From the NCBI GenBank assembly GCA_027064585.1, contig JAMOPI010000028.1, positions 1 to 64,000 of the forward strand: a stretch of 64,000 bases of DNA. Reading direction: 5' to 3'. The position numbers were made by a program, and so were the translations under genes. Source of the stretch: Candidatus Desulfofervidaceae bacterium. Its GTDB lineage: Bacteria; Desulfobacterota; Desulfofervidia; Desulfofervidales; Desulfofervidaceae. Positions 1 to 64,000 of the stretch are shown here, one piece after another. How positions within the stretch are numbered: position 1 is the first letter of the stretch; every line of letters starts with the position of its first letter. The notes below the pieces were generated by a model. The model was not told where the DNA came from. It ran no database searches and was given only the letters and a program-made list of their open reading frames with translations.

Positions 1-407
1 ATTTTGATGTCCCAAATTGCAAGGTTTTGAGCTGATTTTTAGCATATCTTTGCATTTTTGTCAGCCTTATTTCAAGAAAAATGTGTGATAAAATGGTAGG
101 TTAGAGCGTTTTTCAGGGACGACTAAATATCTTCCTTGACTTTAACATCTTTGGCTACTAAATAGTTTGCCTAAAAAACTTATAAAAGACGTTAAATTTA
201 AGATAATTCAGTGGAACTATATACCATAGCAAGCAAAGTTGAGTATCACATCAGGAAGATTTTCCCTAAAATAGGTTGTTGAGATGCCCTGTTTTTAAGA
301 CTTATTGTAAGACGTTTCTTCTTAGAGATAGAACTTTTTTAACTTAACGTTCCCCTTATTCAAAAATCAATATTTAAAAATCAATCACGGGTTTAGGGTT
401 TTAGAAC
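1..407. other. Non-coding or unrecognised left edge
   Basis: No gene can be supported here. The only hint of coding is on the minus strand: an ATG at 53-55 opens an 18-codon frame (beginning MQRYAKNQLK) that runs off the window edge, with only a weak AAGG upstream. It could be the first residues of a gene lying outside the window, possibly a transposase, but too little is visible to say. The remainder is AT-rich with stops in all frames. Confidence 0.4.
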
Positions 408-435
408 TTGACTTGAAAAGATTTTTTTCTATAAG
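408..435 (+). promoter_or_regulatory. Sigma-70-like promoter of the CsgG-like gene
   Basis: TTGACT (408-413) and TATAAG (430-435) are separated by 16 bases and lie just upstream of a strong Shine-Dalgarno (AAGGAGG, from 449) that precedes the ATG at 463. Position and consensus match suggest the disrupted gene downstream was built to be expressed. Confidence 0.55.
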
Positions 436-462
436 GAATATATCTGTTAAGGAGGTTAAAAA

Positions 463-1227
463 ATGGTGGTGAAAAAAGATTAGGATTAATTCCCCTGGTT
501 ATGTTTTGTCTCTGTTTAGCTTGTGGGCCTGAAATCAGCACAAGTGTGCAAACTAGTGGACCAACAGTACAACAAGCTCTCACCTATCAAGGACCTCGAG
601 CCCGAATTGCAGTAGCAAGTTTTAAATGTAAAGCAGCTAAGTGTAGTGCTGGAATTGGCGATGGGTTAGCTGATATGTTAGCTACAGCTCTTTTTCAAAA
701 CTGGAAGGTTGATCGTTTTAGAAAGAGGTGAGGGATTAGAGGAGATTAAAAAAGAATTAAATCTTAGTCAGTCTGGTTATGTCCAACAGAGCAAGGCTCC
801 TCAAATAGGTCTCTTAGAAGGGGCAGATATTTTAGTTGTTGGTGCTATTACAGCTTTTGAGCCCAATGCTTCTGGGATTGGAGGAGGCGGTATAGTGATT
901 CCTTTTAAGGTTCCCTTTATAGGTGGAGCTGCTGTAAGTAAAAAAGAAGCTTATATTGCAGCTGATATAAGGCTTGTGGATGTAAGAACAGGTCGGGTTA
1001 TTAATGCAACTAAAGTAGAAGGTAAAGCAAGTAGTTGGAAAATAGGTGGGGGTACTGGCACTGTGATTGGTTCTGTAGCTTTGGGAGGAGCTTTGGGAAC
1101 TTATAAAAATACTCCTATGGAAAAGGCTATAAGAGTAATGCTTGAAAGTGCTATAAATGCTATTGCTCAAATGGTGCCTGAAAACTACTATCGGTATTCG
1201 GCTAATGGACAGCCAATAAATAAATAA
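463..1227 (+). pseudogene. CsgG-like outer-membrane lipoprotein, two frameshifts
   Basis: CsgG-family proteins are outer-membrane lipoproteins; CsgG itself is the curli secretion pore, and many relatives are of unknown function. The ATG at 463 has an ideal Shine-Dalgarno 7-8 bases upstream, but its frame hits TAG at 481. The next frame carries a lipobox (LCLAC) and the family core (RIAVASF, GIGDGLADMLATALF) to about 697. The first frame then resumes with IVLERGEGLEEI and continues to 1227, including GADILVVGAIT, ADIRLVDVRTG and a glycine-rich region. The first shift sits at an A6 run (472-477; seven As would restore frame) and the second at CAAAAC near 697-700 (three As would restore it). The shifts cancel, giving an intended product of about 254 residues. 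It is either a real pseudogene or two indel errors. Product family fairly sure; intactness unknown. Confidence 0.7.
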
Positions 1228-1267
1228 ATAAATGATTTAACAATGAAATCTAGTCAATCTTTTTGCG

Positions 1268-1453
1268 CTAATTAAAGAAATATGAGATGCTCATTTGGGG
1301 AAGGCCGTTAATAGTAGAATTTTTTATATGATTTTTAAGCCGATAATTTCTTGCTTCCCAAATCTTCATAGGCACCCAATACAAAAGCGTAAAATGTAAT
1401 CTTTTGGTGTTATAATTTTTTATCCAGCTTCTTATTTTATCCCTTGGTTCCAT
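1268..1453 (-). pseudogene. Transposase C-terminal remnant (IS3/IS481 integrase-like)
   Basis: A 61-codon minus-strand frame contains KIRSWIKNYNTKRLH and LLYWVP, matching the last part of the rve integrase core of IS3/IS481-type transposases (pattern: WI..YN..RLH..L.Y..P with the catalytic Glu region upstream). The D-D-E core is absent, no ribosome-binding site precedes it, and the tail after the core is not typical. I read it as a decayed insertion-sequence fragment next to the disrupted CsgG-like gene. Confidence 0.5.
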
Positions 1454-1578
1454 AATTAAGTGAAATGATAGTATGACAGATAAATGAGTAGGTTAAAGCT
1501 TAAAAGGCGAAGGATAGGGGAGAAGTTCAAAACTCAATGTTAATGAATTTGAAAGTTAACAAGATTTCTGAGATTTAC

Positions 1579-2664
1579 TTAGTCGAAACTCAGTAGAATA
1601 GTATATATGTTTTCTATCTTGTTTAACATGGCTCCATAAGAATAGTGCTGTTTGACAATTTTTTGTCCTTCTTGGGCCAGTTGTAAGGCCAGGTCAGGGT
1701 TTTTGTAAACTTCAATTACCGCTTTGGCAATGGCTTTAGCATCACAAGGAGGAATGAGCACTCCTGTGGTTAGATGTTTTATTACCTCTGGAATGCCACC
1801 TATGTTGGAAGCAATCACAGGCTTCCTCATAGCCAAGGCTTGAAGGATAGTTTGGGGTATGCCTTCATGGCCGGTTGAGGGATGAACAATTACATCCAGG
1901 GAAGCTATAATCTCAGGGATGTCTTCCCTATGACCAAGCATGATTACCTTTTCCTTTAAATCCATTTTTTGAACTATCCGCTCAATATTTCTTCTTTGCG
2001 GTCCTTCCCCTACAATAAAAAACCTGGCTTCTGGGATATAGGACGATATCTTTGGCACGGCTTCAATAAGGTATTTATGTCCTTTCCAACTTCGCAATAC
2101 CGAAATCATGCCAATGCGAAATCCTTCTTTTTTCAACACAGGCCTTACTTTTTCAGGGTTGAACCTTTCTAAATCTACACCGGTAGGAATAGAAACGATT
2201 TTTTTAGGGTTAAAGTGATTGTAAGTGATCATTCTTTCTCTAATTGCTTCACCGGTGGTGATCACTACATCTGGTAGAATATTATAAATAAGCCAGCTAA
2301 GAGGAGTTTTACCAATAGGAGTGGAAAGATGCCGTGTGCGGATAAGTTTAAATTTAGGATAAAGAATTTTGGCCATGCCTCCTACCCAGCTATCCCAACT
2401 GCTGTGAGTATTAAGGATGTGAATGTCCAGGGCTTTGATGATTTTGAGAAGTTGCAAGACCGCATGCGGGGTCTTTTTCTCTAAAGGAAGGGGGAAAACA
2501 GGCAGACCTGCCTTTTGAGCATATTTGTATATCTGCGCGGAGGGGGAGGCCGCCAGTCCCACCCAATGTCCTTTTCCCTTTATGCCAAGCATTTCCTGGT
2601 AGATCCGCAATTCTTGTCCGCCCCAGCCCAATGAGGCCTCGGTGTGAAGGATACGATAGGCCAT
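1579..2664 (-). CDS. Glycosyltransferase family 4 (GT-B fold)
   Basis: A 361-residue GT4 (retaining GT-B) enzyme expected to add a sugar to LPS core or another envelope glycan at the cytoplasmic face of the inner membrane. The N-terminal Rossmann half begins RILHTEASLGWGGQE, the acceptor-side glycine-rich loop typical of GT4. The C-terminal half has the nucleotide-sugar signature: IPTGVDLERF, FFIVGEGPQR, VHPSTGHEGIPQ (the EGxPQ variant of the EX7E region) and KPVIASNIGGIPE. It is the last gene of the minus-strand LPS operon and its ATG abuts the TAA of the upstream heptosyltransferase-type gene, implying translational coupling. Donor and acceptor cannot be read from sequence. No clear terminator follows. 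Confidence 0.85.
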   Translation of the reverse strand: MAYRILHTEASLGWGGQELRIYQEMLGIKGKGHWVGLAASPSAQIYKYAQKAGLPVFPLPLEKKTPHAVLQLLKIIKALDIHILNTHSSWDSWVGGMAKILYPKFKLIRTRHLSTPIGKTPLSWLIYNILPDVVITTGEAIRERMITYNHFNPKKIVSIPTGVDLERFNPEKVRPVLKKEGFRIGMISVLRSWKGHKYLIEAVPKISSYIPEARFFIVGEGPQRRNIERIVQKMDLKEKVIMLGHREDIPEIIASLDVIVHPSTGHEGIPQTILQALAMRKPVIASNIGGIPEVIKHLTTGVLIPPCDAKAIAKAVIEVYKNPDLALQLAQEGQKIVKQHYSYGAMLNKIENIYTILLSFD

Positions 2665-3768
2665 TTAAGACTCCAATTTCTGTCTTAATACCGAAATGAC
2701 TTCTTCAGGCGTAATGTCATGTAAACACTTGGAAATCTTACTGCCATTACATCCGTCCTTGCCACACGGAACGCATGGCCAGTCTCTCTGAAGAACAGTA
2801 TGCTTACCTAAGCTTTGAGTGCCTTTCATTTTATAGGGAGAGGTAAAATCAGTATAAGTCAAATCATTTTCCCATGGCCCCCAAGTAACCGTACCCGTTG
2901 GTCCAAAGAGGGCAATGACAGGTTTATTTAAGGCAGCAGCCATGTGCATTGGCGCTGTATCTACCCCTAAAAAAAGGTCACTGTGGGCAATGACTGCCCC
3001 CAAGGTTTCTAGATCAAGTTGTCCGGCCAGATTTATAACTGGATATCTTACATCTTTTAAAATTTGTTCTAAAAAATTGATTTCCTTTTTTAATTTCCCC
3101 CCTGTAAGTACAACCTTAACCCCTTGGGCTAAAAGCCAATTTATCACTTCTGCCATGTAATCGGGCCTCCAACATTTAAAAAGCCAATTGGCAACAGGAT
3201 GAATGCAGGTGATTTTATCCTTATCGTTTGCGCCAGCCTTTTTTAAAAGTGATCTTCCCCGTTCTAATGCCTGAGGAGAAAGATATAACTTTACCTGCGG
3301 TGAGCGGAAGGATAGATTTAGCCCTTTTGTTACCAGCCATAAGTCTTGTAAAACCGTATGGGTAGGGGGAGGAGAAAAAACGGCATCGTAAATCCGATTT
3401 TTCCCAAATAATCCCTTTTGGCTATAGATGCCAATTTTATGCTTTGCCTTTGTAAGAAAACTATAAATCGCCCCTCTGTCACCAGAAGAGAAATTGATGA
3501 CGATATCATATACTTTTTTATTCCATTGTCTTACAAACCTGTATTCTTCTTTAAGACGGGCATAAGGTTTTAATTTTTTTAAAGAACGGTCATAGCCAAA
3601 GATAAAATCAATGTATGGTGCGTGTTTTAACATAGGGACAGTATATTTATTTACGACTACCGTTAATTCTGCCTCTGGATAAGCCTCTTTAAGCAAGCGC
3701 AGGGCTGGCTCAGATAGCAATACATCCCCAATTTGTTTTAATTTAATGGCCAGGATACGCATTTTCAA
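2665..3768 (-). CDS. waaQ: LPS heptosyltransferase, WaaQ-like (GT9)
   Basis: A 367-residue GT9 enzyme that would transfer L-glycero-D-manno-heptose from ADP-heptose onto the LPS inner core. Family marks are the N-terminal KLKQIGDVLLSEPAL, the central HPVANWLFKCWRPDYMAE (the W-FK-W motif characteristic of the WaaQ/heptosyltransferase III group), LTGG, and the donor site FLGVDTAPMHMAAAL followed by ALFGPTGTVTWGPW. Near the C-terminus is a cysteine cluster (CVPCGKDGC, then KC), found in many GT9 members. It overlaps the preceding GT4 gene by 26 bases and abuts the next GT4 start. Assignment to the WaaQ subgroup is by motif only; the exact heptose position is inferred. Confidence 0.82.
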   Translation of the reverse strand: MKMRILAIKLKQIGDVLLSEPALRLLKEAYPEAELTVVVNKYTVPMLKHAPYIDFIFGYDRSLKKLKPYARLKEEYRFVRQWNKKVYDIVINFSSGDRGAIYSFLTKAKHKIGIYSQKGLFGKNRIYDAVFSPPPTHTVLQDLWLVTKGLNLSFRSPQVKLYLSPQALERGRSLLKKAGANDKDKITCIHPVANWLFKCWRPDYMAEVINWLLAQGVKVVLTGGKLKKEINFLEQILKDVRYPVINLAGQLDLETLGAVIAHSDLFLGVDTAPMHMAAALNKPVIALFGPTGTVTWGPWENDLTYTDFTSPYKMKGTQSLGKHTVLQRDWPCVPCGKDGCNGSKISKCLHDITPEEVISVLRQKLES

Positions 3769-4852
3769 TAATTTTCACCATTTCCTTTACGGCCCTTTCC
3801 AAGGGAAAGGCCTCTGCTGTTTTGCGGGCATAGAATGCCATCTTTTCCCTATTTTGCAAGGCCTTTTTGATGAGGTAGGCCAAATTTTCTTCTTCTATGG
3901 GAAAATCCATAACAAATCCATTTTTGCCTTCTTCTAGGATCTCGGCCACTCCGTTGGCCGTAGTCGTAATTACTGGCAAGCCACATGCCATCGCCTCAAG
4001 GCATACATTGGCAAAGGGATCATAAAGCGTAGGTAAAACAAAGACATCGGCCATTTGGTAAAACCTTACTATATCCTTGCTTGCACCGAGAAAGAATATG
4101 TTTTTTTCTAACTTCAATTTATACACCAACCTTTGAAAATGCTTTAAATGTTTATCTCTGCCAAGGACAACTAGTTTAAAGTCTTCAGGCAATAGTTGCA
4201 TCGCTTTAATAAGAAAAATCAAACCCTTGCGTTCAAAACCACTTCCAACAAATAAGATTATTTTACCATCAGGAATTTCTAATTCTGCCCTTAAATGAAA
4301 TTTTTGCTCTTCTTCAACCGGAGAAAATTTCTCTAAATTTATTCCATTATAACACACAATACACTTAGCACTAAGCTCTTTTCCATAAAAATACTCATAG
4401 TCTTTTTTTACCATTTTTGAATTAACAATAATCATTTTAGAGTTTTTCAGACACTTTTCCTCAAGCCACCTAAGGGCTAAATGGTGAGGATTGACCTTAA
4501 AAGACAAGCATTTTAAAGTAGAATTGATAAATCTGCGTTGCTTTAACCATCTTAAATGGCAGCCATCAGAAGCACGGTAAATGGTTTGATAAATTGTCCT
4601 GTCAAAGCTGATTGTTAGAGGGAATTCGTTTTTATGGTGCTGGACGAATTGCCTTGCTTGAAATGCAAAGAATACCTCAGAAAAAAACGGAACAGGCCGA
4701 AGCTTGTGGATGATAAATGAAGTATCTTCAGGCCAGCTTTGGGTTAAAATGTGAATCTCAGCGTTTTTACCTAAGATCTCTATTACCCTTTTTAAATAAA
4801 GCTCAGCGCCACCGTAAGGGTGAAATTTTTTCTTTATAAAAAGGAGTTTCAT
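3743..4852 (-). CDS. GT4 glycosyltransferase, WaaG-like
   Basis: A 369-residue GT4 enzyme. The N-terminus (IKKKFHPYGGAELYLKRVI) and YRASDGCHLRW segment resemble the WaaG group, which adds the first hexose to heptose II of the LPS core. The C-terminal donor domain shows CYNGINLEKF, ILFVGSGFERKGL, VLPTLYDPFANVCLEAMACGLPV and TTTANGVAE, the standard EX7E-containing region. It overlaps the upstream GT9 gene by four bases (ATGA) and the downstream GT9 by 26, so all are probably co-translated. LPS-core function is inferred from neighbours; a WaaG role is plausible but unproven. Confidence 0.82.
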   Translation of the reverse strand: MKLLFIKKKFHPYGGAELYLKRVIEILGKNAEIHILTQSWPEDTSFIIHKLRPVPFFSEVFFAFQARQFVQHHKNEFPLTISFDRTIYQTIYRASDGCHLRWLKQRRFINSTLKCLSFKVNPHHLALRWLEEKCLKNSKMIIVNSKMVKKDYEYFYGKELSAKCIVCYNGINLEKFSPVEEEQKFHLRAELEIPDGKIILFVGSGFERKGLIFLIKAMQLLPEDFKLVVLGRDKHLKHFQRLVYKLKLEKNIFFLGASKDIVRFYQMADVFVLPTLYDPFANVCLEAMACGLPVITTTANGVAEILEEGKNGFVMDFPIEEENLAYLIKKALQNREKMAFYARKTAEAFPLERAVKEMVKIIENAYPGH

Positions 4853-5859
4853 AACAATTGTTTAACTGCCTCTGCTACCCTTTCTGGCAGAATGCTATTT
4901 ATCTGGTTATCTCGTGCCTGCAAGCAGATATGTTTTACTCCCCAAGGATGCCATCTTTTAATGGATGCTTTCCCAAAGAGGGCTATACAAGGGATTTTAA
5001 GGGCAGCTGCGATATGCATAGCCCCACTGTCTACCCCGATAAACAGGCCACTATATTTTATAATACCTCCAAATGCCTTTAAAGAATGGGAACAAAAGTT
5101 GGGGGGAGTTTCATGTAAGATATGACATAAATCTTGAAAGTCTTTTTTGTCAAAAAAGGCATAGGAAAAAAAGGCATTGTATCCATATTTTTTAAATGTC
5201 TGGTAAAGCTTGGCCCAATGACACAGGGGCCAAAACTTATTGGCCTCTTTGCGTCCACTTAAGTGTAAACAGATGGACTTATGTAAAGGCAGGTTAAGGG
5301 ACTTAAAAAAATCCTTAGCTTGAATTAAAGATGCTTTAGGAACAGCAAAGTGCAAATTAAGAGAAATATCTTTTAAAGGAATAAAGTGTGATAGGAGAAA
5401 GCAGGTTCTTTCTACCTCGTGCCAATTGCTTTCAGGCAGAGGAAGAAGACCATTGTAGAAAAAACTCCATTTCTTGTGCCTCTTCAATAAAGGTGGCGTG
5501 CCTAAGCGATATCTAGCCCCACTCGCCCACACGATACGGGCTGCGCTTGGAGAAAAATCAGGCCTTAAGTTTATAGCCAAATCAAATTTCTCCCGTCTAA
5601 TTTCTTTCAAGACCCGCCATTGATTAAACCAGGCTAAGAAGCGATTTTTCTTTACATGTTTTGCCTTTTCGTATACAAAAATTCTATCTAAAAATGGATT
5701 TCCTTCCACCACCTCATAAGTTAAAGAACAGACAAGCAGGGCAATATAGGCATTGGGAAAATGTTTGCGCAGGATTTCAAAACATGGCGTAGTGCAAATT
5801 ACATCTCCTATATTGTCATTGCGAATGAGAAGGATTTTTTGAACGTTTTGGAACCTCAC
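4849..5859 (-). CDS. GT9 glycosyltransferase (heptosyltransferase family)
   Basis: A 336-residue member of the ADP-heptose:LPS heptosyltransferase family (GT9). Motifs in order: KILLIRNDNIGDVICTTP at the N-terminus (family loop with the catalytic-region Asp), LAINLRPDFSPSA, ICLHLSGRKEANKFWP in the linker, and the ADP-binding site LFIGVDSGAMHIAAAL with IALFGKASIKRWHPWG. It starts 44 bases inside the end of the upstream GT9 gene, an unusually long overlap, and runs into the WaaG-like gene by four bases. It could be WaaF- or WaaC-type; the sequence alone does not say which heptose it adds. Confidence 0.8.
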   Translation of the reverse strand: MRFQNVQKILLIRNDNIGDVICTTPCFEILRKHFPNAYIALLVCSLTYEVVEGNPFLDRIFVYEKAKHVKKNRFLAWFNQWRVLKEIRREKFDLAINLRPDFSPSAARIVWASGARYRLGTPPLLKRHKKWSFFYNGLLPLPESNWHEVERTCFLLSHFIPLKDISLNLHFAVPKASLIQAKDFFKSLNLPLHKSICLHLSGRKEANKFWPLCHWAKLYQTFKKYGYNAFFSYAFFDKKDFQDLCHILHETPPNFCSHSLKAFGGIIKYSGLFIGVDSGAMHIAAALKIPCIALFGKASIKRWHPWGVKHICLQARDNQINSILPERVAEAVKQLL

Positions 5860-6862
5860 TTTCCAACACCCGTTTTGTTTCCTTCCATACTTGTAGTGGA
5901 GTTATTTGTTTTAAACACAGCTTCTTTTCACATTTCCATTGCTTGCATCGCTTGACATTGGGGAAAGCAATGTTAAAAAATGTGTTATCTTTTTTACAGC
6001 CTATGTCTGAAGGATAAATTTTAATAGTATTGGAGAAATCACTAATTATTTGCGGATCTTCAGGTCCAAAAATAATAATTGTTTTTGTGCCTACTGCCCT
6101 AGCAATGTGAAGAGCGCCGGTATCGTTTCCTATAACCAGATCAACTGTCTTAAACAGAGCAGGTAACTCTTTTAAACAGGTTTTCCCTCGCAAATCCAAA
6201 ATACGAGGTGAGAAAATTTGATTTAACTCTAAGAGTTGTTTTTTCCCTTGTTTAGTACCAGTTAAAATTATGTCAGCCTCTGTTTCGGTTAAGATCAATT
6301 TTATTAACTTATTAAAATAAGGCCACCGGCGGGAAGGAGCGTAACTATCAGTGTGAATAGCAATTTTAAAATGTCCAGAAGGCAGGATATTTTTATACCT
6401 TTGTAAATCCCGAGGGGAAAGAACTAACTCGGGCTTAGCATCTACCTGCCTGATTTCTAGAGGTTCAAGAAGTTTTAAAAAGAGCCTTTCTAACCCTTTA
6501 AACTCTTCATTCCACGAGACGACATCGGTTAAATCTTTCTGGTTGATATTTGGAAGTAGATACCCAATTCGTATAGGTATTTTTAAAAAGGAAAAAAATT
6601 TTAATCTTAGCGGTTGGTTTTCCATTATATAAATTACACAATCGTATCTTTTGAAAATTTTAATATATTTCCACAAAGAAAATTTACTTTTATAAACAAA
6701 CATGTTGTCAATTTGAGGAATATATTGACAAATTTCGGTTAAGGGGGGGCGGGTAAGAACGGAAATTGTGGCTTGGGGATAATATTGTTTTAAGAGTTTA
6801 AAAATGGGTGTACTAATGATAAAATCACCTAGGCGGAGAAGGTTTACAACCAAAATATTCAT
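5816..6862 (-). CDS. GT9 glycosyltransferase (heptosyltransferase family)
   Basis: A 348-residue GT9 enzyme with the N-terminal VVNLLRLGDFIISTP loop, FKIAIHTDSYAPSRRWP, and the donor-binding LVIGNDTGALHIARAVGT followed by IIIFGPEDPQ. The C-terminus has a CKQWKCEKKLC cysteine-rich stretch, as in other members of the family. It lies three bases after the O-antigen-ligase-like gene and overlaps the next GT9 by 44 bases. With two further GT9 genes in the same operon it could supply successive inner-core heptoses, but its GNDTG (rather than GVDTA) variant may mean another sugar. Confidence 0.8.
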   Translation of the reverse strand: MNILVVNLLRLGDFIISTPIFKLLKQYYPQATISVLTRPPLTEICQYIPQIDNMFVYKSKFSLWKYIKIFKRYDCVIYIMENQPLRLKFFSFLKIPIRIGYLLPNINQKDLTDVVSWNEEFKGLERLFLKLLEPLEIRQVDAKPELVLSPRDLQRYKNILPSGHFKIAIHTDSYAPSRRWPYFNKLIKLILTETEADIILTGTKQGKKQLLELNQIFSPRILDLRGKTCLKELPALFKTVDLVIGNDTGALHIARAVGTKTIIIFGPEDPQIISDFSNTIKIYPSDIGCKKDNTFFNIAFPNVKRCKQWKCEKKLCLKQITPLQVWKETKRVLESEVPKRSKNPSHSQ

Positions 6863-6864
6863 TT

Positions 6865-7962
6865 TTACATTAACGCACTGATAATAACAAAGGCTAGGGC
6901 ATGCTCGTGATGTAAAGTAGTGTTAAAAATACCATTGACCAGTACCAATATTAAGCTGGCCACAGCCGCTAGTTTCAAATAAGATTTTGCTCTAGTTAAA
7001 GCCGTTTTTATAAATCCAAAGAACACAGCTAAAAGTCCTAAAAAGCCTATTATTCCCATTTGGGCTAAGGTGTTCACGTATAAATTATGCGCATGAGGGG
7101 CCCAATCATTAGGGTATTTACCATAATATTTTATGTCTATCTTTTTGAAGCAATTAAGGCCTACTCCGACTAAAGGGTGGTCTTTGAATGTCCTTAAACC
7201 CGCTGCCCAAATATGAAAACGTGATTTTAAGGACTCTGTAGAAAATCCCTTTGTTTGAAGGTCTTTATAAAAAAAACTTACTGAAAGCAAGAGAAAAATA
7301 AAACCTAATGTAGGCAGAACAAGTCTTTTATCCTTTGTGGAAAATAAGAGAAAAATACAGGCAGCACCAAATCCTACAAATGTCTCCCTAGACGTTGTCA
7401 ACAGAAGTGCAGTAGCGATAATGAAAGAGGAGAAACATAAAAAAAACCATACTTTTACACTTAAATTATCCCAGATGAGTTTACATATACAAAGAATTAA
7501 AACCAGTCCTAAAAAGATAGCTGTATGGTTAAAATGGCCTAAAGAAAGGATTTGAAGGGCATGCTTGTGCCACATTAATTTCCAAACAAAAATTCCCCAT
7601 AACGCCCCTAAAGTTGTTCCTATGATAAGTGACCATTCTATCCATGAACGTTTATCCCGAAAATCATTAATCAAAATTAAATAGGCGGCAGAAAAACGAA
7701 ATATATCCCAAGCTCCTTTAAGACTTAAATATTTGTCTATAGCAAAAGGGAGGATCAAAAGAGCAGTAACAAAATAAAAAAACAGCCCTCTCGCAAGAGG
7801 AGTGAGGTATAAATCTCTTTTTAAAACCCGTTGAATAATAAAACACAAAAAAAGGAGACCAAAAGAAATATTTTTTATTGCCTCAGATAAGGGCAGGGAA
7901 AGAACCATAACTATCCCTGCCCCTAACTCTATCTTAGCGATAGAATTTCTAAATTTATCCAC
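6865..7962 (-). CDS. O-antigen ligase/polymerase-like membrane protein (Wzy_C/WaaL family)
   Basis: A 365-residue polytopic inner-membrane protein with about ten hydrophobic segments. The family signature is in the loop before the C-terminal helices: FHIWAAGLRTFKDHPLVGVGLNCF then PHAHNLYVNTLAQMGIIGFLG, i.e. the P-G-G-N and HNxY/H-N-x-L marks of the O-antigen ligase (Wzy_C) fold, which faces the periplasm. WaaL joins O-antigen to lipid A-core; position at the head of five LPS glycosyltransferase genes fits that role. It starts one base after the efp stop codon. Wzy-type polymerase activity cannot be excluded from sequence. Confidence 0.78.
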   Translation of the reverse strand: MDKFRNSIAKIELGAGIVMVLSLPLSEAIKNISFGLLFLCFIIQRVLKRDLYLTPLARGLFFYFVTALLILPFAIDKYLSLKGAWDIFRFSAAYLILINDFRDKRSWIEWSLIIGTTLGALWGIFVWKLMWHKHALQILSLGHFNHTAIFLGLVLILCICKLIWDNLSVKVWFFLCFSSFIIATALLLTTSRETFVGFGAACIFLLFSTKDKRLVLPTLGFIFLLLSVSFFYKDLQTKGFSTESLKSRFHIWAAGLRTFKDHPLVGVGLNCFKKIDIKYYGKYPNDWAPHAHNLYVNTLAQMGIIGFLGLLAVFFGFIKTALTRAKSYLKLAAVASLILVLVNGIFNTTLHHEHALAFVIISALM

Positions 7963-7963
7963 C

Positions 7964-8521
7964 CTACACCCGTTCTAAATACTCACCTGTTCTTGTATCT
8001 ACCTTAACTACATCACCTTCGTTAATGAATAAAGGTACTTGAATAGTAGCACCAGTTTCTAAAACGGCTGGTTTGCTGCCGCCAGAGACGGTGTCACCCT
8101 TTACGCCGGGCTCGGTTTCTACGACCTGAAGCTCTACATGCTTGGGCAATTCAATGGAGATGGGCTTGCCTTTATAAAAAAGGACCTTTACAATCGTGTT
8201 TTCCTTTAAAAACTGCCTTTCATACTCAATTTGGTCAGCCAAGAGGAAGATCTGATCATAGGTCTCCATGTCCATAAAGTAATATTGCTCTCCGTCCCTA
8301 TACAGAAACTGCATTTCCTTTTCTTCCAAGCTTGCAGGCGGAATCTTATCACTAGTCCGAAATGTATGTTCCAAAACCGCGCCGGTAATTAAATTTTTTA
8401 ACTTTGTCCGCACAAAGGCTTGGCCCTTTCCTGGCTTTACATGCAAAAATTCTATAACTTCATAAGGATCGCCCTTAAATTCTATCTTAAGCCCCCTTCT
8501 AATATCATTCATGCTATACAT
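7964..8521 (-). CDS. efp: Elongation factor P
   Basis: A 185-residue EF-P that rescues ribosomes stalled at polyproline. Domain I carries the tip loop [14 protein letters not shown], with lysine (residue 32 from this start) at the site modified in other bacteria; a lysine here means EpmAB-type or no modification, not the arginine/rhamnose system. The C-terminal OB domain ends with the EF-P signature [11 protein letters not shown] and [14 protein letters not shown]-like tail. Start: [10 protein letters not shown] has a Shine-Dalgarno (GGAGG) in the 10-base gap after aroQ; the internal Met4 is a possible alternative. Neighbouring aroQ-efp order is common in bacteria. Confidence 0.95.
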
Positions 8522-8531
8522 AAATGTCCTC

Positions 8532-8984
8532 CTAGCTTCTATTTTTTACTATTTCCGCCGCTGCGCGTACGGCCAAAAGATAACTAAGCACCCCAAAGCC
8601 AGAAATTTGACCTATGGCCACTCCACTGATGAAGGATTTGTGCCTAAATTCCTCTCGTTTGTAAATATTGGAAAGATGTACTTCAATCGTGGGAATGTTT
8701 ACCGCCAAGATGGCATCTCGTAGGGCGATGCTTGTATGGGTATAGGCTGCCGGGTTAATGATAATAACATCATATTTACCCTTCGCCTGTTGAATGGCCT
8801 CCACTAAGGCACCTTCATAGTTGGATTGAAAAAAGTCCAGCTCTAGGCCGTATTGCTCCCCCTCTTTCTGCATTAATTGGTTGATTTCACCAAGGCCTTT
8901 TGTCCCATAAATACCCGTTTCTCTTTCGCCTAACAAATTCAAATTGGGACCGTGGAGTACTAAAACCTTGCCTCTCTTTTCCAT
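8532..8984 (-). CDS. aroQ: 3-dehydroquinate dehydratase, type II
   Basis: A 150-residue type II dehydroquinase converting 3-dehydroquinate to 3-dehydroshikimate in the shikimate pathway; the family forms dodecamers in the cytosol. Visible motifs: [16 protein letters not shown] (catalytic Arg and Tyr26), [30 protein letters not shown], and [17 protein letters not shown] containing the catalytic His. Full usual length. It lies between the deacetylase-fold gene and efp on the minus strand; a Shine-Dalgarno (AAGGAG-like) precedes the ATG. Confidence 0.95.
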
Positions 8985-9042
8985 AAAGTTCTCCTTGAAA
9001 TCAGGCTAAGTGATATAGGAAATTGCCAATGAAGTCAAGTAT

Positions 9043-10071
9043 TTACCAGCCATTATCTTTATGCCATTTAATAACTCGCGCAACTTCTTGGGAAGGCCGA
9101 TATTGTAAAAGGTCAGGCAGGCTTATCGTTTCTCCCAAAAGCACTTTTACAATTGCCTCTACGGCCCTTGCCATACCTTCTAGGTGGTATCCTCCTTCTA
9201 AAAACAAGGCCAAGCGGTTATGCCCCAGCTCTGTTGCTAATTCCCTTAAGACATAAGCCATACTTGCAAAACCATGTATAGTAACCTGCATGCCTCCGAG
9301 TGGGTCTTCTAGATAAGGATCAAACCCAGCGGAAACTAAGATTAAATCCGGTTCAAATTTGCGGGCAATGGGACAGAGGAGGTGTAAAAAAATGTAAAGG
9401 TAATCCTTATCCCCATACCCTGCCGATAAAGGCACATTGACCGTAAAACCTTTACCTTCTTCCTCACCTATTTCTTCCATGCGTCCAGTCATCGGATAGT
9501 GGGGATACTGGTGGATGGAGAAATAAAGCACATCTTTTGTATGATAAAAGGCATGTTGTGTGCCGTTACCATGATGCACATCCCAATCTACGATAAGGAC
9601 TCGCTTGGCCCAGCCCTGCTCTAAGGCATATTTAGCGGCAATGGCGATGTTATTAAAAAGACAAAAACCCATCGCCCTGTCCTTTTCGGCATGATGTCCA
9701 GGTGGACGGATAAGGGCAAAACCGTTGTCAATTTCCTCTGAAAAGATGGCCTTTATAAGGTTTATTCCTCCGCCTACGGCCAAACAGGCCGTTTCATAAG
9801 AACGGGGAGAAGTCATGGTATCTGCGTCTAATACTACTTCCTTGCCCTGTGTAGCCTCAATAGAAGAGATGTATTCTTTGGTATGAATAAGGACAATTTC
9901 TTCTTTTGTGGCATAAGAGGGGATAATTTCCTGATAAACCCCAGCAATATCACTCATTTCTAACCTTCTATAGATGCTCTCTAACCTAGCGGGAGACTCT
10001 GGATGAAAATCCCCGGGATTATGGTTTAAAAAACGCATGTCTTTAACAATGCCTGTTTTAAAAAATTTCAT
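9043..10071 (-). CDS. Histone-deacetylase-family amidohydrolase (AcuC/HDAC-like)
   Basis: A 342-residue member of the arginase/deacetylase superfamily, zinc enzymes that remove acyl groups from lysine, polyamines or small molecules. The HDAC catalytic set is intact: RPPGHHAEKDRAMGFC (paired His), VDWDVHHGNGTQ (metal Asp and His), SAGFDPYLEDPLGG (second metal Asp) and EGGYHLEG. Length equals bacterial HDAC-like proteins. It is the first gene of the minus-strand run reading into aroQ-efp-LPS genes, with a clear Shine-Dalgarno (AAAGGAG). Physiological substrate unknown; an acetoin-related role is not supported by neighbours. Confidence 0.88.
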   Translation of the reverse strand: MKFFKTGIVKDMRFLNHNPGDFHPESPARLESIYRRLEMSDIAGVYQEIIPSYATKEEIVLIHTKEYISSIEATQGKEVVLDADTMTSPRSYETACLAVGGGINLIKAIFSEEIDNGFALIRPPGHHAEKDRAMGFCLFNNIAIAAKYALEQGWAKRVLIVDWDVHHGNGTQHAFYHTKDVLYFSIHQYPHYPMTGRMEEIGEEEGKGFTVNVPLSAGYGDKDYLYIFLHLLCPIARKFEPDLILVSAGFDPYLEDPLGGMQVTIHGFASMAYVLRELATELGHNRLALFLEGGYHLEGMARAVEAIVKVLLGETISLPDLLQYRPSQEVARVIKWHKDNGW

Positions 10072-10100
10072 AAATTTACTCCTTTGCCTTTTTAGATTTT

Positions 10101-10130
10101 AAGATATCATGCCTGTTTTTGTATCGTCAA
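10101..10130 (-). promoter_or_regulatory. Predicted promoter of the deacetylase-aroQ-efp-LPS operon
   Basis: On the minus strand TTGACG (10130-10125) is followed after 18 bases by TATCTT (10106-10101), about 30 bases upstream of the deacetylase-family ATG. It is divergent to the groESL promoter. Confidence 0.45.
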
Positions 10131-10181
10131 TATTTTGCCCCAGGACATTAATTTTTTGTAAAAAATTTTTCCCTTCCCCTC

Positions 10182-10211
10182 TTGCATTTTTGGAAAAAGT
10201 GGTTATATATT
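10182..10211 (+). promoter_or_regulatory. groESL promoter
   Basis: TTGCAT (10182-10187) and TATATT (10206-10211; 18-base spacer, or TATATA at 10204-10209 with 16) lie immediately before the CIRCE operator, the usual arrangement for HrcA-repressed chaperonin operons. Confidence 0.65.
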
Positions 10212-10213
10212 TG

Positions 10214-10240
10214 CTAGCACTCATTGGAAGTGAGTGCTAA
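10214..10240 (+). promoter_or_regulatory. CIRCE operator (HrcA binding site)
   Basis: CTAGCACTC, nine bases, GAGTGCTAA: an inverted repeat differing from the CIRCE consensus only at the first base of the left arm. It overlaps the transcription start region and leader of groES, so groESL is expected to be heat-induced by loss of HrcA repression. hrcA itself is not in the window. Confidence 0.95.
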
Positions 10241-10265
10241 TAAAAATAAGAAAGGAGGTTAGGCA

Positions 10266-10556
10266 ATGAAGATCAGGCCGTTACATGATCGGGTTCTTGT
10301 CAAAAGGATTGAAGAAGAAACTAAGACAAAAGGTGGTATTATCATTCCTGACACGGCGAAAGAGAAACCTATCAAAGGAGAGGTTATTGCCGTAGGTGAA
10401 GGTAGGATTTTAGACAATGGTCAAAAGGTGCCTGTTTCGGTAAAGGTAGGGGATAAAGTCATTTTTAGCAAGTATGCAGGTACCGAGATAAAGATTGAAG
10501 GGGAAGAACATCTCATCATGAGAGAAGATGATATTCTTGGAGTAATTGAAGAATAA
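10266..10556 (+). CDS. groES: Co-chaperonin GroES (Cpn10)
   Basis: A 96-residue GroES, the heptameric lid of the GroEL folding chamber. Begins [17 protein letters not shown], carries the mobile loop [16 protein letters not shown] and ends with [18 protein letters not shown], all diagnostic. Shine-Dalgarno AAAGGAGG sits six bases before the ATG. First gene of the CIRCE-regulated groESL operon; groEL follows 29 bases later. Confidence 0.98.
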
Positions 10557-10567
10557 AAAATTTTTAA

Positions 10568-12211
<1,644 letters not shown>

Positions 12212-12225
12212 TCGCTGAACTCAAG

Positions 12226-12254
12226 GCCCTGCCCTTTGTGGGCGGGGCTTTTTT
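12226..12254 (+). terminator. Rho-independent terminator after groEL
   Basis: GCCCTGCCC (12226-12234) pairs with GGGCGGGGC (12240-12248) with one mismatch across a five-base loop, followed by six Ts. It also lies at the 3' end of the convergent DUF1614 gene. Confidence 0.85.
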
Positions 12255-12258
12255 ATTT

Positions 12259-12924
12259 TTAGGCCAACAATACCGCTAAGATGCCCGTTAAAAAAATACC
12301 GTCAAACGTACCTGCCCCACCGATAGAAGCTACAGGGGCGCCTAACTTTTTAATTTTGTCTAAGTTCATCAAATCCGCTCCAATCAAGGTGCCCATTGTG
12401 CCAGCAATATATGCCAGGGCAGGGGTATGATGAGGAGCAAGGATAATTGCAGTAATGGCTGCTGCTAAAGGTGGAATGAACAAAGGGACAATGATTCCTA
12501 TCCCTGGCACCGGACGGGCGAAGTGATTGGTTACAAGGCTAACAATGGCAACGGCCAAAAGGGTGGTAAGAAAATGATCAAAGCGGGTTAATAAATAAAG
12601 AGCAATGCACACCGGAATTATTGCTCCACCAACATTTACAGCAATGACTGTATAACCAGGCCGATGACAGGGTATCCGAAACCGCATACCCCAGTAGATT
12701 TCTACCTCTTCTACAACCAGGTGAGTGGTAGGGATCTTTTTGATCGGAATGTTAACAAAGCTACCAATTAGGCAAAGAAAAAGCAAGCTGAACATCTGTT
12801 CTGGTGGAATGCCGATTTTGGCAAAGGCATAGCTAATTAAACCCCAATGGACAAGACCAAAGAGAAAAATGAGTAAAAAGAAAAAGAAGATAATAAAAAG
12901 AAGGGCAAAGGGTGGGAAAAACAT
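12259..12924 (-). CDS. DUF1614 family membrane protein
   Basis: A 221-residue integral membrane protein with about six to seven hydrophobic segments, starting with a very hydrophobic helix rich in Phe/Leu. Recognisable DUF1614 stretches are GSFVNIPIKKIP, NVGGAIIPVCIALYL, NHFARPVPGIGI, GTLIGADLMNL and ASIGGAGTFDGIFLTG; the family is uncharacterised and often occurs in anaerobes and archaea. A polar loop (about residues 60-85, EEVEIYWGMRFRIPC) connects two membrane halves. Convergent with groEL. There is no clear ribosome-binding site before the ATG. Confidence 0.8.
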   Translation of the reverse strand: MFFPPFALLFIIFFFFLLIFLFGLVHWGLISYAFAKIGIPPEQMFSLLFLCLIGSFVNIPIKKIPTTHLVVEEVEIYWGMRFRIPCHRPGYTVIAVNVGGAIIPVCIALYLLTRFDHFLTTLLAVAIVSLVTNHFARPVPGIGIIVPLFIPPLAAAITAIILAPHHTPALAYIAGTMGTLIGADLMNLDKIKKLGAPVASIGGAGTFDGIFLTGILAVLLA

Positions 12925-13146
12925 ATCAAATAACCTGTTTGATCAAGTCTAAATGATGTTTATGTCCCTTGAAAACGGGTATAGCAATAATTTCTAATAC
13001 TCAACTGACCTTTTTATCCTCTTCTATAACAAAAACTGGAGTAAAGGTCAATAAAAAACAAAACCCAAAATCCGCGATTGATTATAGTATTCCGCCAAAA
13101 TTGATGAGTTTCCCTTCCTTCTTACTTAAAGTAAATTATACGCCAA
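12925..13146. other. Intergenic stretch with no recognised gene
   Basis: AT-rich DNA upstream of the DUF1614 gene. It holds an 8-base inverted repeat, TGACCTTT (13006-13013) and AAAGGTCA (13043-13050), of unknown meaning. A short open frame on the plus strand lacks any ribosome-binding site or recognisable motif. Confidence 0.4.
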
Positions 13147-13257
13147 GGCCTCGTTAGGTGCTCAAAGGGCTCCGCTCGCTTTGCTCGCTCCGACCTGCCC
13201 TTTGGGCAGGCCGCGCCCTTCTGGCTTGCCCTTGACCATATGAGTGAGCGGAGGCAC
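13147..13257. repeat. GC-rich structured dispersed repeat, copy 1
   Basis: A sharply GC-rich island in AT-rich flanks. It contains a perfect hairpin CCTGCCC-TTT-GGGCAGG (13194-13210), blocks GCTCCGACCTGC (13187-13198) and GGCTTGCCCTTGA (13223-13235), and CGCTCGC motifs. The same blocks recur, in inverted orientation, in copy 3 at 29955-30068, and the TCAAGGnCAAGCC block recurs in copy 2 at 29798-29878. Boundaries are approximate. Its nature (mobile REP-like element, structured RNA or recognition site) is not known. Confidence 0.65.
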
Positions 13258-13295
13258 TATATATTATGATTGGGCTTGAGGAAAGGATGAATGTT

Positions 13296-13326
13296 TTTCA
13301 CCTTTTAGGTGAAAGGCGTTTTTTAA
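13296..13326 (+). terminator. Possible terminator hairpin without an obvious gene
   Basis: TTTCACCT (13296-13303), loop TTT, AGGTGAAA (13307-13314), then GGCG and six Ts. No upstream gene on this strand is recognised, so it may end an unannotated small RNA originating in or near the GC-rich repeat. A second small stem AGCCCA/TGGGCT lies at 13346-13361. Confidence 0.4.
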
Positions 13327-13400
13327 AAAAATCGCTTTATTACAGCCCACTTATGGGCTCTATTAGAGGGCAATCACGGATGTTGGGGGTATTAGGTATC

Positions 13401-13429
13401 TTGATTTTTTTCTAAAAAAGTGTTAAAGT
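13401..13429 (+). promoter_or_regulatory. Promoter of tRNA-His
   Basis: TTGATT (13401-13406) and TAAAGT (13424-13429) with an exact 17-base spacer; the predicted start lies within a few bases of the mature tRNA 5' end. Confidence 0.5.
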
Positions 13430-13440
13430 CAAACTGCATG

Positions 13441-13516
13441 GTGGGTGTAGCTCAGCGGTTAGAGCACTGGGCTGTGGCCCCAGGAGTCGTGGGTTCGAAT
13501 CCCACTACCCACCCCA
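13441..13516 (+). tRNA. tRNA-His (anticodon GTG)
   Basis: Full cloverleaf: seven-pair acceptor GTGGGTG/TACCCAC, anticodon arm CTGGG-CTGTGGC-CCCAG giving GTG, T arm GTGGG-TTCGAAT-CCCAC. The G at 13440 is the template-encoded G-1 identity base, opposite C73 (13513). CCA is encoded (13514-13516). Confidence 0.97.
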
Positions 13517-13518
13517 TC

Positions 13519-13547
13519 TTGACATTAGTCTTAAACCGATATATTTT
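13519..13547 (+). promoter_or_regulatory. Promoter of tRNA-fMet
   Basis: TTGACA (13519-13524, perfect -35) and TATTTT (13542-13547), 17-base spacer, 12 bases before the tRNA. Confidence 0.6.
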
Positions 13548-13559
13548 ATAAAAAGTTGC

Positions 13560-13636
<77 letters not shown>

Positions 13637-13647
13637 AAAAAGGAGGT

Positions 13648-13681
13648 AAAAACCAGTTAGGTTAATCCTAACTGGTTTTTT
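13648..13681 (+). terminator. Terminator after tRNA-fMet
   Basis: CCAGTTAGG (13653-13661) pairs perfectly with CCTAACTGG (13667-13675), extended by A/T pairs, and is followed by a T run. It separates the fMet and Pro tRNA genes into independent transcripts. Confidence 0.88.
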
Positions 13682-13712
13682 GTTTTTAATTAAGAGCTGT
13701 TTGAGGGGAATC

Positions 13713-13741
13713 TTGCCAATTTAAATTTAATGTGTTAATCT
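13713..13741 (+). promoter_or_regulatory. Promoter of tRNA-Pro
   Basis: TTGCCA (13713-13718) and TAATCT (13736-13741), 17-base spacer, 10 bases before the tRNA 5' end. Confidence 0.55.
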
Positions 13742-13751
13742 TTTTTATTGT

Positions 13752-13829
<78 letters not shown>

Positions 13830-13962
13830 TTAAGACCATTAAAAAAGAGAATTAAGATCAGTTAAAACCTAAACTGACTTTCTTATCTAAAGAAAATCTT
13901 TATCTCGCCTTATGTTGTCATTGCCGCGTAAGCCCCCAAACACATGCTGTTAAACTTGAGAA

Positions 13963-13991
13963 TTGCCTTTTTTCACAAAATAGGCTACAGT
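13963..13991 (+). promoter_or_regulatory. Promoter of the flavin reductase gene
   Basis: TTGCCT (13963-13968) and TACAGT (13986-13991), 17-base spacer, 30 bases before the ATG and upstream of a GGGAGGAAAGG ribosome-binding site. Confidence 0.5.
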
Positions 13992-14021
13992 TAAATTAAT
14001 TTAACAAGGGAGGAAAGGGCG

Positions 14022-14480
14022 ATGCAAAATCTCATTGCTAAGGCAATTACTCATGGTGTATATATCATAACTGCCCAGGCAAGTGGTAAAAAGAATGGAA
14101 TGACTGCGGCCTGGGTGTCACAGGTTTCTTTTAACCCCCCTTTAATTATGGTGGCGATTGCACCGGCGCGGTTTACCCATGGGTTGATTAAGGCCTCTGG
14201 TTTTTTTGCTATAAATACCCTAAGTGAAGATCAGGTTGAATTAGCTAAGTATTTTGGTACACATTCAGGAAAAGATGTAGACAAATTTAGCACTATTCCT
14301 TATATAGAAGCTGGAAGTGGTTCGCCGGTGTTAAAAGAAGCCATGGCATATGTAGAATGCAAATTGGTAAATGCCTTTGGGGCCGGTGACCATACCTTGT
14401 TTATAGGGGAGGTTTTAGAAGGTGAGATATTAAGACCTGATAAACAGCCTTTAATCTTTAGCTGGAATAGATTTTTTTAG
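14022..14480 (+). CDS. Flavin reductase-like (flavoredoxin) FMN-binding protein
   Basis: A 152-residue split-barrel protein of the flavin_reductase family, which bind FMN and pass electrons from NAD(P)H or ferredoxin to small acceptors; in sulfate reducers relatives are called flavoredoxin. Motifs: MTAAWVSQVSFNPPLIMVAIAP (the FMN-phosphate loop with the conserved N-P-P), HGLIKASGFFAINTLSEDQ and the H/GEV segment HTLFIGEVLEGE. Full length for the small flavoredoxin class. Strong Shine-Dalgarno; monocistronic, between the tRNA cluster and thrC. Electron partner unknown. Confidence 0.85.
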   Translation: MQNLIAKAITHGVYIITAQASGKKNGMTAAWVSQVSFNPPLIMVAIAPARFTHGLIKASGFFAINTLSEDQVELAKYFGTHSGKDVDKFSTIPYIEAGSGSPVLKEAMAYVECKLVNAFGAGDHTLFIGEVLEGEILRPDKQPLIFSWNRFF

Positions 14481-14622
14481 TAATGTATGTGGATATGGAG
14501 GAGTTGATGTGTGTATGCTTGTTTGAAGCTTGAGAAAACTGTTGAGCTTTTCACAATGTTTTATGGAATTTGGTTTTAGCTTTATAGCTATCCTTATCTA
14601 AATAAAGAATAAGGAGATTAAA

Positions 14623-16128
14623 ATGGAATTAGATCAATTTCCTGAATATATCCGTCCTTATCTGTTGCCTAGAATTGGAGGTACTTTGGTTTATCGTTGT
14701 CTTCAGTGTGGAACTGAGTATCCGATAGAGGAATTTCTTTACACCTGTCCTAAGTGTCAAGGTATATTTATGCTCCCAGATAAAGACTTTGACCGCCTTA
14801 AAGAAATTCCTGGCCATCTTTGGCAGGAAATTTTTAACTACCGGAAGATGCTTAATCTTCCAGCACTTAAAGGCATTTTTTTGTTTCATGAGTTTGTTGC
14901 TCCCCTTATCCCTTTAGAAGATATTGTTTATTTGGGAGAAGGACATACACCTATTGTAGAAGCCAATGACTATCTAAAAGAATTGGTTGGCTGTCGCTTT
15001 TATTATAAAAACGACGGCCTTAACCCCAGTGCTTCCTTTAAGGATAGGGGAATGGCCTGTGCCTTAAGTTATGCCAATTACCTGATCCGGGAAAAAAATC
15101 TGAAAGAAGTATTGGCTATTTGTGCTTCCACTGGTGATACCTCGGCCTCAGCTGCCCTCTATACTTCGTATCTACGAGGAAAAGTAAAGTCAGCTGTTCT
15201 TTTACCTCAAGGTAAGGTAACTACCCAACAACTAGCTCAGCCTTTAGGCCACGGAGCAATGGTGTTTGAGATCCCAGGCGTATTTGACGATTGCATGAAG
15301 GTGGTGGAATATTTGGCGGATAATTATCATGTCTTTTTGCTTAACTCCAAAAACCCCTGGCGAATACGAGGGCAAGAGTCTTATTCTTATGAAATTGCCC
15401 AGCAGTTTGACTATAACCTTAAAAACAAGGTCGTGGTCGTACCTATTGGTAATGCCGGTAATATTACGGCTATCATGAACGGCTTTCTCAATTTTTACAA
15501 GGTAGGGATCATTGATACCCTGCCCAAGATTGTCGGGGTGCAATCTGTGCATGCCAATCCGGTTTATCTTTATTACCTAGAACCTAATCCCCAAAAACGG
15601 AAGTGGCGACCAGTTAAGGTGAAACCTAGTTGTGCCCAAGCGGCCATGATTGGCAATCCTGTTTCCATGCCACGCGTAATGCAGTTGGTAGAGGAATATA
15701 ATGAGCTGGCTGGAGAGCAAAAGATTTTTGTTGTTGAGGTAACAGAACAAGAGATTATGGATTGGATGCTTATTGCCAATCGCAACGGTCACATCGCCTG
15801 TACGCAAGGAGGGGAGTCCTTAGCCGGTCTGGTTAGGGCTTTAGAAAGGGGAGTGGTAAGTACAGATGAAGAGGTGATATTAGATTCTACTGCGCATATG
15901 CTTAAATTTATTGGTTTTCAACAGATGTACTTTGAGGACAAATTCCCAGCTGAATATGAGGTAAAACCACGGGAGGAGTTAAAGAATTTGCCCAAATTGC
16001 TAAGGCCTAGCAATATAAGCTATTTTCCTAATGAGAAGACTTTAACGACAGAAGAGTTTAAGGAATTTGTGAAAAAAACGGCTAAGGCTATTGCCGATAG
16101 CCTTAATCTACAAGAAAAGAGAAGATAA
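14623..16128 (+). CDS. thrC: Threonine synthase
   Basis: A 501-residue PLP enzyme converting O-phosphohomoserine to threonine. An N-terminal zinc ribbon is visible (C26, C29, C42, C45), then the fold-type II core: GEGHTPIVEA, KNDGLNPSASFKDRGM with the Schiff-base Lys140, CASTGDTSASAALY for phosphate/PLP binding, and VPIGNAGNITAIMNGF. The C-terminal extension (ELKNLPKLLRPSNISYFPNE) is common in the longer thrC class of Deltaproteobacteria-like genomes. Start has an AAGGAGA ribosome-binding site. No terminator is seen before the atp promoter. Confidence 0.92.
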   Translation: MELDQFPEYIRPYLLPRIGGTLVYRCLQCGTEYPIEEFLYTCPKCQGIFMLPDKDFDRLKEIPGHLWQEIFNYRKMLNLPALKGIFLFHEFVAPLIPLEDIVYLGEGHTPIVEANDYLKELVGCRFYYKNDGLNPSASFKDRGMACALSYANYLIREKNLKEVLAICASTGDTSASAALYTSYLRGKVKSAVLLPQGKVTTQQLAQPLGHGAMVFEIPGVFDDCMKVVEYLADNYHVFLLNSKNPWRIRGQESYSYEIAQQFDYNLKNKVVVVPIGNAGNITAIMNGFLNFYKVGIIDTLPKIVGVQSVHANPVYLYYLEPNPQKRKWRPVKVKPSCAQAAMIGNPVSMPRVMQLVEEYNELAGEQKIFVVEVTEQEIMDWMLIANRNGHIACTQGGESLAGLVRALERGVVSTDEEVILDSTAHMLKFIGFQQMYFEDKFPAEYEVKPREELKNLPKLLRPSNISYFPNEKTLTTEEFKEFVKKTAKAIADSLNLQEKRR

Positions 16129-16199
16129 CTTTACATTATTCTTTAGGAGTAATTCCCAATGGGTGTAAACAAAAATAAATTTTTTTTTAAAAAAAACCT

Positions 16200-16228
16200 T
16201 TGACAAAAATTTAAAAATGTTGTAAAAG
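16200..16228 (+). promoter_or_regulatory. Promoter of the atp operon
   Basis: TTGACA (16200-16205) is a perfect -35; the best -10 is TAAAAG (16223-16228) at 17 bases. It lies in an A/T-tract region, 35 bases upstream of the GTG start of atpF'. Confidence 0.5.
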
Positions 16229-16262
16229 GACAGCGATTAAATTCAGTCTGAGGGGTGGGACA

Positions 16263-16712
16263 GTGATTAGCATTTCCATTGATCAATCATTGTTTTTCCA
16301 GTTGGTTAATTTCATTGTTCTTATCATTATTCTTAATGCTATTTTCTATAGGCCTATTCGGCAGGCTATCAGAAAAAGGACGGAAAAATTTAAGCAGGAC
16401 GAAAGTGAGATTGCTAGGCTTAAACAAGAGGCGGAAGAGAAATTGAGGCTCTTTCAGGAATCGATAGAAGAGGCAAGAAGAAAAGGGATGGAACAGCGGG
16501 AGGCCTTGAAAAAGGAAGCAAAGGAGCAGGAGAAGGAACTTTTGAGCCAGGTATATAAAGAGGTAGAGGAAAACCTGGCGAAGATAAAGGAACAAATCGC
16601 AAAGGATTTGGAACAGGCAAGAGCCAAATTGAAAGAAGAAGCAAAGAACTTTGCTTTGGAAATTGCGGAAAAAATATTGGGGAGGCCGGTGAGCGATGAA
16701 CAGAAAGGCTAA
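16263..16712 (+). CDS. atpF': F-type ATP synthase subunit b' (AtpF')
   Basis: A 149-residue peripheral-stalk subunit: one N-terminal membrane helix (FFQLVNFIVLIIILNAIFY) followed by a long charged coiled coil rich in Lys/Glu/Gln, ending KNFALEIAEKILGRPVS, the segment that contacts subunit delta. Paired b and b' subunits form a heterodimeric stalk, as in cyanobacteria and many Deltaproteobacteria-like groups. Start is GTG at 16263 with a GAGGGG-type ribosome-binding site. Overlaps atpF by 17 bases. Confidence 0.88.
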   Translation: MISISIDQSLFFQLVNFIVLIIILNAIFYRPIRQAIRKRTEKFKQDESEIARLKQEAEEKLRLFQESIEEARRKGMEQREALKKEAKEQEKELLSQVYKEVEENLAKIKEQIAKDLEQARAKLKEEAKNFALEIAEKILGRPVSDEQKG

Positions 16713-17337
16713 AATTCTGCTTATTTTTAGTTTGGTTCTCCTTGTAATTTGTGGGACTTATCGGATGGTATTAGCAGCTGAGCACGCAGAGCATGGTACG
16801 CATACGGAAGTAGCGGCACATGAAGGTGGTCATGGAGAGCATGGTGAGGAGCATGGTTATTCCCGTTCTCAATGGATGGATTTACTCTATCGGACGATCA
16901 ATTTTCTGTTATTTGCCTTTATTGTTATAAAGTTTGCTGGTAAACCTTTGGTCAATGCCCTTAGGCAGAGGGAAGAGAAGATAAAGGTCACAATGGAGCA
17001 GTTGGAGAAAGAGAAAGAGAAGGCACGGCAGGTTTACCTTGAATATGAAGCAAAGTTGGCCCAGTTGGAAAAGGAAAAAGAGAAGATTATCCAAGAATTT
17101 ATTGCTATGGGTGAGCGGGAAAAAGAAAAGATTATAGAAATGGCTAAGAAAACAGCTGAACAGATAAAGGAAAGTGCTAAGAGGGCGGCAGAGCAAGAAG
17201 TGAAAGGTGTGAAAGAGCGGTTGCGGGCAGAGGTAGCGGAAATGGCAGCAGAGTTGGCAGAAGAGGTGATTAAGAAGAACTTTACACCTACAGATCAAAA
17301 AAAGATTATAGAAGAATATTTATCTAAATTGAGTTAA
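16696..17337 (+). CDS. atpF: F-type ATP synthase subunit b with His-rich N-terminal extension
   Basis: A 213-residue stalk subunit longer than the usual 155-170. Residues 6-28 look like a signal-peptide-like hydrophobic segment ending VLAAEHA; residues 29-54 hold seven histidines in a Glu/Gly-rich stretch (AEHGTHTEVAAHEGGHGEHG); then the canonical membrane helix (LLYRTINFLLFAFIVIKFAGKP) and a coiled coil ending VIKKNFTPTDQKKIIEEYL. The extension would face the periplasm if the first segment is cleaved or inserted. Translationally coupled to atpF' and 12 bases before atpH. Confidence 0.9.
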   Translation: MNRKAKILLIFSLVLLVICGTYRMVLAAEHAEHGTHTEVAAHEGGHGEHGEEHGYSRSQWMDLLYRTINFLLFAFIVIKFAGKPLVNALRQREEKIKVTMEQLEKEKEKARQVYLEYEAKLAQLEKEKEKIIQEFIAMGEREKEKIIEMAKKTAEQIKESAKRAAEQEVKGVKERLRAEVAEMAAELAEEVIKKNFTPTDQKKIIEEYLSKLS

Positions 17338-17349
17338 CGGGGGGAGAAA

Positions 17350-19427
<2,078 letters not shown>

Positions 19428-19445
19428 ACAGGGGGTAAAGGATAA

Positions 19446-20330
19446 ATGCCAGGGCTGCGAGATATAAAAAGAAAAATAGAGGCAGTAAAGAAGACTCAGC
19501 AGATTACGCGCGCTATGAATATGGTGGCTGCAGCGAAGCTGCGGGCCGTTCAGGCGCGTATGGAAGGTTTTCGGGTATATGCAGACAAGTATAAAGAGCT
19601 TATAGGACGTTTGTCTTTGGTAAGTGGTGTAAATGAAGAAAGTTTTCCTCTGCTAGAGAAGCGAGAGGAGATCAAACGTGTTCATTTAGTAGTACTTACG
19701 GCTGATCGGGGCTTATGTGGTGCATTTAATGCAAATTTGGTAAATCAAACAGAAAAATATATTAACCAGATACAAAGTGAAGGTAAGGAAATTTTTCTAA
19801 CTGTTGTGGGTCGGCGAGGAGTAAGCTATTTCCGTCGTTATTATCCGCAGTTGTTAAAGAAGACTTATGAAGATGTTGTAGGTAAGATTGATTATGCTTT
19901 TGTCCATCGTATGGCCCAAGAATTGACAAATTCCTTTTTAAGTGGTGAAGCAGACGAGGTAGTTTTACTCTATGCGCATTTTGTGAGCGTCTTGAGGCAA
20001 GTTCCTACCATAGAAATTATGTTACCTATTGAGCCTCAGGGAGTATCTGAGGAAGAGGTAGGTCAGGTTGATTATATATATGAGCCAAAAGCAGACGAGA
20101 TTTTAAGGGGTATTTTGCCCAAGAGTATTGATGTGCAGTTGTATAGTCGCCTTCTTGAAAATGAGGTATCTGAACATGCAGCAAGAATGACCGCCATGGA
20201 CAATGCTACCAATAACTGTAAAGAAATGATTACGCAGTTGACTTTAGTCTACAATAAGGCCCGTCAGGCTAGTATTACTAAAGAATTGATGGATATTGTT
20301 GGCGGTGCCGAGGCCTTAAGACAAGGATAG
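19446..20330 (+). CDS. atpG: F-type ATP synthase subunit gamma
   Basis: A 294-residue central rotor shaft. Starts PGLRDIKRKIEAVKKTQQITRAMNMVAAAKL and ends with the second antiparallel helix EHAARMTAMDNATNNCKEMI and TKELMDIVGGAEAL, the two coiled-coil strands that enter the alpha3beta3 hexamer. Includes LTADRGLCGAFN. Between alpha and beta with good ribosome-binding sites. Confidence 0.98.
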   Translation: MPGLRDIKRKIEAVKKTQQITRAMNMVAAAKLRAVQARMEGFRVYADKYKELIGRLSLVSGVNEESFPLLEKREEIKRVHLVVLTADRGLCGAFNANLVNQTEKYINQIQSEGKEIFLTVVGRRGVSYFRRYYPQLLKKTYEDVVGKIDYAFVHRMAQELTNSFLSGEADEVVLLYAHFVSVLRQVPTIEIMLPIEPQGVSEEEVGQVDYIYEPKADEILRGILPKSIDVQLYSRLLENEVSEHAARMTAMDNATNNCKEMITQLTLVYNKARQASITKELMDIVGGAEALRQG

Positions 20331-20339
20331 AAAATATAG

Positions 20340-21770
<1,431 letters not shown>

Positions 21771-21796
21771 AATTACTACTTAAAGAGGAAGTAACT

Positions 21797-22237
21797 ATGG
21801 CCGAGAAGATTCTTTTGGAAGTGATTACACCGGACCGTTTGGTGGTTCGGGAAGAGGTAGATATGGTTATTGCTACTGGGCTAGACGGAGAATTTGGTGT
21901 TTTGCCTAATCACGCCCCTATGTTGTGTTTATTGCAAACAGGGGAAGCAAGGTTTAAAAAAGACGGAAAGATAGAGTACATGGCTATTACCGGAGGGATA
22001 GCTGAGGTATTTGAGAATAAAATGACTATCTTGGCTGATGCAGCGGAGTTGGCAAGGGAAATAGACGTTAAACGCGCGATGCGGGCGAGGGAAAGAGCGC
22101 TAAAGCGGTTGAGACAACGGGAGAAGATAGATGTTGCCCGGGCAGAAGCAGCTTTAAGGCGGGCTATGGTTAGATTGAAAGTGGCGCAGCGTGCAGGTTT
22201 GATAGAATCAGTTCCATCAGAAACTATTTCTGATTAG
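21797..22237 (+). CDS. atpC: F-type ATP synthase subunit epsilon
   Basis: A 146-residue epsilon subunit that couples rotor to c-ring and can inhibit ATP hydrolysis. Beta-sandwich domain contains TGLDGEFGVLPNHAPMLCLL and the two C-terminal helices begin RAMRARERALKRLRQ, rich in Arg/Ala. Last gene of the operon; a strong terminator follows. Genes for subunits a and c are not in this operon. Confidence 0.95.
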   Translation: MAEKILLEVITPDRLVVREEVDMVIATGLDGEFGVLPNHAPMLCLLQTGEARFKKDGKIEYMAITGGIAEVFENKMTILADAAELAREIDVKRAMRARERALKRLRQREKIDVARAEAALRRAMVRLKVAQRAGLIESVPSETISD

Positions 22238-22269
22238 TTTAGTTTTTTAATTCCAAAGGAAATATATTT

Positions 22270-22300
22270 AAAGGACAGACCAGACGGTCTGTCCTTTTTT
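22270..22300 (+). terminator. Rho-independent terminator of the atp operon
   Basis: Perfect 12-pair stem AAAGGACAGACC (22270-22281) with GGTCTGTCCTTT (22286-22297), loop AGAC, then T tract. Confidence 0.95.
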
Positions 22301-22309
22301 GTTTTTTAA

Positions 22310-22338
22310 TTGACATAACCCTATGAATTTTTTATTCT
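22310..22338 (+). promoter_or_regulatory. Promoter of glmU-glmS
   Basis: TTGACA (22310-22315) and TATTCT (22333-22338) with a 17-base spacer, immediately after the atp terminator and 41 bases before the glmU ATG. Confidence 0.72.
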
Positions 22339-22379
22339 AAAACTAAAAGAAAATTTTTGTCTACCAGCTGGGTCTTATA

Positions 22380-23735
22380 ATGGAAGAGTTTTTACCAATT
22401 ATTCTGGCAGCAGGTAAAGGTAGCCGGATGCGGTCTGATTTACCTAAAGCATTGCATCCTCTTTTGGGACGTCCTCTTCTTATGCATGTGGTGAGAACCC
22501 TTAAGGAGTTAGATTTTAAAAAAATAGTTGTCGTAGTAGGCTATAAAGCCGAACAGATAAAGGCAAGTATAGAGGAAGACAGTTTAGAATTTGTGGAGCA
22601 AAAGGAACAATTGGGTACCGGGCATGCCTTGATGTGCTGTAAGGAGCTATGGACAGATTTTAAGGGCGCGCTCCTTGTATTAAACGGTGATGTGCCTTTA
22701 CTCCAGAAAGAGACTTTAAGAAATTTGATGGAAGTTCACCTTAAAGAACAGGCCGCTTTAACCCTGCTTACAGCTAAAGTAGAGAAAAGTGGAGAATATG
22801 GTGTAATTTTAAGAGAAAAAGGGGGAGCAATCAAGGGTATTGCGGAGATAACGGAAAGAGAAAACACTTCCGATCCAGCCGAAATCAATGCGGGTGTTTA
22901 TTGTTTTAAGACAGCATTTTTAAACGAACATCTCTTTTCTTTGTCTCCAAATTCCAAGAAAGGAGAGTATTACCTTACGGATTTAATTAAGATAGCAGCC
23001 GTAAAAAAGGAAAAAATTGCTAGCTATGAGGCCCCATTTGCAGAGATTATTGGCATTAACACGCGTAAGGACCTTGCGTTGGCCACCTCTGTTCTTAAGC
23101 AGCAAGTGTTAGAAAAGCACATGTTGAATGGAGTTACGATTGTATCGCCTGAAAATACCTATATAGAAATGGATGTGAAAATCGGCCGTGATACCGTTAT
23201 TTTCCCAGGCGTATGCTTGCGCGGACAAACGGTTATTGGAAAAGGCTGTGTGTTAGAAAACGGGACCGTAGTCGTAGACAGTGTAATTGGCAATCAGGTG
23301 CATATCAAGCCTTATTCGGTAATCACTGAGAGTAAAATAGAAGATCATGTGGCGATTGGTCCCTTTGCCCACCTGCGGCCAGGGACTTATATTGCCACAG
23401 AGGCCAGAATTGGTAATTTTGTAGAGGTGAAAAAGAGTTATGTAGGCAGGGGAAGTAAGGCCAGCCATTTGACCTATCTTGGGGATGCTGAAATTGGTGA
23501 AGGTGTGAACATTGGTGCAGGTACCATTACCTGCAATTATGATGGTCAGAGAAAACACAAGACAGTAATAGAAGATAGGGCCTTTATCGGCAGCAACACG
23601 GCCCTTGTAGCCCCGGTTAAGGTAGGAGAAGGGGCGTTAATTGGGGCTGGTTCGGTTATCACTGAAGATGTTCCGCCTGAGACCCTAGCCATTGCCAGGG
23701 CCAGGCAGGTACATAAACCTAAAAAAAGAAGATAA
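22380..23735 (+). CDS. glmU: Bifunctional GlmU: glucosamine-1-P acetyltransferase / GlcNAc-1-P uridyltransferase
   Basis: A 451-residue bifunctional enzyme giving UDP-GlcNAc for peptidoglycan and LPS. The N-terminal uridyltransferase has LAAGKGSRMRSDLPKALHPL, QLGTGHAL and LNGDVPLL; the C-terminal left-handed beta-helix shows the hexapeptide repeats, GPFAHLRPGT, KASHLTYLGDAEIG and GAGTITCNYDG with the catalytic His/Asn region. Full length. The ribosome-binding site is weak. glmS starts two bases after its stop codon. Confidence 0.97.
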   Translation: MEEFLPIILAAGKGSRMRSDLPKALHPLLGRPLLMHVVRTLKELDFKKIVVVVGYKAEQIKASIEEDSLEFVEQKEQLGTGHALMCCKELWTDFKGALLVLNGDVPLLQKETLRNLMEVHLKEQAALTLLTAKVEKSGEYGVILREKGGAIKGIAEITERENTSDPAEINAGVYCFKTAFLNEHLFSLSPNSKKGEYYLTDLIKIAAVKKEKIASYEAPFAEIIGINTRKDLALATSVLKQQVLEKHMLNGVTIVSPENTYIEMDVKIGRDTVIFPGVCLRGQTVIGKGCVLENGTVVVDSVIGNQVHIKPYSVITESKIEDHVAIGPFAHLRPGTYIATEARIGNFVEVKKSYVGRGSKASHLTYLGDAEIGEGVNIGAGTITCNYDGQRKHKTVIEDRAFIGSNTALVAPVKVGEGALIGAGSVITEDVPPETLAIARARQVHKPKKRR

Positions 23736-23737
23736 AG

Positions 23738-25570
23738 ATGTGTGGAATTGTTGGCTATGTTGGTTTTCAAGATTGTCCTCTTATTTTATTGGATGCCTTA
23801 AAACGGCTAGAATATAGAGGTTATGATTCTGCAGGGATAGCCGTTATTCAGAATGGAAGGCTTTTATGTCACCGCACGGTAGGCAAATTGATCAACTTAG
23901 AAAGATTGCTATTAACTCAGCCCGTAAGTGGACATATAGGGATTGGCCATACGCGCTGGGCGACACACGGTGCTCCTTCAGAAATAAATGCCCATCCCCA
24001 TGTAGTGGATAAAGTGGCGGTTGTACATAATGGTATTATTGAAAATTATGTTGCCTTAAGGCAGGAGCTAGAAGATAAGGGGACTAGATTTTCCTCCCAA
24101 ACAGATACAGAAGTTATTGCTCAATTAATTGCCCTTTATTTGAAAGAAGGGAATTCTTTTGAAGAAGCAGTGTGCAATACCATTGCGCGTTTGGAAGGAT
24201 CTTTTGCGCTTGGTATTTTATGTGCGGATGAACCTGAAACGCTTATTGCCGTACGGCAAGAGAGCCCTTTAATCCTTGGTTTTGGTGAAGGAGAATACTT
24301 TATCGCCTCTGATGCCCCGGCCCTTCTTCCTTATACCAAGAAGGTACACTTTATGAATGATGGCGAGATGGCGGTTATTACACCTACGGGCGTTACGCTT
24401 AAAGACTTCTCTGGCAATCTTCTTCCCTACGAAGTTACTGAAATTCCTTGGTCTCCTCTTTTGGCCGAAAAGGCAGGTTATAAACACTTTATGCAAAAAG
24501 AGATATTTGAACAACCCCGGGCCATTATTGATACCTTTAGGGGCCGCATTTATCCAAATAAAGGAGAGGTAGTCTTTGAAGAATTTAATCTTTCGCAAGA
24601 AGAGATAAAAGAGATTGAAAAAATTTGGATTGTGGCCTGTGGAACTTCCTGGCACGCTGGTTTGGTAGGAAAGTATATGTTAGAAAGGCTATGTCGCATT
24701 CCGGTAGAAGTAGATCTTGGATCTGAGTTTCGCTATCGTGATCCTATTATCAACAAAAAGATGCTCCTTGTCCTTATTTCGCAATCGGGTGAGACGGCCG
24801 ATACCTTGGCGGCCATGCGGGAAGGCAAACGGAAAGGGGCTAAAACCCTGGCCATTTGTAATGTCCTAGGTAGTACTATTGCCCGTGAGTGTGATTATGT
24901 TATCTATACCCATGCGGGGCCTGAGATTGGGGTGGCCTCTACAAAGGCCTTTACGACCCAATTGACAGTGCTTTATCTACTTACACTCTATTTTGCCAAA
25001 CGGCTTGGCAAATTAGATGAGATGAAGGTGAAGGAATATCTCTCACAGCTTATGGTTTTGCCTGGCAAGATAGAAAAGATTTTAGACGATACAAAGTCAA
25101 TAGAGGAATTGGCGATAAAATATAGTAAGGTGGAAGATTTTCTATACTTGGGCAGAGGTGTTTATTTCCCCATTGCGCTAGAAGGGGCCTTAAAACTGAA
25201 GGAAATCTCTTATATTCATGCCGAGGCTTATGCCGCAGGAGAAATGAAGCATGGTCCTATTGCCTTAATAGATGAGAATATGCCAGTTGTAATTTTAGCC
25301 CCTAAGGGAGAGACCTTTGAAAAGATCCGTAGTAATATGGAAGAAGTGCTCTCGCGTAAAGGTAGGGTGATTGCGTTAACCGAACCAGAGTGTCAAGAAA
25401 TCGCTGCAAAGGCAGAAGATACGATTTTTATTCCACCCCTAGAAAACTCGTTTTTAAAGGCCATCCTGCTCACGGTACCACTACAGTTGTTGGCCTATTA
25501 TATTGCCGTCTTCAGAGGAACAGATATAGATCAACCTCGCAATTTGGCCAAGAGCGTGACGGTGGAATGA
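23738..25570 (+). CDS. glmS: Glutamine-fructose-6-phosphate aminotransferase (isomerising)
   Basis: A 610-residue enzyme making glucosamine-6-phosphate from fructose-6-phosphate and glutamine, first step to UDP-GlcNAc. N-terminal Ntn glutaminase with nucleophile Cys2 (MCGIVGYVG), THTRWATHG-like GHTRWATHGAPS and HNGIIENY; two SIS domains with SQSGETADTLAAM, AETEIGVASTK-like GPEIGVASTKAFT and C-terminal NLAKSVTVE. Tightly coupled to glmU; only two bases separate them, so there is no room for a glmS ribozyme. Confidence 0.98.
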   Translation: MCGIVGYVGFQDCPLILLDALKRLEYRGYDSAGIAVIQNGRLLCHRTVGKLINLERLLLTQPVSGHIGIGHTRWATHGAPSEINAHPHVVDKVAVVHNGIIENYVALRQELEDKGTRFSSQTDTEVIAQLIALYLKEGNSFEEAVCNTIARLEGSFALGILCADEPETLIAVRQESPLILGFGEGEYFIASDAPALLPYTKKVHFMNDGEMAVITPTGVTLKDFSGNLLPYEVTEIPWSPLLAEKAGYKHFMQKEIFEQPRAIIDTFRGRIYPNKGEVVFEEFNLSQEEIKEIEKIWIVACGTSWHAGLVGKYMLERLCRIPVEVDLGSEFRYRDPIINKKMLLVLISQSGETADTLAAMREGKRKGAKTLAICNVLGSTIARECDYVIYTHAGPEIGVASTKAFTTQLTVLYLLTLYFAKRLGKLDEMKVKEYLSQLMVLPGKIEKILDDTKSIEELAIKYSKVEDFLYLGRGVYFPIALEGALKLKEISYIHAEAYAAGEMKHGPIALIDENMPVVILAPKGETFEKIRSNMEEVLSRKGRVIALTEPECQEIAAKAEDTIFIPPLENSFLKAILLTVPLQLLAYYIAVFRGTDIDQPRNLAKSVTVE

Positions 25571-25616
25571 TGCTGATCAAGTTTCAAGAAACTGCTTGTT
25601 TTTTTGGATGTAAGTT

Positions 25617-26972
25617 ATGAAAAATGTTTTAGTAGGTATCTTATGTCTTTTTCTTTGTGTCCAATCTAGTCTTGCCCTGACCATTGCCCAAGAAAAGAGA
25701 ATAGGCAGGGAATTTTTTAAAGAGGTAAAAAAACAGGTGCCCCTCATTTCTGATCCAGCACTTAATGCCTATTACAATGAAATTGGTCAGTCCTTAGTAA
25801 GGCATTTAAGTAAACAAGACTATGTGTATCACTTTTTTCTTATTGACCAGCCTACCCTCAATGCCTTTTCTGGCCCTGGAGGATACATCTTTATGTATCG
25901 TGGTCTTTTTCTCATCTTTGATACCGAAGATGAATTGGCAGCCGTAACGGCCCACGAAATTGGTCATGTGGTAAATAGACACATTGCTAAACGTTTAGAA
26001 CGCAACAAAAAACTAAGCCTCGCTGCCCTCGCAGGTATATTGGCTGGAACCATTCTTGGAGGAGGGAGTCCTGCACTGGCCACAGGGCTTATGACTACTT
26101 CGGTGGCAACGACGATGGCCATGGAGCTTAAGTACAGTCGGCAGGACGAAGAGCAAGCCGATAGGACAGGGTTACAGCTTTTGATGAAAAGTGGCTACAA
26201 CGCTGAGGCTATGGTGGACGCCTTTAAAAAACTGGCTCGGTTTAGCCTAGAGGGAGGTGGAGCCATTCCGGCCTATTTAAAAACCCACCCGGATCTGGAC
26301 GTGCGCATTGTCTATATTGCCAGTGCCTTAAAAAATATGGGAGTAAGGCCTACAAAGAGGGATCAGACACGCTTTCAACTCATGCAAGCAAGGATGCGAG
26401 CCCTTTATACGGATAGAGAAAAGGCAAAGGGATATTTCCAATATCTTAAAAAGAAGAATAATAAAAACCCTGTATCTTTTTATGGTTTAGGATTGTGTTT
26501 GATGCAAGATAAGGATTGGCAAGAGGCTATTGCCAATTTTAAAGAGGCATTGTTGTTACATGACAGTTTTTTGTTTAAACGTGAACTAGGCATTTGCTAT
26601 GCCGAGTTAGGGCAATATAAAAAGGCAATTTATTATTTAACAAAGGTGCCTTTAGATGCTCAGGTGTCCCTTTATCTAGGCTTGGCCTATCAGCATTTAG
26701 GCAACCTAAAAGGGGCCATTGCTACTTGGCAGGCAGCCTTAAAGCACTATGACCCGGATATTACTCTTGATACTTCTACTTATACACGCCTTTGCTATTA
26801 TTTGGGACAGGCCTATGCGGTAAATAAACAGCAGGATTGGGCCCATTATTACATTGGCCTCTACTTCAAATTAAAAGGAGAAATGCCACAGGCCCAGTAT
26901 CATTTTAAAAAGGCAATGCAATTAACGCATGATCCAAAACTAAAGGAATTAATTTCAAAGAAAAGGCAATGA
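25617..26972 (+). CDS. M48 metalloprotease with TPR repeats (BepA/LoiP-like), periplasmic
   Basis: A 451-residue secreted protease. Residues 1-20 form a signal peptide (hydrophobic run then SSLA). The M48 domain contains the zinc site HEIGH (H113, E114, H117) preceded by NAFSGPGGYIFMYRG, and the third ligand region KYSRQDEEQADRTG; the C-terminal half (about 270-440) has TPR-like helices (FKEALLLHDS, YLGLAYQHLGNLKGAI). This architecture matches BepA, which checks and degrades misassembled outer-membrane proteins such as LptD. Its last four bases overlap the ATP-grasp gene. OMP quality control is inferred from architecture. Confidence 0.88.
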   Translation: MKNVLVGILCLFLCVQSSLALTIAQEKRIGREFFKEVKKQVPLISDPALNAYYNEIGQSLVRHLSKQDYVYHFFLIDQPTLNAFSGPGGYIFMYRGLFLIFDTEDELAAVTAHEIGHVVNRHIAKRLERNKKLSLAALAGILAGTILGGGSPALATGLMTTSVATTMAMELKYSRQDEEQADRTGLQLLMKSGYNAEAMVDAFKKLARFSLEGGGAIPAYLKTHPDLDVRIVYIASALKNMGVRPTKRDQTRFQLMQARMRALYTDREKAKGYFQYLKKKNNKNPVSFYGLGLCLMQDKDWQEAIANFKEALLLHDSFLFKRELGICYAELGQYKKAIYYLTKVPLDAQVSLYLGLAYQHLGNLKGAIATWQAALKHYDPDITLDTSTYTRLCYYLGQAYAVNKQQDWAHYYIGLYFKLKGEMPQAQYHFKKAMQLTHDPKLKELISKKRQ

Positions 26973-27793
26973 TTCTTTCTTTTTGGCCAACGGTAAAAAT
27001 AGGCACCTCTTTAAATCTTCCGCCGGTGGATTTTTCTCCTGAACAAATTGCCCTTATAAAAAAGGCAAAGTTTATTATTCTACCACCTCAATGTAAACCA
27101 TTCCAATATTGGTTTTGCCAAAAGTTTGCGCCTGTTTTCCCTTGTTTGTCTACCTCATTCCAGTTTCCAGGTAAGGTAGGGCATCTTTTTGTCTTTCAAT
27201 TGGCCCAGGTGCCTTATCCTCCTACTAAAGTCTTTGTGGGGACAGGTGATTTTCAAAAGAGATGTGCAAGAGGAGAGAAATTATATCCCTATCCCCTTGT
27301 GGTCAAGTGGAATCGTGGCGGTGGTGGTGCCTTTGTGTATCTTGTAAGAAATGAAACAGAACTAGACCAGACCATTAAACGACTCGCCTGTTATGAAAAA
27401 GCAGGTCCTACTTTTATTGTTCAGCCTTATATTGAACACGATAAATGTGATCTGCGGGTAGTGGTAATTGGTAACGAATTTTTGACCTACTGGCGCTGTC
27501 AGCAGGATCCAAAGGAATTTCGCAGTAATGTGGGCCGGGGGGCAAAGATAATCCATCATCTTTACCCTGACCTAGAGGCTGAAGCAGTGATGTTGGTTAA
27601 GAAGGTTTGTAAAAAGACGGGCATTAATCTGGCCGCCTTTGATATCATGTTTACCGAGAAAGAAAAAACTCCCCTTTTTTTAGAAATTAACTATGGCTTT
27701 GGCCTTACAGGGATAGGAGGATATGCCCGCTTTAAAGAAATATTAAACCGGGAAGTCAAAAAATGGATATCTCAACTAGATGTCTCTGCATGA
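26969..27793 (+). CDS. ATP-grasp domain protein (RimK-like), function unknown
   Basis: A 274-residue protein with an ATP-grasp fold: YPYPLVVKWNRGGGGAFVYLV is the nucleotide-binding Lys and glycine-rich loop, FIVQPYIE supplies the hinge, DLRVVVIGNEFLTYWRC is the RimK-like strand pair, and AFDIMFTEKEKTPLFLEINYGFGLTG holds the Mg-binding Asp/Glu/Asn triad. Such enzymes ligate a carboxylate to an amine or thiol. The N-terminal 90 residues (preATP-grasp) are divergent. ATGA overlap with the M48 protease gene suggests a shared operon, but no substrate can be named. Confidence 0.72.
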   Translation: MILSFWPTVKIGTSLNLPPVDFSPEQIALIKKAKFIILPPQCKPFQYWFCQKFAPVFPCLSTSFQFPGKVGHLFVFQLAQVPYPPTKVFVGTGDFQKRCARGEKLYPYPLVVKWNRGGGGAFVYLVRNETELDQTIKRLACYEKAGPTFIVQPYIEHDKCDLRVVVIGNEFLTYWRCQQDPKEFRSNVGRGAKIIHHLYPDLEAEAVMLVKKVCKKTGINLAAFDIMFTEKEKTPLFLEINYGFGLTGIGGYARFKEILNREVKKWISQLDVSA

Positions 27794-27870
27794 CGGACTA
27801 GGATAAACATCCCTGCCAATATGCCACTTAAGATGATAAGCACACAGATAAAAAAGACCTTTTTACGCAT
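27772..27870 (-). CDS. Candidate 32-residue single-span membrane peptide
   Basis: An ATG at 27870 (minus strand) preceded by GGAGGGG at six bases opens a 32-codon frame: MRKK, a hydrophobic stretch from about residue 5 to 25 (VFFICVLIILSGILAGMF), then a short tail ending HAETSS. A TATAAT sits upstream (27903-27898) though its -35 is poor. The frame overlaps the end of the ATP-grasp gene by 22 bases tail to tail. The K-rich start plus one helix looks like a small inner-membrane protein or an uncleaved signal anchor. No homologue recognised; expression is unproven. Confidence 0.45.
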   Translation of the reverse strand: MRKKVFFICVLIILSGILAGMFILVRHAETSS

Positions 27871-27919
27871 TTTCCCCTCCGTTAAAGAGAGATAGGTATT
27901 ATACTTCATTAACCTCTAT

Positions 27920-27948
27920 TTGAAAAAATTAAAATTTTCTGATATAAA
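27920..27948 (+). promoter_or_regulatory. Promoter of the CoA-disulfide/polysulfide reductase gene
   Basis: TTGAAA (27920-27925) and TATAAA (27943-27948), 17-base spacer, 32 bases before the ATG with a GGGAGGG ribosome-binding site between. Confidence 0.68.
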
Positions 27949-27980
27949 TTTTTGTTATTTTTTATAGGGAGGGAAGGACG

Positions 27981-29693
27981 ATGAAGGTAGTCGTCATTGG
28001 AGCAGTGGCCGCAGGCCCTAAAGCAGCCTGCCGGATAAAACGCCTTTTGCCAGACGCCGAAGTAGTAATGGTTGATAAGGACAGCATTATCTCCTACGGG
28101 GCGTGTGGCATTCCCTATTTTATTAGTGGTGATGTGCCATCTTTAGAAGAACTTTACTCTACCAATTATCATGTCATAAGAGACGTGGAATTTTTTGAAA
28201 AGACAAAAGGAGTAAAGGTTCTTCCCCAAACCGAAGCCACCTTTATAGACCGGAAGAAAAAAGAGGTTACGGTTAAAAATCTGGTAACAGGGAAGGAAGA
28301 GATTTTATCTTACGATAAGCTGGTAATTGCCACTGGTAGTACTCCGTTTATTCCCCCTATCCCTGGTATTGAAGCCGAAGGGGTGATGACAGTAGTTAAT
28401 ATGCATGATACGCAAAAAATACATAATCTTATTAAAAGAGGAGAAGTGGAAAGTGCCGTCATTATTGGAGGAGGGGCAATAGGGATAGAAATGGCCGAGG
28501 CCCTAACCGATATGTGGGGTGTTGAGGTAACGATTGTAGAGATGATGCCGCAACTTCTACCTAAGATCGTGGATTACGATATTTCCCTTATGCTTAAGGC
28601 CCAGCTTGAAATGCATGAGGTAAAGGTTTTATGTGATGCCCAAGTGAAGGAGATAAAGCAGGATGGGAATGGACGGGTCAAGGAAGTAATAACCACAAAG
28701 GGAAACTTGCCTGCTGATTTGGTCATCGTTGCCACTGGTGTGCGGCCAAATACTAAACTGGCTAAAGAGGCTGGGCTCTTAGTTTCACCCCAAGGGATTG
28801 TGGTGAATAGACGTTTACAAACTTCTGATCCTGACATCTATGCAGGTGGTGACTGCATACAGAACTACTGTTTAATTACTGGTAAAGGTATGTTTATGCC
28901 TTCTGGTGCCCTTGCCAACCGGCATGGCCGGGTCATTGGGACGAACGTTGCTGGTGGGTTAGAGCTGTTTGAAGGGATTGTAAGAAGTTTTGTCATCAAG
29001 GTTTTTGATATCTGTGTTGCCAAGACAGGTTTGAGCGTAGAAGTGGCTAGAGAGGAGGGTTTTGATGCCATTCCGATTATGGTCGTCCAACTTGATCGGG
29101 CTCACTTCTATCCGACCAAGCAGCTTATGTATTTACAGCTAACCGTAGAAAAGGGGACACAACGGGTTTTAGGTGTACAGGCTGTAGGAATTAATGGTGA
29201 TGCGGTGGTAGGTAAGGTGAATGCCGTGGCCACGATGCTTAAATTTCAGCCACGGATAGATGATTTAAGTATAGCCGAAATTGCCTATGCCCCTCCTTTT
29301 GGTGCGGCCGTAGATATTTTAAATACCGCTGGCAATGTGGCGAAAAACACCTTGGCAGGCAAAAATCGCACCATTGGTATTAGTGAATTTCTGTCCATCT
29401 GGCAAGCACGGGAGCAAAGTAATTATGTCTTTTTAGATGTGCGCGAAGAGGCCGATGCCAAACCGTTTGTAGAGAGGTTTTCTCCTTTCTGGCTTAATAT
29501 TCCCCAAGGAGAGATTAGAGAAAAACTTTCTGAAATTCCTAAAGACAAAAACATCATTATTATCTGCAACACCGGTATGCGTTCTTATGAGGTGCAACTG
29601 GTTTTAGACACAGCCGGAATTAAAAATACCCTTAACTTGCGGGGCGGAATTGCCGCCCTTAAAATGGCAGGCATAGACTTGTTGGCAGAATAA
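27981..29693 (+). CDS. FAD-dependent CoA-disulfide/polysulfide reductase with C-terminal rhodanese domain
   Basis: A 570-residue fusion. The N-terminal pyridine nucleotide-disulfide oxidoreductase has VVVIGAVAAGPKAACR, the single active cysteine C42 in SYGACGIPYFISGD (CoA-disulfide reductase class), NAD-binding IIGGGAIGIEMAEAL and FAD-binding YAGGDCIQ. After the dimerisation domain, a rhodanese domain (about 460-570) carries the active-loop cysteine in IICNTGMRS (about residue 529). In Shewanella and archaea such fusions (Npsr-type) reduce CoA-persulfide, polysulfide or sulfur with NADH; a sulfur-handling role is therefore likely here. Monocistronic with its own promoter and terminator. Confidence 0.88.
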   Translation: MKVVVIGAVAAGPKAACRIKRLLPDAEVVMVDKDSIISYGACGIPYFISGDVPSLEELYSTNYHVIRDVEFFEKTKGVKVLPQTEATFIDRKKKEVTVKNLVTGKEEILSYDKLVIATGSTPFIPPIPGIEAEGVMTVVNMHDTQKIHNLIKRGEVESAVIIGGGAIGIEMAEALTDMWGVEVTIVEMMPQLLPKIVDYDISLMLKAQLEMHEVKVLCDAQVKEIKQDGNGRVKEVITTKGNLPADLVIVATGVRPNTKLAKEAGLLVSPQGIVVNRRLQTSDPDIYAGGDCIQNYCLITGKGMFMPSGALANRHGRVIGTNVAGGLELFEGIVRSFVIKVFDICVAKTGLSVEVAREEGFDAIPIMVVQLDRAHFYPTKQLMYLQLTVEKGTQRVLGVQAVGINGDAVVGKVNAVATMLKFQPRIDDLSIAEIAYAPPFGAAVDILNTAGNVAKNTLAGKNRTIGISEFLSIWQAREQSNYVFLDVREEADAKPFVERFSPFWLNIPQGEIREKLSEIPKDKNIIIICNTGMRSYEVQLVLDTAGIKNTLNLRGGIAALKMAGIDLLAE

Positions 29694-29700
29694 TATCTTT

Positions 29701-29731
29701 ACATCCCTGCCATTTAGGCAGGGATGTTTTT
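29701..29731 (+). terminator. Rho-independent terminator
   Basis: ACATCCCTGCC (29701-29711) pairs perfectly with GGCAGGGATGT (29717-29727) around a five-base loop, followed by Ts. Confidence 0.93.
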
Positions 29732-29797
29732 GTTATAGTTAATTACATAATTCTAAATTTGTGGGAATTTTCTTCTTTAAGGCCCAATTATAATTGT

Positions 29798-29878
29798 AGC
29801 GCCTTCGCTCGCTTATGCGGTCAAGGCCAAGCCCTACGGGTGGCCTTCGGCCAGCCTTGACCGCGCTCGCTGCGGCGC
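29798..29878. repeat. GC-rich structured dispersed repeat, copy 2
   Basis: Outer arms AGCGCC (29798-29803)/GGCGCT (29873-29878), inner 11-base arms GCGGTCAAGGC (29817-29827)/GCCTTGACCGC (29853-29863), and two small hairpins inside (GCCC-TAC-GGGT and GGCC-TTC-GGCC). It shares the block TCAAGGnCAAGCC (29821-29833) with the other two copies, and CGCTCGC motifs. It would fold as a multi-branched, cloverleaf-like structure in either strand. Followed by a T run and a purine/pyrimidine-rich spacer (29879-29954). Confidence 0.65.
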
Positions 29879-29954
29879 TTTTTTCTTTTTGAGGCCGAGA
29901 AGGAAAAAGAAAAAAATTTCTTTTTTCCCTTCCTCCTTGCGATTTTTCTTTTTT

Positions 29955-30068
29955 GCCAGGGCCGAGGGCGCTCAAGGGCAAGCCCGTAGGGCGCAGCCTG
30001 CGCCTTTGGCGCAGGTCGGAGCAAGCATAGCGAGTAAAGACCCTTGACCGTATAACCGAGGCCCTGGC
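29955..30068. repeat. GC-rich structured dispersed repeat, copy 3
   Basis: Bounded by perfect 9-base inverted arms GCCAGGGCC (29955-29963)/GGCCCTGGC (30060-30068). Inside: TCAAGGG (29972-29978)/CCCTTGA, a small GCCC-GTA-GGGC hairpin, and a perfect CCTGCGCC-TTT-GGCGCAGG hairpin ending at about 30015. The minus strand aligns over about 80 bases with copy 1 (GCTCCGACCTGC, hairpin, GGGCTTGCCCTTGA). No gene sits between 29732 and 30145 apart from these repeats. Confidence 0.68.
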
Positions 30069-30145
30069 ATATAATTTTTAAGAGGAGAAAGGAAATTTGA
30101 GTTTATTTTAGATCAACTTTTGCGGAATACTATAAAATGATGTTT

Positions 30146-31906
30146 TTAGTCAGAAGTAAGTAAAGATTTATAAACGGCAATGGCCTTTCTAAAAAAATCC
30201 TCTTTTAATTGACCATGAGGGGAGATGGTTTCTAAGATCCGTTTAGGAATGCGTAAGTTGTCCAACGAAAAGCCTTCTCTATACTTAAAATTGTACTTTT
30301 GTCTTAAAATTCTCTTTCCTAGAAGTTTTAAGTCTTCTTCTGAAAATTCAAACCCAGCAATGCTTAAGAGGCGAGCAATGGTGGGATAATCATATACACT
30401 GCGAGCAAAAAAGCAGATGACAAGGGAAGAAATAATTTGACGGTAACACTCTTCGTTAAAGAGTTTTTGAGCAAGATTTTCTGGAGTGAGTTCTTCTGGC
30501 CTTAACTTTTGATCATAGCTGTAGCCAGCCGAATCAAGGTGGCTATGGCGGGCACCGGTGAGAAAGGTTAAATGTCCTCCATAGCCAGTGTGATAACCGG
30601 GCATCTCATTTTTGCCAAAGGTTAGGGCAAAATCCTTGCCACCATAAATCTCAGCAGCATATTCTGCCCCCTTAGCGAGGGCCTTGTAAAAATCATTAGG
30701 TTGCGTGACGATCCGTTCCAGCATGGCCTGATAGGTCTTATAGTCTCCCCAAGAGGGCTTAAGGCCAAGTGTTTCTTTTTCGCTAATTAAGCCCCTTTCA
30801 TAGGCCTCGGTCGTCCAGGCCAAGGTTACACCTGCACTCAGGGCATCTACGCCAATATACTCTACCGTATCAAGGAGGTGCAGCATTCCTTCGGGATCGC
30901 CAATGCCAAGCATGGAACCAAGGGCGTAGATGAGTTCATAATCATAGGAGATAAAGGTTGTTTTGTAAAAATAGGGCTCGTCTTCATAGGGGGTTCTTAA
31001 GGCTGCGAGGTGAATACAGGCAATGGGACAATGAGCACAGGCAAGCCGTCTGCCCAAAAAATGTTGGGCCAGATGTTCCCCTGAAATCTTTTCCGCGTGT
31101 TCAAAACAGGCCTGTTCTAAGTTGCGTGTAGGTAGGGCTTTTTTCTTGTTTAAAGGCAGGACATTTAAAGACGTTCCTAAGTCATGATATTTCTTCAAAG
31201 ATGGTGTTTCAAGAATGCGTTTAAATACTTCGTCATAGGCCTCTTTATAGCGCTTTTTGTCTGTAACCGGTAGGCTTCTTTTGCCACCGATAATAATGGC
31301 CTTTAACTTTTTACTCCCAAAAACTGCTCCCAGTCCTAACCGGCCAAAATGACGGTATGTTTCAGTTACAACACAGGCATAAGAAACCTTTTTTTCTCCT
31401 GCCGTGCCAATACGCATAATACTCCTTATACCTGTTCCCTTTTCCCTTTCGCGTATAACGCGGCCTACGACGTGACTTCTCATTCCCCATATCGCCCGTG
31501 CGTCATGAAACTGCACCTTGTCGTTAAAAATACTTAAATAAATCGGTATGTTGCTTGTTCCTTTAATGACAATGGCACCATAACCGGCCATACGAATGCT
31601 AACGGCACTGCGTCCACCGGCATGACTTTCACCTAAGTTGCCAGTGTGAGGAGATTTAAACATGGCTACCGTTTTTGAGGCCATGGGGAAAAGGCCTACT
31701 AGAGGACCAACGGCAAAAATAATGGGATTATCTGGTCCTAGAGGATCAGTCCCTTTAGGGCATTCTTCATGTAAAAGGGCGCTAGCTACGCCTGCCCCGC
31801 CAATGTATTTTTCAAACAAATCAGGCCGATATTTAACCCAAAAACGCCGTTTGCTTAAATCTATATAAAGCACCCTTTGTAAAGGGTCGCGTTCAATCAT
31901 CCTCAT
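30146..31906 (-). CDS. Tungsten aldehyde:ferredoxin oxidoreductase family protein
   Basis: A 586-residue AOR-family enzyme (tungstopterin plus one [4Fe-4S]) that oxidises aldehydes, or runs the reverse, with ferredoxin. N-terminal pterin domain: YIGGAGVASALL, GNLGESHAGGRSAVSIRMAGYGAIVIKG. Cluster cysteines are CAHCPIAC and, near the C-terminus, the fourth in SLVICFF. Other marks: IGVDALSAG, GLGAVFGSKKLKAIII. At 586 residues it is slightly shorter than typical AORs (about 605-620). It overlaps its poly-ferredoxin gene by 14 bases, so the pair very likely forms one complex. Substrate unknown; Bam/For/Gor-type specificity is not decidable here. Confidence 0.87.
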   Translation of the reverse strand: MRMIERDPLQRVLYIDLSKRRFWVKYRPDLFEKYIGGAGVASALLHEECPKGTDPLGPDNPIIFAVGPLVGLFPMASKTVAMFKSPHTGNLGESHAGGRSAVSIRMAGYGAIVIKGTSNIPIYLSIFNDKVQFHDARAIWGMRSHVVGRVIREREKGTGIRSIMRIGTAGEKKVSYACVVTETYRHFGRLGLGAVFGSKKLKAIIIGGKRSLPVTDKKRYKEAYDEVFKRILETPSLKKYHDLGTSLNVLPLNKKKALPTRNLEQACFEHAEKISGEHLAQHFLGRRLACAHCPIACIHLAALRTPYEDEPYFYKTTFISYDYELIYALGSMLGIGDPEGMLHLLDTVEYIGVDALSAGVTLAWTTEAYERGLISEKETLGLKPSWGDYKTYQAMLERIVTQPNDFYKALAKGAEYAAEIYGGKDFALTFGKNEMPGYHTGYGGHLTFLTGARHSHLDSAGYSYDQKLRPEELTPENLAQKLFNEECYRQIISSLVICFFARSVYDYPTIARLLSIAGFEFSEEDLKLLGKRILRQKYNFKYREGFSLDNLRIPKRILETISPHGQLKEDFFRKAIAVYKSLLTSD

Positions 31907-32306
31907 TCTCCTCTTTAACTAAGGCAATGACATGGTGAGGACAGTATTGGGCACAATAACCACAATGCATACAAATTACAGGTTTATTTGTGTCTTCATT
32001 CCAAAAAACGGCTCCAATCGGACAGGCTTCTTGGCAATGTCCACAGCCAATACACCTTTGCGGTAAGAGGATAACTCCGCCTCCTTTGCGCACTTTAAGG
32101 GCATCTACTGGACAAACCGCCGCACATGGTGGTTCTTTACAGGCCCGACAGACAATAACAGTTAGTCCTCGGCTGAGCCCACCCCGTGAGCGTATAGCAA
32201 TGGCCGACTCGGCAAAACCGCCTGCGCCCATACGCCGCTGACAGGCAAACATACACAATTGACACCCTACACACCGCTCTGCATCTATGACCTTTAATCT
32301 TGCCAT
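31893..32306 (-). CDS. Poly-[4Fe-4S] ferredoxin subunit partnered with AOR
   Basis: A 137-residue electron-transfer protein with four cysteine sets: CVGCQLCMFAC, CRACKEPPCAAVCP, CIGCGHCQEACP and CMHCGYCAQYCP, enough for four [4Fe-4S] clusters in the HycB/CooF/DMSO-reductase-beta style. It would shuttle electrons between the tungsten enzyme and a ferredoxin or NAD-linked partner. No ribosome-binding site is visible: the predicted -10 (TATATT) ends six bases before the ATG, consistent with a leaderless mRNA. Leads the AOR gene. Confidence 0.88.
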   Translation of the reverse strand: MARLKVIDAERCVGCQLCMFACQRRMGAGGFAESAIAIRSRGGLSRGLTVIVCRACKEPPCAAVCPVDALKVRKGGGVILLPQRCIGCGHCQEACPIGAVFWNEDTNKPVICMHCGYCAQYCPHHVIALVKEENEDD

Positions 32307-32312
32307 ACAGCT

Positions 32313-32340
32313 AATATAAATCTTTTCTGTTAAAAAGCAA
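32313..32340 (-). promoter_or_regulatory. Leaderless-type promoter of the ferredoxin-AOR operon
   Basis: On the minus strand TTGCTT (32340-32335), 16 bases, TATATT (32318-32313), then six bases to the ATG (32306). No Shine-Dalgarno fits between, so the mRNA probably starts at or beside the start codon. Confidence 0.52.
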
Positions 32341-32380
32341 TATTACAAACTGTTAAAATTTGAGGGTAAATTCTTTCTGC

Positions 32381-32409
32381 TTGCATTTATCGCCCTTTTT
32401 TGATATATC
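32381..32409 (+). promoter_or_regulatory. Leaderless-type promoter of the cupin gene
   Basis: TTGCAT (32381-32386), 17 bases, TATATC (32404-32409), then seven bases to ATG 32417. The predicted transcription start falls on or next to the start codon. Divergent from the ferredoxin-AOR promoter. Confidence 0.55.
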
Positions 32410-32416
32410 ATCAGCT

Positions 32417-32782
32417 ATGACAGTGAAGACTGAATACGATAAGATTGAACCCTATACTACCAAAGATGGTTCATTGATTCGGGAGTTAATGCACCCAAAT
32501 GTTCATGGTAATGTCAATTTAAGTTTAGCAGAAGCCATTATTCCGGTTGGATTTACCACTTTTTTGCACAAACATCATAAGTCTGAAGAAATATACCATG
32601 TACTTGAAGGTAACGGTATAGTAATTGTCGGAGAAAAAAGATTTAAGGTAAAAGCTGGTGATACTATTTTAATTCCTCCGGGAACATCTCATCAAGCACA
32701 GAATACGGGTGAAACTCCTTTAAGAATATTGTGTTGTTGTTCACCCCCTTATTCTCATGATGATACAGAGTTGTTAGTTTGA
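32417..32782 (+). CDS. Single-domain cupin protein
   Basis: A 121-residue cupin_2 protein. Motif 1 is TFLHKHHKSEEIYHVLEGNG (His/Glu metal ligands) and motif 2 is VKAGDTILIPPGTSHQAQNTG (His ligand), so a mononuclear metal site is intact. A CCC run follows near the C-terminus (RILCCCSPPYSHDD). Single cupins include sugar isomerases, dioxygenases and sensors; the sequence does not decide. I prefer ATG 32417 to an upstream in-frame TTG at 32360 because the promoter overlaps the latter and family similarity begins after it. Confidence 0.8.
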   Translation: MTVKTEYDKIEPYTTKDGSLIRELMHPNVHGNVNLSLAEAIIPVGFTTFLHKHHKSEEIYHVLEGNGIVIVGEKRFKVKAGDTILIPPGTSHQAQNTGETPLRILCCCSPPYSHDDTELLV

Positions 32783-32784
32783 TC

Positions 32785-32811
32785 TTGACAATTGCAAAAC
32801 TTCTGTATAGT
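32785..32811 (+). promoter_or_regulatory. Leaderless-type promoter of the NSS transporter gene
   Basis: TTGACA (32785-32790), 15 bases, TATAGT (32806-32811), then eight bases (AAGTCTCT) to ATG 32820. No ribosome-binding site intervenes. The spacer is short, so the -35 may contribute little. Confidence 0.5.
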
Positions 32812-32819
32812 AAGTCTCT

Positions 32820-34352
32820 ATGGAAAAAAGGGCCAGTTGGGCCAGTAAGATAGGTATGATCCTGGCTACGGCGGGGGCAGCCGTAGGTCTGGGTAATCTC
32901 CTCCGCTTTCCTGTCCAAGCCAGCCAGCACGGTGGCGGTGCCTTTATGATCCCTTATTTTCTTTTTCTCCTTATTATGGGTATTCCCATGATGTGGGTAG
33001 AATGGACCATCGGTCGTATGGGAGGACGATACGGCCATGGCACTACCCCTGGCATTTTTAATCTGCTTTGGAACCGCCCTTTAGCCCGTTATCTAGGAGT
33101 ATTAGGCTTGGTTATCCCTCTTATTTTGGCTATGTATTATCTATATGTTTGCTCTTGGACCCTTGCCTTTGCCTTTTTTTCCTTAAAGGGATCGTATTAT
33201 GGCCTTAATGACCTAAAATCCATGGCCTCTTTTCTACATAGCTTCCAAGGGATAGAAAAAGGCTATTTCCACTCCATTCTGCTGGCCTATCTGTTTTTTA
33301 TAATTACAGTAGGGGCAAATTTTTTTATTATGTATCATGGTCTGGCCAAGGGAATTGAGCGCCTTTCTAAGGTGGCCATGCCTGCCTTGTTTGTTATTGC
33401 CATTTTACTAATGATTCGCTCCCTCACCTTAGGCACCCCTGATCCGACTCATCCAGAAAGAAGTGCCTTAAATGGGCTGGGTTTTCTCTGGAATCCCAAG
33501 TTTTCAGAGTTAAAGAGTGCTAGCACCTGGCTGGCGGCCGCTGGACAGATATTCTTTACTTTGAGCTTAGGGTTAGGAACTATTCAATGTTATGCCAGTT
33601 ATTTGCGAGAAGATGATGATATTGTCCTTTCAGGACTTACGGTTACTTCCTTGAATGAAACGGCCGAAGTCATTTTTGGTGGTTCTATTGCCATTCCCGC
33701 GGCAGTAGCCTTTTTTGGTATTGCTCAGATTTCCAAAGGTGGTGCCTTTGATTTAGCCTTTTTATCTACTCCTTTAGTGCTTACCCATTTACCCCTGGGC
33801 CAACTGTGGGGATTTCTCTGGTTTTCTTTGCTCTTCTTCGCTGGACTTACTTCTTCAGTATCCATTATCCAGCCCTTTGTGTCTTTTCTCATTGATGAGT
33901 TAAAGATCCCTTGGAAAAGGGCAGTCTTGATAACGGCCTTTATTGTGTTTGTGCCGGCGCATCTGGTTGTCTTTTTGCTTAAATATGGCTTTTTGGATGA
34001 GCTGGACTTCTGGATTGGCACAATTAGTATGCCCATATTAGGTACCATAGAAATCATCCTTTTTGCCTGGGTCTATGGCATAGACAAAGGCTTTGAGGAG
34101 ATGCATAAAGGGGCTTTAATAAAGGTGCCTTCTATTTTTAAGTTTATCCTCAAATATATTACACCTGTATGTCTCATTACCCTCTTTATCATTTGGATGG
34201 GACAGGATGGCGTAAATGTCTTTTTACTTAAAGGGGTTCCGACAGAGGCAAGGCCCTATCGCCTTCTGGCCCGAGGGTTGATTTTACTTACCTTCTTTTT
34301 CTGTGCCTGGCTTGTTTATATTGCCTGGAAGAGGAGACAAAATGAAATTTAG
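32820..34352 (+). CDS. Neurotransmitter:sodium symporter (NSS/SNF family) amino-acid transporter
   Basis: A 510-residue inner-membrane Na+-coupled transporter of the LeuT fold, about 12 helices. Helix 1 has the Na/substrate motif ATAGAAVGLGNLLRFPVQASQHGGGAF (NLLRFP instead of the usual NIWRFP), helix 6 region FFTLSLGLGTIQCYASYLRED, and TSLNETAEVIFGGS in helix 7. The start codon follows a leaderless-type promoter. It overlaps a 34-codon gene by 11 bases that resembles the small subunit of the NSS transporter MetPS. Substrate likely a neutral amino acid; glycine or alanine would fit the nearby glyQS/gcv genes, which is inference. Confidence 0.88.
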   Translation: MEKRASWASKIGMILATAGAAVGLGNLLRFPVQASQHGGGAFMIPYFLFLLIMGIPMMWVEWTIGRMGGRYGHGTTPGIFNLLWNRPLARYLGVLGLVIPLILAMYYLYVCSWTLAFAFFSLKGSYYGLNDLKSMASFLHSFQGIEKGYFHSILLAYLFFIITVGANFFIMYHGLAKGIERLSKVAMPALFVIAILLMIRSLTLGTPDPTHPERSALNGLGFLWNPKFSELKSASTWLAAAGQIFFTLSLGLGTIQCYASYLREDDDIVLSGLTVTSLNETAEVIFGGSIAIPAAVAFFGIAQISKGGAFDLAFLSTPLVLTHLPLGQLWGFLWFSLLFFAGLTSSVSIIQPFVSFLIDELKIPWKRAVLITAFIVFVPAHLVVFLLKYGFLDELDFWIGTISMPILGTIEIILFAWVYGIDKGFEEMHKGALIKVPSIFKFILKYITPVCLITLFIIWMGQDGVNVFLLKGVPTEARPYRLLARGLILLTFFFCAWLVYIAWKRRQNEI

Positions 34353-34446
34353 CGGTTGGATCTTTATGATCATGGCCTGGACAGGGATATTGGGCTTGGA
34401 TTTCTTTTGTTTTTATCTGTTGTTTAAAAAGAAAAACGGACAGTAA
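34342..34446 (+). CDS. MetS-like small membrane subunit of the NSS transporter
   Basis: A 34-residue peptide with one membrane helix (WIFMIMAWTGILGLDFFCFYLLF) and a positively charged tail (KKKNG). It starts 11 bases inside the end of the NSS gene, with AGGAG (34331-34336) as ribosome-binding site. In actinobacteria a comparable short protein (MetS) is needed by the NSS transporter MetP, and small accessory proteins follow NSS genes in many bacteria. Overlap, size and topology support this; sequence identity is not assessable by eye. Confidence 0.72.
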   Translation: MKFSGWIFMIMAWTGILGLDFFCFYLLFKKKNGQ

Positions 34447-34470
34447 TGTAACCGAAATGGGAATTATTTA

Positions 34471-35448
34471 ATGATTAAGGAGATTTTTATTGGCTTTTCT
34501 GCTCACCGTTTAGAAACCATTCCTTTTTATGAAAAACTCTTTGCTAAAAGCGACATCATTATTTTAGAAGATGCCCCACATCCCTTATTTCCTTCTTTAC
34601 TTTTAGGTCAGTTAACCCCTGAACAATATGTCCAAAGCCTTGAGACAGACTTTCCACGCTTTCTCACGGCCCAATATAAGCTGCTGCAAGCAGTCTATAA
34701 AAAAGGAAAAAAGATTGTCCAAATAGACCCCTATATAGAAAGGCTCTTGCAAATGTATCAGCTTTTAGAAGAGGGAAAAACTCCTGAAGAGATAAGCCAA
34801 CTTTCTCTTTATCAAGAGATATATGCCTGTGAACATGAAGCCAGTGGGAGATTGTTGGACTATTATCAGGCAACAATGGGAGAATTTGAAGGGGCAATAA
34901 AAGCCGTGCAAGTCTTTGCCCAGGCCGATGCCAAACGGATTGCCTTACGGGATAAAATGCGGGCCCAGAGCATTGCCAGCTATTTAGAAAACAAAGCTGG
35001 ACGTGTGTTTGTTGAAGCAGGTTATATCCATCTTTTCTTAAGTAGGTACCTGCGGCAGGCACTTCCCTCTGAATGGCAAATCAAGGCAGGCTACCTCTTG
35101 GCCAAACCGGCTAGAGAAATTTCGCAGCAAGTGCTTGGCATGCCTTTGCCCCATCCCTTTGTGCCTGGGGATATTTTAACCTTTTGGTATATAGGAGGCA
35201 AAAAGGTCAATCCGCAAAGGGCAAATCTTTTAGCTGCCCGGGTCCTGATCTATAACAAACTTATATCTACAGAAGAATTAGAGCCAACCAAAGAGAATCC
35301 CTTTCCTCACCTTTTACAGGAATTCAAGATCAAGGCCATGCTTAGACGTCTCTCCTATGATGACTGCGCTAGATTATACGAACTAGTAAAAGTTTTACCT
35401 CCAGCCAGGGTATGGCAGTTAGTGGAAAGAATAAGTACTACAACTTGA
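34471..35448 (+). CDS. Uncharacterised protein, possible TraB/ChaN-like fold
   Basis: A 325-residue cytosolic-looking protein I do not recognise with certainty. Features: N-terminal FIGFSAHRLETIPFYEKLF and IIILEDAPHPLFPSLL, a long helical middle, then RDKMRAQSIASYLENKAGRVFVEAGYIHLFLSRYL, which resembles the R-x-x-M and V-G-x-x-H segments of TraB/TIKI/ChaN-type domains. The C-terminal 100 residues are helical and charged. No signal peptide or membrane span. The ribosome-binding site is weak. It lies between the NSS transporter pair and glyQS. Confidence 0.5.
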   Translation: MIKEIFIGFSAHRLETIPFYEKLFAKSDIIILEDAPHPLFPSLLLGQLTPEQYVQSLETDFPRFLTAQYKLLQAVYKKGKKIVQIDPYIERLLQMYQLLEEGKTPEEISQLSLYQEIYACEHEASGRLLDYYQATMGEFEGAIKAVQVFAQADAKRIALRDKMRAQSIASYLENKAGRVFVEAGYIHLFLSRYLRQALPSEWQIKAGYLLAKPAREISQQVLGMPLPHPFVPGDILTFWYIGGKKVNPQRANLLAARVLIYNKLISTEELEPTKENPFPHLLQEFKIKAMLRRLSYDDCARLYELVKVLPPARVWQLVERISTTT

Positions 35449-35522
35449 ATTGTTAATACCTGTAGCATAAGGTGTTTCTGCACATACTTTAAGTCCTGGT
35501 CAATCTTTATTCCTTTTTCTTT

Positions 35523-35544
35523 TTATGGCATTATATTGCCATAA
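35523..35544. promoter_or_regulatory. Inverted-repeat operator candidate, copy 1
   Basis: TTATGGCA-6-TGCCATAA: perfect 8-base arms separated by six bases. A second copy follows with centre 32 bases away, about three DNA turns, so both sites would face the same side of the helix. Lies upstream of the predicted glyQ promoter. Confidence 0.6.
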
Positions 35545-35554
35545 AATTTGAAAT

Positions 35555-35576
35555 TTATGGCAGGGCATTGCCATAG
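35555..35576. promoter_or_regulatory. Inverted-repeat operator candidate, copy 2
   Basis: TTATGGCA-6-TGCCATAG: same arms as copy 1 except for the last base, but a different six-base spacer (GGGCAT against TTATAT), as expected of a conserved protein-binding site rather than a recent duplication. Ends 42 bases before the predicted glyQ -35. Confidence 0.6.
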
Positions 35577-35618
35577 AATTAGCCAAATTAAGATTTCAAA
35601 GCAGATACCTTCTCCCCG

Positions 35619-35647
35619 TTGACAACTCTTAAAGAGAATGTTAATTC
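35619..35647 (+). promoter_or_regulatory. Predicted glyQ promoter, leaderless-type
   Basis: TTGACA (35619-35624), 17 bases, TAATTC (35642-35647) with an upstream TG (35639-35640, extended -10). ATG 35655 follows after seven bases with no ribosome-binding site. The -10 match is weak, so this is the least certain of the four leaderless promoters. The same TTG could instead be an upstream start codon. Confidence 0.42.
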
Positions 35648-35654
35648 ACACCCC

Positions 35655-36524
35655 ATGTATTTCCAAGAAATAATCTTTGCCTTAGAAAGGTATTGGGCCG
35701 AGAAGGGATGCGTAATTGAACAGCCCTATGACATAGAAGTAGGGGCCGGCACCTTTCATCCTGCCACCTTTTTACGGGTCCTAGGCCCTGAACCTTGGCG
35801 GGTGGCCTATGTACAGCCTTCTCGCCGGCCTACTGATGGTCGCTACGGCCAAAATCCCAACCGCCTTCAACATTATTATCAATATCAGGTCATCTTAAAA
35901 CCCTCTCCCCTAGATGTGCAGGACTTATACCTGCACAGCCTTGAGGCCTTAGGGATTAATTTAAAGGTCCATGACATTCGCTTTGTAGAGGATGACTGGG
36001 AATCACCCACCCTCGGTGCCTGGGGATTGGGCTGGGAGGTGTGGCTGGATGGAATGGAGATTACCCAGTTTACCTATTTTCAACAGGTAGGAGGAATTGA
36101 CCTGGATCCTATCTCGGCCGAGATTACCTACGGCCTGGAACGCATTGCCATGTATCTGCAGGGCGTAAACAATGTCTTTGACATTCAGTGGGCTCCAGGC
36201 ATTACCTATGGCGATATCCACTTTCAGGCCGAGGTAGAGGGATGTAAGTTTAATTTTGAATTGGCCGATGTGCCGTTGTTATTAAGGCTCTTTGCCGACT
36301 TTGAAAGGGAAGGGGAGAAGTTACTTAAGGCCGGCGTGGTGGTACCGGGTTATGAATTTTGCCTTAAATGCTCGCACATCTTTAACTTATTAGACGCAAG
36401 GGGCGCTATTAGTGTTACCGAAAGGACGCAATACATTGCCCGGGTAAGGCGTCTGGCCCGAATGGCGGCAGAGGCCTATCTTAAACAAAGAGAAGAGTTG
36501 GGTTATCCATTATTAAAACGATGA
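35655..36524 (+). CDS. glyQ: Glycyl-tRNA synthetase alpha subunit
   Basis: The alpha (catalytic) subunit of the alpha2beta2 bacterial GlyRS that charges tRNA-Gly. Class II motifs: [80 protein letters not shown] and [15 protein letters not shown], all canonical. From ATG 35655 it is 289 residues, about the family length. An in-frame TTG at 35619 would add 12 residues; I favour 35655. Coupled to glyS by a four-base overlap. Confidence 0.95.
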
Positions 36525-38593
36525 AAAAGGTACTCCTTTTAGAAATCGGCACGGAAGAACTGCCTATTAGCATCTTTCCAGACATCCTCTCTCGGATGTC
36601 AGAGCTCATGGCAGCCGAGTTGGCCAAGGCGGATCTGGCCTATGAAACTATAGATGCCTTTGCCACCCCCAGAAGATTGGTGGTTATGGTAAAAGGGCTG
36701 GCCGAAAGACAGCCGGATAAGGTCAATGAGGTCATCGGCCCTCCTTATAAGGTGGCCTTTGACCAAGATGGCCAACCCACCAAGGCCGCCTTGGGATTTG
36801 CCCAAAAGCAAGGGGTGGATGTAAAGGACTTGATCGCCGTAGAGACTCCAAAGGGCAAGTATGTTGGCGTAAGGGTCACTCAGAAAGGAAGACCGGCCAA
36901 AGAGGTACTGACCGAGCTTCTACCCCGCTATATCCTTTCTCTCTCCTTTCCCAAGTCCATGCGTTGGTATAAGTTTAAATTACGCTTTGTCCGGCCCATA
37001 CATTGGCTTCTCGCCCTATTGGACGAAGAGGTTGTTCCCTTTTCGTTAGAGGAAATAAAGTCAGGCAACGTTAGTTATGGCCATCGCTTTGTGAGTCAGG
37101 AACCGATAGAAGTTTCTTCCCCGGCAACCTATCTTTCTACCCTTAAAGACCATTATGTCATCGTGGATCACAACGAACGCCAAGAAAAAATTATGACCCT
37201 AGTCAAGGAAGAAGCCAATGAGATTAACGGAGAGCCCATCATAGATAAGGATTTGCTTAATTGGGTTGTGTTTTTAGTAGAATACCCGCTGGCCATTAGG
37301 GGAAAATTTGCATCAGAGTTTCTCTCGCTGCCTGAGCCGGTATTAATTACCGTGATGAAGCAGCACCAAAAATACTTTGCTGTGCGAGATGAGGATGGGA
37401 AGTTATTGCCTGCTTTTGTGGCCATCATTAATACGCCGGTAAAGGATAAAAACCTGGTACGGGTGGGGTTAGAGAGGGTACTTAGCGCCCGCCTGGCCGA
37501 TGCCCGGTTTTTCTATGAGACCGATCTCAAACAACCCTTATCCGAACGCATAGAGGCCTTAAAAGGAGTCATTTTTCAGGCCGATTTGGGCACGGTCTGG
37601 GAGAAGGTAGAGCGGATAAAGGCCGTTTGTGCGAAGCTGGCCGAACGGGTTTCATTTAATGACAAGGAAAAGTTGATAAGGGCGGCTCAGCTTTGTAAGG
37701 CCGATTTAACGACAGAAATGGTGGGAGAATTCCCAGAGCTACAGGGCATTATGGGTGGTATTTATGCGGAAAAGCAGGGAGAGGACTCAGCCGTAGCCAA
37801 GGCCATTGCCGAACACTACTTACCCACAGAGGCAGGCGGGGCCTTGCCAGAGACAGAGATGGGAGCCCTGCTAAGCCTAGCCGATAAGATAGATACTATC
37901 GTTGGTTGTTTTGGGGTGGGACTAATTCCCACCGGCACGGCCGATCCCTTCGGCTTAAGGCGTCAGGCGATTGGGATTTTAAGGATTTTAAAGGAAAAAA
38001 GCCTTCCCCTTTCCCTGTTTGAACTTGTTGAGTTGGCCTTGAATGCCTATGGGGAGCGATTTAAAGAACAGAAGGAAGAGATAAAGACAAAGGTTGTTTC
38101 CTTCTTTAAAAACCGCCTGGCCCATCTTCTTATGGAGATCGGTTATTCGCATGCGATAACTTCCGCCATTTTAAGTGAAGATGTCTTTGATGGATATATT
38201 CCTGAAACCTTTGCCAAGGCAGAGGCACTTAAGGAATTTTCCCTTTTGGATGAATTTGAGCCGCTAGTGATTGCTTACAAGCGGGTAAACCGGATTATTG
38301 AAAAGCCTGTCTTGCAACCACCCAATCCGGATTTATTTGAGGCTGATGAAGAAAGGACCCTTTATGCCAAATTTTTAGAAGCCAGGGATGAGATAAACTC
38401 ACTTTTGCAGAAAAAGGCTTATCTTGAGGCCCTCCACTGTCTATTGCATCTGAAGCCCTACATTGACCAATTCTTTGACCATGTCATGGTTATGGTAGAT
38501 GATGCCGACTTACGCCAAAATCGCCTTGCCCTGCTTACCCAGATAAGGCAGCTTTTCCTTGAACTGGCCGATCTAAGTAAGATCCCTATATAA
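36521..38593 (+). CDS. glyS: Glycyl-tRNA synthetase beta subunit
   Basis: A 690-residue beta subunit needed for tRNA-Gly binding. Starts [15 protein letters not shown], typical of the family, continues with [37 protein letters not shown], and [12 protein letters not shown] followed by [14 protein letters not shown] and [16 protein letters not shown] (the HD-like domain), ending with a DALR-type anticodon-binding domain ([20 protein letters not shown]). Normal length. ATGA overlap with glyQ; gcvT follows 48 bases later. Confidence 0.97.
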
Positions 38594-38641
38594 CCAGCCT
38601 GGGTAGAGAAATTTTTATTTGAAGGGAGGAGTGTTTCTAAT

Positions 38642-39724
38642 ATGGAATTAAAGGCAACGCCACTTTTTGAAAGACACAAGGCCTTAAAGGCCAAGCTGGC
38701 CCCCTTTGCTGGCTGGTTGATGCCTATTCAATATACAAGCATCCTTGAGGAGCATCATTGGACAAGAACCCATTGCTCCCTCTTTGATACCTGCCACATG
38801 GGGGAGATTTTGATTTATGGCCGTCCAGAAGAAAGTGGTTTGGATAGGCTAGTGAGTATGAACCTAAAACAGATGCCAGTAGGTAAGTGTTCCTATGGCT
38901 TTATGCTCAATGAAGACGGCGGCATTATGGATGATTTGATTGTTTACAAGCTGGCCGAAGACAAGTGGATGCTGGTGGTAAACGCTGGGCCCTTAGCCAA
39001 AGATGAGGCCCACTTAAAGACCCATATCAAGACAAAGGTAGAAAATATCTCTGACACCACGGCCAAGCTTGATTTGCAAGGCCCTCTTTCTAGAGAAATT
39101 TTAAAGCAATGGGTAGGGGAAGAAATTGGACGGCTTAAGTATTATCACTTTGCCTTTTTTTCTCTCTTAGGAGAGGAAGTCTTAATCAGCCGCACAGGTT
39201 ATACCGGTGAGCTTGGCTTTGAGTTTTATATAAAGGCCGAAAAGGCAAAAGCGTTGTGGGATTTATTCCTGTCGGATGGGCGGGTAAGGCCTGCAGGGCT
39301 TGGGGCAAGGGATACCTTAAGACTTGAGATGGGCTATCCCCTTTATGGCCAAGATATTACCGAGGAAACTACGCCTTTAGAGGCAGGATTAGGGCGATTT
39401 GTAGATTTTGAGAAGGACTTTATCGGCAGGAAAGTGCTTTTAAGACAGAGAGAAGAAGGTATAAAAAGAAAATTGGTTGGCTTTGTTACCAATTCCCGCC
39501 GTGCGCCAAGACATGGTTATAAGATCTATGTAGAAGGGAAGGAAGTAGGCTTTGTCACCAGCGGCACCTTTTCTCCTAGTCTTTCTTGCGGGATTGGCAT
39601 GGGTTATGTGGAGATAGAGTATGCAAAGACAGATCAGGCTCTGCTTATTCGCCAGGACAGAATAGAAATAGAGGCCAGGATCAGGAAAAGGCCGTTTTAT
39701 AAAGGAGGGTCTTTGCAAACATAA
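38642..39724 (+). CDS. gcvT: Glycine cleavage system T protein (aminomethyltransferase)
   Basis: A 360-residue THF-dependent T protein that releases ammonia and passes the one-carbon unit from lipoylated H protein to tetrahydrofolate (or the reverse in glycine synthesis). Motifs: FAGWLMPIQYTSILEEH, DTCHMGEILIYG, GKCSYGFMLNEDGGIMDDLIVYKL (folate/Asp site), SRTGYTGELGFEF and LGARDTLRLEMGYPLYGQDI. Preceded by GGGAGGAG and in line with glyQS. The operon then hosts a toxin/antitoxin-like pair before gcvH. Confidence 0.96.
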   Translation: MELKATPLFERHKALKAKLAPFAGWLMPIQYTSILEEHHWTRTHCSLFDTCHMGEILIYGRPEESGLDRLVSMNLKQMPVGKCSYGFMLNEDGGIMDDLIVYKLAEDKWMLVVNAGPLAKDEAHLKTHIKTKVENISDTTAKLDLQGPLSREILKQWVGEEIGRLKYYHFAFFSLLGEEVLISRTGYTGELGFEFYIKAEKAKALWDLFLSDGRVRPAGLGARDTLRLEMGYPLYGQDITEETTPLEAGLGRFVDFEKDFIGRKVLLRQREEGIKRKLVGFVTNSRRAPRHGYKIYVEGKEVGFVTSGTFSPSLSCGIGMGYVEIEYAKTDQALLIRQDRIEIEARIRKRPFYKGGSLQT

Positions 39725-39741
39725 AAAAATAGATTAAAGCA

Positions 39742-40056
39742 ATGAAAATTTTGTATGATTTTCTTGATAGAAAAATACGCTTTACTGACGAAAGATGGCA
39801 ACATATTGAAGATACGCATCCTGAAATGCGAGATCAATTTGAGAAAATTAAAGAGACATTGTCAACTCCAGACATAGTTATACAATCCAAAACTGACCTG
39901 CAAGTTGAGTTATTTTTTAAAAAATACCTCAACACTCCAGTGAGTGAAAAATTTTTATGTGTAGTGGTGAAGTTTTTATCAAACGATGCTTTTATTATCA
40001 CGGCTTATTTTACAGATACTATCAAAAAAGGAGATATTTTATGGCAAAAGAGGTAA
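39742..40056 (+). CDS. Putative BECR-fold RNase toxin-like protein (PBECR/DUF4258-like)
   Basis: A 104-residue protein resembling the phage-type Barnase-EndoU-ColicinE5/D-RelE-like (BECR) nucleases. It shows RFTDERWQHIEDTHPEM (His21 and His26), a LSTPDIVIQS turn, and KFLCVVVKF-x-AFIITAYFTDTIKKG at the C-terminus, where a conserved T/Y pattern is expected. It is followed, with a 16-base overlap, by a DUF2283 gene, the usual antitoxin-like partner in such pairs. It sits inside the gcv operon, 17 bases after gcvT. Nuclease activity is inferred from family resemblance, not shown. Confidence 0.6.
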   Translation: MKILYDFLDRKIRFTDERWQHIEDTHPEMRDQFEKIKETLSTPDIVIQSKTDLQVELFFKKYLNTPVSEKFLCVVVKFLSNDAFIITAYFTDTIKKGDILWQKR

Positions 40057-40253
40057 TTATTTGGTATGACCAAGAAGGAGATTATTTAGAAGTTCTTTTT
40101 GAGAAAAAAGAAGGATATTTTCGTGAAACTGCAAACGATGCAATAATGGAGAAGGTAGATAAAGAGGGTAATGTTATAGGCTTTTCAATTTTAAAAGTGA
40201 GTGCCTTAAAAGATCGTAAGGCATTTTCTCTAATTCTAAAAAAGGCTGCTTAA
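40041..40253 (+). CDS. DUF2283 protein (antitoxin-like partner)
   Basis: A 70-residue protein with the DUF2283 pattern: VIIWYDQEGDYLEVLFEKKEG followed by ETANDAIMEKVDKEGNVIGFSILKVSAL. The family is found next to small BECR/RelE-like genes and is thought to act as their antitoxin. The true start is ATG 40041, with AAAGGAG (40028-40034) upstream; it overlaps the preceding gene by 16 bases, implying coupled translation. gcvH follows 28 bases later. Confidence 0.8.
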   Translation: MAKEVIIWYDQEGDYLEVLFEKKEGYFRETANDAIMEKVDKEGNVIGFSILKVSALKDRKAFSLILKKAA

Positions 40254-40281
40254 ATGAGCATACCAGTTAAGGAGGACGCAC

Positions 40282-40668
40282 ATGAACATTCCCACATCCC
40301 TTCTTTACACCAAAGAGCATGAGTGGATAAAACTCGTAGGAAATCAGGGAATGATCGGGATTACCGATTATGCCCAGGCCGCCTTAGGCGATGTTACCTT
40401 TGTAGAGCTGCCTAAGGTAGGAGATGAGCTTAGGCAGTTTGAAACCTTTGCCACCATTGAATCGGTCAAGGCCGTTTCTGATGTCTATGCCCCCATGTCG
40501 GGCAAGGTAGTTAAGGTAAACGAGCGGCTTGAGACCAACCCAGAACTTATTAATCAATCCCCTTATGAAGAGGGCTGGCTAGCCGTAATAGAGATTGCGG
40601 ACGAAAGCGAGAAGGATAATCTGATGACGGCGGAGGAGTATAGAAAATATCTGGAGGAAGAGGCATGA
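40282..40668 (+). CDS. gcvH: Glycine cleavage system H protein
   Basis: A 128-residue lipoyl carrier. Lipoylation lysine K63 sits in the motif ATIESVKAVSDVYAP; the surrounding barrel (DEWIKL-like HEWIKLVGNQGMIGITDYAQAALGDVTFVELP) is standard. It shuttles the aminomethyl group between P and T proteins and is recharged by lipoamide dehydrogenase. Four-base overlap (ATGA) with gcvPA. Confidence 0.97.
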   Translation: MNIPTSLLYTKEHEWIKLVGNQGMIGITDYAQAALGDVTFVELPKVGDELRQFETFATIESVKAVSDVYAPMSGKVVKVNERLETNPELINQSPYEEGWLAVIEIADESEKDNLMTAEEYRKYLEEEA

Positions 40669-41993
40669 GTTATGTGCCTCATACACAAGAAGAACGGGAA
40701 GAGATGCTTAGGGCCATTGGCGTCTCTTCTATAGAGGAACTCTTTGCCGACATTGGTGAGGAACTAAGACCAAAATCCTTTAACCTGCCTGAAGGACGGT
40801 CTGAATATGAGGTAAAAAGGCACTTAGAAGAGCTGGCTGAGAAAAACAATACCAATCTTACAAGCTTTTTAGGGGCAGGAGTTTATGACCATTACATCCC
40901 TGCAGCCGTAGATGCCCTGGCCGGGAGAAGCGAGTTTTATACGGCCTACACCCCCTATCAACCTGAATGCTCCCAAGGCATCTTGCAGGTGATGTATGAA
41001 TTCCAAACGGCCATTTGCCTTTTGACCGGGATGGATGTGGCCAATGCTTCTCTTTATGATGGCGGTACGGCCCTGTGTGAGGCCGTGATGATGGCCTTAA
41101 GGATCACCGGCCGCAAAAGAATCATCATTGAAGGGGGGGTAAACCCCATTTACCAAAGGATGTTCTTTACCTATGCGGCCAATCTCCCCATTGAAATAAA
41201 TTGTCTTTCTCCCAATCTTCTTCAGGCAGAGCGAGAGGCAATTTTAAATCACCTGGACAAAGATACGGCGGCTATTATCCTTCAAAATCCCAATTTTTTT
41301 GGTACTGTTGATGATCATACCGACATCGTGACCGCTGCCCATAAAGCTGGGGCCTTAGTGATTCAAGTCTTCTATCCCGTTGCCCTTGGACTTTTAAAGA
41401 CACCAGCAGATATGGGAGTAGACATTGCTGTCGGTGAGGGGCAGTGCCTTGGTCTTCCCCTTTCCTTTGGCGGGCCTTATCTGGGCCTTATGGCCTGTAA
41501 AAAGGAATTTATGCGCAGGATGCCAGGCAGAGTGGTTGGAGCCACGGTGGACAAAGAAGGCAAAAGAGGCTTTGTCCTTACCCTTCAGACCAGGGAGCAG
41601 CATATAAGACGGCAGAGGGCTACCTCAAACATCTGCACAAACGCTGCCCTTTGTGCCTTAAGGGCAGTAATATTTCTGTCCCTTTTGGGTAAGGAAGGGA
41701 TTAAGGAACTAGCAGCGCTTAATTACCACAAGAGTGAGTTTGCCAAAGAGGCATTAAGAGAAATGGCTGGGGTTGAGGTTCTTAATGCGCCTACATTTAA
41801 TGAGTTTGTCATAAGACTTAAAAAGGACGCAGAAACCGTAACCAAAGCTATGCTTAAACAGGGCATTGTGCCTGGGTTGCCCTTGGGTAAATTTTATAAG
41901 GACATGCAAAATTGCCTCTTGGTAACCGTCACCGAAAAACGCACAAAAGAAGACATCTTAAAACTGGCAGAGGGGCTAAAAAGATGCGCTTAA
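40665..41993 (+). CDS. gcvPA: Glycine dehydrogenase (decarboxylating) subunit 1
   Basis: A 442-residue alpha-type half of the split P protein. Motifs: SFLGAGVYDHYIPAAVDAL, YTAYTPYQPECSQGILQVMYEFQTAICLLTGMDVANASLYDGGTAL, and QTREQHIRRQRATSNICTNAAL near the C-terminus. This subunit lacks the PLP lysine, which is in gcvPB. Split P proteins are usual in thermophiles and many anaerobes. Overlaps gcvPB by 10 bases. Confidence 0.96.
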   Translation: MSYVPHTQEEREEMLRAIGVSSIEELFADIGEELRPKSFNLPEGRSEYEVKRHLEELAEKNNTNLTSFLGAGVYDHYIPAAVDALAGRSEFYTAYTPYQPECSQGILQVMYEFQTAICLLTGMDVANASLYDGGTALCEAVMMALRITGRKRIIIEGGVNPIYQRMFFTYAANLPIEINCLSPNLLQAEREAILNHLDKDTAAIILQNPNFFGTVDDHTDIVTAAHKAGALVIQVFYPVALGLLKTPADMGVDIAVGEGQCLGLPLSFGGPYLGLMACKKEFMRRMPGRVVGATVDKEGKRGFVLTLQTREQHIRRQRATSNICTNAALCALRAVIFLSLLGKEGIKELAALNYHKSEFAKEALREMAGVEVLNAPTFNEFVIRLKKDAETVTKAMLKQGIVPGLPLGKFYKDMQNCLLVTVTEKRTKEDILKLAEGLKRCA

Positions 41994-43423
41994 TCTTTGA
42001 AAAGAGCGTTAAGGGAAGAAGAGGGGTAAAACTTCCCAAACTGGATGTGCCAAAGGCCAAGGAAATATCAGAGGTCTATCAAAGAAAAGAAGATGCAGCC
42101 TTACCAGAGGTATCTGAGCTGGAGGTGATAAGGCACTTTACCCGGCTTTCGCAGCTCAATTTCTCTGTAGACACCCACTTTTATCCCCTTGGTTCCTGCA
42201 CGATGAAGTATAACCCCAAGTTCTGTGAGGAGATTACCAGTTTTAAGGGCTTTAAAGAACTGCATCCCCTTCTTGCCCAGCTGGACGAAGACCTGGTGCA
42301 AGGGGCGTTAGAAATTATCTATGAAACAGAAAGGCTTTTATGTGAAATTACAGGCATGGATGCCTTTACCTTAGAACCCTTAGCCGGGGCCCACGGGGAG
42401 CTAACCGGTCTTTTGCTTATTACGGCCTTTCATAAACACAAAGGCCAGCCCAAAAAGTATGTTATCGTGCCTGATTCTTCCCATGGCACCAATCCGGCCT
42501 CAGCCGCCATGTGTGGTTATGAGGTCGTTGTCATCCCAACCGATGAAAATGGGTGCATGGACATAAAGGTTTATAAGGAAAGGTTAAGCGATGAGGTGGC
42601 TGCCGTCATGCTTACCTGTCCCAATACTTTAGGGCTTTTTAATCCTAAGATAAAGGAGATTTCCGAACTGGCCCACAGGGCCGGGGCCCTTATGTATTAT
42701 GACGGGGCAAATCTAAATGCCATCATGGGTAAGGTGCGGCCAGGAGATGTGGGTTTTGATGTCGTACACCTTAATTTGCATAAAACCTTTTCTACCCCTC
42801 ATGGTGGTGGCGGACCAGGTGCCGGGCCGGTGGGAGTGAAAGAAGACCTGGTTAACTTTTTACCTGTACCTAGGGTGGTGAAGGAAGGAGATAAGTTTAA
42901 GTTAAAACATGACCTGCCAAACACCATTGGTTATATCGCCCCCTTTTACGGCAACTTTGGTGTAGTTTTAAAGGCTTATGCCTACATTTTGCTTTTAGGT
43001 AAGGAAGGGCTTACCGAGGTAAGCGAGCATGCCGTCTTAAACGCCAATTACATACGTGTAAGGCTTAAGGATTATTATCATCTGCCTTATGATCGTATGT
43101 GCATGCATGAATGCGTCTTTTCAGCCATCAAACAGACGAGGAAGGGCGTGCATGCATTAGACATCGCCAAGGCCTTAATTGATAGGGGCTTTCATCCACC
43201 GACTATGTATTTTCCCACCATTGTGAAAGAGGCCTTAATGATTGAGCCAACGGAAACCGAAGCAAAAGAAACCTTAGATAAATTCATTGAAGCCATGATT
43301 GAAATTGCCAAATTGGCCGAAGAAAACCCCCAAGTCCTAAAAGATGCTCCGGTCACCACGCCGGTAAAACGACTGGACGAAGTCAAGGCAGCTAGGGAGC
43401 CTGATTTAAGGTGGGTTAAGTAA
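41984..43423 (+). CDS. gcvPB: Glycine dehydrogenase (decarboxylating) subunit 2
   Basis: A 479-residue PLP subunit. The PLP lysine lies in HLNLHKTFSTPHGGGGPGAGPVGV; other marks are YPLGSCTMKYNPK, EPLAGAHGELTGLL, SSHGTNPASAAMCGY and YDGANLNAIMGKVRPGDVGFDV. The start is ATG 41984 (MRLIFEKSVKGRRG). It decarboxylates glycine to the H protein-bound aminomethyl group, or runs in reverse in autotrophs. No terminator is evident after the TAA. Confidence 0.96.
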   Translation: MRLIFEKSVKGRRGVKLPKLDVPKAKEISEVYQRKEDAALPEVSELEVIRHFTRLSQLNFSVDTHFYPLGSCTMKYNPKFCEEITSFKGFKELHPLLAQLDEDLVQGALEIIYETERLLCEITGMDAFTLEPLAGAHGELTGLLLITAFHKHKGQPKKYVIVPDSSHGTNPASAAMCGYEVVVIPTDENGCMDIKVYKERLSDEVAAVMLTCPNTLGLFNPKIKEISELAHRAGALMYYDGANLNAIMGKVRPGDVGFDVVHLNLHKTFSTPHGGGGPGAGPVGVKEDLVNFLPVPRVVKEGDKFKLKHDLPNTIGYIAPFYGNFGVVLKAYAYILLLGKEGLTEVSEHAVLNANYIRVRLKDYYHLPYDRMCMHECVFSAIKQTRKGVHALDIAKALIDRGFHPPTMYFPTIVKEALMIEPTETEAKETLDKFIEAMIEIAKLAEENPQVLKDAPVTTPVKRLDEVKAAREPDLRWVK

Positions 43424-43465
43424 GGTTTTACTGACTATGACTAAATTTTCGGTCTAGGCATTTCC

Positions 43466-43521
43466 TCTGACTACCAGATGTATTAAAATGTGGTTAAATT
43501 ACCATACAACTGGTAGTCAGA
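43466..43521. repeat. 12-base inverted repeat, possible palindromic element
   Basis: TCTGACTACCAG (43466-43477) and CTGGTAGTCAGA (43510-43521) are perfect complements around a 32-base centre containing TGGT-TAAATT-ACCA, a second small palindrome. Stable hairpin in either strand; may be a terminator for the gcv operon without a T tract or a mobile palindrome. Confidence 0.6.
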
Positions 43522-43718
43522 AGAGTTCAACCCTGCACTAGGCGAACTACTACTCCCTATCCCTCTCATGAGGGACGCAGGAGATACTTTATAGATAAAT
43601 GCTACAAGTTTGCATTTAATAGGATTACAGAGCTTGATAAACAGATGTCTGTCCTGCCCCTACCCAGAATCCTTTGTATACTAAGTTTTTTAAATTAAGG
43701 TATCAAAGTTGGATACTT

Positions 43719-43732
43719 CGTAGGTGCACTTC
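43719..43732. repeat. Direct repeat flanking the AAA ATPase (left copy)
   Basis: CGTAGGTGCACTTC; a copy with one difference (CGTAAGTGCACTTC) lies at 45001-45014, at the stop codon of the ATPase gene. The pair brackets about 1.3 kb and may be an insertion footprint. Confidence 0.45.
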
Positions 43733-43751
43733 ATAAGTGCAAAAAACTCCA

Positions 43752-43779
43752 TTGACAAATTTAAAAAAAAGGCTATTTT
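43752..43779 (+). promoter_or_regulatory. Promoter of the AAA ATPase gene
   Basis: TTGACA (43752-43757) and TATTTT (43774-43779), 16-base spacer, upstream of a 10-base leader hairpin. Confidence 0.55.
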
Positions 43780-43790
43780 AGAGAAAAGGC

Positions 43791-43817
43791 TCACCAAAAT
43801 GATGCCTATTTTGGTGA
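43791..43817 (+). promoter_or_regulatory. Leader inverted repeat upstream of the AAA ATPase
   Basis: TCACCAAAAT (43791-43800) and ATTTTGGTGA (43808-43817) with a seven-base loop; lies 39 bases before the start codon, in the transcribed leader. Could be an operator or an mRNA structure limiting expression. Confidence 0.5.
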
Positions 43818-43856
43818 ACTCATTCACTAAAACAGGTAATTTTAGGTGGATATGGA

Positions 43857-45005
43857 ATGATCGTAGAAAGAACAATTTTTAAAAGAGTAGAGCAGTATCT
43901 TTTTAAGGGTAAGATAATTGCTATTTATGGAGCAAGACAGGTAGGGAAGACAACTCTTGTAAAAGAACTCATTAAAAATTTTCCTGAGGATGCTATTTAT
44001 TTAAATTGTGATGAGCCGGATGTTAGAGCTCTTTTAAGTAATAAAACTTCCACCGAGTTAAAGTTTATTTTAGGGAATAAAAAACTTGTGGTAATAGACG
44101 AGGCCCAAAGGGTAAAAGACATAGGCCTTACTTTAAAATTGATGGTAGACAACTTTCCAGAAAAGCAAATAGTAGTAACAGGCTCGTCCTCTTTTGACCT
44201 GACTGGCGAGATAGAGGAGCCTCTTACAGGAAGGAAAATAGACTTTATTCTTTTCCCTTTTTCTCTGGAAGAAATTTCCCAGATTCATTCCCCTTTAGAA
44301 ATAAAAAGACTTCTTCCGAGGTTTTTAGTTTTTGGAATGTATCCTGAAGTGGTGTTAAAACCTGAGCTTTCTCGGGAAATTTTAAGGTCAATTGCTTATA
44401 GCTATGCTTTTAAAGATATTTTTAAACTTTATCAAATAAGGAATCCAGAAGTTTTAGAAAAGCTTCTGCAGGCTCTTTCACTTCAGCTTGGAAACGAAGT
44501 TTCTTATAATGAGCTTGCAGGTTTAACCGGAGTTGATAAAAACACTGTTGCCAATTACTTACGCATACTTGAACAGGCTTTTATTATTTTTAAACTACCT
44601 CCTTTCAGCAGAAATCTCAGGAATGAGCTAAAAAAATTGAGAAAGGTGTTTTTTTACGATGTAGGGGTGAGAAATGCTTACATAAACACCTTTAATCCTA
44701 TTGAGCTGAGAGATGATGTGGGAAAACTCTGGGAAAATTTTGTGATAACCGAAAGAATGAAAATTCTTTATAACCATGGAATCTATACAAATTTCTATTT
44801 CTGGAGAAGAGCTAGAAAGGAAATAGATTTAATTGAAGAAAGAGAAGGAAAGCTTTATGCTTATGAGATAAAGTGGAAAAAAAGAAGGGTTAGACCACCT
44901 GAAGTTTTTAAAAGGGCCTATTCCAATTCGGAGTTTTTTGTAATTACTCAGGAAAATTTTCTTAAATTTTTAGCGGGTAGCGCAGAAATTTTTCGCACTG
45001 CGTAA
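43857..45005 (+). CDS. AAA-family ATPase with DUF4143 domain
   Basis: A 382-residue ATPase of the AAA_14/DUF4143 type, common in accessory regions of anaerobes and archaea; function not established. Walker A is GARQVGKTTLV (about residues 25-35), Walker B is KLVVIDEAQRV with the DEAQ, then a sensor region IVVTGSSSFDL. A winged-helix segment (LAGLTGVDKNTVANYLRILEQAFII) precedes the C-terminal DUF4143 nuclease-like domain FYFWRRARKEIDLIEERE-x-KLYAYEIKW, which retains an E-x-D/E-x-K-like pattern. Flanked by near-identical direct repeats, with its own promoter and leader hairpin. Confidence 0.82.
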   Translation: MIVERTIFKRVEQYLFKGKIIAIYGARQVGKTTLVKELIKNFPEDAIYLNCDEPDVRALLSNKTSTELKFILGNKKLVVIDEAQRVKDIGLTLKLMVDNFPEKQIVVTGSSSFDLTGEIEEPLTGRKIDFILFPFSLEEISQIHSPLEIKRLLPRFLVFGMYPEVVLKPELSREILRSIAYSYAFKDIFKLYQIRNPEVLEKLLQALSLQLGNEVSYNELAGLTGVDKNTVANYLRILEQAFIIFKLPPFSRNLRNELKKLRKVFFYDVGVRNAYINTFNPIELRDDVGKLWENFVITERMKILYNHGIYTNFYFWRRARKEIDLIEEREGKLYAYEIKWKKRRVRPPEVFKRAYSNSEFFVITQENFLKFLAGSAEIFRTA

Positions 45006-45014
45006 GTGCACTTC
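45001..45014. repeat. Direct repeat flanking the AAA ATPase (right copy)
   Basis: CGTAAGTGCACTTC, one mismatch from the left copy at 43719-43732; overlaps the TAA of the ATPase gene. Confidence 0.45.
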
Positions 45015-45115
45015 GTATGGGCGAGCTGGTTTTTCAAAAGTTTTTTCACCCTTTGCTATCTCCTTTAAAGGTTTTAAAAGGTTCTTAGGAAGATGAAAAC
45101 AGCAGGAATTACAGT

Positions 45116-45304
45116 TTGCCCTCTTTTAGTAACCACAGTTTTCATATTTTCCTCCAGACTTCAGCCACAATACATTATGATAATCCTAAAGGGAATGTAA
45201 CCGAAGCAAAGAAAGTAATAGGTTATTGGATTGAAAGGTATAACCGTGAATATCTGCATTCGGCCTTGGGCTATTTAAAAGATTATTATCAGGAGGCTAC
45301 TTAA
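45116..45304 (+). pseudogene. Transposase C-terminal remnant (IS3/IS481-like)
   Basis: A 62-codon frame ending EAKKVIGYWIERYNREYLHSALGYL then DYYQEAT. The WIERYNREYLHSALGYL pattern is the C-terminal rve signature of IS3/IS481 transposases; the catalytic domain upstream is gone. It sits between the ATPase cassette and the frameshifted symporter gene and supports past insertion-sequence activity here. Confidence 0.65.
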
Positions 45305-45390
45305 TTGAGCTCTACCTTAAAATGGGCTAAAATATGCCCTCTAAAAAGGAGTAGAACATAACTTTGGGAAGTTAAAAAAGTGATTACACA

Positions 45391-46597
45391 TCAGCTTGTA
45401 TGATTATTGAAACAAAACCTATCCAGAATCTTTGCTCCGATAAAATCGCCCCAGACGTTAACGGCTGTCCTTAACATATCTAAGAATCTATCCACGGCCA
45501 GAATAAGACCAATGCCTTCTAGGGGCAGACCTACCGCATGTAGAACCATGGTCATTGTCACCAGCCCGGCGCTGGGTATACCAGCGGCGCCAATGGAGGC
45601 CAGAGTGGCTGTTAAAAAGATGATTATTTGCTGGGAAAGACTTAGGTCTATATGGTAAACATTAGCGATAAACATGGCCGCTGCGGCTTCATATAAAGCC
45701 GTGCCGTCCATGTTGATCGTCGCTCCTAAAGGAAGAACAAATCCGGCTACTTTTTTTGCTTATCTTTGCCTTTTCTTCTGCCACTTCAAGGGAAACAGGC
45801 AGGGTAGCTGAACTGGAGGCCGTAGAAAAGGCTACTAACAAAGCCTCCCTTACCTTAAGAAAATAAGAAGAGGGGTTAACCTTACCCATAAAATAGGCCA
45901 AAAGTCCTAAGTTAATCACCGCATGGATGCCTAAACCTATCACCACGGCCAGGACATATTCCCAAAGGGAAAGGAGGGGTTTTAATCCCTTTGTGGCCAC
46001 AAGATAAGAGACGATAGAAAACACACCCAAGGGAGTTAATTTTATCACCCACCTGGCCAGGGTAATCATGGCATCATTTAGGCCGTCAAAAAACAGATGT
46101 ATTTGCTTTCTCTTTTCGGTATTTACCCTTAAAACGCTTAGACCAAACAAGATGGCAAAGAAGATGATTTGTAAAACATGGCCTTCAGCCAGACTCTTTA
46201 TCGGATTGGCAGGGAAAATGCTGAGAATTAGGTCTGAAAATTTAAATTTGTGCTCAAAATTTACTGCTTCTTGGACAAAGGAATTTTGTCTGCCAGGGGT
46301 TAAAAGATTTACGATGACTAAACCGGTAAAGACAGAAATGCCTGTAGTTGTCAAATAATACAAAATCGTCTTTCCGCCTAAGTCTTTGATGTGCCTTAAA
46401 AAGCCTAGAGAGACAATACTTACAAATACCGAGGCAAAAATTAAAGGCACAATGATCATTTTTAAAAGCTTGATAAAGACATCGCCTATCCATTTCAACT
46501 CTAAAACAATGGGAGAGAGATAAATTCCGCTTAAGATGCCAGCAATTATGGCCAAAAGGGTGAGGTTTTCTATTGTAACCCTCTTTCTTAACTGCAT
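45391..46597 (-). pseudogene. Dicarboxylate/amino acid:cation (GltP-type) symporter, frameshifted
   Basis: A DAACS-family (GltP/GltPh-like) symporter gene interrupted by a single frameshift. The upstream part (46597 to about 45758) encodes the N-terminal helices and the first hairpin up to [24 protein letters not shown]; the second part (from about 45750) resumes [29 protein letters not shown], the HP2/NMDGT binding site, and runs to helix 8. Frame is lost in an A7 run (T7 on the plus strand, 45751-45757); six As would restore it. Together about 402 residues. Either a real pseudogene, transcriptional-slippage-corrected, or a homopolymer error. Binding residues are otherwise intact. No clear ribosome-binding site. 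Confidence 0.8.
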
Positions 46598-46617
46598 AAT
46601 TATATGCCGCTTCTGAT

Positions 46618-46646
46618 TTGCACAAACAAAATAAACATACTATATT
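46618..46646 (+). promoter_or_regulatory. Promoter of the lipoate operon
   Basis: TTGCAC (46618-46623), 17 bases, TATATT (46641-46646); upstream of AAGGAG and ATG 46696. Confidence 0.6.
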
Positions 46647-46695
46647 TCCCTCTGTTGTCAAATACAGCTTTATTTTAGAGACTAAGGAGAGCTCA

Positions 46696-47484
46696 ATGCA
46701 AAGGTGGCGTTTTGTCTTTTCTGGTCATTGTGACCCTTATACCAACATGGCTGTAGATGAGGCCATTCTGATCACACATGGGCAGAGAAAGACCTTGCCT
46801 ACTCTCAGGCTCTATGGTTGGTTACCTCCTGCTTTTTCCCTTGGCTATTTTCAAAGGGCCGAAGAGGTTTTAGACTTAGATAGGTGCAAAAAAGAAGGAA
46901 TTTTGTTTGTGAGAAGAATAACCGGGGGTGAGGCCATCTTTCATCAGCATGAATTGACCTATAGCCTTAGCTGTTTTAAGGAAGAAATCGGGGCCTTTGG
47001 TTCGGTCAAGGAGGGCTTTGAAAGGATATGTGCCTTTCTTTTAACGGCCTATAAAAAACTGGGACTTGACCCTCATTTTGCCAAAGACATCGGTTTGCCT
47101 TCTTTGGGTAAGGGAGCCCTTTGTTTTGCCTCTTATGAGGAGTATGATATCATTGTGAAGGGTAAAAAGCTTGGGGGCAATGCCCAGAAGAGGAAAAGGG
47201 ACTTAATTTTTCAACACGGTTCTATTCCGCTACGATTAGAGATAGATGCCTTTTTATCCTTTCTACGACAACGACCAGTGGGATTGAAAGAAAGGATTTG
47301 CAGTTTAGAAGAAGTTTTAGGCAGAAAGATAACACTCGCAGAATTGGCACAAGTAATAAAGGTTTCCTTTGAGGAAACATTTGGGGTAGAGTTGATAGAG
47401 CAACCTTTAACCTTAGAGGAAGAGGCCTTGGCGGCCAAGCTAAGGGAAGAAAAATACAGCACAAAGATATGGAATTTAAGATGA
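46696..47484 (+). CDS. Lipoate-protein ligase/octanoyltransferase (LplA/LipM-like)
   Basis: A 262-residue BPL/LplA/LipB-fold enzyme that attaches octanoate or lipoate to GcvH and related E2 proteins. Motifs: NMAVDEAIL, YGWLPPAFSLGYFQ, FVRRITGGEAIFHQHELTYSL (RxxGGGxVxH-type), ALCFASYEEYDIIVKGKKLGGNAQ with a lysine and candidate LipM cysteine, and FQHGSIPL. Length is short of full LplA (about 330) and fits the LipM group. Start is ATG 46696 with AAGGAG; an upstream in-frame start lies in the promoter. First gene of an operon with lipA and lpd (16-base overlap). Confidence 0.82.
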   Translation: MQRWRFVFSGHCDPYTNMAVDEAILITHGQRKTLPTLRLYGWLPPAFSLGYFQRAEEVLDLDRCKKEGILFVRRITGGEAIFHQHELTYSLSCFKEEIGAFGSVKEGFERICAFLLTAYKKLGLDPHFAKDIGLPSLGKGALCFASYEEYDIIVKGKKLGGNAQKRKRDLIFQHGSIPLRLEIDAFLSFLRQRPVGLKERICSLEEVLGRKITLAELAQVIKVSFEETFGVELIEQPLTLEEEALAAKLREEKYSTKIWNLR

Positions 47485-48320
47485 AAAAACCACCTTGGCT
47501 TAAGAAAAAGCTTGATTTAAAGGTGTGTCATACCTTAAAGGTACTTTTAAGGGATTTAGGGTTACATACGATCTGTGAGGAGTCAGGTTGCCCGAATATC
47601 TCTGACTGTTTTGCTAGGGGCACGGCTACTTTTTTGATTTTAGGTGATGTTTGCACCCGTAACTGCCGTTTTTGTGCGGTGAAAAAAGGCAAGCCCCTGC
47701 CGGTAGATGCAGATGAGCCTAGGCGGGTGGCCGAGGCGGTAAGACGGCTTAACTTAAGGCATGTGGTCGTTACCAGCGTTACGAGGGACGATCTGCCCGA
47801 TGGAGGGGCGGCCCAGTTTGCCCAAACGGTTTTAAATATTAGAGAACAAATGCCAAACATCACGATTGAAGTGCTTATTCCAGACTTTCAGGGTGACAAG
47901 GAGGCCATTAAAAGGGTGGTAGAGGCAAGGCCAGATGTTATTGGGCATAATGTAGAAACAGTGCCAAGGCTGTATCCAGAGGTAAGACCAAAGGCAGATT
48001 ACAGGCGGTCTTTGAAGGTCTTGCGGATAGTAAAGGAATTAAATAATGAGATTTATACCAAATCAGGACTTATGTTGGGTCTAGGTGAAAACGAGGAAGA
48101 AGTAATGCAGGTGTGTCAGGACTTACGGGCAGTAGGATGTGATTTCTTAAGCCTTGGGCAGTATTTGGCACCAAATTTAAAGGCATATCCGGTTAAAGAA
48201 TACATTCATCCAGATAAATTTGAAGCCTACAAAAGAGATGCCTTATCTTTGGGCTTTCTTTATGTGGCTAGTGGGCCTTATGTGCGTAGTTCTTATTTGG
48301 CAGAGGAGTATTTAAAATGA
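47469..48320 (+). CDS. lipA: Lipoyl synthase
   Basis: A 283-residue radical SAM enzyme inserting two sulfurs into octanoyl-H protein. Auxiliary cluster CEESGCPNISDC (C36, C41, C47) and radical cluster CTRNCRFC (C62, C66, C69) are both intact; VTSVTRDDLPDGGA, NVETVPRL and the C-terminal GPYVRSSYLAEE are diagnostic. It can start at 47469 or ATG 47481 (MKKPPWL). With the lplA/LipM-like gene it equips GcvH with lipoate; four-base overlap into lpd. Confidence 0.97.
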   Translation: MEFKMKKPPWLKKKLDLKVCHTLKVLLRDLGLHTICEESGCPNISDCFARGTATFLILGDVCTRNCRFCAVKKGKPLPVDADEPRRVAEAVRRLNLRHVVVTSVTRDDLPDGGAAQFAQTVLNIREQMPNITIEVLIPDFQGDKEAIKRVVEARPDVIGHNVETVPRLYPEVRPKADYRRSLKVLRIVKELNNEIYTKSGLMLGLGENEEEVMQVCQDLRAVGCDFLSLGQYLAPNLKAYPVKEYIHPDKFEAYKRDALSLGFLYVASGPYVRSSYLAEEYLK

Positions 48321-49705
48321 AAACATTTGATGTTATCGTCATCGGGGGAGGACCAGGGGGTTATACGGCGGCTGTATGCGCAGCCCAATTGGGGGCAAGG
48401 GTGGCGGTTATAGAAAAGGACAGCCTAGGAGGCACTTGTTTAAACCGGGGCTGCATTCCAACCAAGTCCCTTTTAAGCAGCGTGCATGTGTTAGAGACGG
48501 TTAAACGGGCCAAGGAATTTGGTGTTAGGGTAGAAGAAAAGGGGGTCGTTTTTGAGGTTGTCATAAAAAGAAAGGATAAAATCCTTACCCAACTAAGAAA
48601 CGGTTTAAGATACCTACTTAAAAGTTATGGCGTAGAGGTAATCAAAGGCAGTGCCTCTTTTATTTCTCCTTCAAACATTAAGGTTGGAGATGAAGTGTTT
48701 AGTTTTAAAAAATGTATTATTGCTACGGGTTCTATCCCGTCTTCTTTACCTGGCGTGACCATAGACGGTGAATACATTCTGTCTAGTGACCATCTGCTTG
48801 AGGTTAAAACACCGCCTACTTCCTTGCTTATTATTGGAGGAGGGGTGATTGGAGTTGAGTTTGCCTGTGTTTTTCAGACCTTAGGAACAAAGGTAATAAT
48901 TATTGAAGCCATGCCTTCTATCTTACCCGCTGAAGATAGCGAAATTTGCCGCACGTTAGAAAGGATGCTTAAGGCAAGAGGCATTGAGATTTACACCAGG
49001 GCTAGAGTAGAAGGAATGATTCATAAGGAAAACAAGGTAGAAGTTACCTTTACGGTCGCCGAGAAAGAACCAAAGCGAACAGTTTGTGCTGAGAGGGTGC
49101 TTGTGGCCACGGGGAGAAAACCGTGTACGCAAGGATTAGGACTTGAAGAAATCGGCATTAAATGTGAAAAGGGTAGAATTTTCGTTAATGAAAGGATGGA
49201 GACAAACATCCAAGGTATATACGCCATCGGGGATGTAGTGGGCCCACCCTTTTTAGCCCACAAGGCCTGTGCTGAGGCCATGGTGGCTGCCCAAAATGCC
49301 ATGGGCAAAGAGGCAAGGGTTGACTATAGTTTTATCCCAAGCTGCATTTTTACCTTGCCCGAAGTGGCCAGCGTAGGGCTTACGGAGAAAGAGGCCAAAG
49401 AAAAAGGATATGCTGTCAAGATAGGCAAATTCCCCTTTGCGGCCAACGGTAGGGCCGTTTGTGCCGGTGAAACAAAGGGCTTTGTTAAGGTTATTCTAGA
49501 TAAAAACACTGATGCTATCTTAGGTATTCACATCCTTGGTCCTCAGGCAACTGAACTTATCTTTGGGGCAGCCCTTTTAATCAAAGCAGGCTATACGCCT
49601 ACGACTTTGGAGCGCATACTTTTTCCGCATCCGACCTTAAGCGAAGGCATTTTCCAGGCCATCTTGGCTTCAGACAAAAGGGCTACTGATCTGCCCAAAC
49701 AATAG
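48317..49705 (+). CDS. lpd: Dihydrolipoamide dehydrogenase
   Basis: A 462-residue FAD enzyme re-oxidising dihydrolipoamide with NAD+, the L protein of the glycine system. FAD site VIGGGPGGYTAAVCAA, redox disulfide GGTCLNRGCIPTK (C41/C46), NAD site IIGGGVIGVEFACVF, YAIGDVVGPPFLAHKA, and the C-terminal His-Glu pair HPTLSEGIFQA. Full length. Last of the lplA-lipA-lpd operon, ended by a bidirectional-looking terminator shared with convergent alaS. Confidence 0.95.
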   Translation: MKTFDVIVIGGGPGGYTAAVCAAQLGARVAVIEKDSLGGTCLNRGCIPTKSLLSSVHVLETVKRAKEFGVRVEEKGVVFEVVIKRKDKILTQLRNGLRYLLKSYGVEVIKGSASFISPSNIKVGDEVFSFKKCIIATGSIPSSLPGVTIDGEYILSSDHLLEVKTPPTSLLIIGGGVIGVEFACVFQTLGTKVIIIEAMPSILPAEDSEICRTLERMLKARGIEIYTRARVEGMIHKENKVEVTFTVAEKEPKRTVCAERVLVATGRKPCTQGLGLEEIGIKCEKGRIFVNERMETNIQGIYAIGDVVGPPFLAHKACAEAMVAAQNAMGKEARVDYSFIPSCIFTLPEVASVGLTEKEAKEKGYAVKIGKFPFAANGRAVCAGETKGFVKVILDKNTDAILGIHILGPQATELIFGAALLIKAGYTPTTLERILFPHPTLSEGIFQAILASDKRATDLPKQ

Positions 49706-49724
49706 CTGGAAATGTATAATTGGA

Positions 49725-49753
49725 AAGCCCTCCCTTTAAAAAGGGGAGGGCTT
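49725..49753 (+). terminator. Terminator between lpd and alaS
   Basis: AAGCCCTCCC (49725-49734) pairs with GGGAGGGCTT (49744-49753) around a nine-base loop, then an A/T-rich run. It can serve both convergent genes. Confidence 0.85.
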
Positions 49754-49789
49754 AAATTTTTGAAGGCAAGGAGTCAAGGCTTTCCCTTT

Positions 49790-52435
49790 CTACCGCTTTA
49801 CACTTGCCACAATTTCATATACGGCCTTGAGGGCCTCAGGGAGTTTTTCTGGTTGTTTACCGCCTGCTTGGGCCATGTCTGGCCGTCCGCCACCACCACC
49901 GCCGATTAAGGGGGCGATTTGCTTGATGATTTCTCCGGCCTTTATCCGATTGGTCAAATCCTTGGTGACCATGGCCACTAGCATGGCCTTGCCATCGGCC
50001 CGGCTGCCCAGGACGATAACTCCGTTTTTAAGTTTGTCCCTTAACTTGTCTCCCATTTCCCGCAGGGCCTTGGCATCGGCTCCTGGCACTTCTTTGGCCA
50101 AGACGGCAATGTTATCAATGTATTTGACCGCATCCAATAATTTTTCTGATTCCTTGGCCGCCAGCGAGGCCTTTAGAGCAGCAATTTGTTTCTCTGCTTC
50201 CTTTAGTTCGGTAAGGAGTTTTTCCACCTTAGTTACTACATCCTTTGGTTTTACGCGGAGCATCTGGCTAATTTGTCCTAAAAGCCGCTCCCTTTCCTGC
50301 ACATACGTTACGGCTGCTTCGGCGGTAATGGCCTCAATCCTTCTTACCCCAGCCGCGACACTAGACTCAGACAGAATTTTAAAATAGCCGATATCACCAG
50401 TACGTTTAACATGAGTGCCCCCACAGAGCTCTTTGCTCCAACCAGGAATTGCTACTACCCGCACGATGTCGGCATATTTTTCTTCAAAGATAGCAATGGC
50501 TCCTGCCTTGATTGCTTCTAACAAAGGCATTTCTTTGGTTTCTACCGGCTGGTTGTCCCGGATGGCTTGATTAACGATCCTTTCTATCTTAGTCAGAGTT
50601 TCTTCATCCAAGGCAGCAAAGTGGGTAAAGTCAAAGCGTAGTCTATCTGGGGCCACGAGAGAACCTGCCTGCCTGACATGTGTGCCCAACACCTGCCTTA
50701 AGGCCGCCTGTAAGAGGTGTGTAGCCGTGTGATTACAGGCCGTTGCCTGCCGTCTATCTTTATCTACGGTAAGTTTTACTTTTTCTTCTTTTTGCAAACT
50801 TCCTTCTGTTACCTTAATCAGATGCACAATCAAGTTCCCGGCGCGTTGCGTATCATAGACCACTGCCTGGCCTTTTGGCCCGACAATCACGCCTTTATCG
50901 CCTACCTGACCTCCAGCCTCACCGTAAAAGGGTGTTTCTTTGGTAATCAATTCTGCCATATCTGCGACAGAAACGACATCCACTTCTTGGCCGTCTTTGA
51001 TGAGGTGGGTAATTTCTGAGGTGGTTTCTAAGGTTTCATAGCCCAAAAAGGTTGTCTTTTCTCCCTTATATGTCCATTCGGTGTATAAATCCATGCCGCT
51101 TAAGGCTTGGGCTGCCGCCTTTTTCGCGGCCCTTGCCCTCTCTTTTTGGGCGGCCATCGCCTGCTCAAACCCGGCCATGTCCACTACAAGCCCCATCTCC
51201 CTAGCCACATCATTAATGATGTCTATGGGAAAGCCATAGGTGTCATAGAGCTTAAAGGCTACCTCACCAGAGATGATATCTTTGTCTTCTTTTTTCAGTT
51301 TACTTATTTCTTCATTTAAGAGGTTGAGGCCAAAGTCTAAGGTTTCTAAGAAGCGTTCTTCCTCACGCTTGGTAATTTCACTGATTAAAGGCCGGGCTCC
51401 TTTTAGTTCTGGATAGACTTCACCCATATAGTCTACAACCCTTTCGGCCAGTTTATACAAAAAGGGCTCCTTTAGGCCCAGAAGGCGCCCGTAACGCACC
51501 GCCCTTCTTAAGATACGCCGCAGCACATAACCTCTTCCTTCGTTGGAAGGCAGGATGCCATCGGCAATGACAAAGGCAATGGCCCGACTATGATCGGCAA
51601 TCACCCTAAAGGGAAGGGCTTTAGGATGGTCATGCTGGTAGGGGATGCCGGTCATTTCGCTCAAGAGGTCTAGCAGAGGTTTAAACAGATCTGTTTCGTA
51701 ATTGGACCTTACCCCCTGCAGAACCATGGTGATCCGCTCTAGACCCATGCCAGTGTCAATACAGGGATTAGGAAGAGGAGTCAATTTGCCCTCACTGTCC
51801 CGGTTGTATTGCATAAAGACTAAGTTCCAGATTTCTAGATAGCGATCGCAATCACAGCCTACCTGACAGTCAGACCGCCCGCAGCCAAATTCCTCTCCCA
51901 AATCAATTAAGATTTCAGAACAAGGGCCACAGGGGCCAGTATCGCCCATGGCCCAAAAGTTGTCCTTTTCACCCATGCGCACGATGCGATCAGTAGGTAC
52001 CCCGATCTTTTTGTGCCAAATCTCATAGGCTTCATCGTCGTCTTTAAAAACGGTGATCCAGAGCCTTTCTTTAGGTAGATCAAATTCCTTGGTCAAAAGT
52101 TCCCAGGCGTAGGCAATGGCTTCTTCCTTGAAATAGTCGCCAAAGGAAAAGTTGCCCAGCATTTCAAAAAAGGTATGGTGGCGGATGGTCTGCCCTACAT
52201 TCTCCAGGTCGTTGTGTTTCCCGCCGGCCCTCAGGCACTTTTGACAGCTAGCCGCGCGTTTATAGCTGCGTTTTTCCTCGCCTAAAAAGACCCGCTTAAA
52301 CTGCACCATGCCTGCATTAGTGAAAAGCAGGGTGGGGTCACCAGGCGGAATTAAGGGACAACTGGGAACAATGGTATGCCCGTGTCGCTGGAAATAGTCC
52401 AAAAAAGTCTTGCGAATTTCTAAAGCCGTAAGCAT
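49790..52435 (-). CDS. alaS: Alanyl-tRNA synthetase
   Basis: An 881-residue AlaRS. Class II catalytic core with LIPPGDPTLLFTNAGMVQFK, SCQKCLRAGGKHNDLENVG, FFEMLGNFSFGDYFK and EGRGYVLRRILRRAVR; editing domain HTATHLLQAALRQVLG and the CGGTHV zinc/editing motif; C-terminal DHHA1-like glycine-rich IGGGGGGRPDMAQAGG. Usual length. Starts 22 bases after recA with a GGAGAG site, as in several Deltaproteobacteria-like genomes. Confidence 0.97.
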   Translation of the reverse strand: MLTALEIRKTFLDYFQRHGHTIVPSCPLIPPGDPTLLFTNAGMVQFKRVFLGEEKRSYKRAASCQKCLRAGGKHNDLENVGQTIRHHTFFEMLGNFSFGDYFKEEAIAYAWELLTKEFDLPKERLWITVFKDDDEAYEIWHKKIGVPTDRIVRMGEKDNFWAMGDTGPCGPCSEILIDLGEEFGCGRSDCQVGCDCDRYLEIWNLVFMQYNRDSEGKLTPLPNPCIDTGMGLERITMVLQGVRSNYETDLFKPLLDLLSEMTGIPYQHDHPKALPFRVIADHSRAIAFVIADGILPSNEGRGYVLRRILRRAVRYGRLLGLKEPFLYKLAERVVDYMGEVYPELKGARPLISEITKREEERFLETLDFGLNLLNEEISKLKKEDKDIISGEVAFKLYDTYGFPIDIINDVAREMGLVVDMAGFEQAMAAQKERARAAKKAAAQALSGMDLYTEWTYKGEKTTFLGYETLETTSEITHLIKDGQEVDVVSVADMAELITKETPFYGEAGGQVGDKGVIVGPKGQAVVYDTQRAGNLIVHLIKVTEGSLQKEEKVKLTVDKDRRQATACNHTATHLLQAALRQVLGTHVRQAGSLVAPDRLRFDFTHFAALDEETLTKIERIVNQAIRDNQPVETKEMPLLEAIKAGAIAIFEEKYADIVRVVAIPGWSKELCGGTHVKRTGDIGYFKILSESSVAAGVRRIEAITAEAAVTYVQERERLLGQISQMLRVKPKDVVTKVEKLLTELKEAEKQIAALKASLAAKESEKLLDAVKYIDNIAVLAKEVPGADAKALREMGDKLRDKLKNGVIVLGSRADGKAMLVAMVTKDLTNRIKAGEIIKQIAPLIGGGGGGRPDMAQAGGKQPEKLPEALKAVYEIVASVKR

Positions 52436-52457
52436 AGATACTCTCCGTTTTTAATTA

Positions 52458-53528
52458 TTAAGCCTTCCCTTCACTTTTCCCCTTTTGCGTGGTTGGAGAA
52501 TTTTTCCCCTCTTTTTCTTCCTTAGGGGAGGATTCTCTTAATAAACCACACTTTCTTTTAATTTCTTCTTCTATTTCTGCCATTATCTGCGGATGTTCTT
52601 TTAAGTAACGCTTGGCGTTTTCTCTTCCCTGACCAAGACGTTCGTCCTTATAAGCATACCAAGCACCGCTTTTATCAATAATTTTGTATTCTACGCCTAG
52701 ATCCAATATATTACCTTCTTTAGAAATGCCTTCGCCGTAAATAATATCAAACTCTGCCTCTTTAAAAGGCGGGGCAATTTTGTTTTTGACTACCTTGGCC
52801 CGCGTACGGTTACCAATGACCTTTTCTCCCTCTTTTATTGGTCCAATACGGCGGATGTCAATACGCATCGTGGCGTAAAACTTAAGGGCATTGCCACCGG
52901 TGGTGGTTTCTGGATTGCCAAACATAATGCCAATCTTTTGCCGTATTTGGTTAATGAAAATTAAAGCCGTTTGAGACTTGCTGACGATACCCGTCAACTT
53001 ACGCAGGGCTTGGGACATGAGCCTGGCCTGAAGACCCATGTGGGCATCACCCATGTCTCCTTCTAGTTCAGCCTTAGGCACAAGGGCGGCGACTGAATCT
53101 ACGACGACTACGTCTACCGCCCCACTTCTTACCAACATCTCAGCAATCTCAAGAGCTTGCTCGCCGTAATCTGGCTGAGAAACAAGAAGCTCATCGGTAT
53201 TTACGCCCAGTTTCTTGGCATAATACACATCAAAGGCATGCTCGGCATCTATAAAGGCCGCTACACCTCCCTGTTTTTGAGCCTCGGCAATAATATGTAA
53301 GGCCAATGTAGTTTTACCTGAGGATTCTGGGCCAAATATCTCTACCACCCGGCCTTTAGGCACCCCACCTACACCCGTGGCAATGTCTAGGGAGAGGGCA
53401 CCAGTGGGAATGACAGGGATATCAAAAAGCTTGGGCGCACTGCCCAAGCGCATAATGGCCCCTTTGCCAAACTGCCTTTCTATCTGACTAATGGCCGTCT
53501 GTAAGACTTGGTGTTTTTCAGGTTTCAT
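52458..53528 (-). CDS. recA: Recombinase RecA
   Basis: A 356-residue RecA for homologous recombination and SOS signalling. Walker [14 protein letters not shown] (about 66-78), [43 protein letters not shown] and the L2-loop region [25 protein letters not shown] are canonical. The C-terminal tail is acidic/Lys-rich. AAAGGAG ribosome-binding site. No LexA-like palindrome was recognised upstream. Followed by alaS. Confidence 0.98.
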
Positions 53529-53705
53529 GGTGTTGCTCCTTTGGGGGTTATTTAGGCTTTTTAGATGTTTATACCTTCGCTTTATTACGGAAGCACGAGA
53601 GTTTTACTTCTCTCTTTCCTCCCTCTCCATGTTTAGAAAATGTTTTACCACTTATGAAGCATAATTTCCATACCTTTGCAGGGATTTCATCAAACACCAT
53701 TTAGG

Positions 53706-54107
53706 TTACAACACCTCCCTTGGCGGCAGGAGTTTTTCAATAAGACCTTTAAGAAAGGCAATTTCTTCTTTTTGTTCTTTTAGCGTTGTTTCAAGGCTAG
53801 TCTGCCTCTTTTGCATCTGCCACTGCATGCGCAAAACAAAGCCTAAAATAATTAATGAAATGCTAATAAAAACGCCTAACATCCATTGAAGCGTGTTAAA
53901 ACGCTCATTCATCTCTGCCCGCAAGTCATCAATGCGTCTATCAACATCATCAATACGTTTATTAAGTGCCTTTTGTCCTTCTTCAAGTCGGGTAAGCCTT
54001 TCTATAATTTCTTTATCAGTTATCCTTGGCGCTACCTGCACCCCTCTAGCCACAAGAGGCGTTAACCACACAACCATAAAAACAAAGATAATGGCTATCC
54101 TTCTCAT
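53706..54107 (-). CDS. Coiled-coil single-pass membrane protein, unknown function
   Basis: A 133-residue protein: signal peptide-like segment (residues 1-22, ending LVARGVQ), a heptad-patterned region (ERLTRLEEGQKALNKRIDDVDRRIDDLRAEMNERF) predicted as coiled coil, one membrane helix (WMLGVFISISLIILGFVLRM), then a second short coiled coil with LETTLKEQKEEIAFLKGLIEKLL. Similar short proteins occur in thermophilic chemolithotrophs and have no assigned role. Near thpR on the minus strand but 96 bases away. Confidence 0.6.
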   Translation of the reverse strand: MRRIAIIFVFMVVWLTPLVARGVQVAPRITDKEIIERLTRLEEGQKALNKRIDDVDRRIDDLRAEMNERFNTLQWMLGVFISISLIILGFVLRMQWQMQKRQTSLETTLKEQKEEIAFLKGLIEKLLPPREVL

Positions 54108-54203
54108 AGCCTTACCCTATCAAAACACCCTGATGATGTCAATAAAACAACATAAACCCAACCAACGCAAATACAAAAGTCTGTTATTGGTCATTTATTA
54201 GCT

Positions 54204-54761
54204 TTAAAATCCCACCCTTTCTAAGACTGAATACCTTGCCCCTTGGGGATGAAGTTCGCTTTTAAACAAAATAACCTCTTTGACGGTAAAGTCAGGCGTG
54301 GAAAATGCTTTATAACGCTCTATCACTTCCAAAAGACGCTTGGCATTTACCGGCGTTTTAATACGCCCTAAGGTGAGGTGAGGATGAAAAGGACGGTCTT
54401 CCTTCTTAAAGCCTTTTTTGACCAGGCCGGTTTCAATGTCTGCTTGCAGTTTTTCTAAAATAGGTATATCCCCTTTTAAACCTGTCCAAATCACCCGTGC
54501 CCGGTTTATGTGGGGAAACACACCTAAGGCATGTCCTTTAAGGGAAAAGGCAGAAAGCCCCGCACAACTAGCCGCCATGATTTCTTTTATCATTTCAATT
54601 TGTGTTTCATGAATATTGCCCAAAAATTTAAGCGTAAGGTGCATATTTTGAGCCTTTACCCAGCTTACCTTAGGAAAAAGCGGCCTTAATTCTTTTACTA
54701 GCCCTTCTAGGACTGCCTTTACCTCTTCAGGCAGGCTGATGGCAATAAAGCTTCTAATCAT
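54204..54761 (-). CDS. thpR: RNA 2',3'-cyclic phosphodiesterase (ThpR)
   Basis: A 185-residue two-H phosphoesterase. Both catalytic HxTx motifs are present, MHLTLKFLGN and HPHLTLGRIK, in the order and spacing expected. In bacteria it opens cyclic phosphate ends of RNA or tRNA fragments. ATGA overlap with cinA upstream on the minus strand suggests co-translation. Confidence 0.9.
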   Translation of the reverse strand: MIRSFIAISLPEEVKAVLEGLVKELRPLFPKVSWVKAQNMHLTLKFLGNIHETQIEMIKEIMAASCAGLSAFSLKGHALGVFPHINRARVIWTGLKGDIPILEKLQADIETGLVKKGFKKEDRPFHPHLTLGRIKTPVNAKRLLEVIERYKAFSTPDFTVKEVILFKSELHPQGARYSVLERVGF

Positions 54762-55990
54762 GAGAGCAGATGCCTCCTTAAGGTATCTAAGGCATGAAAG
54801 GCGGTAAGAAGTTTTATTTCTTCCCTTGTGCCTTGAAATTGAAAACGTTTTACTTCTGTCTTATCTTCTACGCATAGGCCTACAAATACCGTTCCTACTG
54901 GTGCTTCTGGTCCGCCTGTAGGGCCGGCATAGCCCGTAACGGCAAGCCCAATTTGCGTTTGGGCCAATTTGCGGACACCTTCGGCCATATATCTGGCCGT
55001 GGGTTCACTTACGGGTCCGTGCTGGTCAATAACCTCTTTAGGCACGGCTAAGATTTCTATTTTCGATTGGTTACTGTAGGTAATTGCCCCGCGGTCAAAG
55101 TAAGCTGAACTGCCAGGCACTTGGGTAAGCAAATGCCCAATAAGGCCACCGGTTAAAGACTCGGCGGTCGCCAGTTTAAATCCCTGTTTTAAAAGAAGTT
55201 TTCCAACAACGGCTGGCAGCGTTTCTTCATCTTCTCCAAAAACACTTATTCCTAAAGTGGCTTTCACTTCCCTTGCCATTTTTTCTACCGTTTCTTTATT
55301 CTTTCCCCTTAGCACTAAATGCACCTCAGGAAAACGGGGCAGAGAGCTGACTTTTATTTCCTTAAACTTGGCCAGGATAGGAGCAATTTTTTCTTGCATT
55401 TCGGTTTCAGATAAGCCAAAGATGCGTAAGACCTTTTTATATACTGGGGTTACATCCGGGAAATGAACCTTTAAGTCAGCCAGGACCTTTTCTTTTAAAA
55501 TCTGCCGCATCTGGTGAGGCACACCTGGAAGAAAATAAAGGGGTTTGCCTTGATATTCAAGCTTAAACCCGCAAGCCCGATAGGCAATGCCCAAGGGTTT
55601 ACTACCTTTGGGCAAGATAACCATCTTTTCATGTCCTGGTAAAAAGGGCCTTCCGGCCTTGGCCAAGACCGCTTGTAAATGGTTATATGCCTCTTGATTG
55701 CGCTCTAAAGGACGGCTTAACTCCTCTGAAACGGCCTTAACTGTTTTATCATCCCAAGTAGGCCCTAATCCACCGGTAATGACCACAAAGTCAGCCTGCA
55801 CGATGGCCTCTCTGAGAGCCCTTTTAATGGCCGCTGGTTCATCGCCAATGGCCGTCATACGGGCGATAGAGAACCCGGCCTCGGCCAACTCTTTGGCCAC
55901 ATCAAAGCTATTTGTATCCAATACCTCCCCACCTAGAATTTCGTCACCAATGATAATAATTTCCCCAACTGGCATGTTTTTTAATACCAT
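54758..55990 (-). CDS. cinA: CinA-family protein (nicotinamide-nucleotide amidohydrolase/COG1058)
   Basis: A 410-residue two-domain CinA. N-terminal MoaB-like domain: IIIGDEILGGEVLDTNSFDVAKEL and VVITGGLGPTWDDKTV; C-terminal PncC-like amidohydrolase domain: ATAESLTGGLIGHLLTQVPGSSAYF, GPVSEPTARYMAEGVR and LAVTGYAGPTGGPEAPVGTVF. It recycles pyridine nucleotides and is annotated with DNA-damage/competence in some bacteria. The start may be 55990 or an internal Met five codons on (55975); neither has a clear ribosome-binding site. Confidence 0.92.
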   Translation of the reverse strand: MVLKNMPVGEIIIIGDEILGGEVLDTNSFDVAKELAEAGFSIARMTAIGDEPAAIKRALREAIVQADFVVITGGLGPTWDDKTVKAVSEELSRPLERNQEAYNHLQAVLAKAGRPFLPGHEKMVILPKGSKPLGIAYRACGFKLEYQGKPLYFLPGVPHQMRQILKEKVLADLKVHFPDVTPVYKKVLRIFGLSETEMQEKIAPILAKFKEIKVSSLPRFPEVHLVLRGKNKETVEKMAREVKATLGISVFGEDEETLPAVVGKLLLKQGFKLATAESLTGGLIGHLLTQVPGSSAYFDRGAITYSNQSKIEILAVPKEVIDQHGPVSEPTARYMAEGVRKLAQTQIGLAVTGYAGPTGGPEAPVGTVFVGLCVEDKTEVKRFQFQGTREEIKLLTAFHALDTLRRHLLS

Positions 55991-56053
55991 TTTTTACTTT
56001 TGAGTTTATTGGGTTTAACCCTAAACCCGTTTTAACCCATTTCTCTTCACTCG

Positions 56054-56575
56054 CTACATTCCATCTACAAACACACCTTCTAGCGGATGCTGCCAGTGAT
56101 CTGGGTGCATGACACAGTCCTTGGTGTCTAAGAGAAGAAGATAGTAACCCCTACCTTCATAGGCCAGACTTAGGTAAAAGCGCTTGGTAAGGGGTTGCAC
56201 GGCCCGCTGGACTTGGGCGTCCAAAAAATTAAAGTAATCTTCTTCCTTTTCCATAGCCGTATCCAACCACTTTATCTCTTCCACCGCACACAGAGGATGT
56301 TCTTTAAAAATGTCAGACAGCTTGGTTAAGGGATTGGAAATACCTAGGCCTACATCCCATATCCACCGATCCACAAGCCAACTTTTACCCTTGGCTGTCT
56401 GTTGTTTAATTTCTTCTACCCTTTCTAAATGTTTCTGATGTTCACCGGCCAGAGTTTCAAATACCTTTATACATACCGGGCTGGTTACCTTCTGTTGAGC
56501 CTGGGTGTAAAATTCTATGAATTCCCTTTCCCTTCTTTCAATTTCAGCCAACACTTCTTCGGTAGTTTTAAACAT
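56054..56575 (-). CDS. Ferritin-like/rubrerythrin-type domain protein
   Basis: A 173-residue helical protein with a ferritin-like four-helix pattern: EEVLAEIERREREFIEFY (first Glu-rich helix with E..E), HQKHLERVEEIK (ExxH-type segment), later CAVEEIKWLDTAMEKEEDYFNFLDAQ and YLSLAYEGRGYYLLLLDTKDC. Iron-binding Glu/His residues are plausible but not a full textbook EX28-30EXXH set. No C-terminal rubredoxin domain. Oxidative-stress or iron role is possible. Monocistronic-looking, upstream of cinA. Confidence 0.6.
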   Translation of the reverse strand: MFKTTEEVLAEIERREREFIEFYTQAQQKVTSPVCIKVFETLAGEHQKHLERVEEIKQQTAKGKSWLVDRWIWDVGLGISNPLTKLSDIFKEHPLCAVEEIKWLDTAMEKEEDYFNFLDAQVQRAVQPLTKRFYLSLAYEGRGYYLLLLDTKDCVMHPDHWQHPLEGVFVDGM

Positions 56576-56663
56576 TTGCTACCCCCCAATATAAAGTTAT
56601 TTCCCATAAGCAAAGTTGCCATTCTTTTGGGGCAATTTAAGATAATTTAGACAGCAGTTAAGT

Positions 56664-57515
56664 CTATTGTTGGGCTACCTCCTTTAATTTCTCTAACAGC
56701 CGATAAGGCACCCTCAGATTGCCATATCCTACCCCAAGCTTTATTTCTGGTTTATTTTTACCATGAAAGTCAGAGCCTCCGGTGACACAAAGCTCGTATT
56801 TTTCCGCTAGCTTAAGATAGAAGGCCGTTTGTTCAGGAGTATGTTCAGTATAGTATACCTCTATACCTTTCAGTCCCCAATCTTTTAGCTGTTTAACAAA
56901 GGCTTCTAAGGCGTCATTTTCTAGGTGTAAGGTAAAGGGGTGAGCAAGGACAGGAACGCCGCCTGCGTCTAGGATAATCTCCAGGCACTCACGCGGAAAA
57001 ATCTTGTCCTTTTCTACATAAGCCGGTGCCCCCTTTTTTAAAAAGCGCTCAAAGGCCTCATCAAAGGTTTTAACAATGCCCTTCTGTAAGAGTAACTTCG
57101 CAAAGTGAGGTCTACCTATTTGTCCACCACCAGAGATGGCCACTACTTCTTCATAGGTAATGGGGATACCTAGGGCCTGTAATTTTTTTACAATCTTAGG
57201 GTTACGTTCAGCCCTGGCTTCTTGTAATTTTTTAAGGCGATCTTTTAATTTTTGGCTGTGAAAATCAATAAAGTAGCCAAGAATGTGTAAAGTGCCCTTT
57301 TCAAAATAGGCACTAAGCTCTGTTCCAGGCACCGTTTCTAAATCTAATTCCTTGCCTGCCTTTATGAATTCTTTAAGCCCCTCTACTGTATCGTGATCCG
57401 TCAGGGCTAGGGCCTTTAGCCCCATCTCTTTGGCTAGTTTTACCAGTTCTGTTGGACTAAAAGAACCGTCTGAGGCCGTAGAATGGCTATGAAGGTCAAT
57501 AAGTGCTTCTTGCAT
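56664..57515 (-). CDS. PHP-domain phosphoesterase (TrpH/RNase AM-like)
   Basis: A 283-residue PHP metalloenzyme. Metal-site motifs in order: DLHSHSTASDGSFSP, ALTDHDTVEGL, PGTELSA, and the C-terminal VTGGSDFHGKNKPE. This combination matches the bacterial PHP group acting on 3',5'-nucleoside bisphosphates and 5' ends of RNA (TrpH/RNase AM), with the inserted helical arm (KLQEARAERNPKIVKKLQALG) they share. Sits two bases downstream of lon on the minus strand, so the two may be co-transcribed. Confidence 0.85.
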   Translation of the reverse strand: MQEALIDLHSHSTASDGSFSPTELVKLAKEMGLKALALTDHDTVEGLKEFIKAGKELDLETVPGTELSAYFEKGTLHILGYFIDFHSQKLKDRLKKLQEARAERNPKIVKKLQALGIPITYEEVVAISGGGQIGRPHFAKLLLQKGIVKTFDEAFERFLKKGAPAYVEKDKIFPRECLEIILDAGGVPVLAHPFTLHLENDALEAFVKQLKDWGLKGIEVYYTEHTPEQTAFYLKLAEKYELCVTGGSDFHGKNKPEIKLGVGYGNLRVPYRLLEKLKEVAQQ

Positions 57516-57517
57516 CT

Positions 57518-59887
57518 CTATTTCCTCAACGCAAAATTTACTACCTTTTCTATCTTTTCTACGAAGATAAATTCCATTTGATCTTTAATTTCTTGTGGAA
57601 TTTCCTCTAAATCCTTGGCATTCTTTTGGGGTAAAGCCACATATTTAATGCCTGCCAGATGGGCAGCGAGCACCTTTTCCTTTATACCACCCACAGGCAA
57701 GACCAATCCCCTTAAAGTAATCTCGCCGGTCATGGCTAAATCACTTCGTACAGGTTGACCTTTAAGCAAAGAAATCAGGGCCGTAGCTATGGCGACACCG
57801 GCTGAGGGGCCGTCTTTAGGAATGGCCCCAGCAGGGACATGGATGTGAATATCATGCTTTTCGTAAAAGTCTTCGTCAATACCAAACTGTGCGGCCTTTG
57901 AACGAACATAGCTTAAAGCCGCCTCTGCTGATTCCTTCATTACTTCTCCCAGAGAACCAGTAAGGATTAAGGTCTTTTTACCCTTCATTTTGGTGGCTTC
58001 AATAAAAATAATTTCACCTCCAGTCGGCGTCCAAGCCAAGCCAGTGACAATGCCTGGTTCAGTGATTCTCTCGGCCACTTCCCGGTAAAAACGGGGTGGA
58101 CCTAAGAACTTTTCTATATCTTCAGGCACAACCTTTACCTTTTTTTCTCTGTCCTTCACTACTTCTACAGCTACCTGCCGACAGATAGAAGCGATTTGCC
58201 TTTCCAGGTTACGCAGGCCTGCTTCGCGTGTGTAGTCAAGCACAATTTTTTCAATGGCCTTTTCCTCAAACTGGAGATTTTCTTCCTTCAATCCATGTTC
58301 CTTTAACTGGCGCGGAATAATGTATTTTTGGGCAATCTTTACCTTTTCCTGTACGGTATACCCAGAAAGTTCTAAAATCTCCATCCGATCCCGCAAAGGG
58401 CCAGGAATAGTGTCTAAAATGTTGGCTGTAGTGATGAACATGACCTTGGATAGGTCAAATTCAACACCTAGATAGTGATCCACGAAGGTAGTATTTTGTT
58501 CTGGATCAAGCACTTCAAGCAGGGCTGCGGCTGGATCACCCCGAAAGTCAGCACCCAGTTTATCAATTTCGTCCAGCATAAATACAGGATTGTTTGAACC
58601 TGCTTTTTTTATTCCTTGAATGATTTTGCCGGGCATGGCTCCGATATAAGTACGTCGGTGTCCTCTGATTTCGGCTTCATCCCTTACGCCACCTAAAGAC
58701 ACCCGCACAAATTTTCTTCCCAAGGCTGCCGCAATGGATCTTCCTAGAGAGGTTTTGCCCGTGCCAGGTGGGCCAACAAAACAGAGAATAGATCCCCTCG
58801 CCTCAGGATTTAACTGACGCACAGCTAGATATTCCAAGATGCGTTTTTTTATTTTATCTAGGTCATAATGGTTTTCATCTAATACCTTTTTAGCCCGCTC
58901 AATGTCTAAATTATCTTCTGTGCTTTCGGTCCAAGGCAAGTCTAAGATCCAGTCCAAATATGTTCTTGCAACTACATATTCAGGAGAACCAGGGTTCATC
59001 CGCGCAAGGCGGTTTAATTCCCTTTCTGCCTCTTTAGCAGCCGCTTCAGGTAATTTTTTCTCCTTAAGCCGGGTCCGCAATTCTTCTATCTCTGCCTCAC
59101 GTTCATCCTTTTCCCCCAGCTCTTTTTGAATGGCCTTTAATTGCTGGCGTAAAAAATACTCCCTTTGTGCCTTATCTATATCCTTTTTGGCCTCGGCCTG
59201 GATCTTATTGGCTAGTTCTAGGACTTCAATCTCACGGTTGAGAAACCGAATAATTTCCTTAAGTCGTTCTTTGAGATCAAAGGTTTCAAGGATCTTTTGC
59301 TTGTCTTCTTTAGAAATATTCAAAGTAGAAGCGACCATATCGGCCAATATACCTGGCTCCTCTACATTCATGGCCATTACGCCCAGATCTGGGGGCAGAT
59401 AAGGTGATAGTTCCACAACCTTCTGAAAGAGCCCCCGCACATTGGTCATTAAGGCATCCAGTTCTACGTCCTTTTTTTGTTCGGGTGGATATTCTTCATA
59501 ATGAGGAGAGACGATGGCCGTAAGATAAGGTTCCTTTTGTACATATCCCATGATACGAATACGCACCAGACCTTGAACTAAAAGCTTTACCCCTACATCT
59601 GGTACCTTGGCCATCTTTAAAATTTGGGCGGCACAACCCACCTGGTAAAGGTTATCAGGTGGAGACTTCGTCTCTTCCTCTCCTTTTTTCATAGTAACGA
59701 TGGCAATGATCTTGTCTTTGTTTAGGGCATCGTCTATGAGCTTGATTAAATTAGGGTCAGTTACCATGAAAGGTAAGACCATCTTAGGAAAGAGCACCAG
59801 ATCACGCGAGGGCATAACTGGCAACTCTAGCGGTATCTTTGGTCTTTTGGCTTGATCCTGAGGAGTGATAATCTTCCCTTCTGCCAT
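57518..59887 (-). CDS. lon: ATP-dependent protease Lon
   Basis: A 789-residue LonA. N-terminal substrate domain (LPVMPSRDLVLFPKMVLPF), coiled-coil region, AAA+ with Walker A GPPGTGKTSLGRS and VMFITTANILDTIPGPLRDRME, and the Ser-Lys dyad protease: PKDGPSAGVAIATAL (Ser) and VGGIKEKVLAAH (Lys). Normal length. It follows hsp20 by zero bases (stop and start adjoining), a heat-shock pairing seen in some bacteria. Confidence 0.97.
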   Translation of the reverse strand: MAEGKIITPQDQAKRPKIPLELPVMPSRDLVLFPKMVLPFMVTDPNLIKLIDDALNKDKIIAIVTMKKGEEETKSPPDNLYQVGCAAQILKMAKVPDVGVKLLVQGLVRIRIMGYVQKEPYLTAIVSPHYEEYPPEQKKDVELDALMTNVRGLFQKVVELSPYLPPDLGVMAMNVEEPGILADMVASTLNISKEDKQKILETFDLKERLKEIIRFLNREIEVLELANKIQAEAKKDIDKAQREYFLRQQLKAIQKELGEKDEREAEIEELRTRLKEKKLPEAAAKEAERELNRLARMNPGSPEYVVARTYLDWILDLPWTESTEDNLDIERAKKVLDENHYDLDKIKKRILEYLAVRQLNPEARGSILCFVGPPGTGKTSLGRSIAAALGRKFVRVSLGGVRDEAEIRGHRRTYIGAMPGKIIQGIKKAGSNNPVFMLDEIDKLGADFRGDPAAALLEVLDPEQNTTFVDHYLGVEFDLSKVMFITTANILDTIPGPLRDRMEILELSGYTVQEKVKIAQKYIIPRQLKEHGLKEENLQFEEKAIEKIVLDYTREAGLRNLERQIASICRQVAVEVVKDREKKVKVVPEDIEKFLGPPRFYREVAERITEPGIVTGLAWTPTGGEIIFIEATKMKGKKTLILTGSLGEVMKESAEAALSYVRSKAAQFGIDEDFYEKHDIHIHVPAGAIPKDGPSAGVAIATALISLLKGQPVRSDLAMTGEITLRGLVLPVGGIKEKVLAAHLAGIKYVALPQKNAKDLEEIPQEIKDQMEFIFVEKIEKVVNFALRK

Positions 59888-60327
59888 TATTCTCCCTCGT
59901 TTTTTATCATTTTAATAACTGGTTTTCTTTTGGGCAGCTTTATTTCTAATATTCCATTTTTATAACTGGCAGAGACCTTTTCTGCCTCTACTGGACAGGG
60001 GAGCCGGTATGAACGGGAAAACGGTCCATAATGAAGTTCTACCTGATGATACCGCCGCTCTGAGGTAGGAAATCTGTCTTCTCTCTTTCCACTAATCTTA
60101 AGGACATCTCCTTCCAGGGTGATGTCAATGTTTTCCTTCTTAAGACCAGCGGCATCAATGATGACATAGACCGCTTCATCCGTTTCAAAGACATCCATAT
60201 CCGGAACCCAACGTTCTTCCATTACCCTTGGGATCAATAGGGGTGTCTGCAAAAAGGAGTCCATCAGGTGTTTAAACTGCTCATGGACCTTTTTTATTTC
60301 CTCTTCAATATCCGTAGGTGAGCGCAT
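59887..60327 (-). CDS. hsp20: Small heat-shock protein, Hsp20/alpha-crystallin family
   Basis: A 146-residue chaperone with an alpha-crystallin domain: MDVFETDEAVYVIIDAAGLKKENIDITLEGDVLKISGKRED, YGPFSRSYRLPCPVEAEKVSASYKNGILEIKLPK (the A-x-x-x-n-G-v-L motif). It holds unfolding proteins for refolding. Shine-Dalgarno AGGAGG precedes the ATG. Immediately followed by lon, so the unit is a stress operon with its own promoter. Confidence 0.93.
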   Translation of the reverse strand: MRSPTDIEEEIKKVHEQFKHLMDSFLQTPLLIPRVMEERWVPDMDVFETDEAVYVIIDAAGLKKENIDITLEGDVLKISGKREDRFPTSERRYHQVELHYGPFSRSYRLPCPVEAEKVSASYKNGILEIKLPKRKPVIKMIKNEGE

Positions 60328-60361
60328 TTTTACCTCCTAAAAAATCACTACTTATTCGTGT

Positions 60362-60390
60362 AATTTACCTTACTGCTTTTAAATTTTCAA
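60362..60390 (-). promoter_or_regulatory. Promoter of hsp20-lon
   Basis: On the minus strand TTGAAA (60390-60385), 17 bases, TAAATT (60367-60362), 35 bases before the hsp20 ATG. The -35 context CTTGAAAA is also compatible with a heat-shock sigma-32 box, but no matching CCCCATnT -10 is seen. Confidence 0.6.
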
Positions 60391-60415
60391 GTTCTTTCTG
60401 AGCCTATTCTTCGGG

Positions 60416-61723
60416 TTAACTGCTTTTGTTTATCTTTCCAATCAAATCATAATCATAGCTATCCAATATCTTCACCGGCACAATCTCTCCTATTTTGGCC
60501 TTGCCTTCTATAATATAAACCTCTCCGTCTATTTCTGGAGCTTGCCACGCAGTGCGGCCCACCCCTTTATATCCTTCTTCCACCCGTTCTATAAATACTG
60601 GCTCGGTCTGACCCAGATAGCGGGTATGCTTCTCCCTTACAATTTGAAATTGCTGTTCCATAAGCTCCTGATAACGTTCCTCTTTTATTTCGTCAGGAAT
60701 GGGATTGCCTAGGTTGTATGCCGCCGTGCCTTCTTCTGCATAATACTTAAACACACCCAGATGGTCAAATGCGACTTCGGCTAAAAAATCCTTTAACTTT
60801 TTAAAGGCTGCCTCTGTTTCGTTGGGAAAGCCTACCATAACGGTGGTGCGCAATCTGACCTGGGGTAATTCCTGTTTGAAAGACCAAATAACCTCCCTTA
60901 GTTCTTTTTCTCCCATCCCCCTGCCCATGCTCCTTAACACTTCATCATCTACATGCTGAATAGGCACATCCAGATAGGGTGTTAGATGCTGACAGCGTTT
61001 AAAGGCAGAGATTAAGGGGAAAATCCGCTTGGGATGGGTATAAAGTAATCTAAGCCAAGGGACACCCGTCTTATCCAAGATTTCTAGTAATTCTGCTAAA
61101 GCAGGCCTGCCATAAATGTCTATACCATAAGCCGTTGTCTCTTGGGCGACTAAAACAACTTCCTTTATACCCATCTCTGCCAGTCGTTCTACTTCCCTTA
61201 CAATCTCTTTTATTGGTCTGCTTTTTAAAGATCCTCTAATAAAAGGGATGGTGCAAAAACGGCAGTAATTAGAGCAACCTTCAGCGATTTTGACATAGGC
61301 ACTAAAAGGATGAGAAGGAATGCGCAAGCTGTAATCCTCATCTTTCCACCCAGGGCCTTTTAAGGCCAATTTAGGCAGGCAGTCTTTTTTCAACCACTCT
61401 GGCAAATACGGAAGGGCCCTAAAACCAATCCAAGCATCTACTTCGGGCAAAAGGGGAGGTAGTTTTTCTTTATATCTTTCTACCAAACAGCCAGCGACAA
61501 TAAGCCTTTTCCCCTTATTCTTTAACTGGGCCAGCTCTAAAATGGCTTCAATAGATTCTTCTACTGCTGGTTGGATAAAAGCACAGGTAGTAATGACAAG
61601 AGTATCTGCCTCTTCTGGAGAGGCCACCAATGCAAATCCTGCCTGTCCCAGCAGGGCCGAGAGGATTTCACTATCTACCAAATTCTTAGGGCAACCAAGA
61701 GAAAGAAGATATATCTTTTGCAT
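60416..61723 (-). CDS. rimO: Ribosomal protein S12 methylthiotransferase (RimO)
   Basis: A 435-residue radical SAM methylthiotransferase that modifies Asp in ribosomal protein S12. UPF0004 domain cysteines C11 (LSLGCPKNLVDSE), C47 (ITTCAFI) and C79 bind one cluster; radical SAM CxxxCxxC is C150, C154, C157 (EGCSNYCRFCTIPFIRG); TRAM domain at the C-terminus. The N-terminal CPKN and lack of MiaB's extra extension place it in RimO rather than MiaB. No Shine-Dalgarno is seen before the ATG. Confidence 0.92.
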   Translation of the reverse strand: MQKIYLLSLGCPKNLVDSEILSALLGQAGFALVASPEEADTLVITTCAFIQPAVEESIEAILELAQLKNKGKRLIVAGCLVERYKEKLPPLLPEVDAWIGFRALPYLPEWLKKDCLPKLALKGPGWKDEDYSLRIPSHPFSAYVKIAEGCSNYCRFCTIPFIRGSLKSRPIKEIVREVERLAEMGIKEVVLVAQETTAYGIDIYGRPALAELLEILDKTGVPWLRLLYTHPKRIFPLISAFKRCQHLTPYLDVPIQHVDDEVLRSMGRGMGEKELREVIWSFKQELPQVRLRTTVMVGFPNETEAAFKKLKDFLAEVAFDHLGVFKYYAEEGTAAYNLGNPIPDEIKEERYQELMEQQFQIVREKHTRYLGQTEPVFIERVEEGYKGVGRTAWQAPEIDGEVYIIEGKAKIGEIVPVKILDSYDYDLIGKINKSS

Positions 61724-61770
61724 AAAGATACTTCAAAAAATCGTGTTTAAGAAAGTCTAACATATTATTT

Positions 61771-61803
61771 TAAAAACCGTAAGGCCTAAAAATTTAAGGC
61801 CTT
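61771..61803 (-). terminator. Probable terminator of tRNA-Leu
   Basis: On the minus strand AAGGCCT (61803-61797) and AGGCCTT (61787-61781) form a 7-pair stem around a nine-base loop, followed by ACGGTTTTT. Lies downstream of the tRNA-Leu 3' end. Confidence 0.55.
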
Positions 61804-61879
61804 TAGTTGGCTAAGTCAGGAAGGGCTATATAGAAAAAACCTAGACAGGAGGTCAAGCAGGAGTTAGTAAGACAAAAAA

Positions 61880-61968
61880 TGGTGCCGAAGAGGGGATTTG
61901 AACCCCTACGGGGATTAGCCCCCACCAGATCCTGAATCTGGCGCGTCTGCCAATTCCGCCACTTCGGC
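61880..61968 (-). tRNA. tRNA-Leu (anticodon CAG)
   Basis: Class II cloverleaf of 89 bases: acceptor GCCGAAG/CTTCGGC, anticodon arm CCAGA-TTCAGGA-TCTGG giving CAG, a long variable arm (GGGGGCTAATCCCC region), T arm with GGTTCAAATC, A73, and encoded CCA (61882-61880). The long variable arm and A73 are leucine identity marks. Confidence 0.95.
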
Positions 61969-61988
61969 ACTTGCTTTTTCCACTAAAT

Positions 61989-62017
61989 TTTTTATAAAGA
62001 ATTCTTGTTTTTGTCAA
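61989..62017 (-). promoter_or_regulatory. Promoter of tRNA-Leu
   Basis: On the minus strand TTGACA (62017-62012), 17 bases, TAAAAA (61994-61989), about 20 bases before the tRNA 5' end; it overlaps the ribF leader on the opposite strand. Confidence 0.55.
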
Positions 62018-62034
62018 GAAAGGATGAGAGGCCT

Positions 62035-62958
62035 ATGCGGATTATTACTTCTTTAGACGAAATAGAAGCACCTTTTTTAAATGCCGTTGTGACGGTAGGA
62101 AACTTTGACGGTGTTCACCTAGGACATCAGGCCTTGATGCAAAAGGTAAAGGAACGCACCAAGGACATAAATGGGACATCGGTTGTCTTTACCTTTGAAC
62201 CTCATCCGGTGAAGGTTTTAAGAGGTAAGCATTTGCCCCTAATCACACCTTTTCCACGTAAGATGGAACTAATTGCCCAACAGGGAATAGAGATAGCCAT
62301 ATGTCCTCCCTTTACGAAGGAGTTTGCTCAGATTGAGGCGAGGGAGTTTATCTGTGAGATTTTGATGAAAAAAATTGGTATGAAAGAAATGGTCGTTGGC
62401 TATGATTTTGCCTTTGGCAAAAAGCGGGAGGGAAATATTGATACACTCAAAAAATGGGGGAGAGAGCTGGGGTTTAAGGTGTATGTAGTAGGACCTATTT
62501 GTATTAATGGTATTATTGTCAGCAGCACCAAGGTGCGGGAACTCATCATGGCTGGAGAGATGGAAAAAGTGAAGGAACTTTTAGGTCGTTATTACCAGGT
62601 AACAGGTACAGTTATTAAGGGGAAAGATCGGGGAGGACGGCTTTTGGGTATTCCCACGGCCAATTTGAAGCTGGTTAATGAAGTCTTTCCTAAAAATGGG
62701 GTCTATGCGGTAGAGGTTATTTATGAAGACAAAGCCTATTTAGGGGTGGCCAACATAGGCTTTAACCCCACCTTTGGTGATAATGCCCTTTCGGTAGAGA
62801 CGCACATTCTGGATTTTAACCAAAATATTTACGGGAAGGTCATTAGGGTCAATTTTGTTAAACGGCTTCGGGATGAAAAAAAGTTTGCAAACTTAAAGGC
62901 CCTTAAAGCTCAAATTCAAAAGGACATTGAAGTGGCCAGAAGGGTTTTAACTGCCTAA
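62035..62958 (+). CDS. ribF: Bifunctional riboflavin kinase/FAD synthetase
   Basis: A 307-residue RibF making FMN then FAD. N-terminal FAD-synthetase (nucleotidyltransferase) domain: VTVGNFDGVHLGHQALM and VVGYDFAFGKKREGNIDTL, ISSTKVRELI (KMSKS-like ISSTKVR); C-terminal riboflavin-kinase domain: GKDRGGRLLGIPTANLKL (PTAN motif), NGVYAVEV and NVGFNPTFG-like NIGFNPTFG. I place the start at ATG 62035, with GAGAGG upstream, in preference to 62005. Convergent with the epimerase gene (four-base overlap). Confidence 0.95.
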   Translation: MRIITSLDEIEAPFLNAVVTVGNFDGVHLGHQALMQKVKERTKDINGTSVVFTFEPHPVKVLRGKHLPLITPFPRKMELIAQQGIEIAICPPFTKEFAQIEAREFICEILMKKIGMKEMVVGYDFAFGKKREGNIDTLKKWGRELGFKVYVVGPICINGIIVSSTKVRELIMAGEMEKVKELLGRYYQVTGTVIKGKDRGGRLLGIPTANLKLVNEVFPKNGVYAVEVIYEDKAYLGVANIGFNPTFGDNALSVETHILDFNQNIYGKVIRVNFVKRLRDEKKFANLKALKAQIQKDIEVARRVLTA

Positions 62959-63863
62959 TCTATAAACCCTACGGCCTTCATATAATCCTTAACCGCCTCT
63001 TCAAATGTCCACTGCGGTTCATAGCCAAGCATTTCTTTGGCCAAGGTAAGATCAGCCTGGGTGTAGTCTTGATAAAAACCTACATAAGGGTTGTCTATAT
63101 ATTCAGGTTCATAATTGGTACCAAGCACCTGGTTTAATACCTCAATGATGCGATTAAAGGTAGTGGCCTTACCGCTGCCCACATTAATGATACAGCTCTG
63201 TTTGGCCTTTAAGGCAAGTAGATTAGCATAAACTACATCCTTTACATATACCTGATCCCGTTTCTGTTCACCCCACTTAAATATACGTGGCCTTTTACCT
63301 GACTTCATCTGCACGGCCAGCTGCCAGACCATAGAGGCCATCTTGCCCTTATATGCCTCCCTAGGGCCAAAGACATTGAAATAACGCAGTCCTACAATTA
63401 ATGAATCACTTACCTTCATATATTGTCTGGCAATACAATCGTCAATCCACTTGGAAAACCCATAAATATTGGCTGGATTGCCAGCCATATCCTCCTTTTG
63501 AGGACCGGGGATGTTACCATAAGTGCCGGCAGAAGAAGCATAGATAAAAGGACGCCTGTGTTTAACGGCAAAGTCCAAAAGCCGCCGAAAGCCTTCTACA
63601 TTAACCTGCATCATCAGCTTTTGATCCCGCACTGTCGTATCAGTAATGGCCGCCTGGTGAAAAATGACATCCACATTCTTAAACCAATTTAAATCTACGT
63701 TTAAAATATCTTCAGCAATAACATCACCATGAAAACCAAGTAAATTACGATAATCTCCGCTAGAAAAGTCATCAAGGACAATTACATCCCAACCCTTTTC
63801 CTGTAGGGTTAAGGCCAGATTTGAACCAATAAAACCTGCCCCACCACTCACCAATGCCTTCAT
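62955..63863 (-). CDS. hldD: ADP-L-glycero-D-manno-heptose 6-epimerase-like (HldD/RfaD), NAD-dependent SDR
   Basis: A 302-residue extended SDR. NAD site VSGGAGFIGSNLALTL, a Tyr-Lys catalytic pair in YGFSKW, and Ser/Thr in YASSAGTYG; C-terminal RYFNVFGPREAYKGKMASMVWQL and GEQKRDQVYVKDVVYANL resemble HldD, which finishes ADP-L,D-heptose for the LPS core, matching the heptosyltransferase-type genes at 2.6-6.9 kb. A UDP-glucose 4-epimerase-like role cannot be excluded. Start is ATG 63863 with GAGGAG; the upstream frame to 63884 overlaps the next gene and is disfavoured. Confidence 0.82.
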   Translation of the reverse strand: MKALVSGGAGFIGSNLALTLQEKGWDVIVLDDFSSGDYRNLLGFHGDVIAEDILNVDLNWFKNVDVIFHQAAITDTTVRDQKLMMQVNVEGFRRLLDFAVKHRRPFIYASSAGTYGNIPGPQKEDMAGNPANIYGFSKWIDDCIARQYMKVSDSLIVGLRYFNVFGPREAYKGKMASMVWQLAVQMKSGKRPRIFKWGEQKRDQVYVKDVVYANLLALKAKQSCIINVGSGKATTFNRIIEVLNQVLGTNYEPEYIDNPYVGFYQDYTQADLTLAKEMLGYEPQWTFEEAVKDYMKAVGFID

Positions 63864-63876
63864 TTGTGCCTCCTCA

Positions 63877-64000
63877 TTATACAATTATACACATCCACAC
63901 ATCTACACTTTTACTTATCAATGTTTCTATCGCCTTTATCCCCTCTGGACCCAGGTCTAGGCTAAACTTATTTACATAAAGTGCAATGTGCTTTTTGATA
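63877..64000 (-). CDS. C-terminal end of a menaquinone (MqnD-like) protein, cut by the window edge
   Basis: Minus-strand coding sequence enters at the right edge and ends with TAA at 63879-63877. The visible last 40 residues read KKHIALYVNKFSLDLGPEGIKAIETL then ISKSVDVWMCIIV. The HIxLYVNxFSLDLGxEG pattern is the C-terminal helix of MqnD/MqnA-type futalosine-pathway proteins (1,4-dihydroxy-6-naphthoate synthase). The rest lies outside the window, so the assignment rests on a short stretch. Confidence 0.6.
   Translation of the reverse strand, partial: IKKHIALYVNKFSLDLGPEGIKAIETLISKSVDVWMCIIV

Follow-up and report, generated by a model that had tools for sequence, protein, structure and literature searches.

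ATPases that combine AAA_14 and DUF4143 domains (PF13173 + PF13635) are assigned by PADLOC to the candidate defence family PDC-S01. This family is reported to rank fourth in frequency among prokaryotic defence systems, most candidates of this sort still awaiting experimental validation (PMC12988326). A Thermus gene with "AAA 14, DUF4143, HTH motifs" appears in a table of expression changes (PMC4406477). No description of operators for the DUF4143/PDC-S01 family was found in the literature searched, itself incomplete. Mycobacterial IniR, a signal-transduction ATPase with an SSO1545-like domain and a DNA-binding domain, regulates a promoter and in this respect resembles the ATPase proposed here, from which it differs in having MalT-like and SdiA-like domains (PMC5760070). 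A word search of the IniR paper (PMC5760070) found no mention of palindromes or autoregulation. The archaeal AAA+ ATPases SSO1545 (2fna) and PABY2304 (2qen) are among the top structural matches for the model of the ATPase from the related genome G002, described below, although with only 12-15% identity and TM scores of about 0.4-0.5; no operator data were found for either. As for the sites themselves, the geometry of a 22-bp 8-N6-8 palindrome is that of CRP sites.

A tandem pair of palindromes with this geometry is present upstream of the glycyl-tRNA synthetase gene glyQ in the window, the whole stretch of 64,000 nucleotides analysed here (Table 1). The pair shares with tandem CRP-type operators the 22-bp length, the N6 geometry, and the helical phasing. 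However, its half-site is TTATGGCA rather than TGTGA, and it is a single pair in the genome, with no regulon. Its sequence can be aligned with the 5' end of an AAA_14-DUF4143 ATPase gene, and the same operator architecture recurs before relatives of that gene; the window differs in having only the control region and 12 codons. Our best explanation of the whole, which we consider likely, is that the pair represents the operators of a deleted PDC-S01 ATPase gene, formerly autoregulatory and now orphaned.

Table 1 Features of the window discussed in the text. Assignments as operators are predictions.
Feature	Position	Strand	Description
Operator 1	35523..35544	.	TTATGGCA-TTATAT-TGCCATAA; perfect 8-N6-8 palindrome, 0 mismatches
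Operator 2	35555..35576	.	TTATGGCA-GGGCAT-TGCCATAG; 1 mismatch; 32 bp after operator 1
Relic, 5' end of AAA_14-DUF4143 ATPase gene (operators and first codons)	35520..35608	+	Aligned to G002
Relic codons (12)	35573..35608	+	ATA GAA TTA GCC AAA TTA AGA TTT CAA AGC AGA TAC; from translation and alignment
glyQ promoter	35619..35647	+	TTGACA-17-TAATTC; conserved in relatives (window and L005-L007 upstreams)
glyQ (glycyl-tRNA synthetase alpha)	35655..36524	+	Pfam PF02091; ATG start, nearly leaderless
Intact AAA_14-DUF4143 ATPase (PDC-S01), sibling	43857..45005	+	PF13173 + PF13635; PADLOC PDC-S01 E=5e-150
Sibling operator 1	43777..43798	.	TTTAGAGA-AAAGGC-TCACCAAA
Sibling operator 2	43810..43831	.	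TTTGGTGA-ACTCAT-TCACTAAA; 33 bp after sibling operator 1

Form and rarity of the palindrome pair

Two palindromes with the same arms and differing spacers, 32 bp apart from start to start, had been picked out in the initial annotation and were found where it had placed them. The arms are palindromic at 8/8 and 7/8 positions, and the 27-nt units of the pair are 81% identical, with four of their five differences in the 6-nt spacer and one at the arm end. Of the sequences that were significant in the tandem-palindrome test, this pair scores highest (30; p=0.0099, the lowest value attainable with 100 shuffles).

A scan of the whole 1.92-Mb genome returned no further copy of the 22-bp palindrome at up to one mismatch. 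Allowing up to two mismatches added one match, with exactly two mismatches and within a coding gene, and the shorter pattern ATGGCA-N6-TGCCAT at up to one mismatch added two, both likewise within coding genes. A genome-wide search for the 22-base pattern had been proposed as a check in the initial annotation, and no copy lies near other glycine, serine, or folate genes. Scanning 84,980 genomes for the tandem pair recovered nothing related, only a Parabacteroides tandem repeat and a LacI-type operator beside a LacI-family gene. Viral contigs contained 14 exact single palindromes, 0 of which had a tandem partner or an ATPase, and a search of published text with the letters of the arms returned unrelated papers only.

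Several known types of element were considered for the pair and rejected. A glycine regulon would have other sites in the genome and be conserved in relatives, and neither was found. For a CRP/FNR-type regulon, the remaining genome matches (those with two mismatches, or to the core) lie inside coding genes. The consensus spacing of sigma-54 promoters is GG-N10-GC; here GG and GC are 9 apart, and the spacing is off by one. No intrinsic terminator (a G+C stem followed by a T-run) was found at the site, and neither a riboswitch nor any other Rfam family. In dif/Xer sites the inner ends of the arms read ATAA/TTAT, which, as judged by eye, is the reverse of the window pair.

Alignment with an ATPase gene start upstream of glyQ

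When 59 related genomes were scanned for the palindrome at one mismatch, a non-coding match was obtained in G002, a genome from the same family that consists of one 2.54-Mb contig. There the palindrome is likewise doubled (TTATGGTATTGTATTGCCATAATTTTACATTTTATGGCATTTGATTGACATGGAATTATCCAGATTAAGATTTCAAAATAGATAC), and it lies at the start of an open reading frame for a 470-aa AAA_14-DUF4143 ATPase that PADLOC matches to PDC-S01 (E=3e-30). The counterpart of operator 1 in G002 is TTATGGTA-TTGTAT-TGCCATAA, and that of operator 2 is TTATGGCA-TTTGAT-TGACATGG, the ATG of which is the ATPase start. Positions 35520-35608 of the window and the G002 ATPase start are 80% identical over 89 bp. The blastn match scores 77 bits, with E 1e-13 when the database size is set to 1e8, and the local score is 84, whereas the best of 200 shuffles reaches 36. 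The match comprises more than the motif that was searched for, since 32 bp outside the palindromes align independently, with identity at 28/32. Read in the G002 frame, the 12 codons of the window stand opposite MELSRLRFQNRY in G002. The start codon is lost in the window, which has ATA in place of the G002 ATG, and the right arm of operator 2 overlaps its position.

The homology to G002 ends at 35608, and the glyQ promoter begins ten bases on. No intact ATPase gene follows the operators in the window, where glyQ comes next, and the genome contains no close homologue of the G002 ATPase (best match 28%); the element is therefore read as a relic rather than as a working member of the family. As to origin, the proposal that the palindromes are the orphaned control region of a deleted AAA_14-DUF4143 ATPase gene is well supported by sequence comparison, in which the relic is seen in one assembly and aligned at the DNA level with one homologue, that of G002. 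The ATPase gene, with its tandem operator pair, would once have stood between the gene for a 325-aa protein and glyQ. Subsequently, the gene body from about codon 13 would have been deleted and the start codon lost to mutation, so that the control region was left on its own before an independent glyQ promoter; the simplest history that we infer is a deletion with one end at codon 13 and the other just before glyQ. Orphan operators of this kind would be markers of sites at which such ATPase genes were lost.

The pair had initially been annotated as a possible control of the glyQ-gcv operon, and this reading did not survive comparison with relatives. The start assigned to glyQ by the open reading frame finder, TTG 35619, falls inside the -35 box; on the basis of the conserved promoter and of a similar, conserved 14-residue protein start in relatives, the true start would be ATG 35655. 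The promoter, about 40 bp downstream of operator 2, is retained in G001, G002, and G004 as TTGACA and (G/T)TAATTC with an ATG a few bases behind. Two phased sites with identical arms, located upstream of glyQ and with gcv genes downstream, could be a cooperative operator pair through which a glycine or folate regulator controls glyQS-gcv. However, the palindromes are missing upstream of glyQ in all four relatives from the same genus and family (G001-G004; loci L005-L008), three of which keep the promoter, no further sites lie near glycine genes, and the alignment with the ATPase start fully accounts for the element, so that regulation of this kind is very improbable. On present sequence evidence, glyQ is not the original target of the operators. 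The lesson for glyQ is a negative one, in that a striking operator pair before a housekeeping gene can be the debris of a neighbour.

The window arms come closer to a perfect palindrome than the G002 arms do, although the window gene is dead, which could reflect a recent loss or some retained use. Retained use would mean that another ATPase or regulator of the genome binds the relic operators and affects glyQ, so that the arms stayed perfect, and six DUF4143 genes do remain in this genome. This is unlikely, given that the operator half-sites of the paralogue in the window differ, that the motif has no other copy in the genome, and that the operator centres lie ~88 and ~120 bp upstream of the inferred glyQ transcription start. 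There is no sign that glyQ is under the control of the pair at present, and the cognate protein is absent from the genome.

Some other features of the neighbourhood are recorded here. The 325-aa protein (34471-35448) has no Pfam or NCBIfam match and occurs in a few relatives; its gene comes after an SNF-family transporter gene in G001 as well, although at a distance from glyQ there. A small open reading frame sits between the SNF-family transporter gene and the 325-aa gene. Two small overlapping open reading frames lie between gcvT and gcvH (39742-40253), one weakly PBECR2-nuclease-like (below the cut-off) and the other DUF2283, and they may represent a toxin-antitoxin-like element inserted into the gcv operon.

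Inverted repeats across the ATPase family

Palindromic sites often precede PDC-S01 genes and are commoner there than before other genes, a trait of the family that is found in several bacterial phyla. DUF4143 was detected in 84 of 148 genomes of the phylum. Together with earlier searches, the phylum genomes provided 129 upstream regions, which form 79 clusters at 60% protein identity, and inverted repeats within -90..+10 were taken as significant at a shuffle p<=0.05. Under this test, 34/79 (43%) of the ATPase upstreams have a significant inverted repeat, compared with 21/233 (9%) of control regions, the intergenic sequences that precede other genes at the retrieved loci (odds ratio 7.6, Fisher P=1.5e-10); more than half of the family members are thus without one. 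The proportion is 5% among 21 glyQ upstreams and 11% in the -280..-180 regions of the same genes. A detector for two palindromes at a distance of 31-34 bp gave a significant result for 14/38 genes with a long N-terminus like that of the G002 protein, for 18/112 other members, and for 14/233 controls, counts that are made per distinct protein rather than per cluster, with related genes entering more than once.

Members in two other genomes have the geometry of the window pair with other arm sequences, and in both the sites end at or beside the ATG. Those in G003, from the same family, are ATAGGATA-N6-TATCCTAA and TTAGGATA-N6-TAACCTAA, 33 bp apart; the ATPase open frame there is only ~110 codons, and this example gene may itself be broken. 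The sites in G005, from the same order, are TTTAGTTA-N6-TAACGAAA and TATGGTTA-N6-TAACCAAA, 32 bp apart, and TTGACC-16-TATAAT directly precedes the first of them. The window itself contains an intact sibling gene downstream of the gcv genes, preceded by two candidate operators (Table 1).

Of 14 plasmid-borne homologues from other groups, six are preceded by an inverted repeat with p<=0.05, namely, those of Treponema, Dinoroseobacter, Meiothermus, Mesorhizobium, Runella, and Moraxella. In the Treponema homologue there is, in addition, an almost exact 32-bp direct repeat, and the arms are 18 bp long in Runella and 21 bp in Moraxella. Perfect or near-perfect inverted repeats with arms of 13-21 bp cover the promoter or the start of DUF4143 ATPase genes at four loci (L252, on a Moraxella bovis plasmid; L248, on a Runella plasmid; L083; and L091). 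A clade of ATPases with the long N-terminus (L210-L213 and L220) has sites in common that resemble TAAGATCA-N6-TGATCTTA, and the spacing in L213 differs from 32 bp.

Predicted fold and proposed autoregulation

An AlphaFold2 model of the G002 ATPase was built from a 42-sequence alignment, with a mean pLDDT of 91.7 (38 for the single-sequence prediction). The model contains an ATPase core and helices at residues 273-285, 293-300, and 305-317, followed by strands at 321-329 and 335-345, and these helices with their two-stranded wing (321-345) are predicted to form a winged helix-turn-helix arrangement. Weak HTH Pfam hits in paralogues fall at the same place. The predicted domain, taken with the recurrence of the 8-N6-8 form at 31-34 bp, indirectly supports the initial annotation of the pair as phased operators for a dimeric DNA-binding protein.

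In the intact relatives, the palindromes are three helical turns apart and follow the -10 region but precede the start codon, as in G005. Such a position is typical of repressor sites, and negative autoregulation is therefore proposed. The ATPase's own predicted winged helix-turn-helix would bind the pair as two in-phase dimers, and the bound dimers would repress transcription of the ATPase gene. Judging from the operators and the structural model, the ATPase probably represses itself in this way.

The palindromes might also act in RNA, by forming hairpins that mask the start codon of the ATPase or define where the upstream transcript ends. Folding of the region is more stable than that of shuffled sequences (z -2.8), the ATG of G002 is within the right arm, and operator 2 overlaps the start codon position. 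However, the putative -35 box of several family members is covered by an arm or has an arm upstream of it, and such an arm would be untranscribed, which favours recognition of DNA rather than RNA. Further, the hairpins of the window have T-runs on the 5' side and A-runs on the 3' side, the reverse of a terminator, and the terminator scan and the comparison with Rfam families returned nothing at the site. Action in RNA is therefore quite unlikely, and binding of the ATPase to its operator DNA remains the preferred reading.

As a tentative generalization, PDC-S01-type ATPases may be self-repressing DNA-binding ATPases, each with its own palindromic operator and, in one clade, a phased pair separated by three turns. 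Were this true, an ATPase that came off its operator, as might happen when an invader is sensed, would induce its own production, and an operator found throughout the family would offer a handle on the control of PDC-S01 genes as well as a cheap binding test. In a Mantel test, recognition helices and operator arms co-vary at r=0.13 (p=0.05), but after correction for ATPase identity the relation is not significant (partial r=0.03, p=0.36) and is not separated from shared ancestry. The C-terminal part of the G002 ATPase contains the nearly invariant residues E405, D407, E421, and K423, which, in our reading of the motif, are reminiscent of PD-(D/E)XK nucleases.
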